Positions 1 through 32,046 of a DNA stretch of 32,046 nt are shown one piece after another. The notes under the pieces were generated by a model that saw only the letters and a list, made by a program, of their open reading frames with translations, was not told the DNA's origin and searched no databases. Origin of the DNA: a virus; the IMG/VR virus record IMGVR_UViG_3300018080_000427, positions 1 through 32,046 of that record; one strand, written 5' to 3'. Positions within the stretch are counted from its first letter, which is position 1. Each line of letters opens with the position of its first letter. The translations under genes were made by a program, and so were the position numbers.

Positions 1-1
1 A

Positions 2-535
2 AGAATATATCCTGAACGTATCTTAAAAAGGGAGGCGGACAATTATAAAAAAATGATTCAGAAAGGAACTTCATTATCTGAATTAAATCACCCTGAATCT
101 TCTTTAATTGACCTTGATAGAGTTTCTCACATTATAACTGATATATGGTGGGACGGACCTGTATTAATGGGTAAATTAAAATTATTGACTTCACCAGGTT
201 TCCATGAAAGAGGAATTGTTTCTACAAAAGGAGATATGGCGGCTAACTACCTAAGACAAGGTGTTACATTAGGTATATCATCAAGAGGTGTTGGCTCACT
301 TAAAAAAGTTGGGGAACAAAATGAAGTACAGGATGATTTTGAATTAATATGTTTTGACTTGGTTTCCTCACCATCAACACCAGGCGCTTATTTATTTAGT
401 CAACCTGAAGAAAGATTTAACTTTGAGGAAAATCTTGATGAAGAAAAAAGAATGAGAGCTGAGAGAGAAGTTGGACCTTCTGCTAACAAATCTATTGACT
501 TAATGAAAAGATTAACCGATTATTTAGGTTATTAA
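2..535 (+). CDS. 21: Prohead core protease, T4 gp21-like (5' partial)
   Basis: The reading frame is open from base 2, so the true start lies before the window; the ATG at 53 is probably internal. The first visible residues (RIYPERIL...) resemble the N-R/G-R-x-YP segment near the start of phage prohead proteases. The GISSRGVG segment (about 273-296) matches the conserved region carrying the catalytic serine of the S77/gp21 family; the catalytic histidine expected upstream was not assigned. In T4 this protease is assembled into the prohead, degrades the scaffold and trims capsid and internal proteins after L/I-x-E. The following scaffold and capsid genes are in the T4 21-22-23 order, which supports the call. 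Confidence 0.88.
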   Translation, partial: RIYPERILKREADNYKKMIQKGTSLSELNHPESSLIDLDRVSHIITDIWWDGPVLMGKLKLLTSPGFHERGIVSTKGDMAANYLRQGVTLGISSRGVGSLKKVGEQNEVQDDFELICFDLVSSPSTPGAYLFSQPEERFNFEENLDEEKRMRAEREVGPSANKSIDLMKRLTDYLGY

Positions 536-545
536 AATCTATATT

Positions 546-755
546 ATGAACGAGAAATATTTTGTAGCAAAAATCACAACTGATATGGTTGATGAAAATT
601 CAGGAAAAATTAAAAAACTAAGAGAAGAGAAACTAGTCAGGGGTTATAGTCCTACCGATGTGGAAGCTAAAGTAACAAAGATTTACCAAAACTACACACA
701 AGATTGGAGGATTACAGCAATTGTTGAAAGTAAAATTGATGAGGTGATAGAATAA
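546..755 (+). CDS. Small DUF4494-like protein
   Basis: A 69-residue protein starting 10 bases after the protease stop, so probably cotranscribed with it. The pattern (YFVAKI near the N-terminus, a K-rich stretch, then LVRGYSPTDVEAKV and a final WRITAIVESKIDEVI) resembles DUF4494, a small family of unknown function seen in Bacteroidota and their phages, in which a mixed alpha/beta protein has a conserved S/T-x-x-E-A/V-E-A-K/R segment. The function is unknown. The family assignment is by pattern only and is moderately confident; the coding call is firm because spacing, length and codon use match the neighbours. Confidence 0.7.
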   Translation: MNEKYFVAKITTDMVDENSGKIKKLREEKLVRGYSPTDVEAKVTKIYQNYTQDWRITAIVESKIDEVIE

Positions 756-782
756 TTTATTTATACATTCAATAATTGAAAG

Positions 783-806
783 AGGGGACATTTAGTCCCC
801 TTTTTT
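783..806 (+). terminator. Intrinsic terminator after protease/DUF4494 genes
   Basis: A 7-bp stem (783-789 AGGGGAC with 795-801 GTCCCCT), a 5-base loop and a following T-run (801-806, continuing T-rich). It separates the protease pair from the scaffold gene on the + strand. Confidence 0.85.
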
Positions 807-826
807 ATTTTTTGTCAAATTGGAAA

Positions 827-901
827 TATTTATATGTAAATAAAAAATCATTTATCGAAATAGTTAAAATTAAACTTTTTTGATAAATGGTAATATTTAT
901 A
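827..901 (+). promoter_or_regulatory. Candidate late promoter region upstream of scaffold gene
   Basis: It contains TATTTATA at 827-834 and again at 894-901, the second 19 bases before the scaffold ATG; a third copy lies at 758-765, before the terminator. Between the two copies is an inverted repeat, CATTTATC (849-856) and GATAAATG (882-889), separated by 25 bases, which could be an operator or simply AT-rich symmetry. The octamer recurs before many genes in this window. Promoter function is inferred from position and recurrence only. Confidence 0.5.
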
Positions 902-920
902 TATTAAATAAAACAAAAAT

Positions 921-2519
921 ATGGCAAAAGAAAAATCTTTAGTAGAAGAAGCAATCGTCCAAATGAAAAACTTGGAAGAAGCGGTTGCTGAAAATGCAAA
1001 AGGAATACTTGCTTCAACAATGAAGGAAGAAATCAAAGAATTAGTAAAAGAATCTCTGTCTGAACAAGAAGACGACGAAATTGAGGTTGATGCGGAAGTT
1101 GACATGGATGCACCTGAGGGTGATGAAATGGACGCTGATAACACCGAACTCGATATGGACATGGGCGACATGGACATGGGCGACATGGACATGGGCGACA
1201 TGGATGACGAAGACACAATCGACTTAACTGACGTTGAAGATGAAGATGAAATCTTACGTGTATTTTCATTAGCGGGACCTGAAGACAACATTGTTGTTGT
1301 TAAGGACGAAGCTGGTAACATTAATCTTAAAGATAATGAAAATGAATACATGATTGTTGGTGAAGGTGAAGAAGATGACATGGATGACATGAATTCTGAA
1401 TTAGAAGAAATGGTTGGTACTGATTACATGAGTGACATGGAAGAAGGCGACATGTACGAAGAAGAAGACGGTGAAGAATCAATCGAAAGTATTGTTGAAA
1501 GAATTTTCATGTCTGATGAAGACGATGATGATGAAGACATGGGACCTGAAAATATGTTTGACGAAGAAATGGATAACATGGAAGAAGGTAATATGTACGA
1601 AATGGAAGACATGGAAGAAGGAGAAGAAGATTCTGAAGAAATAGTATATGAAATTGTTATGGATGAAGAAGACATGGGTGACATGGAAGAAATGTACGGA
1701 GGAAACAAAGACGATTTCAAAAGAAGAAAAGGACACAAAACTGGTGATGTAGATGGTCATTATAAAGATTATGAACTTGAAGAAGGTGATGAGTACATGG
1801 AAGACATGGACGAACCTATGATGGAATCTAAAATGACTATGAAACCTAAAGGTGTTGGAATGGGTAAACCAAATAAGAAAAAAGTGTATTCAAAAAAACC
1901 TAACATGGAAGGTGGTTTTAAAACTGTTAAGAAAAATGCTAACAAAACCATGGGCACAGGTAAGGCAAAATTTGAGTACAAAGAAGGTGAAAATCTTGAG
2001 GGTAAAATGAAACCTGTTAAAAAGATGGAAACCAAAGAGGCGGCAAGAACTTACGGAAAAGGTTCTAAATCAGGTCGTGGTTTAAGAAAAGCAGTCACAC
2101 CTAACAGAAACCTAACTTTCGAAAGTACCGCAAAAGAAGTACAAATTCTTAGAGAGAAAAATGAAGAGTACAGAAAAGCACTTAATGTATTCAGAAACAA
2201 ATTAAATGAAGTGGCTGTGTTTAATTCTAACTTGGCTTACGCAACACGTTTGTTTACTGAACATTCAACATCTAAACAAGAAAAAATTAACATCTTGAGA
2301 AGATTTGACAGTGTTGAGACTATCAAAGAATCTAAGAACTTATACAAAGCTATTAAAGATGAGCTTTCAGTTAAGACAAGTCAACCAATGAATGAGTCAA
2401 TTGAACGTAAAATTGAAAACGTACAAGCAACAGGTTCAGCGGCTAACTTGATTGAGTCTAAAACTTATGAAAATCCTCAGTTCTTAAGAATGAAAGATTT
2501 AATGGCAAAAATAAAATAA
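921..2519 (+). CDS. 22: Prohead scaffold/core protein, T4 gp22-like
   Basis: A 532-residue protein between the protease and the capsid gene, the position of T4 gene 22. The first 275 or so residues are extremely acidic and rich in D, E, M and G, with MDMGD repeated in tandem and a looser duplication (DMEEGDMYEEE near 1437 and NMEEGNMYEME near 1577). The middle (about residues 280-390) is Lys-rich and low complexity. The last 130 residues are predicted helical (for example LREKNEEYRKALNVFRNKLN), like a scaffold core. In T4 the gp22 core shapes the prohead and is then degraded by gp21. It is much longer than T4 gp22 (about 270 aa), mainly because of the acidic expansion. No Shine-Dalgarno is visible; the start is preceded by A-rich sequence. 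The functional call rests mainly on gene order and composition. Confidence 0.8.
   Translation: MAKEKSLVEEAIVQMKNLEEAVAENAKGILASTMKEEIKELVKESLSEQEDDEIEVDAEVDMDAPEGDEMDADNTELDMDMGDMDMGDMDMGDMDDEDTIDLTDVEDEDEILRVFSLAGPEDNIVVVKDEAGNINLKDNENEYMIVGEGEEDDMDDMNSELEEMVGTDYMSDMEEGDMYEEEDGEESIESIVERIFMSDEDDDDEDMGPENMFDEEMDNMEEGNMYEMEDMEEGEEDSEEIVYEIVMDEEDMGDMEEMYGGNKDDFKRRKGHKTGDVDGHYKDYELEEGDEYMEDMDEPMMESKMTMKPKGVGMGKPNKKKVYSKKPNMEGGFKTVKKNANKTMGTGKAKFEYKEGENLEGKMKPVKKMETKEAARTYGKGSKSGRGLRKAVTPNRNLTFESTAKEVQILREKNEEYRKALNVFRNKLNEVAVFNSNLAYATRLFTEHSTSKQEKINILRRFDSVETIKESKNLYKAIKDELSVKTSQPMNESIERKIENVQATGSAANLIESKTYENPQFLRMKDLMAKIK
1155..1199 (+). repeat. Three perfect 15-bp tandem repeats in the scaffold gene
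   Basis: The unit ATGGACATGGGCGAC occurs three times without change at 1155-1169, 1170-1184 and 1185-1199, encoding MDMGD three times. The unit length keeps the frame, so copy number can change without breaking the gene. Perfect identity suggests recent expansion. Confidence 0.95.
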
Positions 2520-2555
2520 AAATAAACTAAACAAAATTAATAAAAAACCAAAAAA

Positions 2556-4391
2556 ATGGGAGCATTATTAGAATCAGGTCTTGTTGGTAATATCGGTCTT
2601 AAGCACCTTAAAGTTATCAAAGAAGACACAATTAACAAATGGGACAAATTAGGGTTCCTTGAAGGTCTTAAAGGCCACCTAAAAGAAAACGTAGCTCAGC
2701 TTTATGAAAACCAAGCTAGCTTCTTGATTAACGAAGCAACTTCTGACGGTTCTTCAGGTTCTTTTGAAACTGTTGTATTCCCAATCGTTAGACGTGTGTT
2801 CTCTAAATTGTTAGCAAACGATATCGTTTCTGTACAAGCAATGAACTTACCTATCGGTAAATTGTTCTACTTTGTACCTAAAATCCAAGGTTATTCTGGT
2901 GGTACTAACACTGAATGGAGTGATGTATCTTCAGGTGACCACTACGCACCTGTAGGTGGTCCTGGTAACTATCCTGGTGACCCAAATGCAGGATACACAG
3001 GAGCAGGAGCATACACTAAGAACCTTTATGATTTATTCTATGAAGGTACTGAACCAGGTTTAGACCCAGCAGGTTTATTCGACTACTCAAAAGGTCGTTG
3101 GTCGGCTATTACCGCAAGTACTGATATTCAATATTGGTCAAATGGTAATTTAGTTGACGGTAACATTGGTACTGAAATCGCTTCAGGTAACACAAGAAAA
3201 GTTATCGTTAAAATGTGTGGTTTTGCAGACACAGGTGCTGGTAAATTAATCGGACCTAACGGTAACGAAATGGATACTGAAGAATTCTTATCTAGTTTGA
3301 TTATCTTCACAGGTTCAGGTTTAACCGTTGCTGAAGGTTCACCTTGTACAGTATCCACAGGTCCATTATTGTTCAGAGTTGTAACTCAACAATATGGTCA
3401 AGGTATTGTTCAGTATGGTACAACTACTTCAACAACTTGGCCTTCAACAGGTAACGGAGGTTCATTTAAAAATATCTGTTCTGCAGATGGATGTATCTAC
3501 TTAGAAGTTGACCTTTCTTGTCCTGTATGTGCTGATTGTGACTCAACATCTTTAGATGGTTACACTGGTACTACAATCGAATCGGCTGTATCAGGTACTT
3601 CATTCTACGCAGCTTGGAGACGTTACGAAGAGTTAGAATTCGAAGACAAAATTGGTGAAGTTTCTTTCGACCTTGAGTCAGTTACTGTATCTGTAACAGA
3701 AAGAAAACTAAGAGCACAATGGTCTCCTGAATTAGCTCAAGACGTAGCAGCATTCCATAACATCGACGCTGAGGCTGAGTTAACAGCATTGTTATCTGAG
3801 CAAGTAGCGGCTGAGATTGACCGTGAAATCTTACGTGACTTACGTAAAGGTGCGGCTTGGAACCTACGTTGGGACTACAACGGATGGAGAAGAATTTCTC
3901 AAACTACATCTTACACTCAGAAAGACTGGAACCAAACATTGATTACTGCTATCAACCAATTGTCAGCACAAATCCACAAATCTACATTGAGAGGTGGAGC
4001 TAACTGGATTGTTGTATCTTCTGAAGTTTCAGCTATCTTTGATGACTTAGAATACTTCCACGTATCTAACGCATCTCCTGAGCAAGACCAATACAACATG
4101 GGTATTGAAAGAGTTGGTACATTAGCAGGTCGTTACCAAGTTTACCGTGACCCTTACTTCCCAGCTAACCAAGTGTTAATTGGACACAAAGGAACGTCAT
4201 TGTTAGACACAGGTTACATTTACGCACCGTATGTACCTCTACAATTAACTCCTACAATGTACAATCCATTCAACTTTACACCGATTAAAGGTATTATGAC
4301 CCGTTACGCGAAAAAAATGGTGAATAATAGATTTTACGGAAGAATTACTGTTGATGGTGTTCGTACGTTTGATTTAAGAGAATTGAGATAA
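2556..4391 (+). CDS. 23: Major capsid protein, T4 gp23-like
   Basis: A 611-residue protein in the T4 gene 23 position. The N-terminal 60 residues are helical (NKWDKLGFLEGLKG, then AQLYENQASFLINEA) and resemble the gp23 pro-region with its A-K-I-F-E-N-Q segment. I58-N59-E60|A61 fits the gp21 rule of cleavage after L/I-x-E, so residues 1-60 are probably removed at maturation. The segment around DIVSVQAMNLPIGKLFYFVP and the C-terminal GIMTRYAKKMVNNRFYGR region are typical of the family. Between about residues 270 and 330 there is an insertion-like stretch with several cysteines (CSADGC, then SCPVCADC), possibly a surface domain. Codon use is less AT-rich than in the neighbours, as expected for the most highly expressed gene. 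The A-rich leader has no Shine-Dalgarno. Confidence 0.95.
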   Translation: MGALLESGLVGNIGLKHLKVIKEDTINKWDKLGFLEGLKGHLKENVAQLYENQASFLINEATSDGSSGSFETVVFPIVRRVFSKLLANDIVSVQAMNLPIGKLFYFVPKIQGYSGGTNTEWSDVSSGDHYAPVGGPGNYPGDPNAGYTGAGAYTKNLYDLFYEGTEPGLDPAGLFDYSKGRWSAITASTDIQYWSNGNLVDGNIGTEIASGNTRKVIVKMCGFADTGAGKLIGPNGNEMDTEEFLSSLIIFTGSGLTVAEGSPCTVSTGPLLFRVVTQQYGQGIVQYGTTTSTTWPSTGNGGSFKNICSADGCIYLEVDLSCPVCADCDSTSLDGYTGTTIESAVSGTSFYAAWRRYEELEFEDKIGEVSFDLESVTVSVTERKLRAQWSPELAQDVAAFHNIDAEAELTALLSEQVAAEIDREILRDLRKGAAWNLRWDYNGWRRISQTTSYTQKDWNQTLITAINQLSAQIHKSTLRGGANWIVVSSEVSAIFDDLEYFHVSNASPEQDQYNMGIERVGTLAGRYQVYRDPYFPANQVLIGHKGTSLLDTGYIYAPYVPLQLTPTMYNPFNFTPIKGIMTRYAKKMVNNRFYGRITVDGVRTFDLRELR

Positions 4392-4411
4392 TCAAATCTT
4401 TAAATAATCAC

Positions 4412-4440
4412 AAAAAGGTCAGAGAAATCTGACCTTTTTT
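4412..4440 (+). terminator. Strong terminator after capsid gene
   Basis: A 12-bp stem (4412-4423 AAAAAGGTCAGA with 4428-4439 TCTGACCTTTTT), a GAAA tetraloop and a run of T. It isolates the highly expressed capsid gene from the inserted endonuclease downstream. Confidence 0.92.
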
Positions 4441-4474
4441 TTGTTATATATTGACACAATCGAGTTTATGGTTA

Positions 4475-4482
4475 TATTTATA
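4475..4482 (+). promoter_or_regulatory. TATTTATA motif before HNH gene
   Basis: The octamer ends 4 bases before the ATG at 4487. If it is a -10 element the transcript would begin at or inside the start codon (leaderless), so its role here is less certain than at sites with a 13-19 base gap. Confidence 0.4.
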
Positions 4483-4486
4483 ATAT

Positions 4487-5173
4487 ATGAAAAAGATTAT
4501 TTTAGACCAAAATACAATTAATGAAATAATTAGATTGTATAATGAAGAAATGTTAGGTTCGCCTACTATATCTGAAAAAATAGGAATTCATAAAACTGTT
4601 ATAGTTAGAATTTTAAAAGAAAATGGTGTTAATGTTGGTAAATCGGGTAGAAAATTTAAAGGAGGTAAATCTGAGAGTGATAAGAGGTATTATAAAAATA
4701 ATAGAGATAAGAGATTGAAATACTTTTCAGAATGGCAAAAAGAAAACAGAGAACATTTAAACAATTACCACAAAGAATGGAGAGAAAAGAATATTGATAA
4801 ACATCGAGAAAATAAAAGAAACTACGAAAGAACTCGTAAAGCAAACGACCCCCTCTATAAACTAATCTCCAATTTCAGAACCGCAATATATCAAGTTCTA
4901 AAAGAAAATAATGTTGATAAGAACGGACATTATTTTGAAATTTTAAAGTATTCTCCTGAAGAGTTAATATCTCATTTAGAAAATCAATTTAAGGGGGGTA
5001 TGACGTGGGATAATTATGGTGAGTGGCATGTTGACCATATATTGCCAATAACGTCATTTAACATACAAGAAATTGGTGACAACGAGTTTATGAAATGTTG
5101 GTCACTTAACAATCTACAACCAATGTGGGGTAAGGAAAACATTAAAAAATCCAACAAAATACTTATTTCATAA
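4487..5173 (+). CDS. Free-standing HNH homing endonuclease
   Basis: A 228-residue protein. Residues 25-48 (SPTISEKIGIHKTVIVRILK) look like a helix-turn-helix DNA-binding segment. Residues 55-120 are basic, with repeated K-E-W/N-R-E patterns. The C-terminus carries the HNH nuclease motif: H181-V-D183-H184-I-L-P, then W205-S-L-N-N-L-Q-P, then K216-E-N-I-K-K-S-N-K. This arrangement, with YSPEELISHLENQF before it, is typical of phage HNH nucleases that nick or cut DNA and spread by homing. The gene sits alone between the capsid terminator and a virion-type gene, with its own upstream motif, as expected of an insertion next to a conserved gene. The likely target is the capsid-gene region of relatives lacking it. 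Confidence 0.88.
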   Translation: MKKIILDQNTINEIIRLYNEEMLGSPTISEKIGIHKTVIVRILKENGVNVGKSGRKFKGGKSESDKRYYKNNRDKRLKYFSEWQKENREHLNNYHKEWREKNIDKHRENKRNYERTRKANDPLYKLISNFRTAIYQVLKENNVDKNGHYFEILKYSPEELISHLENQFKGGMTWDNYGEWHVDHILPITSFNIQEIGDNEFMKCWSLNNLQPMWGKENIKKSNKILIS

Positions 5174-5181
5174 TATTTATA
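5174..5181 (+). promoter_or_regulatory. TATTTATA motif before 5186 gene
   Basis: The 15 bases 5171-5185 (TAATATTTATATATT) are identical to 891-905 before the scaffold gene. Here the octamer ends only 4 bases before the ATG at 5186, so a transcript from it would be leaderless or nearly so. Confidence 0.45.
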
Positions 5182-5185
5182 TATT

Positions 5186-5599
5186 ATGAGTGGTCTTCGT
5201 CAATTAATTAAAGAAAGTCTTTTATTAGAAAAAAGAATTGCTCAGTTGTCAGCAAATATTGAGGTAACATTTGCATTTGATGTTGACAGAACTCACCACG
5301 CCTATATAAGAAGGAAAAGAGAGGGTATTGAGGGGTATGACGATAGGGAAATTTCAAATGGGGAAATAAGTTATATCGTACAACAAGCTCGAAATGAAAT
5401 TGCTGAAAAGATTATTTCGGGGGAGATTGGTGAAGGTGATGCCTTTGTAATTAAATCACCTGAAAAAAACATGGCCATGTCTGTTGTTCCAAATCAAGAA
5501 ATGGGTTTATATTGGAAACTTTACATAACCACTGTATTCAGGGAAACATATGATAATCCTTTTAGGGTTGGTAGAGACCAAGTGGTTATTTGGATATAA
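5186..5599 (+). CDS. Putative capsid-internal protein with short N-terminal targeting peptide
   Basis: A 137-residue protein of unknown function. It begins MSGLRQLIKESLLLE|KR: a short amphipathic helix ending in L13-L-E15, a possible prohead protease site and similar in kind to the T4 capsid-targeting sequences of internal proteins. The rest (from about residue 23) looks like one small alpha/beta domain with no recognised motif. The ATG at 5186 is chosen because it retains the terminal peptide; the upstream endonuclease stop is 12 bases away. Internal-protein status is inferred from the peptide and from neighbours with similar peptides. Confidence 0.65.
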   Translation: MSGLRQLIKESLLLEKRIAQLSANIEVTFAFDVDRTHHAYIRRKREGIEGYDDREISNGEISYIVQQARNEIAEKIISGEIGEGDAFVIKSPEKNMAMSVVPNQEMGLYWKLYITTVFRETYDNPFRVGRDQVVIWI

Positions 5600-5720
5600 A
5601 AAACAGGGGGTTGTATCTGAATCGTTCCTTCCCTGTTTCAATCAGGATTTTTTCGCCCTGACCGCCTATAATTAAATATTTGTATCTGAATCGTTTCCTT
5701 TAATTACAATACAAATATAC
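5598..5720 (-). ncRNA. Possible small RNA or hairpin cluster with two 20-nt repeats
   Basis: A 170-base gap without a gene. The direct repeats TTGTATCTGAATCGTTCCTT (5611-5630) and TTGTATCTGAATCGTTTCCTT (5680-5700) differ by one inserted T. Each lies in a hairpin: AAACAGGG (5601-5608) with CCCTGTTT (5631-5638), and ATATTTGTAT (5676-5685) with ATACAAATAT (5709-5718). A third small hairpin lies between them (TCAGG 5642-5646, CCTGA 5657-5661). On the minus strand there is a TATATTTG (-7 type) at 5719-5712, and the CCCTGTTT arm runs into a T-stretch ending near 5598, like a terminator. A minus-strand RNA of about 110 nt would fit. There is no direct evidence of transcription. Confidence 0.35.
5611..5700 (+). 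repeat. Pair of 20/21-bp direct repeats
   Basis: The copies are at 5611-5630 and 5680-5700, identical except for one extra T in the second, with 49 bases between them. No third copy was noticed in the window. The spacing and number do not support a CRISPR array. Confidence 0.9.
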
Positions 5721-5742
5721 GACTTTTTTTTGAATTGTTTGA

Positions 5743-5750
5743 TATTTATA
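5743..5750 (+). promoter_or_regulatory. TATTTATA candidate promoter before 5770 gene
   Basis: GATATTTATATAAT precedes the ATG at 5770 by 19 bases, a spacing compatible with a -10 element and a short A-rich leader. The three genes 5770-8143 appear to follow from it as one unit ending at the terminator at 8142-8170. Confidence 0.5.
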
Positions 5751-5769
5751 TAATAAAAACTTGCAAAAA

Positions 5770-6477
5770 ATGAAAAATTTATTTTTAATAAGTGAAGAAG
5801 ACAAAAATCGAATCTTAAATCTTCATGAAAACGCCACGAAAAGACAATATTTAACTGAACAAACTGCACCAAATCCTCAAGCTGACGCTGGAACTATAAG
5901 ACGTGAATTGGATAAGTTTAATTCTGATGAACAAGCAATTGTTGATATTATTAAAAACTATAATAAAGATAATTTTAAGTCTCTTTTAGACACATATAAA
6001 ACAATTAATAATGTGGAACTTGGTACCGATATTTTCAGAGCAATTCAAAAAAGCACCGATAAAGCGGAACTTGCGGACTTAACAAAACATTTAAACAGCA
6101 TTGGGTATTCTCTCGGAGCTGGTAGTTATGACCGAAACACTAGAAGTTACACAGGTTGGAAGATTACACCAAATTCAGAAACACAGGCGGCCGAACAAAA
6201 TAAAACAAAATCAGTTGAGGCGTTTAAAAAATTTCCTTGTGTTGCATCACACCCAAATGCTAAAGAACAACAAATGCCGAATGGTAGTATTACGTATCTA
6301 ATTAATGGTGTTTATTATTATGATAACGGTAGAAAAATGTTAGCAGATAGAACAATGGCGAATTACACATGTAACGACCCTGAATTTAAACAAAAAGGCG
6401 GTTCAAATACAGGGAATAAAAAAGTTGCCGTAACAACACCATCAGATGCGGATTTAGATAACTATTTAAAAGCTTAA
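5770..6477 (+). CDS. Putative capsid-internal protein, annexin-repeat-like segment (uncertain)
   Basis: The ATG at 5770 (MKNLFLISEEDKNRIL) is preferred over a TTG three codons upstream, because it aligns with the terminal peptides of the neighbours and has an A-rich leader. This gives 235 residues. The N-terminal segment I7-S-E-E-D-K-N-R-I-L-N-L-H-E ends at L28-T-E30|Q and is closely matched by the next gene (ITESDRQSILRLHEE...LLSE|Q). Residues about 50-100 (SDEQAIVDIIKNYNKDNFKS, then a GTDIFRAI-type end) weakly resemble an annexin-like helical repeat. The C-terminal half has a small Tyr-rich beta segment (ITYLINGVYYYDNGRKM) flanked by two cysteines. The function is unknown. It is 7 bases from the next gene and therefore cotranscribed. 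Confidence 0.62.
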   Translation: MKNLFLISEEDKNRILNLHENATKRQYLTEQTAPNPQADAGTIRRELDKFNSDEQAIVDIIKNYNKDNFKSLLDTYKTINNVELGTDIFRAIQKSTDKAELADLTKHLNSIGYSLGAGSYDRNTRSYTGWKITPNSETQAAEQNKTKSVEAFKKFPCVASHPNAKEQQMPNGSITYLINGVYYYDNGRKMLADRTMANYTCNDPEFKQKGGSNTGNKKVAVTTPSDADLDNYLKA

Positions 6478-6483
6478 ATTAAA

Positions 6484-6921
6484 ATGAAAAAAAGAACACA
6501 AATAACAGAATCGGATAGACAATCAATCTTAAGATTACACGAAGAATATAAGATGTCTTTATTAAGTGAACAAACATCAACTGAAAGATGGAAAACCGCA
6601 ACTTGTGATGGTTTAAAAAAAGGTCCAAAATGTAAAGATAAAGTTTTAAAAGTACAAATAAAAATTAATGATACATGTCCTACAGATAAATTACCAACTA
6701 AATTAGTTGAGGATGGTATAATGGGGCCTAAAACTTCATCAGCATTTACTGCGTGTGGTGGAGTTATTTCGGCTCAAGGTGGTAGTACAACTACAGGAGG
6801 AACAACAGCGGCGGGAGGAACACCAGCAGCGGGAGGAACACCAACATCGGGAGGAACACCAGCAGCGGGAGGAACAACAGCTGCGGTGGGACCTGCCGAT
6901 GTAATGAAAGGTGATATTTAA
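6484..6921 (+). CDS. Putative internal protein with peptidoglycan-binding-like domain
   Basis: A 145-residue protein. The N-terminal peptide I7-T-E-S-D-R-Q-S-I-L-R-L-H-E ends L27-S-E29|Q, nearly the same as in the previous gene. Residues about 48-95 read VLKVQIKINDTCPTDKLPTK, then VEDGIMGPKTSSAF: the Q-x-x-L/I-N...D-G-I-M/F-G-P-K-T pattern of the PG_binding_1 fold, with three cysteines around it. The tail is a low-complexity linker of GGTTAAGGTPAAGGTPTSGG type. If packaged, the protein could act on the host wall during DNA entry. That role is inferred; the family otherwise binds peptidoglycan next to a lytic domain, and no catalytic domain is visible here. Confidence 0.7.
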   Translation: MKKRTQITESDRQSILRLHEEYKMSLLSEQTSTERWKTATCDGLKKGPKCKDKVLKVQIKINDTCPTDKLPTKLVEDGIMGPKTSSAFTACGGVISAQGGSTTTGGTTAAGGTPAAGGTPTSGGTPAAGGTTAAVGPADVMKGDI

Positions 6922-6943
6922 ATACTAAAAACAAACGAGTAAA

Positions 6944-8143
6944 GTGATATTAAATGAAGAACTAAATAGAATGTTATACCTTTTCAACCACGAAAGAGGT
7001 GTAATTGTTAGTGAACAAAAAAACAAAAAACCAAAATTTGATTGGAAAGGTGGTACCAAAGGAAATGTTGACTTAACAAATCCTAGAGGTGTAAATGCGT
7101 CAGATGTTAATTATAATGGTAAAAACTATAACTTAACTACGATAACAAGTGCGATTAGATTGGTGACTAAGGGGAAAAAATCAGATACTCCACCTACAGA
7201 TACACCGATACCATCTTTTGAACAGTTAAGTTTTGTTGATGATTCTTTCCCATATCCTGATAATATGGTTAAACCTAAATTTGAATCATACCCTAACGCA
7301 AAGGTAGAATATGACAAATTTATTAACAATATAGTTAAATTTTTTAAAGAAGGTGGTTCTTTAAGTGATATGGTGACATTTACAATTCAAGGAACTGCGG
7401 ACTCAGCAAGACCTACATTACGTCCTCCTTCAGGATATTCTTCTTTAGACCATCCTGATACCCCACCTTACGGAGGTAAAACTAATCCTAATGAAATGAA
7501 TCAATATCTTGCCGATACAAGAGCAAAAATGTTAGGCGAATTAATTATTAAAGATGTTTTAGATAAAACAGGTAAAGATATTACTGAAAAAATTAATTAC
7601 GAAACAGGGATTAGTTATTATGGTCAGCAAGGAAAAAGAGGTTCTGAATATAGAATGGTAACCGTAAAACCATCAAAAACATCAGTTGATTTAAAAAAAC
7701 CTAACACAATTATCAAAACACCTGGTACACCAACAAAAGGTGAAACTGAAAAAATACCTGAAGTTGAAACATTTGTTGACTTGCGAAAATTTGGTGGTGG
7801 TGTAGTACCTGCCAAACGATTAACTAATGCTAATATTGGAATTTTAAGTTCTGATATAAAAGATTTAGGTGAAAACGTTCTACCTATTTTTGATAATAGT
7901 GGTTTAAATAATAATCCATCACCTGAGGCTTCAATAAGTGGGGATGAAATAATTGTTGGAGGACTTTCATTTGGTAAATTTGAAAATCCTGATGAAGTTC
8001 AAGGTGTATATGATAAAAGAGCGGAATCAACAACTGATTATGTTAGTCAAGGTAGACCTGTATTAGTTGCAGCCAGAGATGGGTATTATTATGTTAGAGT
8101 TTTAAAATTTGCTTTAACCACTTTGGATAATAGATTATATTAA
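6944..8143 (+). CDS. Putative internal/virion protein with OmpA-like segment (uncertain)
   Basis: A 399-residue protein with a GTG start at 6944, chosen because MILNEELNRMLYLFNHERG...V-S-E24|Q aligns with the terminal peptides of the two genes upstream; the next in-frame Met is residue 10. The middle (about residues 110-225) has VTFTIQGTADSARPTLRPPS, then LADTRAKMLGELIIKDVLDK: the order of a strand with G-T/H-A-D followed by an L-x-x-x-R-A helix, faintly like an OmpA/MotB peptidoglycan-associated fold. The C-terminal 120 residues have no recognised motif. It is the last gene before the bidirectional terminator at 8142-8170. The function is not established. Confidence 0.6.
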   Translation: MILNEELNRMLYLFNHERGVIVSEQKNKKPKFDWKGGTKGNVDLTNPRGVNASDVNYNGKNYNLTTITSAIRLVTKGKKSDTPPTDTPIPSFEQLSFVDDSFPYPDNMVKPKFESYPNAKVEYDKFINNIVKFFKEGGSLSDMVTFTIQGTADSARPTLRPPSGYSSLDHPDTPPYGGKTNPNEMNQYLADTRAKMLGELIIKDVLDKTGKDITEKINYETGISYYGQQGKRGSEYRMVTVKPSKTSVDLKKPNTIIKTPGTPTKGETEKIPEVETFVDLRKFGGGVVPAKRLTNANIGILSSDIKDLGENVLPIFDNSGLNNNPSPEASISGDEIIVGGLSFGKFENPDEVQGVYDKRAESTTDYVSQGRPVLVAARDGYYYVRVLKFALTTLDNRLY

Positions 8144-8170
8144 AAAGGTGAGAGTATTCTCACCTTTTTT
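8142..8170. terminator. Bidirectional terminator between convergent genes
   Basis: A 12-bp stem (8142-8153 AAAAAGGTGAGA with 8158-8169 TCTCACCTTTTT) and a GTAT loop. A-runs and T-runs on both sides let it work for the + strand genes ending at 8143 and the - strand gene ending at 8178. Confidence 0.9.
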
Positions 8171-8177
8171 ACTGTGT

Positions 8178-8789
8178 TTAGAAATCAGTAAGAACTCCCA
8201 CCACAAAAACACATTTGTATTCACCATTAAATCCAAACATACCTTCAGTTGATGAAAAACTTAAGTAAGGTCTATCAGATAACAAAGCTCTTCTATGAGG
8301 GAAAGACCTAAAAAAGTTATTTATAACTTGTTTAGCCAAATCTTCATAAGTTACCGCTTCGTGAAGATAACCAATTGTACAAATTTCAGCACAAACACTT
8401 ACTGTTTTTTTGGGGTCAAAATAATCAACCCTTTCAACAACATCATGTAGTAATACCCCCCTGTGAGTTTTATAATTTCTGTGCCAATTATCTTTTGGAT
8501 TGTAAACAGTTACATTTTTTGCCAAGTATGAAGATTGGTATTCAGCGGCTTTAAAATTTAGTCCATGGTATTTGTGAACCACACCACTATCTTTACCATA
8601 AAGTTCAATGAAAGTTTTGGTCGCACTATCTAATTTCACGTATGTGTCTTTTGTCATTTCATTTGACACTTCCAAAAGAACTGAGTTCAATAACTGAATA
8701 TTCAAAGTACCTTTGATAGTATCTTTTCTTGTTTGACCTGAAACAAGAGAAGTAATCATTAGAGATAGGACTATTAGTATCTTTTTCAT
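8178..8789 (-). CDS. Secreted CAP/SCP-like domain protein
   Basis: A 203-residue protein. Residues 1-19 form a clear Sec signal peptide (MKKILIVLSLMITSLVSGQ), so the product is exported from the host cell, unusual among these genes. The mature part has features of the CAP (SCP/TAPS) superfamily: H-G-L-N-F-K-A-A-E-Y...L-A-K-N, an H-R-G segment, V-C-A-E-I (compare G-E-N/A-E-I), a helix ending N-N-F-F-R-S-F-P-H-R-R-A-L-L, and closing strands. Conserved His residues are present, but the family assignment is by pattern. Bacterial CAP proteins often act at the cell surface; a phage-borne copy could alter the infected cell envelope. Its own TAnnTTTG-type promoter candidate suggests expression independent of the virion genes. 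Confidence 0.65.
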   Translation of the reverse strand: MKKILIVLSLMITSLVSGQTRKDTIKGTLNIQLLNSVLLEVSNEMTKDTYVKLDSATKTFIELYGKDSGVVHKYHGLNFKAAEYQSSYLAKNVTVYNPKDNWHRNYKTHRGVLLHDVVERVDYFDPKKTVSVCAEICTIGYLHEAVTYEDLAKQVINNFFRSFPHRRALLSDRPYLSFSSTEGMFGFNGEYKCVFVVGVLTDF

Positions 8790-8793
8790 ATAT

Positions 8794-8823
8794 CAAAGAT
8801 ACCTAAAAAAAATTAATTATCAA
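8794..8823 (-). promoter_or_regulatory. Bacteroidota-type promoter candidate for the CAP gene
   Basis: On the minus strand, TTG at 8823-8821, 19 bases, then TATCTTTG at 8801-8794: the TTG-N19-TAnnTTTG form of the host housekeeping sigma. It ends 4 bases before the ATG at 8789, so the transcript would have almost no leader. This could be chance in AT-rich DNA. Confidence 0.45.
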
Positions 8824-8825
8824 AA

Positions 8826-9083
8826 TTAATCTTGTGAATTTTCCACAGAATCTTCTTTAACGGTTTCTTCCTCTTCTTTTTTGGCCAATAATCTAATACA
8901 TTTTGATAATATTTCTGTTTCACCTATTGTATACACTCCACTATCAAAGGCATGTTTAACCGCTTGAATCATAAAAAAATTGGCAGATTCTTTATTTATT
9001 GTTTGTAATATAGCCTCTAAATGTTCCTCACTATATAAAGGTACTGTTTTAAATAATTTACCAAATAATTGTTGTTCTTCCAT
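8826..9083 (-). CDS. Small acidic-tailed hypothetical protein
   Basis: An 85-residue protein starting MEEQQLFGKLF. It is predicted mostly helical (EEHLEAILQTINKESANFFM, then ETEILSKCIRLLAKKEEEE) with an acidic tail. No family is recognised. The gene lies just upstream of the CAP gene on the same strand, 37 bases away. Upstream, the shared intergenic octamer at 9104-9111 reads TATAAATA on this strand, 20 bases before the ATG, so it could serve this gene, the divergent gene at 9128, or both. The coding call rests on an open frame with normal codon use between well-defined neighbours. Confidence 0.7.
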   Translation of the reverse strand: MEEQQLFGKLFKTVPLYSEEHLEAILQTINKESANFFMIQAVKHAFDSGVYTIGETEILSKCIRLLAKKEEEETVKEDSVENSQD

Positions 9084-9103
9084 TCTTATTTATGTTATTA
9101 AGA

Positions 9104-9111
9104 TATTTATA
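9104..9111 (+). promoter_or_regulatory. TATTTATA motif in divergent intergenic region
   Basis: GATATTTATAAGTATAAT lies 16 bases before the + strand ATG at 9128 and 20 bases from the - strand ATG at 9083. Its flanks (GATATTTATAAGTA) match the site before the 13413 start, which supports the + strand reading. Confidence 0.5.
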
Positions 9112-9127
9112 AGTATAATCATATAAT

Positions 9128-9823
9128 ATGTCAAAAGAAAGTGTTATAAAAAAGGTTTTAAAAGAGATGACAGCATCTAGTAATGGAGGTACAGGACTTT
9201 ATGCTCCACCAATAGTTCCTGGTTATCATAAATTTAAAAAATCTCAATTAGCTCCTTTTGGTGTTTCCGTAACACCATATGATAGTCCTGAGTTAGAACA
9301 CGATGCTATGGACGGTAAAATGAGTACACCTAAAAAGAAAATTGCTCATTTGGAAAAGAAAGCGGGTCGTGGTACAAAATACATTGAAAATAATCATGAT
9401 TTTATAACTATCGGTGAATCTGAATGGATTGATGTTGATAAAATTCCGTTAAATGAAGATTTAGGTGTTTGGTTTGGAACCAAGAAAAAACCTAAAGGTA
9501 GTAAACAACCAAAAGGTCCGTGGGTTAATATATGTAGAAAAGTAAATGGTAAACATCCACCTTGCGGAAGACCTGACACCGATAAAGGGGGTTACCCAAA
9601 ATGCAGAGCCGCAGGTGTTGCGGGTAAAATGAGTGATTCAGCAAAAAGAGCCGCTTGTCAACAAAAACGTAAAGCCGAGAAAAAAGACACACAAACAGGT
9701 AAAGGTCAGAAACCTATTATGACATCGTACAAACCAAGAAAAGAATCTGTTGAACCTAAAACGGTTAGGTTAACTGAATCTGATTTATATAGATTGATTA
9801 ATAAGGTATTAAAGATTAAGTAA
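9128..9823 (+). CDS. Cys/Lys-rich protein (DUF5872-like segment) with terminal targeting-type motifs
   Basis: A 231-residue basic protein. The N-terminus MSKESVIKKVLKE|M ends in L11-K-E13, a possible prohead protease site. Residues 131-182 read PWVNICRKVNGKHPPCGRPD, then YPKCR...GKMSDSAKRAAC, with C136, C146, C159 and C177: a short Cys-containing basic module resembling DUF5872-type segments of phages and large viruses, probably metal- or nucleic-acid-binding. The C-terminus ends RLTESDLYRLINKVLKIK (214-231), the same helix found at the N-terminus of the 11141 and 11544 gene products, here at the opposite end of the protein. Capsid-internal, DNA-associated status is inferred. It is an isolated + strand gene between two - strand blocks. 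Confidence 0.65.
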   Translation: MSKESVIKKVLKEMTASSNGGTGLYAPPIVPGYHKFKKSQLAPFGVSVTPYDSPELEHDAMDGKMSTPKKKIAHLEKKAGRGTKYIENNHDFITIGESEWIDVDKIPLNEDLGVWFGTKKKPKGSKQPKGPWVNICRKVNGKHPPCGRPDTDKGGYPKCRAAGVAGKMSDSAKRAACQQKRKAEKKDTQTGKGQKPIMTSYKPRKESVEPKTVRLTESDLYRLINKVLKIK

Positions 9824-9824
9824 T

Positions 9825-10243
9825 TTAAATATTACTTACCTTATCTAAAATTGTGCGTAAAGAGTGTTTTATTTGAGAATGTATTTCTTCTTCGTATTCT
9901 TTTCTAATGGCTTCCGTTTTTGAATCGTAAATTGACATTAATTTATCCCACTCTCTTGATGAGATAACAACATCATAATGATATACGTGATTAGTTATAC
10001 TTATTTGTTTTTCACATAAAACAACAAACAACCCTAATGTTTTATTTTTAATATATTTTTTATATGAAATTGGTGCCATCACAAACTCTGAGTCAGGATG
10101 AGAAATTAATTTTCTACATATTGAAACGCAGATAACTTCGTTTGAGGTTCTTTGAATATCGGGTGCCATCACTCTGTATTTGTGCCAAAGAACAAATTTA
10201 ACATATACTCTTTTTAATACTCTTTTTAAGGAACTAATCATTG
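9825..10243 (-). CDS. Hypothetical phage protein
   Basis: 139 residues from the ATG at 10243 (MISSLKRVLKRVYVKF). An in-frame GTG at 10262 was not used, because a TATATTTG promoter-type element overlaps it and the ATG falls 18 bases downstream of that element. The N-terminus is basic. The middle has an IQRTSNEVICVSICRKLI segment and a hydrophobic GLFVVL strand. The C-terminus is a charged helix (IRKEYEEEIHSQIKHSLRTI). The mixture suggests a small soluble alpha/beta protein. No family is recognised. The stop codon abuts the end of the convergent + strand gene (1 base apart), with no separate terminator between them. Confidence 0.65.
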
Positions 10244-10261
10244 TAAACTTTTTTAACCACA

Positions 10262-10269
10262 CAAATATA
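10262..10269 (-). promoter_or_regulatory. TAnnTTTG-type promoter candidate for 10243 gene
   Basis: TATATTTG on the minus strand, 18 bases upstream of the ATG and just downstream of the terminator at 10284-10317. No good -33 TTG is visible at the usual distance. The same 10 bases (ACAAATATAC on the + strand) occur at 5711-5720. Confidence 0.45.
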
Positions 10270-10283
10270 CTAAAAAAATGTAT

Positions 10284-10317
10284 AAAAAAAAACGACCATC
10301 AAATAATAATGGTCGTT
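10284..10317 (-). terminator. Intrinsic terminator after 10332-11909 gene block
   Basis: The stem AACGACCAT (10291-10299) with ATGGTCGTT (10309-10317) has a 9-base loop and is followed on the minus strand by nine Ts (10292-10284). It ends the minus-strand unit whose last gene stops at 10332. Confidence 0.9.
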
Positions 10318-10331
10318 CTTATATCATTTTA

Positions 10332-11141
10332 TCAACAATAAGGTGGTGAACACCTTTTTTTTCCGTCTAATCCTTTTATTTTACCTTTGCACACTTGTAC
10401 GGCATGACCATTACTATAAGCTGAGGGAAAGACCTCATATCTCGCCTTAGCAGCCGCTTTACCTCTAGCACAAAGTTTTGTGCCTGATTTTTTTCTACCC
10501 TCAGACATTACCATCTCATCATCAATATCGTAGTAATTATTTTTAAATAACGTTAAAATTCGTTCATCTTTAGGTGTTTGTGGTATGTATTGGTATAAAT
10601 AACTTGATTCACCATCAATAAATCGGTCTTTATTTTTTTCGTACATAATACGACTTGTTTGATTTGGTGATTTAACAACTAACACTGGGACTGAGAATGG
10701 GTCGTCATCAATAATCTTAACTATTTCACCGTCAATCATTTCGTCTTTAGTTACTTCTTCAAGAGAACCCGAATTAGGGTTGTATTTTGTTGTATGTAAT
10801 CTTTTAATTAATGATATTGGTTTTCCAAGGATGAAATCTAATTTACCCTCAGACATAACCACCTCGTCACTCATTTTGTGATATCTTTTGGTTTCATTCA
10901 TTAAAAAATCAAACACTTGGTCCATGTTGTTTTTTGCCTCGGCAATGTGGTCCTGAGCCCAATCATGTCCGTCATCCAAAACACTCTCAATTTCTTCGTG
11001 ATTTAAATCCAATAACAAATCACATTGTCTCCTTATTTGTTCTAAATTACTAAAGAACATATATCTTTCAGATTTTTGTTCTGAAATAACTTTTTTAATT
11101 ATTCTATTTAAATCTGATTCACTTAATTTAAAAGTCTTCAT
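10332..11141 (-). CDS. Putative capsid-internal protein with C-terminal Cys-rich basic module
   Basis: A 269-residue protein. It begins MKTFKLSESDLNRIIKKVISE|Q, a helix ending I19-S-E21 that matches the terminal peptides of other genes here. The middle is acidic-helical and contains two copies of an E-x-V-M-S-E-G-K/R segment (bases about 10850-10875 and 10495-10520). The C-terminal 50 residues (C224, C251, C264, C269; KLCARGKAAAKARYEVFPSA, then VQVCKG) form a compact basic Cys module of a kind found at the ends of other phage proteins. The gene stops with TGA followed at once by TAA. It overlaps the previous gene by 14 bases, so the two are probably translated from one message. The role is inferred. 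Confidence 0.65.
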   Translation of the reverse strand: MKTFKLSESDLNRIIKKVISEQKSERYMFFSNLEQIRRQCDLLLDLNHEEIESVLDDGHDWAQDHIAEAKNNMDQVFDFLMNETKRYHKMSDEVVMSEGKLDFILGKPISLIKRLHTTKYNPNSGSLEEVTKDEMIDGEIVKIIDDDPFSVPVLVVKSPNQTSRIMYEKNKDRFIDGESSYLYQYIPQTPKDERILTLFKNNYYDIDDEMVMSEGRKKSGTKLCARGKAAAKARYEVFPSAYSNGHAVQVCKGKIKGLDGKKRCSPPYC

Positions 11142-11544
11142 AATAACTTCCGTCTTTTTTCATTTGTCTTGTATATGCTTTTTCAGCGTAGTCTAAAAAG
11201 TTTTTTCCGTAAATCCTAACAAGTCTATCCATAATTAATTGTGGGTTTTTTCTAATGTATCTTAAAACATCATTAGGTACTTGTTCTTTATATTTACCAA
11301 ATAAACCCTCAACTTCTTTTTCTCTTGGTATCATTTTAACAGTGGGTTCAACCGAAAATCCCATATCTCTTAATGATTCTGATTTATCATCTTGGTTTGA
11401 CTGCATTAATTTCATCCTTCTCTCGACAAATCCAGGTTTTGTGTTAAATTCGGAATCTTTATCGTCTTCTTCATTAATCTGTTTAACCATAGATTCTATT
11501 AATTTGGTTAATTCAGACTCAGTAAGTTTAATTATTTTTTTCAT
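11128..11544 (-). CDS. Putative capsid-internal protein with N-terminal targeting-type peptide
   Basis: A 138-residue protein. The N-terminus MKKIIKLTESELTKLIESMV, continuing to I23-N-E25|E, closely resembles the start of the 11141 gene product and the C-terminus of the 9823-ending product. The remainder is charged and helical, with PNDVLRYIRKNPQLIMDRLV and a C-terminal YTRQMKKDGSYYEDF. No family is recognised. It lies 2 bases downstream of the preceding structural-type gene and overlaps the following one by 14 bases, so it belongs to a 10332-11909 unit. Processing after E25 would leave a core of about 113 residues. Confidence 0.65.
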   Translation of the reverse strand: MKKIIKLTESELTKLIESMVKQINEEDDKDSEFNTKPGFVERRMKLMQSNQDDKSESLRDMGFSVEPTVKMIPREKEVEGLFGKYKEQVPNDVLRYIRKNPQLIMDRLVRIYGKNFLDYAEKAYTRQMKKDGSYYEDF

Positions 11545-11546
11545 AG

Positions 11547-11909
11547 TTATGCGTTTAATCCGTTGCCACCAATTACGATAGCGTTTAATTGTACAATGTC
11601 TTTAAATTGTCCGTTAGTATAAACTGGATGTGGAACCGACACTGTAAAAGTACCTTCACCACAGTCAACACATACCTCAACCTCAGTGTTAGCACTTAAA
11701 GGTGCAATACAATCATTACAGTCATCAAAAGGACCATAAGGAAATCCCATGTTTATGAAATTAGTCGTTGTTTCACCCGATTCAATCGATGCACATAATC
11801 CATTATTTAATTGGTATATTTTTGAAAAGTCTATATCAGTATCGTCAATAATATATACGGTTGAAACATTATCTGAACAAGTTGTTGCGGTTATAATTCT
11901 ATTTGCCAT
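11547..11909 (-). CDS. Small Cys-containing virion-type protein
   Basis: A 120-residue protein with a beta-rich, low-charge composition, typical of small decoration or fibre-like virion proteins. It contains cysteine pairs (DDCNDC, then VCVDC) that recall the CPVCADC segment in the capsid protein of this window. It could bind metal or form disulfides after release. It is preceded by a TATTTATA site 13 bases before the ATG and followed within 2 bases by the internal-type gene. No family is recognised; the structural role is inferred from composition and context. Confidence 0.6.
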   Translation of the reverse strand: MANRIITATTCSDNVSTVYIIDDTDIDFSKIYQLNNGLCASIESGETTTNFINMGFPYGPFDDCNDCIAPLSANTEVEVCVDCGEGTFTVSVPHPVYTNGQFKDIVQLNAIVIGGNGLNA

Positions 11910-11922
11910 TTTAATTTTTATT

Positions 11923-11930
11923 TATAAATA
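11923..11930 (-). promoter_or_regulatory. TATTTATA candidate promoter before 11909 gene
   Basis: The minus strand reads GATATTTATAAATAAA; the octamer ends 13 bases before the ATG. Because the sequence is partly palindromic, it also holds the opposite-strand form TATAAATA overlapping by four bases. Confidence 0.5.
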
Positions 11931-11934
11931 TCTT

Positions 11935-13413
11935 TTATTGTTCCAAATATTTCATGTTTACAACTTGAAACTTAATTTGTTTTTTATATGTGTTAATTTC
12001 ACCACTACTTTCAACTTTAATATCAATAAAATATTCATTCGGTATTTTATCTCTTGTATCAAAAATAAAATAGTATTCATTTGGTGTTCTGTTTATCTTT
12101 GTCCAATTTTGAACTTCAACCTCAGTTTGACCCTCTCTAACATAAATTCTATAATACGCGTCAACATGTTTTAATAGTTTTTCTGTGGTATAAGCTTGTT
12201 TTATAATAACACCAACTTTTCTAATATCAGTGTTAAATATTTTTTCATCTTGTTTAATACCATAAAAATCAAACCCATATAATTTAGGGTCGGCAGAGTT
12301 TGTGCCAAATTGAATTGAATTTTTTAATGGTTGTATAACAACTTCATTGTATTGAATAGGTAATGGAAAACCGTTTAAATTTAAATTGTACCATTTGTCT
12401 GTGAATGTACATGGTGTTTTGTAACCAATTAAAGGTGGTATAACAACTTCATAAACACCTTTGGTTCTTCTACAAGTGGTTAGACCTGTTAATCCAGGAA
12501 TTGGATTACCAACATTATCTAACATATCAACCAATGGGGTGTTATCCAAATTAATTGGGTTACCATTATCATACAAATACAAATAAAGTTTATTTAATTT
12601 ACCCAATGAAAATAAATTTCTATCATCCTCAATCAAATCATTATAGTTTGATTCTAAGAATGGTTCATAAAAAGTTTGGGTATGTCTTGTAAAAAATTGA
12701 ACTTCGTATGTGTTAGTCAACCCAGATAGATTTTCAATTTGGGGTTTGAAAGCGATACCCCAACCCGCAACATTTCGTAATGTACCATCAATAATTGAAT
12801 TTATTTCATTTGTCATATCAAATGCAATATTCTCATTACCAAATTCAAAATGTTGAGTGCCTACAATAACTAAATCATTATAATTTACGGCACCAGTGTT
12901 GGTGTTATTGTAAATTCCTTCTTCAGTCCAAACACCAATAGTTGTGGTTTGATACCAATTGGAAGGTCTATCAGAAAAGTTTTTATCAAAATTACTATAC
13001 TCGTATATCAAATCCGCAAAATCATAACCAACACCCTCATCCCAAATTTGAGGGGTATTTTGGTCGTCATTAATATATGGGATTCTAAATAATATTAAAT
13101 CAAATGATGTCGCTCTTATTCTACCTTGAGAGGTTGACGTATTTAATAACTCAATGTCAAATGTGGATGTATTTACCATCCTCAAAGTGTGAGTCATATT
13201 ATCAGTACATCCTGTAGTTATTGTACCGTCGGCAATTTTTTCTAATAATAATGAAAGGTCTAAATTAAATATAAAACGACTATAACCGCTAGGGTATTGA
13301 GAAACTGCTGTTGTACCAAAAAACAACTCAGTTACGGGGTTTCTACCTGTATTGGTAAAACTTTTTGAGATTAAAGTATTATTCTTACTAAAATACGAAT
13401 TATTAATTGACAT
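11935..13413 (-). CDS. Fibre/appendage-like structural protein with DNRLRE-like region
   Basis: A 492-residue protein. Residues about 40-260 have the pattern of DNRLRE-type beta domains: FIFNLDLSLLL, then IWDEGVGYDFADLIYEYSNF, NWYQTTTIGVWTEEG, HFEFGNENIAFDMTNEINSI, GWGIAF, and a closing FFTRHTQTFYEPFLE (the family ends in F-x-S/T-x-x-T-x-x-x-P-x-L-x). The C-terminal half holds several Ig-like beta segments. Such proteins are found as surface or baseplate-attached appendages of Bacteroidota phages. The gene lies between the gp5-like gene and a small virion protein, with a promoter-type motif 14 bases before its ATG. Family assignment is by motif order; its exact place in the virion is unknown. 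Confidence 0.68.
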   Translation of the reverse strand: MSINNSYFSKNNTLISKSFTNTGRNPVTELFFGTTAVSQYPSGYSRFIFNLDLSLLLEKIADGTITTGCTDNMTHTLRMVNTSTFDIELLNTSTSQGRIRATSFDLILFRIPYINDDQNTPQIWDEGVGYDFADLIYEYSNFDKNFSDRPSNWYQTTTIGVWTEEGIYNNTNTGAVNYNDLVIVGTQHFEFGNENIAFDMTNEINSIIDGTLRNVAGWGIAFKPQIENLSGLTNTYEVQFFTRHTQTFYEPFLESNYNDLIEDDRNLFSLGKLNKLYLYLYDNGNPINLDNTPLVDMLDNVGNPIPGLTGLTTCRRTKGVYEVVIPPLIGYKTPCTFTDKWYNLNLNGFPLPIQYNEVVIQPLKNSIQFGTNSADPKLYGFDFYGIKQDEKIFNTDIRKVGVIIKQAYTTEKLLKHVDAYYRIYVREGQTEVEVQNWTKINRTPNEYYFIFDTRDKIPNEYFIDIKVESSGEINTYKKQIKFQVVNMKYLEQ

Positions 13414-13427
13414 TTAAGTGTTTTACT

Positions 13428-13435
13428 TATAAATA
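13428..13435 (-). promoter_or_regulatory. TATTTATA candidate promoter before 13413 gene
   Basis: The minus strand reads TTGATATTTATAAGTAAAAC; the octamer ends 14 bases before the ATG and starts right after the TGA stop of the gp5-like gene. The flanks match the site at 9104-9111. Confidence 0.5.
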
Positions 13436-15058
13436 TCAATTAATCCTAATTTCTTGATTTAGTATTACATTTTCCGCGTTATTTAAAATAGACTCAATTT
13501 CGGCACTAGTTTGTCCATTACCTGCTGCGACAGGAATTGGTGGTACTGTTGAAATCGCGTGTACGTGACCCGTAACAAATGAAAATATTTTTCTTAATAA
13601 AATCATTAACTCATCACCTCTTACGGTTGGGTAAGTTCTACTTTGTATTGAACTGTTATCACCGATAAATTTGTCTTGTCCAATACCATATATTGTATTA
13701 TACAAATCGACTTTACCTTTTGGACCCTCAGACATTTGAGATAATAAATAAATTTTTTGCCCTCCTAAAACTGCGTATGATACATCACTATCTACAAAAG
13801 ATGTTTCAGTAACTGAATCTATTTTAACGTCAGCTTGTGGACCAATAATTGCGGTACCCCCTTTATTTTCCGAAACTAAAAACCAACCACTATTTGTCAA
13901 TCCAGGGTTTAATTTTATTTTACCATAAAATTTTGTATAGTTAACTAACTCTTTAACATCATCAACAACTTGAGAAGGTTCAAATTTAATACCTGTTTGA
14001 TAAGTTAGTTTTGATGGTGTTACAACAAATGGAAAAGTTTGGTCTGGTGATAAATTTGATGTGGCTTTAATTGGGTAATCAGGTATATTAGTTAAGTTAC
14101 CTCTAAAAACACCCTCAACAAATTTGTTTATTAAATTAGACACTTCTTCAAAAGTCTTAGCCGTAAATTTAATTTCCTCAAGAGGTCCTGAGTAATCAGT
14201 ACCTATTGATAAATTTAAAATAGTGTCCGATTTAAAATTTTTTGTATTAACTTTATCAGATGGGAGTACATTATATAACCCAACACTACCGTTAAAAGAA
14301 TTTTGACCATTTTCTAAATTGTCAATATTCCAAATTACCATTTTTTTAACTAATTTAACAACTTCTTCAAATCTAGTTCTGTTTGTAGTACCACCTACAA
14401 CTTTTTCTTGACCAAAATAACTTAATTGTAAAAAAGACCTATTATTATTGGCTTTAGGTAGTTCTCTTGGGTCAAGTTTTTTTGTTTTTCCAGCCCTAAT
14501 TAAAACAGTGTCTTCAACACTTGTTTTATCCTGTCTTGCCTTAAAAATAATATCAGAAAATCTTCTACCTAATATTGCGTTATCACCTGGCATTGGAAAT
14601 ATTCCTTCACTCCAATCAACTTTAAATGACCCGTCAGGGTTTCTTATCCCTGGTAAATCTTTAATTAAATCACCCGAAGCTAAAAACTTTTCAGCCGAGT
14701 TATACACCTCAAAAGGTGTTAACATTGGTGAAGAAAATGGACCCTGAATGTAAAATTGATTCTTATTAGGATATTCTTTATTCATATAAAGAATATGGAT
14801 ATATTCAGTTTCTTTTGGTACTTGACTAACAAAAAATGGTAATAAAGGTAAAAAAACCAACGGGTCAATTGATGTCCATTTATATTGTTCTTTTAAATCC
14901 CCATTTTCTACTTTGTCCGTATCAATACCTGAAATGATAGACTCAATATCTTTAGTTACAGGTCTTGCTCTAACTCTACCTAACATTGCAGGGTCTTTAA
15001 CATCCACAACAATACCTGGAAATAAAATTTGGTGTTTATTATTACTATCTATTTTCAT
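13436..15058 (-). CDS. 5: Baseplate hub / central spike protein, T4 gp5-like (no lysozyme domain seen)
   Basis: A 540-residue protein. Residues about 10-35 (FPGIVVDVKDPAMLGRVRAR) match the start of the gp5 OB-fold domain (G-x-V-x-D-x-x-D-P-x-x-x-G-R-V-R-V/A). This is followed by WTSIDPLVFLPLLPFFVSQV, the region where related hub proteins say that points lie in the flow of the tail tip. In the middle the chain lacks the T4 gp5 lysozyme domain. The C-terminal 100 residues include RTYPTVRGDELMILLRKIFS, then VTGHVHAISTVPP, common in hub proteins with a short beta-helix tail. The start overlaps the preceding small gene by ATGA, indicating coupled translation. The gene symbol follows T4 numbering. 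Confidence 0.75.
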   Translation of the reverse strand: MKIDSNNKHQILFPGIVVDVKDPAMLGRVRARPVTKDIESIISGIDTDKVENGDLKEQYKWTSIDPLVFLPLLPFFVSQVPKETEYIHILYMNKEYPNKNQFYIQGPFSSPMLTPFEVYNSAEKFLASGDLIKDLPGIRNPDGSFKVDWSEGIFPMPGDNAILGRRFSDIIFKARQDKTSVEDTVLIRAGKTKKLDPRELPKANNNRSFLQLSYFGQEKVVGGTTNRTRFEEVVKLVKKMVIWNIDNLENGQNSFNGSVGLYNVLPSDKVNTKNFKSDTILNLSIGTDYSGPLEEIKFTAKTFEEVSNLINKFVEGVFRGNLTNIPDYPIKATSNLSPDQTFPFVVTPSKLTYQTGIKFEPSQVVDDVKELVNYTKFYGKIKLNPGLTNSGWFLVSENKGGTAIIGPQADVKIDSVTETSFVDSDVSYAVLGGQKIYLLSQMSEGPKGKVDLYNTIYGIGQDKFIGDNSSIQSRTYPTVRGDELMILLRKIFSFVTGHVHAISTVPPIPVAAGNGQTSAEIESILNNAENVILNQEIRIN

Positions 15059-15267
15059 TTTTTAGTTCTGTTTTTGTATTCTTTAAGAACAGTATTATAA
15101 GTTAATTCTAACTTATCTAAATGTTCGGTTAATTTTATTATTTGTTCTTTAGTAAAATTAAAGTCTTCTTGGATAAAATCCATCGCAAATTGTAAATCTT
15201 TATTTGAATGCGATTTGTAATCTTTTACAATTCTTAAAGTTTTTTCGGCTTGTTCTTTTTTGTTCAT
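15055..15267 (-). CDS. Small coiled-coil hypothetical protein
   Basis: A 70-residue, very charged, helical protein (EQIIKLTEHLDKLELTYNTV). It lies between two large baseplate-type genes: 2 bases after the 634-residue protein's stop and with an ATGA overlap to the gp5-like gene. Tight coupling suggests a chaperone or a minor tail component, but no family is recognised and this is inference from position. Confidence 0.65.
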   Translation of the reverse strand: MNKKEQAEKTLRIVKDYKSHSNKDLQFAMDFIQEDFNFTKEQIIKLTEHLDKLELTYNTVLKEYKNRTKK

Positions 15268-15269
15268 AA

Positions 15270-17174
15270 TTATATGGTTTTACCAAATCCACTAGCGGGT
15301 ACTGTTAAACCTGCTGGTGTCATAACTAATGGTGGAATTGCAACTTGTAATTTACCATTTTCCGCCTCCTCACTCGCCATGGATTTCATTTGTCCAAACA
15401 TTTGTAACATATTTAAATTAGGACTTCCGTCAGGCATCGCACCTGTAGGAATTCCCATTTTTTGCATTTCTTCTACCGCACCAATAAATGCCCTAGTTTC
15501 AGAATAACCATCCATTAATTGAGAAGCGAATAATAGAGGTAATGGTATTTCACCACCCCAACCTGAAGTTAATATTCTAAGTAACCACAATATTTCATCG
15601 ATAACACTTTTACACCTCCTCCAATCTGAAATAAATTCGGCAATTACAATTAACAATTGAATTAATTTCAAAATTATTATAACCCTTTTATCCGATTTTT
15701 CTTTGGCAACATCCAATATTATTTGTTGTAATAAATTTTTAATATCTTTTTTAATTAGATTAAATAATTCCTCAACAAAAATGGCGCCCACCCTTGACAC
15801 AACACAAATAACAAGTTCTTTGAATTCTTTCATGAATTTAACTAAAGTGTCAATCACATCACTAATATCATTACCTAATGCTTTTAATAATACCATAATA
15901 GGTAATAATACTTTGGGGCTTAATAGTGCTGATATTAACCCTTGAACAATCAATTTAATAAAGTTTAAATCAACCGCCGCGTTTATATTACCTTCAATCG
16001 CGAATCCTTTCCACGCAGGATTACTTGTTAAAGTTTGTGTTAAAGCATCTGCCGCGTCAACCAAATCTTTATCCTCAACAAAATTTAAATCATTTAGCGA
16101 GTCTAAAATTGCTTGGTAATCCACAGGTAATTTAACATTACCACATTCCTCAAATTCTACAACACCATTTTTTATGTTCGTAATTCTTTGGTCTATATTC
16201 CTTAAATCAATGTCGGTAAATTCAAAAAAAGAATTGTCAACACCATCTAATTCGGCTAGTTTAGCAATACCACTAACGTCAATTTCACTTTTACCATCAA
16301 AACATAAACCTAAAATTCTTTGAATTAATAATAAAAATTTATTAGTATCATCGGCTTGAGCAATCCCAACATTTGCACTTATTGAAATTGCACCTGAAAG
16401 AGATTCCATTATATACGCCATAACATTTGTAAAATCAACAACCTTAATTGATTTGTAATAATCAACAAAAAAAGTTCCGACTTTATTAATATTATTTAAT
16501 CTAGATTGTAGTGTTATTTTAAACCAAGGACCAGTTTGACCAAAGTTATCAAACTCAACATATTGTATGTCAAATAAAGGTTGTGTTGAAGCTCCTAAAT
16601 ATAACTGACCATTATCAATAGAATAAGGATTACCACTTTGTATCCTTTCATACAATTCTTTATTCATTGCGAAAGGATAAACCTGAACATTTATAGGGTA
16701 TTTTTCATATAATACTCTACCATTGTCAGATGTTGGGTCTTTTTTTAATAAATTAATTAAATCAATAGAACTTACTTTTATGTATAAAGTTTGTGGGTCA
16801 TAAGTTTGCTCTTGGTCACAACCAATCGCCTTTAAAGAACAGTCTTGGACTATTTCAGATATTTTAGGTTCAATGTTCTTTAAAGTTTTTAAAAATAATC
16901 TTTTAATGTAGTTAGCGGTATTACTACCTTTACCACCTGTCACATTATTAATATCTAATAATTGTTCAAGTTGGTTTTTTATTTTTCTCTGAAATTTTTT
17001 AGTATCTTGTTTTAATTTGTCAATAGATTCTGTTACCTCATCTTTTGCCTCCTCAAAAGAATCGCCAGCCTTTTTGGTTGCACGATTATATTGGTCTTTT
17101 AAGTCGTTATAACTTTTTGAAGCTTCTATTTTACGCTTCGCCGCTTCATAATCTAAATTTAAATCTAATGACAT
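15270..17174 (-). CDS. Large tail/baseplate-associated protein
   Basis: A 634-residue protein. The N-terminal 75 residues form a charged coiled coil. Residues about 120-260 look like a mixed beta domain, including FDIQYVEFDNFGQTGPWFKI and NKVGTFFVDYYKS. Residues about 400-560 contain several long hydrophobic helices (LIVQGLISALLSPKVLLPIM, IIILKLIQLLIVIAEFISDW). The C-terminus is Pro/Gly/Met-rich (IPLPLLFASQLMDGYS, then MPDGSPNLNMLQMFGQ). The helices are hydrophobic enough to interact with a membrane or a tail tube. The gene lies directly upstream of the gp5-like gene, so a baseplate or tail-tip role, perhaps with a host membrane contact, is likely but inferred. Confidence 0.6.
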   Translation of the reverse strand: MSLDLNLDYEAAKRKIEASKSYNDLKDQYNRATKKAGDSFEEAKDEVTESIDKLKQDTKKFQRKIKNQLEQLLDINNVTGGKGSNTANYIKRLFLKTLKNIEPKISEIVQDCSLKAIGCDQEQTYDPQTLYIKVSSIDLINLLKKDPTSDNGRVLYEKYPINVQVYPFAMNKELYERIQSGNPYSIDNGQLYLGASTQPLFDIQYVEFDNFGQTGPWFKITLQSRLNNINKVGTFFVDYYKSIKVVDFTNVMAYIMESLSGAISISANVGIAQADDTNKFLLLIQRILGLCFDGKSEIDVSGIAKLAELDGVDNSFFEFTDIDLRNIDQRITNIKNGVVEFEECGNVKLPVDYQAILDSLNDLNFVEDKDLVDAADALTQTLTSNPAWKGFAIEGNINAAVDLNFIKLIVQGLISALLSPKVLLPIMVLLKALGNDISDVIDTLVKFMKEFKELVICVVSRVGAIFVEELFNLIKKDIKNLLQQIILDVAKEKSDKRVIIILKLIQLLIVIAEFISDWRRCKSVIDEILWLLRILTSGWGGEIPLPLLFASQLMDGYSETRAFIGAVEEMQKMGIPTGAMPDGSPNLNMLQMFGQMKSMASEEAENGKLQVAIPPLVMTPAGLTVPASGFGKTI

Positions 17175-17178
17175 TTAA

Positions 17179-17550
17179 TTATTTTAATTTGTAGGTATCA
17201 TTGTCTTTAGACAAATCTTTATCAATTAAACTTTGTAGCGTTTCATCATCCATTCCTAAATCGGCAATTGAGAACGACTCACTTCCTGTGTTTGTTTTGT
17301 CCCACATTGTTGATTGTAGTTTAGAAAGAGTTAGTTTTTTTTCTAAACAATCATTAATTATTTTTTGTTGTTTTTCAATTACAGGACCAATTAATGTCAT
17401 ATCTTCAGGTTCTTTCATCATACTTAACATTTTGTTTTGTATCCTGATTGCAGTATTTCTTTGCTCAACCAATTCATTGTATATCTCTTGCATAAGAGAT
17501 AACATAGATTCTTTAGTTAAATTGATTTGTTTTTTTTGAGGTCTTGCCAT
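17179..17550 (-). CDS. Small helical hypothetical protein of the baseplate block
   Basis: A 123-residue protein starting MARPQKKQINLTKESMLSLM. The N-terminal helix resembles the terminal peptides of the putative internal proteins (I-N-L-T-K-E-S-M-L), but the expected L/I-x-E end is not clear (I-Y-N-E at 27-30), so it is not counted with them. The rest is coiled coil, then an acidic tail (ADLGMDDETLQSLIDKDL). It is the first gene of the block that runs to 13436, 4 bases before the 634-residue protein, and has an octamer only 3 bases upstream of its ATG. The function is unknown. Confidence 0.6.
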   Translation of the reverse strand: MARPQKKQINLTKESMLSLMQEIYNELVEQRNTAIRIQNKMLSMMKEPEDMTLIGPVIEKQQKIINDCLEKKLTLSKLQSTMWDKTNTGSESFSIADLGMDDETLQSLIDKDLSKDNDTYKLK

Positions 17551-17553
17551 AAC

Positions 17554-17561
17554 TATAAATA
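17554..17561 (-). promoter_or_regulatory. TATTTATA motif before 17550 gene
   Basis: The minus strand reads TTAATATTTATAGTT directly before the ATG, with a 3-base gap. It falls between the sigma-factor gene end (17579) and the baseplate block, where a promoter is expected, but a start this close would give a leaderless message. Confidence 0.4.
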
Positions 17562-17578
17562 TTAATTTATATTTTTTT

Positions 17579-18328
17579 TTATTTAACCATACTTTCTATT
17601 AAGTTATAGTACATGATTTTGTATTTTTTCATAGAACCTCGTATTTCTTTTGTTGATAGATTAGTCATTTCTCTTAATGAAAGTAATATGACATTCTTAT
17701 TAAATTTATTATTGTCGTTCCCTATAAAAATCTTGTCATAATTTTCAAACAACTCGTATAAAGCATGACCTAATTTAGATTCGTTTTCCGACAAATTTTC
17801 ATTTTCTAAAAAATAGTCAAGTTCTAATAAAAATTTTTTAATTACACCTTCAGAATCAATAACATCTGATTCTATATCATAGGAATATGATGGGTTATTT
17901 TCTAAATTAGAAGAAATGTCTTCATAAGATATTTTACGATTAGTTTCTTTTTGGTCTTTGATTATTTGACCCATTAAATAATTCTTACAAATAGTGCCAA
18001 AATATGAATAAGCCTTCTTTCCTTTTAAAGGTTTAAACTTATCAATTTTGGTAATTAAAAATGAATGAGTGTCCACATGTATTTCTGTAAAATCCATGTC
18101 TTTTCGGTAAAGTCGGTATCTTCTAATAATTGAAGATATCATTTTGTCTAAAGGTTTTCTTAAAAACTCATTGTAAATTTTATTTTTTTCTTCATAAGTT
18201 TCTGCGGCTAAAAATCTAATTACCGCTTCTTCCTCAGGAACATCAAAATAATTTTTTTGCTTTGGTTTTCTACCTTTCTTCTTTAACTCAACATTTGTTT
18301 CACCAGTTAATATTAGGTTTTCACTCAT
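17579..18328 (-). CDS. 55: Late-transcription sigma factor, T4 gp55-like
   Basis: A 249-residue protein. Residues about 60-140 (IIRRYRLYRKDMDFTEIHVD, then KGKKAYSYFGTICKNYLMGQ and IIKDQKETNRKISYED) match sigma-70 family region 2 as kept in T4-type late sigma factors, where an A-x-S/A-Y-F-x-T-I-x-K-N-Y-L segment is characteristic. The N-terminus (about 1-25) is Lys-rich. The C-terminal part is acidic-helical, with a possible region-4-like remnant (LSLREMTNLSTKEIRGSMKK). In T4, gp55 with gp33 and the sliding clamp directs host RNA polymerase to TATAAATA late promoters. The start codon overlaps the preceding glycosyltransferase stop by 1 base (TAATG). Confidence 0.82.
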   Translation of the reverse strand: MSENLILTGETNVELKKKGRKPKQKNYFDVPEEEAVIRFLAAETYEEKNKIYNEFLRKPLDKMISSIIRRYRLYRKDMDFTEIHVDTHSFLITKIDKFKPLKGKKAYSYFGTICKNYLMGQIIKDQKETNRKISYEDISSNLENNPSYSYDIESDVIDSEGVIKKFLLELDYFLENENLSENESKLGHALYELFENYDKIFIGNDNNKFNKNVILLSLREMTNLSTKEIRGSMKKYKIMYYNLIESMVK

Positions 18329-19140
18329 TAGACCTGTTGAGGTTCATATTTTATGGCTCTATCATTAATAAAGAAATATTCTTTCTTGGCCGATTCTATC
18401 CAAAATCTAACTTCATCTTCAACCATTCTGTCCTCACCGTTTTTATAGTTCCAAAAAATAGAACCATCTCTTAGATTGGTGTGTTTGTATCCAATTCTAG
18501 GAATTGACATAATTTTAACTGAGTTATGAGTCATTCTCAAAAAGAATTCATAACCAAAAGTTAATTTAAATGAAGGTTTCATTAATCCAAAATCAATAAA
18601 AGATGATTTTTTAATAACCATACCTGATGTTTGAAAATTTTGATATTCTAACAATGTTTCATTTGTTAGAATACCCATTTCAGGTGTGAAGTTCGCAGCG
18701 AATGTTGCTTCGTTAGTAAACCCTGCAAATTTACCTTGAGCATCAGTATCAACAACTATTGGTAAAAATACATCAACATCAGGGTATGATTTAGAGTAAA
18801 TTTCTACATTTTTAAACCATATGCTTGAGTACTCATCATCAATTTCAAATAAGGAAATCCATTTTGATTTTGCGGTTCTAGCACCGATGTTTATTTGTGA
18901 TGCATAATTAGCTTCTTTAGTCCACTCAACTTTAACAACATTTAAATCACCAAAGTCAAAGTTATTTAAGTATTCTGTTAAATAAGTTTCATTTGTATGA
19001 ACAATAATTAGTTCGTTAATTCCTGTTTTCTGAATTTTTAATGACTCAATACATTTTTCAAAATATTCGGTAAACCCGTTAGATTTACCAGATTTAATCG
19101 GTAAAATTACCGAAACGTCAAAAGTGTTTTTCTTTTCCAT
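18328..19140 (-). CDS. Family 2 (GT-A) glycosyltransferase
   Basis: 270 residues from the ATG at 19140 (MEKKNTFDVSVILPIKSG). An earlier in-frame ATG at 19182 would overlap the upstream gene by 41 bases and adds only an unstructured lead, so 19140, right after the upstream stop, is preferred. The N-terminal strand DVSVILP and the helix FTEYFEKCIESLKIQ are typical of GT2, as is SKWISLFEIDDEY, where the D-D of the metal/nucleotide-sugar site lies. Later KLTFGYEFFLRM is in the acceptor-side position. It would transfer a sugar from a nucleotide donor; the acceptor is unknown. Confidence 0.82.
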   Translation of the reverse strand: MEKKNTFDVSVILPIKSGKSNGFTEYFEKCIESLKIQKTGINELIIVHTNETYLTEYLNNFDFGDLNVVKVEWTKEANYASQINIGARTAKSKWISLFEIDDEYSSIWFKNVEIYSKSYPDVDVFLPIVVDTDAQGKFAGFTNEATFAANFTPEMGILTNETLLEYQNFQTSGMVIKKSSFIDFGLMKPSFKLTFGYEFFLRMTHNSVKIMSIPRIGYKHTNLRDGSIFWNYKNGEDRMVEDEVRFWIESAKKEYFFINDRAIKYEPQQV

Positions 19141-19141
19141 A

Positions 19142-20206
19142 TTATTCTTCGATTGTTTGTAGTTTAGATAGTTGTTCTTCAAATGAAGACATTCGTTTAT
19201 TTAGATATCCTTGAAATAAATTTACTGACACAGAATAAAATTCTTCTTTATTTGATAAATTTTCGTTTGTTTTTAACATAGACTCAAAAAGGTTTGGATT
19301 TAAATTATCCTCTAACCAGTTTTGAATATAATCCGCAACATAGTCAACAATATGCGTTTTGTTGTTAATCCAAATACCATTATCTTCATTCATCCATTCA
19401 GGTAACATATTCGGAACTAGTCCTAATACGGGAACGTTACATTTCATAGATTCCAATGGAAACGTACCGTATGAACTTGTCTCATCAATCCAAATAGATA
19501 AACAACAATCTTTTAATGTATTTGCAAACTCACTTTGAGATAATCCTCTCATATCTCTAAAGGTTATCCATCTGTATTGTGGGAATTTAATATAAAAAGA
19601 TTTAATCATATTAACAGAATCTCTTTGTTCTCTTGAGTGTACTGCAATAATTGGTTTTGATGGTAGTTCACTTTTCATAAACTCTTCAGATATGAAAGGT
19701 TTTAAAACATCATATGATACATTTTTCATAATACCCTCAAGATATTCTTTTTGTGTTTCTGATGTTGTTATACATTTCAAGAAACCTAACTGAGACCAAG
19801 TTTGTCCTGGCTGTAAAGTTTCTAAAACATAGTCATATGCTTGAGATAGAACTATTTTACCACATGGTAACTTAGATATTTGACTCATAACAAACCCGTA
19901 TAATTCAGGTATTACAATAAAATCTTCAGGTGCAACTTCTAAATTTTCACCCTCAATTGCTTTATGTGGTAATGATGTCATAAAATCTTCAGACATCCAA
20001 GATGACACACCTGTGTAATCGGGTTTTTCATGTAACATAATTGGGTTATAGCCCGCCCCCTTTAACGCCATACCTAAATGGTAAATGTAGCTGATTGATG
20101 CCTTAGCAACACCTTTAGTGTCTTGAACCAAAAGATAAATTCTTGATTTTTTATCTTTCATGTTCTGAATTGATTTTTCTAGTTTTTCTAACTTATCCTG
20201 TTCCAT
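19142..20206 (-). CDS. GT-B fold glycosyltransferase (GT4-like)
   Basis: A 354-residue protein. The N-terminal half has a Rossmann-like KSRIYLLVQDTKGVAKASIS start and HLGMALKGAGYNPIMLHE. The C-terminal half has IIAVHSREQRDSVNMIKSFY and a S-S-Y-G-T-F-P-L-E-S-M-K-C-N-V-P-V-L segment; the E in F-P-L-E-S-M is at the place of the conserved acidic residue of GT4 donor sites. The next gene begins 1 base after its stop. A short coiled coil precedes the catalytic domain (1-18). Donor and acceptor are not predictable from sequence alone. Confidence 0.78.
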   Translation of the reverse strand: MEQDKLEKLEKSIQNMKDKKSRIYLLVQDTKGVAKASISYIYHLGMALKGAGYNPIMLHEKPDYTGVSSWMSEDFMTSLPHKAIEGENLEVAPEDFIVIPELYGFVMSQISKLPCGKIVLSQAYDYVLETLQPGQTWSQLGFLKCITTSETQKEYLEGIMKNVSYDVLKPFISEEFMKSELPSKPIIAVHSREQRDSVNMIKSFYIKFPQYRWITFRDMRGLSQSEFANTLKDCCLSIWIDETSSYGTFPLESMKCNVPVLGLVPNMLPEWMNEDNGIWINNKTHIVDYVADYIQNWLEDNLNPNLFESMLKTNENLSNKEEFYSVSVNLFQGYLNKRMSSFEEQLSKLQTIEE

Positions 20207-20208
20207 TT

Positions 20209-20481
20209 TTAATATTTGTTTAATAATTTTTTATTTAATAAAGTGTTGAACGCTAATTTAAATGGTATTGTAATTTCTGAACTTTTACCACCTAATGTTT
20301 CATCAATTTGTTCATTTTCGTCCATCAATACTTCTAACATTAGTTTTATTGTCTCATATTTAACTACACTAATATGAGTACCACCTGTTTCACCTGACGC
20401 AGACACTACGTCTTTAATTTGAATGTAATTATCAATTGCGTCTAAATCCAAATAGTAATGTTCACCTAAAATTTTTAACAT
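20209..20481 (-). CDS. Small hypothetical protein
   Basis: A 90-residue protein starting MLKILGEHYYLDLDAIDNYI, with the first half predicted beta and the second half helical (VKYETIKLMLEVLMDE, then FNTLLNKKLLNKY). Its start overlaps the stop of the degenerate HAD gene by 1 base (TAATG), and it ends 2 bases before the GT-B gene start, so it is part of the same tightly packed unit. The function is not recognised. Confidence 0.68.
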   Translation of the reverse strand: MLKILGEHYYLDLDAIDNYIQIKDVVSASGETGGTHISVVKYETIKLMLEVLMDENEQIDETLGGKSSEITIPFKLAFNTLLNKKLLNKY

Positions 20482-21077
20482 TATTTTAATTTTTTAATAA
20501 CCTCTTCAAGTTCTTGTATTTTGTTTATTTCGTAATTTGACCTAATCGTTTGATTATATTCCGTATTATATTTTATTAATATTTTATCTGACGGATGTTC
20601 TAATAATAATGCGGGATTAGATGTAAGTAAAACATCTATTTCATTCCACATTGAATTTATTGTTGAATTACTATAAAATTTAACTTTTTCAAACTCACAA
20701 ACAAATTTGGATAAGAAAAATAAAGAAGCTGGTTTAGATTTACCAATTTCATCAGAAACTATAATAAAATCGTGTTCATTACGTAATTTAAAATAAATTT
20801 CATTTAAATCGTTAAACGTTGAATATTCTGTAGACTGAGCATGTCCAAAAATTTCCATAGGAAACTCCTCGTATAGAAATGAAAAAAGTTCTTCATCATC
20901 TTTAAATGAAAAGTGATTTTTAATTTCTAAACTATCAATAGGTTTAGAAATTTTATATTCAAAATCATCCTCAGATTCAATACCATCTGTTTTATCAATC
21001 ATAAATTTTTGATAAGTCTGTTCAATTTTACCTACAGTATTTCTTAATACACCATTTAATTCAATTCCAATCCTCAT
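20481..21077 (-). CDS. HAD-like (nucleotidase-type) protein with altered catalytic motif
   Basis: A 198-residue protein. The start MRIGIELNGVLRNT aligns with HAD motif I (D-x-D-G-V-L-R-D/N-T), but the two catalytic aspartates are replaced: E6 stands for the nucleophile and N8 for the second Asp. Later motifs are partly kept: FIIVSDEIGKSKPASLFF (motif II Ser and motif III Lys area) and IDVLLTSNPALLLE (motif IV area). It resembles the NT5C-like phage 5'-nucleotidases in size. The loss of the nucleophile suggests a non-catalytic binding or regulatory protein. It overlaps the PhoH gene by ATGA. Confidence 0.7.
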   Translation of the reverse strand: MRIGIELNGVLRNTVGKIEQTYQKFMIDKTDGIESEDDFEYKISKPIDSLEIKNHFSFKDDEELFSFLYEEFPMEIFGHAQSTEYSTFNDLNEIYFKLRNEHDFIIVSDEIGKSKPASLFFLSKFVCEFEKVKFYSNSTINSMWNEIDVLLTSNPALLLEHPSDKILIKYNTEYNQTIRSNYEINKIQELEEVIKKLK

Positions 21078-21805
21078 TCTTCGTATCTTTTTAAAATTTT
21101 ACTAATCAAAGGATTACGAACAACATCTTCAGGTTTAAATTCAAAAGTTCCTACATCATCTAAATTTTGAAACTTTTTAAGAGCGTCCCATAATCCAGTT
21201 TGAGTTTTATCTTTGTGTCTATCAAATTGTTCTAAATCTCCTGAAATAAAAAACTTACTATTAAATCCAATACGGGTTAAAAGAAGTTTCATTTGACTCG
21301 GTGTTGAATTCTGAGATTCCTCAAAAATTAAAATTGAGTTGTCAATGTTCATACCCCTCATAAACGCCAATGCGAATACCTCAATCACATCAATTTCTTT
21401 TAACTTTTCACGAGCCTCTTTACCTATGATTTTATTCATTAAATAATAAGACGGAAAAATATATGGGTCCAATTTTTCCTCAACACCTCCTGGTAGAGAA
21501 CCTAATTTTTCCTCGGCCTCAACAGCGGGTCTTACAATTATAATTTTTTCATACGGAGTTGTTGGGTCTGATAATAAGTCAATAGCCGCTTTCATTGCTA
21601 TATAGCTTTTACCAACACCCGCAGGTCCTGAGCAAATTGTTATTTGATTGTTGACTAATATATCGTAGTATTTTCTTTGACTTTCAGATAAAAATTTTTC
21701 CTTAGTTTTACGTTTAATTATTTGACCGATTAATTCTTTTTTATTTAGATTTTTTTTAGGTTCTTCAGATGACGGAGAGCCATTTGTTTTTTTTCTTTGA
21801 TTCAT
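21074..21805 (-). CDS. phoH: PhoH-like P-loop NTPase
   Basis: A 243-residue protein. The Walker A motif is GPAGVGKS (60-67); I-I-I-V-R-P-A-V-E-A-E-E-K-L-G (88-102) and LPGGVEEKLDPYIFP are PhoH signatures. The Walker B region is ILIFEESQN (158-166), where E162-E163 stands for the usual D-E, followed by TPSQMKLLLTRIG, and an ISGDLEQ sensor (187-192). PhoH-like ATPases are common in large phages and may be RNA helicase/RNase-linked, but their phage role is unsettled. The basic N-terminus of 40 residues is probably unstructured. It is coupled by ATGA to the HAD-like gene. Confidence 0.92.
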   Translation of the reverse strand: MNQRKKTNGSPSSEEPKKNLNKKELIGQIIKRKTKEKFLSESQRKYYDILVNNQITICSGPAGVGKSYIAMKAAIDLLSDPTTPYEKIIIVRPAVEAEEKLGSLPGGVEEKLDPYIFPSYYLMNKIIGKEAREKLKEIDVIEVFALAFMRGMNIDNSILIFEESQNSTPSQMKLLLTRIGFNSKFFISGDLEQFDRHKDKTQTGLWDALKKFQNLDDVGTFEFKPEDVVRNPLISKILKRYEE

Positions 21806-21811
21806 ATTAAG

Positions 21812-22576
21812 TTATTTGTAATTTAATAAAAAATTTTTTGTTGATTCATAAAACTTATCATGTTTTAACACCTCATAAGTAATTGTTTTATTGTATTTTT
21901 TATTTTTAATTATTTTAGAAAAATTTAAATGAAAATCACTAGGTGTAAATGGGTTTAATTTTTTTTCTGAAATATGTATATGATTTATATAATCATAGTG
22001 ACTAATAAAAATTTCAATAGGGTCCTGATTTTCTAAAATAATATTATGAGTATCAATCATTGTTTTAATGTTGTTAAAATTATTTTCATGAATAAATTTA
22101 ACAATCTCCCCAACTGTAAAAAAGTACTCACCACCGTATAACGATGAATTAGGTTCAATACTTAATTGTATATTTGAACCCTCTAAGATATAATCAATTT
22201 TACTAAACAGAGTTTTTAGTTTTAACTCCCAATCCGTATTTTTCTTTCTAAGATTTGGTGAACCAAAAACCAACACATTAACACCTAATATTTTACTAAT
22301 GTTAATTAAAGTTCTAAAATGATTAAGAATTATATATTCATTTTCAAAATCGTTGATACCTGTATTAAAAAATATTGATTGTATTGATTTTATTTTGATA
22401 TTTTTTTTATCTAAATATTTTTTGTAATTTACAATAATTTCATCAGTTAAATTTTCCCATTCAGTTATTTTTGTAATGACCCCCTCTATTTGGTTAATAC
22501 CTAAATCATTTAAAATTTTAAATGTTTTTTCATTTTCATCTAAATCCCAAGCTAAGTTACTTACTGATATATTCAT
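21812..22576 (-). CDS. Sugar isomerase/epimerase-type TIM-barrel protein
   Basis: 254 residues from the ATG at 22576 (MNISVSNLAWDLDENEKTFK). An ATG 7 codons upstream is possible but would extend the overlap with the previous gene from 20 to 41 bases. The protein follows the AP-endonuclease-2/xylose-isomerase-like barrel: ISVSNLAW on strand 1, IKIKSIQSIFF on strand 2, LSIEPNSSLYGG with a metal-ligand Glu, TMIDTHNII with D and H ligands, HIHISEK with H ligands, and ITYEVLKHD with a final Glu. In this gene cluster a sugar-nucleotide or polysaccharide isomerase/epimerase role is most likely. Neighbours on both sides are sugar-metabolism enzymes. Confidence 0.75.
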   Translation of the reverse strand: MNISVSNLAWDLDENEKTFKILNDLGINQIEGVITKITEWENLTDEIIVNYKKYLDKKNIKIKSIQSIFFNTGINDFENEYIILNHFRTLINISKILGVNVLVFGSPNLRKKNTDWELKLKTLFSKIDYILEGSNIQLSIEPNSSLYGGEYFFTVGEIVKFIHENNFNNIKTMIDTHNIILENQDPIEIFISHYDYINHIHISEKKLNPFTPSDFHLNFSKIIKNKKYNKTITYEVLKHDKFYESTKNFLLNYK

Positions 22577-23324
22577 TGATAAATTTTCTAATATCATTCA
22601 AGACCTCCTCTTTAGTTAAAATATATTCTAATTTATTAAATTTTGTAGTAAAATTGTAATCTATTCTATCACCTTTATAAGTTACTTTATCAATCATATT
22701 AGGAAAAAGGTTCACAATTTCTTTAGTTTCTATTGGTTCAGTAAATAAATTAAACGTGATTTCTTCTGGAAATTCAGAGATACATTTTTCTATATCAAGG
22801 GATAATCTATCTAGATTATACCACTGAAAAGACGAGTTAATGTTTATTAACTCAATATTATTGTTATTTAATAAATCAAAAAGTATATTTTTTTTAATTT
22901 TTTTATTAAACAATGATGGTAATCTGAATATTTTTAAATCATCAAACTCAATAAATTCAAGTATTAATTTTTCAAAAAGGTAACGATTACTCCCATAATT
23001 TAACTTATCGAAGTTTATTGGGTAATTTTCACTAACTTTTGAGGGTGAGTTAGTGTAAACATCAATTGTTGATATTAATATTATTTTAGAATATTTAAAT
23101 TTTGATATTGTGTTTATTATTGACATAATATTTTCTATGTCAGATTTAATATTTTTGTTTACCATCCATTTTGTTGCTGGTAAACATGATAACCATAATT
23201 CTGAACCATCAATATTATGATTACCAAAATCAGAAATATTTTTACTATTAAATTCTAAATCAAATTTAATTGTTTCTTTTAATGTTTGACCGACTAATCC
23301 TGTATTACCTATTAATATTTTCAT
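22557..23324 (-). CDS. NAD(P)-dependent sugar epimerase/reductase (extended SDR, RmlD-like)
   Basis: 255 residues from the ATG at 23324 (MKILIGNTGLVGQTLKETIK). An earlier ATG 6 codons upstream would overlap the upstream gene more. The N-terminal G-N-T-G-L-V-G is the GxxGxxG dinucleotide-binding motif. LISTIDVYTN is the S/T-S-x-x-x-V-Y segment, and Y-G-S-N-R-Y-L-F-E-K has the Y-x-x-x-K-type catalytic pair (the exact spacing shifts the Tyr). LKIFRLPSLF follows as in RmlD/epimerase proteins. It would reduce or epimerise a nucleotide-linked sugar. It overlaps both neighbours by 20 bases, which indicates tight operon organisation. Confidence 0.78.
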   Translation of the reverse strand: MKILIGNTGLVGQTLKETIKFDLEFNSKNISDFGNHNIDGSELWLSCLPATKWMVNKNIKSDIENIMSIINTISKFKYSKIILISTIDVYTNSPSKVSENYPINFDKLNYGSNRYLFEKLILEFIEFDDLKIFRLPSLFNKKIKKNILFDLLNNNNIELININSSFQWYNLDRLSLDIEKCISEFPEEITFNLFTEPIETKEIVNLFPNMIDKVTYKGDRIDYNFTTKFNKLEYILTKEEVLNDIRKFINEYISK

Positions 23325-24300
23325 ATATAACTCTATTAACATAATCAGTGATAATATAAATTCCCTGTATTTTACCTGTATAACAATCTATTATATTACC
23401 ATTTTTGTTTATTATTGGATATCTTTCATCAGAACCACTCACAGTTTTACATTTAACTGATAAAAAAAAGTCGTGGTATTTGAAATGATTATTAAAATCA
23501 TCGTAATACTCTAAAACTTTTTTTTCCATTTTATTTTTAATAGACTCGATTTTGGATTTAGTTATTTTTGACTTATATGATTCTATTTTTTTTGGTGATT
23601 TAAATTTTTTAATTGGAGTGTATTCAACATCTGTTAATGTAAATAAATCATCACCATATGGATATATTGAAAAGAATTTTCCATCCATAATTGTTATAGA
23701 ATCAAATAAAGTATTATTTAATTTTTTATAAATTAATGAAATTGTTAGTTCATAAAAAGAATCGGTATCATATAATTTTAATAAATTGTTAGTTGAATTT
23801 ATAACTAAATCATAATTTTTTGATATTTTTTTTATGTTTTGTTTTGTTACTTTTTTTTGTACTGTTAAATCTTTTAATTTATTGTTAAACCATTTTTTTG
23901 CAATCCTATGGTCTATAAATTTTTCATTAGTATTAATACACCCCTCAATATTTTTTAATGGGTTATCACTAAACTCAAAATTATAATCTTTAAAAATATT
24001 AGTATACGTTTTAAAATCAATTAATGATTTTTTAGTAGGTATACAGTATAAATTTTTAGGGACATCTTTTATTAAAAAAGAATAATCGCTTATAAATTTT
24101 TCATGAGTATTTTTACAAAGTTCTCTTGTTTTATAATTTCTCGGATAATGATATCCGTAGTGTAATCTATTTTGATTTTTAAATGATGTTTCAGTGAACA
24201 ATTCAAACTCCTTTTCAAAAATTGTTATATCATGATAATCCATCAACTTCATCGCTAAATGACAACCAACCCAACCACCACCAATAATTGCAATTTTCAT
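23305..24300 (-). CDS. FAD-dependent oxidoreductase (DAO-type)
   Basis: A 331-residue protein. The N-terminus MKIAIIGGGWVGCHLAMKLM has the G-x-G-x-x-G Rossmann motif; the next acidic residue (ITIFEKE) is where FAD ribose binding is expected. RLHYGYHYPRNYKTREL, with multiple aromatic/basic residues, follows. The middle contains YDLVINSTNNLL, like the V-V/I-N-x-T/A loop of DAO proteins, and the C-terminus GIYIITDYVNRVIYENI. Substrates cannot be predicted; the cluster suggests a sugar or sugar-nucleotide. The frame overlaps the next upstream gene by ATGA. Confidence 0.78.
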   Translation of the reverse strand: MKIAIIGGGWVGCHLAMKLMDYHDITIFEKEFELFTETSFKNQNRLHYGYHYPRNYKTRELCKNTHEKFISDYSFLIKDVPKNLYCIPTKKSLIDFKTYTNIFKDYNFEFSDNPLKNIEGCINTNEKFIDHRIAKKWFNNKLKDLTVQKKVTKQNIKKISKNYDLVINSTNNLLKLYDTDSFYELTISLIYKKLNNTLFDSITIMDGKFFSIYPYGDDLFTLTDVEYTPIKKFKSPKKIESYKSKITKSKIESIKNKMEKKVLEYYDDFNNHFKYHDFFLSVKCKTVSGSDERYPIINKNGNIIDCYTGKIQGIYIITDYVNRVIYENINR

Positions 24301-24956
24301 ATACTTCTTACCATATTACGATTTTGCCCCCAATTAGACTTATTTTTATATATATCTAAAGAAGGATAATATTCGGTTCTTCTGATAGTTTTAGTATTAT
24401 ACCAATTTTCGTATTTAACTATTGAATAAGTGTTTAAATCATTATATATAATTGCCTTTGGTGGGGTTAACCATAAAATATAATCTTCATTGGGCACACC
24501 CCATAATTTCCATTTATTCATACTTTCATCAGAATAATCGGTATTTTTAATACCGTATAATTTTTCTTTAACTGACAATAAATATGTGTATTTGTAAGAC
24601 CCCATCGACATTGATGGTTTATCCTTTAAGGCGAGTTTATCAGGTAACCCATCAATATTATAGAGTAATTCTTTAAACTTAGGACCAACTTTACAAGTGT
24701 CGTGTAATAAAAACCAATAGTCCGAAGACAACTCTTTTTCACAAATGTGTATGAGTGGACTATATTCATACGAATTATGGTTTAAATAATAATGTGTTAT
24801 CCCATCAATAACAACTTCATCCTCTTTGTCAAAACCCGCGTTAAAAACAAAAATATCGTCTTTATTAATTCCTACGTCTAATAAAGAAGGGATTACTATG
24901 GGTAAAGTTAAATTACTAAAGTTTTTATTAGTTGCAATGGCAATTTTAATTCTCAT
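24297..24956 (-). CDS. Putative GT-A type glycosyltransferase
   Basis: A 219-residue protein. The start MRIKIAIATNKNFSNLTLPI and the strand DIFVFNAGFD are compatible with a GT-A nucleotide-sugar fold; SSDYWFLLHDTCKVGPKFKE has an L-L-H-D-T-C at the position of the DxD. A later KLWGVPNEDYILWLTPPKAI helix/strand could be the acceptor region. The family is not identified, so the glycosyltransferase call rests on the fold-like order and on the neighbours. It starts 1 base before the two-domain glycosyltransferase stop (TAATG) and ends in an ATGA overlap with the FAD gene. Confidence 0.55.
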   Translation of the reverse strand: MRIKIAIATNKNFSNLTLPIVIPSLLDVGINKDDIFVFNAGFDKEDEVVIDGITHYYLNHNSYEYSPLIHICEKELSSDYWFLLHDTCKVGPKFKELLYNIDGLPDKLALKDKPSMSMGSYKYTYLLSVKEKLYGIKNTDYSDESMNKWKLWGVPNEDYILWLTPPKAIIYNDLNTYSIVKYENWYNTKTIRRTEYYPSLDIYKNKSNWGQNRNMVRSI

Positions 24957-26470
24957 TAATTAATATATTTAATTTTTTCTTTTAGTTTATTTACATTTTT
25001 AATAACAAATGGGAGTAAAGAAATATTATAATCAAAATTTAATTTTTTTAAATTATCCTCATCTTCATTCCTTGTTTGTGATTCATAATGATATGAAACA
25101 GCATTACCTGATAAATAATTTTTATATCCCAAGACAATACATTTCAAATTTAATTCAACATCCTCAAAACAACTAATATATTTTTCATTGAACATTTCAC
25201 ATTTTATAAAAGTTTCTTTTTTAATCATCAGTAATGCCCCTGTATTACCAATAACTTCTATTGTATTTTTACTATAATTATAGTACGAGTCTAACCCTAA
25301 ATGACTAACACCAATTTGTTTAGTCTTATTAGAATAAAATAAAACAATACCACTATGTTGTATCGTGTTGTTTTCGAAATGAAGTCTAGCTCCAACAGTA
25401 CCTACCTTATTGTTTGTTTGGAATACTCTTATCATTTCATAAATAACATTATTTATTATTTTAATATCGTTATTACAAAATAATAAAAATTCATATTTTT
25501 CATCAATATGGTTTTTAACCACATCATTATTTATTTTTGCAAAATTATAATAGTCGTATTCTATTAGAGTAATATTACCAATATTTAAAATATTACTTTT
25601 AATCCAATTTTTTTCTTCTTCAGTAGAACCCGTGTCGGCAATAAAAATATCAAACAAATCAGAGTTACAATTTTGATAGAATGAATTAATACAATCAAAC
25701 AACATGTCTACTTTACCTTTAGTTGGTATGATTATAGCCACTTTACCAATATTTTTTAAAGGTTTTTCTTTAACCTCTTCATAATAAATTGATGTTGGTG
25801 GTAAATCTAAAGGTAGGTGTTTCCCAAATTTTTCTAAAAATTTCTCTTTGGATTTAAAAAACTCTTCATTTGGCATTCCAACAGACTCATGAGTTATTTC
25901 AAAAGAAGTTGTTACACCAATTTTAACACCATCCAAATAATTGGATAAACAAAATGGATGGTCATAAAAATGAAATTTACCAATAGTTTCGTCAAAACCA
26001 TGTTTAATTTTATTTTTATCAAATGATATAAAAAGACCATCAATTGTTACCACAGGAATTAAAAACGGAAATTTAGCGGAGTATTTATTAACCCATTTAT
26101 TTTTTCCTTTTGGGTGATGATAAACCTGACCAACCATTGTCTGATTCATTTTTTCCCAATAAACCCCTGACTCAGGAAAATAACAAGAACCTGCCTTTCC
26201 AATTACCCCGAATTCGGGGGAATTAGAAAAATCTTTTAAAAGTTTTTTACCCCAACCAGTTTCTAATTTTATATCATTATGACAACACACCACAATGTCA
26301 AACTCAGATTCACTTATACCTTTATTGTAAATTTCTGAAAGACTATATTGGTTGTGATTAATATATTCTAATATTTGAACATTTTTTAAACCAACACTTT
26401 GTAACAAATGTTGTTTAAATTTGTTATTATAACTTTCGTCTTTATGAGTAGAATATATTATTGTTATCAT
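24956..26470 (-). CDS. Two-domain GT-A glycosyltransferase (tandem GT2-like)
   Basis: A 504-residue protein with two GT-A-like halves. The N-terminal domain (about 1-225) begins MITIIYSTHKDESYNNKFKQ and has DIVVCCHNDIKLE as its DxD-like site. The C-terminal domain (about 240-500) begins KVAIIIPTKGKVDMLFDCIN, then DIFIADTGSTEEE, FLLFCNNDIKI (DxD site as N-N-D), GNTGALLMIKKETF, and SCFEDVELNLKC, where E-D of the GT2 acceptor base is expected. It probably adds two sugars or alternates linkages, as in bacterial O-antigen-like polymerising enzymes. The gene overlaps the dUTPase gene by 1 base. Confidence 0.82.
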   Translation of the reverse strand: MITIIYSTHKDESYNNKFKQHLLQSVGLKNVQILEYINHNQYSLSEIYNKGISESEFDIVVCCHNDIKLETGWGKKLLKDFSNSPEFGVIGKAGSCYFPESGVYWEKMNQTMVGQVYHHPKGKNKWVNKYSAKFPFLIPVVTIDGLFISFDKNKIKHGFDETIGKFHFYDHPFCLSNYLDGVKIGVTTSFEITHESVGMPNEEFFKSKEKFLEKFGKHLPLDLPPTSIYYEEVKEKPLKNIGKVAIIIPTKGKVDMLFDCINSFYQNCNSDLFDIFIADTGSTEEEKNWIKSNILNIGNITLIEYDYYNFAKINNDVVKNHIDEKYEFLLFCNNDIKIINNVIYEMIRVFQTNNKVGTVGARLHFENNTIQHSGIVLFYSNKTKQIGVSHLGLDSYYNYSKNTIEVIGNTGALLMIKKETFIKCEMFNEKYISCFEDVELNLKCIVLGYKNYLSGNAVSYHYESQTRNEDEDNLKKLNFDYNISLLPFVIKNVNKLKEKIKYIN

Positions 26471-27078
26471 TAAAATAAACCTGTTGAACCAAACCCTTTA
26501 TTACTTCTGTCTTTTTTTTCTACAGTATCTTTTTCATCTAAATCAACCCACACACCATTAACCACAGGACACAAAACCGCTTGTCCTATTTTCATCCCTT
26601 TTGAAATTGAAACTTCATGATTATTTGTGTTGAATACGATTACTTTTACTTCGCCCGTATAACCATTATCAACAGTCCCTGGTGAATTTAAAACCATAAG
26701 ACCTTGATTTATTGCCAAACCACTTTTAGACCTCACTTGAATTTCATAACCATCTTTAATGTCAAAGGACAATCCTGTTGGAACCAAAGCTCTACCAAAA
26801 GGTCCAATAACAATATCCTCAACTGAATGTAAATCAAATCCTGAGTCAGAACCATAATTATATTTTGGAGTTACCGCTTCAGGATTTGATTTTGTAAAAC
26901 CTAAATAAAGTTTAGGTTTATAATTTTTAAAGTCTTCATCCAATTGTTTAATGTCAAGACCAAACTCATCATAGATTGTATTCAAATCTATTTCATCCGA
27001 CTTATTCTCTTTAAGAATTTCTTCAAGTCTGTCCGCCATATCCTTTAACGAACCTAAATCTTTTAACTTATCTATCAT
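26470..27078 (-). CDS. dut: dUTP diphosphatase (trimeric type) with N-terminal extension
   Basis: A 202-residue protein. All five trimeric dUTPase motifs are visible: SDSGFDLHS (77-85), VRSKSGLA (115-122), NSPGTVDNGYTGEVKV (131-146, catalytic-site D137 and Y140), KIGQAVLCPV (163-172), and RSNKGFGSTG (191-200, the flexible C-terminal arm). It hydrolyses dUTP to dUMP and PPi, keeping uracil out of DNA and feeding dTMP synthesis. The first 55 residues are an unusual acidic-helical extension (MADRLEEILKEN, then LDEDFKNYKPKL) not found in the core enzyme. It overlaps the exonuclease gene by ATGA, an operon arrangement for nucleotide and DNA metabolism. Confidence 0.95.
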   Translation of the reverse strand: MIDKLKDLGSLKDMADRLEEILKENKSDEIDLNTIYDEFGLDIKQLDEDFKNYKPKLYLGFTKSNPEAVTPKYNYGSDSGFDLHSVEDIVIGPFGRALVPTGLSFDIKDGYEIQVRSKSGLAINQGLMVLNSPGTVDNGYTGEVKVIVFNTNNHEVSISKGMKIGQAVLCPVVNGVWVDLDEKDTVEKKDRSNKGFGSTGLF

Positions 27079-27794
27079 TTTAATTCTTTTAATTTTCTAA
27101 TAAAATCTATCAATACCTCAACATCTCTCTCACAGTATTCAGCAATTTTAGTTAACATTTGTTTTTCCCAATATGATTCATGAACCGTAGCACCTGTTAC
27201 TTCACCGTCTTTTGGTGTTGGAATACCCATGGTCGAACATACCAAATCTAATGAACCAATTGCGGTATAAGCACCATATTGCCAAATTTCTTTGGTGTCA
27301 ATGGCTTTAACCTCCCAAGGTTTTGTATCATAAGACGGAAGAATTTTTGATGGCATAATACCATTAATAATCATTCGTTTCGCCAACATTGGAATGTCAA
27401 AATTCTTTAAATTATGTCCACATAAAAAGAAATCCAATTTGTAACAACGGTCTAAAAGGTTTCTAACATCAGTTAATAATTTAACTTCATCATCACCTGA
27501 AAATGTTTGTTTTTTGATTTCACCACTATCCATTACGAATGCCATTGAAACACACACAATTTTTGCAAATTCAGGAACCAATGCGGCTCTTTTTTTGAAA
27601 ACATAGTCCATATGTTGGGTTAATTCATATCCTGCGATATTATCTTCAGGAAAACGTTTTAAAAACCAATCAAAATAGTTTTCAAATTGTTCGGCAATTT
27701 GTGGACTAAATTTTTGACAGGACTCATAATCAGGACAACCACCAACGGTTTCAATGTCCAAAAATAAAATTTTTGTAATAGGTATGTTAATCAT
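27075..27794 (-). CDS. DEDDy 3'-5' exonuclease (PolB-exonuclease-like)
   Basis: A 239-residue protein with the DEDD catalytic set: D13-I-E15-T in motif I, FFLCGHNLKNFDIPML with D133 in motif II, and Y220-C-E-R-D224 in motif III, the Y being the DEDDy tyrosine. It matches the stand-alone PolB-exonuclease family (DNA_pol_B_exo2), which lacks polymerase motifs. It would degrade single-stranded DNA 3' ends in replication or repair. It is coupled to dUTPase by an ATGA overlap and starts 2 bases after the glycosyltransferase stop. Confidence 0.87.
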   Translation of the reverse strand: MINIPITKILFLDIETVGGCPDYESCQKFSPQIAEQFENYFDWFLKRFPEDNIAGYELTQHMDYVFKKRAALVPEFAKIVCVSMAFVMDSGEIKKQTFSGDDEVKLLTDVRNLLDRCYKLDFFLCGHNLKNFDIPMLAKRMIINGIMPSKILPSYDTKPWEVKAIDTKEIWQYGAYTAIGSLDLVCSTMGIPTPKDGEVTGATVHESYWEKQMLTKIAEYCERDVEVLIDFIRKLKELK

Positions 27795-27796
27795 TT

Positions 27797-29029
27797 TTAT
27801 TTAATTATTGATTTGTAAAATTCTGCTCTTTGTTTAGTTACTACATTTAAATCATATTTGTCTTTAACTGTTTCATAAAGACGTTCACCCATGTCAGTTA
27901 TCAAGTTTGGGTTATTTACCAATTTCTTAATAAATTTAGCCCAATCACTGTGATTTCTATTTTCATTAACTAACATTGCATTACCATCAACAAACTCTCC
28001 ATTTTTTAAACAATGTTTTAGGTCAATAGTATATGGTCCAATGTCTGAAGCAATTAATGCTTTTTTATAAAATCCTGCCTCAATAACTTTAAGTTGAGAT
28101 TTCATTCTATTAAACATATGATTTTTAATTGGTGCTAATGAAATATCAAATTTAGAATAATTCATAGCATATGATGTAACAGGTTTAGTCCAAACACGAA
28201 GATATGGTAATTCATTATTACTAATATATTCTTCTTCTTTATATTTTAATAAGAAATTTTTATAATCTTCATCAATAATTTTATAATTGTCTGTGAAAAT
28301 TTCTTCATATCTAGCCCAAACAGTTTCGTGTGGTAAAATATCTCTTCTTCTTTGTTCCCCTGTTTGTGGATTAATCTCAGTTACTGTACCTCTTGTGTCA
28401 AAACCACATATTACATACTGAACTTTTTTGTTAAAATCTATACCATTTTTAGATATAAATCCTTCCAATAGTTTTAAATCGTGTAAGTGTGATGACCCAC
28501 CTAACCACCCAATTCTAATTTTTTCAGATTCAACATTAGATTGATTAAATTGAGGTTCTTTAGGATTAATCGCATTTGGGAAAACAACAACATTTTTATT
28601 TATTTTTTTAATTTCATCCGCGAATAAACTTGTTGTTGTTGTAACATAAGACGCTTCTTTTAAATTTGCAATTATTTTTTTATCAATACCGTCCTTAACG
28701 ATTAGTTGATGTATTGGGTGTTCTTTTGTTGGTAACCAATAATCATCAATATCAACAATAACCGTAATTCCTAATTTTTTTAACCATTTTATAATTTCAG
28801 GTGATGCGTTATAATTATTACCGATACTTCTGTGCGCATGAACTATTTGGTATTTTTTCCAATAGTTAATATCATTTATCTTTGGTTCATAATCAATATC
28901 AATATGAAAATCATCAGGATATAGATTTTGTAACTTAATATGGGGGTCAGTCGAGCGAAATTTACCTCAACCAACCCCACTCCGGTCAGAAGGGAGAACC
29001 AAAACTCTGATTCTTTCACGACCATTCAT
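27797..29029 (-). CDS. GT4-like glycosyltransferase interrupted by an in-frame TGA at codon 21
   Basis: Reading from the ATG at 29029 gives MNGRERIRVLVLPSDRSGVG, then TGA (28969-28967), then GKFRSTDPHIKLQNLYPDDF and onward in the same frame to a stop at 27797: about 409 residues apart from the TGA. Downstream features are those of a GT-B glycosyltransferase: IVHAHRSIGNN, TVIVDIDDYW, VVVFPNAINP, IRIGWLGGSSHLHDLKLLEG, and SQLKVIEAGFYKKALIASDI, with the conserved Glu. The frame is intact after the TGA, so it is under selection or was interrupted recently. A TTG at 28468 would give only the C-terminal half and is unlikely. If GGT-TGA is skipped, the protein would read SGVGKFRS continuously. Read as it stands, the gene is a pseudogene; a bypass or readthrough is the alternative (see findings). 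Confidence 0.7.
28943..28978 (-). other. 13-bp mRNA hairpin spanning the in-frame TGA
   Basis: On the minus strand, GGGGTTGGTTGAG (28978-28966) pairs with CTCGACTGACCCC (28955-28943) around a 10-base loop: 10 Watson-Crick and 3 G-U pairs. The same positions on the + strand would give three A-C mismatches, so the full stem exists only in the coding-strand RNA. The TGA lies in the 5' arm. The 90 bases around it (28941-29030) are about 50% GC against a background near 30%. Confidence 0.85.
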
Positions 29030-29033
29030 GGGG

Positions 29034-29948
29034 TTATCGTTTGTCATATTTTTTAATTAGTTTATTTATGATGGTATTATCCTCTTTTAAATCAGATTCC
29101 CATACCACTTCTAAATTATAACCATAACTTCTTATTAAGTCAATTTTGTTTTTATCATAATCCCATAATTCTTTTGCGGTTTTACCCTTTACTTGATTAT
29201 AATAATCTGCATTATATTTTTTTGGATTACAATGCCAATAATCACCATTAAATTCTATAATTAAATTTAATTTTGGTATAAAAATATCACAAATTTTAGT
29301 CTCTATTTTCAATGAATGGGTTACACTATAACCTAATTTTTTAATTTCTAAAATTATATCTTTTTCTTTTTTTGACCTAATTACTGATTTGATTTTCCCT
29401 AACTTTCTTGTTTCTTTCATTTTATCTGACATAATTTTTCTGACATGCTCCATTTCCCCATTATCCCATTTATTTTTTAAGTTTTGCGAGGCTTTTTTCC
29501 TATGGTCAGGGTTTGCCATAGAGTTTTTATGTCCAGCACCTTTACCTTTACGACTTTTGGATATTTTTTCTAACGATTCTTTTGTATGTTTTTTACCATA
29601 AAAATGATTACCTTCACCAATGAAAGATTTACCCATACATTTAATACACTTATTTTTCTCTTTTATGGTTTTATAATAATTTCTACAAGTGATTGTTGGG
29701 TTATTTGATGATACCACAACATTGACACCACATTTAGGACATTTCCTTAAAATAATATATTTCTCACCCTCTTTTTTAATATCTAACGATTTACATCTAT
29801 CTCGTTTTTTGGTGACATTGTGTTTTTTAAGTATTTTTAATATTGTTGGTTTTGATACATTTAGTTCTTTGGATAATATTAAAGAACTTTTACCCCCCAA
29901 ATACTCAGTAACAATATGTGACTCATTTAATTCTATTTTCTTACCCAT
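29034..29948 (-). CDS. Homing endonuclease, EDxHD (Vsr-like) type with NUMOD3
   Basis: A 304-residue protein. Residues about 20-45 (SSLILSKELNVSKPTILKIL) form a helix-turn-helix. C70-P-K-C73, C88, C101 and C104 could bind zinc. GEGNHFYGKKHTKESLEKIS (111-130) is a NUMOD3 DNA-binding segment common in homing enzymes. The C-terminal nuclease has I-C-D221-I-F-I, LIIE232FNGD236YWH239 and WDYDKNKIDLIRSYGYNL, the EDxHD pattern of Vsr-like homing enzymes. It has its own TATTTATA motif 17 bases upstream. It stops 4 bases before the glycosyltransferase ATG (TAA-CCCC-ATG), so it is a free-standing insertion at the 5' edge of that gene. Confidence 0.86.
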   Translation of the reverse strand: MGKKIELNESHIVTEYLGGKSSLILSKELNVSKPTILKILKKHNVTKKRDRCKSLDIKKEGEKYIILRKCPKCGVNVVVSSNNPTITCRNYYKTIKEKNKCIKCMGKSFIGEGNHFYGKKHTKESLEKISKSRKGKGAGHKNSMANPDHRKKASQNLKNKWDNGEMEHVRKIMSDKMKETRKLGKIKSVIRSKKEKDIILEIKKLGYSVTHSLKIETKICDIFIPKLNLIIEFNGDYWHCNPKKYNADYYNQVKGKTAKELWDYDKNKIDLIRSYGYNLEVVWESDLKEDNTIINKLIKKYDKR

Positions 29949-29965
29949 AATAAATGTGTTTTTAT

Positions 29966-29973
29966 TATAAATA
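29966..29973 (-). promoter_or_regulatory. TATTTATA candidate promoter before homing endonuclease
   Basis: The minus strand reads GTGTATTTATAATAAAAAC; the octamer ends 17 bases before the ATG. It lies just downstream of the terminator at 30005-30028, as expected for the start of a new transcript. Confidence 0.5.
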
Positions 29974-29997
29974 CACCAGTTTTATCAAAAGGTAAAA

Positions 29998-30028
29998 CAA
30001 AAAAAATCCCCACCATTTGGTGAGGATT
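29998..30028 (-). terminator. Intrinsic terminator after the 30048 gene
   Basis: The minus strand reads AATCCTCACC (30028-30019), loop AAAT, GGTGGGGATT (30014-30005), then a T-run to about 29998. One pair is a T-G wobble on the minus strand but would be an A-C mismatch on the + strand, so it works for the minus-strand unit. Confidence 0.88.
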
Positions 30029-30047
30029 CCGACGATACGAAAAAAGA

Positions 30048-30629
30048 TTATTGAACCTTTTTAATTTTTGTTACTTTACCTTCAAAAATATGTTTACCAA
30101 CTCTGAAACTAAAAACGTCATTTGCTTTTTGTACGGATTCGGTAATTAACCCGTTTTCAGACAATATCTCACGGACAGCCTCTTTTACCATATTTTTTAA
30201 TTCTGAATTATCAGGGACATTTTGTCCTTGAGATTTTCTTCTTGGTTGTTCGTTAATTTGTTTTCCACTGGCATCAACATTCATTAGTCTTGATGCTTTA
30301 TCAATTAAATCATTAGATAGTGATGGGCCAACCATAGGATTTGATTGTGCGATTGGATGCTCAATCATTAGTCTTTTAATTTCATCAGGTAATTTAGAAG
30401 ACATTATTCTGTCTGTTGTTGGTATTTCGTTTGTTTGAACTCTTTTGGGAGTACTTTCTTCTAAAAATTCTGTAGGTAAATTATATTTTGCTTGAGGGGC
30501 CTCATAAGATTCCACACTTGGTGTGTTAATAATACCTGAAGAATTACCTGCTCTTGGTATTTCTTTATGTTTTTCCATGATGGCTTTAGAAACCATCAAT
30601 TTTTTTATTAATTCATTTTCGGATGTCAT
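30048..30629 (-). CDS. Probable virion/core-associated protein with protease-site-like segment
   Basis: A 193-residue protein. The N-terminus is helical (ENELIKKLMVSKAIMEKHKE). A long Pro/Ser/Asn-rich, probably disordered middle (about 25-130) follows, and then a helix NSELKNMVKEAVREILSE|NGLITE|S: two possible L/I-x-E sites, like the N-terminal peptides elsewhere but placed internally (about 141-165). The last 30 residues form a small beta unit (VFSFRVGKHIFEGKVTKI). It is the last gene of a minus-strand unit (32046 to 30048) ending at the terminator. No family is recognised; the role is inferred from the motif and from small virion-type neighbours. Confidence 0.6.
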   Translation of the reverse strand: MTSENELIKKLMVSKAIMEKHKEIPRAGNSSGIINTPSVESYEAPQAKYNLPTEFLEESTPKRVQTNEIPTTDRIMSSKLPDEIKRLMIEHPIAQSNPMVGPSLSNDLIDKASRLMNVDASGKQINEQPRRKSQGQNVPDNSELKNMVKEAVREILSENGLITESVQKANDVFSFRVGKHIFEGKVTKIKKVQ

Positions 30630-30639
30630 ATTATTTTAT

Positions 30640-31029
30640 TTATTGATTATCAAAAACTGCATTTATTATTACTCTGTTCATACTCTTATCACCATTAGGG
30701 TTATAATTGGGTTTCATTTGATTAAATTTTTCACCCGTAGGTTTAAACGATAATATTTTATCGGCCCTAAACAATCTCCAACCTGGTAAAGGTTGTTCAC
30801 CTTTAAACCCTGTGTGAGAAGCCCCTTCGTTATCCCAAGCTCTAAGAACAGGATTATTCGCTTTACTATACCCAAAACAAACAGGTTCAATCTCACGCAA
30901 ACCTCTACCACCTGGTTCGTCACCATCGTAATAAATTATTACTTTATCTTTCTTTTTTATAGCGTCGACAATTGAGTCGATTGATGCTACTTCTAAGATA
31001 AGAGATTTAACTGTGTTGTAAAGTTTCAT
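30640..31029 (-). CDS. WYL-like domain protein with N-terminal targeting-type peptide
   Basis: A 129-residue protein. The N-terminus MKLYNTVKSLILE|VAS ends in I11-L-E13, a candidate prohead protease site as in T4 internal proteins (which begin M-K-T-Y...). The remainder has the order of a WYL domain: KVIIYYDGD, RGLREIEPVCFGYSKANNPV, LRAWDNEG, and GWRLFRADKILSF, the last like the F-R-L-D-R-I of WYL. WYL domains bind nucleic acid or other ligands and act as regulators of bacterial defence and transcription. A packaged WYL protein would be unusual, so this is worth noting. It shares 1 base with the upstream gene. Confidence 0.62.
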   Translation of the reverse strand: MKLYNTVKSLILEVASIDSIVDAIKKKDKVIIYYDGDEPGGRGLREIEPVCFGYSKANNPVLRAWDNEGASHTGFKGEQPLPGWRLFRADKILSFKPTGEKFNQMKPNYNPNGDKSMNRVIINAVFDNQ

Positions 31030-31322
31030 TATGCACTAGGTGTTGTGTATGGTTTGTTTGGTTGAAATTCATTAACAACTATTGATGCTTTTCTTTCAAT
31101 AATATCTTGAATTGCTCCCGCATCTTGATTGTAAACATCTAAAAATTCGCCAGTACCTTTACCCATATCATCACCGTCAGCCAAAGCGTCAGGATTGACT
31201 GATGAGTATTGGTTTGTAGGTTTGAAATCATTTTTAGGGATTAGTTTAGCTCTTTCCATGTCCGCAATTGCCGAAAGTTCATTATTCGGTTGCTCAAAAT
31301 TTAATGGTTCTTGTACTGCCAT
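31029..31322 (-). CDS. Small probable virion protein
   Basis: A 97-residue, Asn/Asp/Pro-rich protein (NFEQPNNELSAIADMERAKL, then SSVNPDALADGDDMGKGTGE) with a more hydrophobic C-terminal helix (AIQDIIERKASIVVNEF). Low complexity and position among virion-type genes suggest a minor structural or neck protein. No motif is recognised. The stop overlaps the next gene's ATG by 1 base. Confidence 0.6.
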   Translation of the reverse strand: MAVQEPLNFEQPNNELSAIADMERAKLIPKNDFKPTNQYSSVNPDALADGDDMGKGTGEFLDVYNQDAGAIQDIIERKASIVVNEFQPNKPYTTPSA

Positions 31323-31326
31323 GACT

Positions 31327-31797
31327 TTAAATTATTTTTTTTATTAGTTCGTTTATTCTTTTCAAATTTTCGGTAATTGCCGTATCATACTTTTCTACCG
31401 AGGCTTTGTGACTTTTACTTGGTCTATGCATATTTCTTAAATCATTTTTTTCATGATTTTTAATATATTGATTTGGTAACACTTCTGATTTTATTTTTTT
31501 ACCCATATCAACATTGTTTCTCATAGAACCTAAAGTATTGTTAACCCAATTTTTAACATAATCACCACCATTTAATATATATGGTAAATCGTTTTGATTT
31601 CCGTTAAAACTATCAAAGAAATTTTTCATTCTTTTTAATTGTTGATAGGTAACTTCTTTGGTATCTCTTAAATCTTTATTTCTTTTATACCCTTCGGTCG
31701 TTTCATCGGCATTGGACGCGGCATTATAGCATTGTTCCAAGTATGTAACAACATCCTCAGGTAATGGTACCTTATTTCCGTATAAATCCTTATTCAC
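31327..31797 (-). CDS. Hypothetical helical protein with targeting-type C-terminus
   Basis: A 156-residue protein with a GTG start at 31797, overlapping the preceding gene's stop by 8 bases. Most of it is helical and charged (EDVVTYLEQCYNAASNADET, then VTYQQLKRMKNFFDSFN). The C-terminus, TAITENLKRINELIKKII, resembles the terminal helices of the internal-type proteins (I-T-E-x-L-K-R-I-x-E-L-I-K-K-I), here at the C-terminal end, as in the gene at 9128. No family is recognised. Confidence 0.6.
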   Translation of the reverse strand: MNKDLYGNKVPLPEDVVTYLEQCYNAASNADETTEGYKRNKDLRDTKEVTYQQLKRMKNFFDSFNGNQNDLPYILNGGDYVKNWVNNTLGSMRNNVDMGKKIKSEVLPNQYIKNHEKNDLRNMHRPSKSHKASVEKYDTAITENLKRINELIKKII

Positions 31798-32046
31798 CTT
31801 TTTTAAGTATGTTAATCAATTTATTTATGCTGATACCTTCTTTCTCCGCCAATTTTTTAATTGACTGTAAATTTTTAACTAAAATTTTATTTATAGGTTC
31901 GTTTTTGGATACAACATCTGAATCATCTTTAGATTTTTTTGTCAACATATCCTCAACCATTTTAACCATTTTTTGTTTCTGTTGTTCTTCAATGGAATCC
32001 TTTTCGGCTAATCTTTGTTTTAAAACCAATCTTCCTCGTTTATCTT
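31790..32046 (-). CDS. Hypothetical coiled-coil protein (5' partial)
   Basis: The frame is open to the window edge (DKRGRLVLKQRLAEKD...), so the start lies outside; a TTG at 32029 is probably internal. The visible 85 residues are a charged coiled coil (EEQQKQKMVKMVEDMLTKKS), a linker, and a C-terminal helix (LVKNLQSIKKLAEKEGISIN). It ends within the start of the 31797 gene (8-base overlap). The function is unknown. Confidence 0.6.
   Translation of the reverse strand, partial: DKRGRLVLKQRLAEKDSIEEQQKQKMVKMVEDMLTKKSKDDSDVVSKNEPINKILVKNLQSIKKLAEKEGISINKLINILKKGE

Follow-up and report, generated by a model that had tools for sequence, protein, structure and literature searches.

An interrupted glycosyltransferase gene beside a homing-endonuclease-like gene

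The stretch of DNA analysed here (the window, 32,046 nucleotides) is a 32-kb IMG/VR virus fragment of a T4-like phage, the capsid protein of which is nearest to those of an uncultured phage, Microcystis phage Mel-JY01 and Flavobacterium phage immuto. No tRNA gene was found within the window. On the minus strand a glycosyltransferase (GT) frame runs from position 29029 to 27797 with a single TGA (28969-28967), which is flanked on both sides by the same codon, GGT (28972-28970 and 28966-28964). This anatomy is directly observed, and the coordinates are those of a preliminary description of the DNA. The features of the locus are as follows, all on the minus strand.

29034..29948, minus strand: homing-endonuclease-like gene, 304 aa (Pfam NUMOD3 1.3e-6, MTES_1575 3.6e-4; PHROG homing endonuclease 3.1e-9)
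28970..29047, minus strand: leader of the GT, first reading segment, 26 codons (MTNDNPMNGRERIRVLVLPSDRSGVG), ending with the take-off codon; the start is common to relatives
28973..29035, minus strand: 5' stem-loop (MFE fold) with its 3' arm touching the take-off codon; supported by covariation and absent from intact relatives
28970..28972, minus strand: proposed take-off codon GGU (Gly); all interrupted relatives have GGY or AGY here
28967..28969, minus strand: UGA stop codon right after the take-off codon; a stop there in 50 of 51 distinct loci
28964..28969, minus strand: proposed bypassed stretch UGAGGU, 6 nt, landing codon included; missing from intact relatives, 5-44 nt elsewhere
28964..28966, minus strand: proposed landing codon GGU, same as take-off; take-off/landing pairs are GG/GG in 44 loci, AG/AG in 6 and AG/GG in 1
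28949..28972, minus strand: take-off stem-loop with the take-off and stop codons, GGUUGAG (28972-28966) pairing with CUCGACU (28955-28949)
27797..28963, minus strand: second reading segment of the GT, KFRSTDPH..., 388 codons, resuming at AAA (PHROG 7162 glycosyltransferase 2.2e-45)

The patch from 28941 to 29036 has a GC content of 50%, as previously described, against 26% in the endonuclease gene and 27% in the remaining GT gene. Also as described, the endonuclease stop codon (29036-29034) lies 4 bases ahead of the ATG at 29029. That ATG had been taken as the GT start. It is in frame, but an ATG further upstream in the same frame (29047-29045), at which the GT gene would overlap the end of the endonuclease gene, is probably the true start, as an equivalent ATG starts the relatives. 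The endonuclease is composed of an N-terminal helix-turn-helix, CxxC zinc-binding motifs, a NUMOD3 motif and a C-terminal EDxHD/Vsr-like nuclease (IIEFNGDYWHCNP), the nuclease residues being invariant in the family alignment. Cutting of DNA by endonucleases of this family, the target and the immunity to cutting are inferred. Directly 3' of the major capsid gene, at 4487-5173 on the plus strand, the window has a further endonuclease gene (endonuclease VII/HNH-like, PHROG 1035).

Among cultured phages no close homolog of the GT was found, the best matches being about 34% identical, and none of the prokaryote genome contigs among the matches listed in a pattern search encodes this GT.

Inserts, codons and RNA structures among relatives

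A scan with the segment 3' of the insert identified 403 relatives in viral contigs, from which 80 loci were kept. Most relatives read an uninterrupted SDxxGVG-KFRS, whereas 9 of the 80 loci carry a junction insert with a stop codon. The preliminary description had predicted that a hop over 6 bases would restore SGVGKFRS; intact homologs indeed read GVG-KFRS and lack the two-residue insert, which agrees with the prediction. The set was extended by pattern scans, an endonuclease scan and scans with divergent GT queries starting 3' of the landing codon. None of these scans demanded a stop codon. GGN was imposed on both sides in the pattern scan; the GT and endonuclease scans were free of this condition and yielded both the Gly and the Ser classes. 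In total, at least 51 of 180 distinct GT regions, the window being one, are interrupted, all at the same residue. This observed recurrence comprises 23 distinct combinations of take-off codon and insert and extends over about 60 metagenomes (hand count from contig names).

The inserts vary in length (5, 6, 7, 8, 9, 11, 12, 13 and 44 nt), and a stop codon directly follows the take-off codon in all distinct loci except L037 (TGA 29, TAA 20, TAG 1), where GCT sits between take-off codon and stop (GCT TAA). Over all frames, stop triplets account for 7% in these genes, giving a P of about 1e-24 for their presence in 22 of the 23 distinct combinations, a value that is indicative only since the combinations are related. 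The take-off and landing codons are matched: in the Gly class (44 loci) GGC or GGT is paired with a landing GGN, and in the Ser class (6 loci) AGC or AGT occurs at both places. The sole mismatch is L220, with an AGT take-off and a GGC landing codon. Thus, the identity of the landing codon tracks that of the take-off codon, even though the protein needs no landing codon if the ribosome hops. Counting against a hop, landing on GGA or GGC after GGU, and passage from AGU to GGC in L220, would require wobble or two-of-three pairing.

Closely similar leaders precede inserts of different length. The 66-nt leaders of L110 (11-nt insert) and L125 (12 nt) are identical (66/66), those of L290 and L238 (8 and 7 nt) share 92% and those of L219 and L094 (5 and 6 nt) 88%; within the Ser clade, related leaders are followed by inserts of 7, 8 and 9 nt. 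The same leader thus occurs with inserts in several frames, so that no single rule of readthrough or frameshifting fits, and this is the main ground on which we prefer hopping. Ordinary recoding, in the form of readthrough where the insert has 6, 9 or 12 nt and of a -1 or +1 frameshift elsewhere, would add 1-4 residues ahead of KFRS. The frame it needs is open in each insert inspected by eye, and in the window readthrough would yield GVG-X-G-KFRS, which a single sequence cannot exclude. However, a single signal would be required to cause three kinds of event (11 versus 12 nt behind leaders that are 100% identical, 7, 8 and 9 nt in the Ser clade, and 5 versus 6 nt), all three stop codons are in use, and the insert of L037 measures 44 nt and contains a hairpin. 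We consider recoding of this kind unlikely, although it is the alternative that survives best.

Several of the longer inserts (L097, L108, L110, L126, L139, L215) often end with AAAGG or CAAGG overlapping the landing codon, a purine run that is Shine-Dalgarno-like in appearance. In a remote GT lineage with the junction GVG-AYRMRWPH (L348, L353 and L354, also L215 and L218) the insert has 11 nt and the endonuclease gene is divergently oriented. Near-identical empty sites exist in this lineage (L349, L350, L356), and it possibly acquired the insert independently.

At the RNA level, the 5' stem of the window consists of two pairings, AACCCCAU (29035-29028) with GUGGGGUU (28980-28973) and UGGUC (29024-29020) with GACCG (28987-28983), and its 3' arm ends one base ahead of the take-off codon. 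A 5' stem is present in all interrupted loci examined that have a complete leader, with a mean duplex energy of -21.5 kcal/mol in 29 distinct interrupted leaders as compared to -3.4 kcal/mol in 51 intact ones (lowest -8.0). The stem is observed to covary among the interrupted loci. When arms were exchanged among 15 stem types the mean energy was -16.0 (sd 0.8), and the real value of -21.4 was reached in none of 20,000 permutations; relatedness is not wholly removed in this comparison, but the stem types used were distinct. The 5' stem is also found in the Ser clade, L314, L278 and the remote L215 lineage (-17 to -30), and decayed versions occur in three relatives that have no gap and still hold the leader extension (L258, L309, L257).

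The take-off stem-loop can be extended to a 13-bp stem (28978-28966 with 28955-28943; GGGGTTGGTTGAG and CTCGACTGACCCC), which then competes with the 5' stem for GGGG. The preliminary description had noted this stem as a feature of the mRNA strand, and it is real: the region folds with -21.3 kcal/mol on the mRNA strand and with -12.1 kcal/mol on the complement. In the whole element of the window (-36.5 kcal/mol, z -2.35) the 5' stem-loop is directly followed by the take-off stem-loop with GGU and UGA. The hairpin is strong in the clade with UGA and 6-nt inserts (mostly -18 to -25) but weak elsewhere, the TAA clade having it only in a weak form or not at all. Its permutation test was weak (209 of 20,000), and therefore we treat the downstream hairpin as clade-specific. 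Hence, the stem holding the TGA exists as first described, but the universal structure of the element is the 5' stem, which had been overlooked.

Selection on the gene and mobility of the cassette

The frame downstream of the insert is open in 46 of 46 complete interrupted genes and comprises at least 370 codons. In comparable pairs the downstream dN/dS is about 0.05-0.24; the L238-L290 pair was left out because one member has an intein. These values indicate purifying selection on the downstream frames, also in loci with a decayed endonuclease gene. Because the cassette moves, the dN/dS values may partly cover divergence that is older than the insertion. No general reduction of synonymous divergence was found when leaders were compared with intact genes, and the leader's synonymous sites were accordingly excluded as evidence. 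At the protein level, K4, L8, P11-D13, G16 and V17 of the leader are near-invariant in 29 intact GTs. Since the hopped window protein is no direct translation of the DNA, a structural model was made of the intact homolog L055. The model matches the PDB GT-B enzymes MshA and BshA. Within the GT-B core, the leader supplies beta strand 1 (E5-10 of the model), and the insert comes between this strand and helix 1, just where the helix begins. As strand 1 and the near-invariant residues lie in the leader and the insert is at helix 1, a protein without the leader is unlikely to work. A continuous protein across the gap is inferred from the open downstream frames, the dN/dS values and the conserved N-terminus.

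With a stop codon only 26-29 codons into the gene and the endonuclease gene reduced to a remnant in 9 of 51 loci, the GT could be thought to be inactivated by the cassette and its loss tolerated by the phages. The preservation of all complete downstream frames at low dN/dS speaks against such a dead gene, as do the near-invariant N-terminal residues and a stem that covaries and has decayed where the insert is gone, and we find this explanation very hard to maintain. Split genes are common beside homing endonucleases, and this counts for a further possibility, namely that translation re-initiates past the stop, so that the C-terminal part is made as a polypeptide of its own and pairs up with the leader peptide. 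However, the first in-frame ATG, GTG or TTG lies 165 codons past the insert in the window (4-213 in other loci), and the division would separate strand 1 from helix 1 of the GT-B core, so that re-initiation appears as improbable as gene death. A sequencing or assembly error, conceivable for the window alone as one metagenome contig, can practically be discounted in view of same-site inserts with covarying stems in 51 distinct sequences from about 60 metagenome datasets. The two rivals named at the outset, a recent pseudogene and a sequence error, have thus been removed by the recurrence, the open frames and the dN/dS values. Reassignment of the stop codon and selenocysteine readthrough were also considered and rejected: TGA and TAA are ordinary stops of other window genes, from which we conclude that the standard code applies without reassignment, and the inserts of relatives include lengths of 5, 7, 8, 11, 13 and 44 nt.

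The linkage to the endonuclease, suggested earlier from the window alone, was upheld in unbiased scans with the GT as sole query. An upstream endonuclease of the window family, or its remnant, was observed in 14 of 16 interrupted and in 4 of 103 intact loci (remnants included; Fisher 6e-13). On the GT tree (176 rows, 49 interrupted) the trait changes 32 times, and in 19 independent pairs over supported branches the endonuclease changes in the same direction about 11 times and in the opposite direction about once. Empty sites are present in close relatives with 91-97% identity (L121/L032 96.9%, L290/L288 96.8%, L215/L349 93.9%), and when cassette bearers are compared with each other, sequence identity is highest in the leader and falls at the insert. 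Among intact genes of the KFRS type located beside a near-complete endonuclease gene, 11 of 12 lack GGT or GGC ahead of the junction, whereas 31 of 63 intact KFRS-type genes without such an endonuclease lack these codons there (p = 0.009 versus 11/12). This codon bias may hint that the target is the sequence for GVG|KFRS, but it is suggestive only.

Mostly shorter relatives of the endonuclease (about 245 aa) precede uninterrupted GTs in L192-L194, L196, L200, L203-L213, L230, L231 and L239; these GTs mostly have GGA or GGG instead of GGT or GGC at the junction, as if point changes protect them. A probable intein of about 380 residues was seen in the GTs of L198, L222, L225, L232 and L238 at GWLGGS|C(M/V)TPDTEILT..., giving frames of about 770 aa. 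The intein, which relatives such as L283-L286 lack, represents another mobile element, located at a further conserved site of the GT, in phages that also bear the bypass cassette.

Proposed stop-hop bypass and comparison with known systems

In our opinion the locus very probably carries a mobile cassette, composed of an endonuclease gene and a stop-hop bypass element, at one exact site of the GT gene, a reading for which no protein or translation data exist and in which the hopping event and its efficiency are inferred. According to this proposal, the leader of 26-29 codons would be translated first. Once GGU (Gly) occupies the P site and UGA the A site, the peptidyl-tRNA would leave its codon, the mRNA would shift by 6 nt and the tRNA would re-pair at the second GGU, after which decoding would restart at AAA to give ...DRSGVG-KFRS..., as in intact relatives. 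The stop codon may supply the pause, and the 5' stem, closing behind the ribosome as far as the take-off codon, may aid take-off or the forward move; both roles are inferred. In the clade of the window the hairpin with the take-off and stop codons would probably contribute. The insert would split the presumed endonuclease target (the codons for GVG|KFRS), by which the host gene is inferred to resist cutting while its protein is still made. It also appears probable, with somewhat less confidence, that such frame-agnostic hop cassettes are widespread in phages, that nothing more than a short covarying 5' stem, a stop and a pair of matched codons (Gly or Ser) is needed for efficient hops of 5-44 nt, and that the cassettes are independent of T4 gene 60, have arisen or spread many times at this one site of the gene and serve the self-protection of the endonuclease.

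The best comparison is T4 gene 60 with mobA.(PMC5009743, PMC11194080, PMC3014915) In the model for gene 60, the ribosome pauses at a Gly codon preceding a stop, the peptidyl-tRNA dissociates, a 5' stem completing behind the ribosome helps the forward move, and the tRNA re-pairs at a matched codon (PMC5009743, PMC11194080). Similar to the GT cassette, gene 60 has Gly take-off and landing codons, a stop right after take-off, a 5' stem-loop, an upstream homing endonuclease and relatives without the insert; the take-off stem-loop with take-off and stop codons is shared with the window clade. Gene 60 encodes a topoisomerase, whereas the cassette described here resides in an unrelated gene, and the hop is far shorter, with inserts of 5-13 nt (44 in one case) as compared to 50 nt. 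Unlike in gene 60, the stem of the GT family abuts the take-off codon, Ser versions occur and any of the three stops is used. The endonuclease is of the HNH type in the T4 cassette and of the EDxHD/NUMOD3 type in the GT cassette. The leader of gene 60 has 46 aa, that of the GT family 26-29 aa, conserved and with no KKYK motif seen, and the occurrence in one lineage contrasts with many lineages for the GT cassette. The earlier proposal of a cassette of the gene 60 type is thus strongly supported by comparison, but it is not a single minimal example, being a family with 5-44 nt inserts and Gly or Ser codons.

Bypassing was considered apparently unique to T4 gene 60 (PMC3014915). Shorter natural counterparts have long been presumed, but the examples given are limited to synthetic stop-hops, mitochondrial byps and unconfirmed cases (PMC5009743). 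We found no earlier report of a GT hop-cassette family in the full-text literature, subscription papers being outside this coverage. Synthetic stop-hops in E. coli use matched codons around a stop, with 9 nt read as one amino acid, and include exactly GGU UGA GGU (cited in PMC5009743); these are laboratory constructs, whereas the GT cassette is natural and has a conserved 5' stem and longer inserts. The Streptomyces phage Hau3 terminase and the Prevotella loescheii adhesin are candidate short hops in a phage or Bacteroidota, but they are single, poorly followed-up reports with UUA or a 29-nt gap, and no endonuclease cassette is described there (PMC5009743). The byps of Magnusiomyces capitatus mitochondria resemble what is proposed for the GT cassette in that many short inserts are bypassed, so that the genes stay functional, and take-off and landing codons are not always perfectly matched; 81 instances are given, reported to be independent of mRNA context (PMC5009743). 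In contrast to the mitochondrial byps, the GT cassette occupies one gene site in a bacterial virus and is accompanied by a conserved stem and an endonuclease.

The case for programmed bypassing among bacteria and bacterial viruses has so far relied essentially on T4 gene 60. If the proposal is correct, the GT family would be a second, different case of a homing endonuclease travelling with a bypass element, and about 50 natural variants that differ in hop length, codon, stop and stem would allow the rules that govern take-off and landing to be tested comparatively. Seemingly broken genes in phage metagenomes may then be functional. The member nearest to T4 gene 60 in size is the 44-nt insert of L037 (positions 1200-1375 of that locus), which has its own CCCCCAC/GTGGGGG hairpin and is preceded by a different 5' stem, ACGCC/GGCGT.
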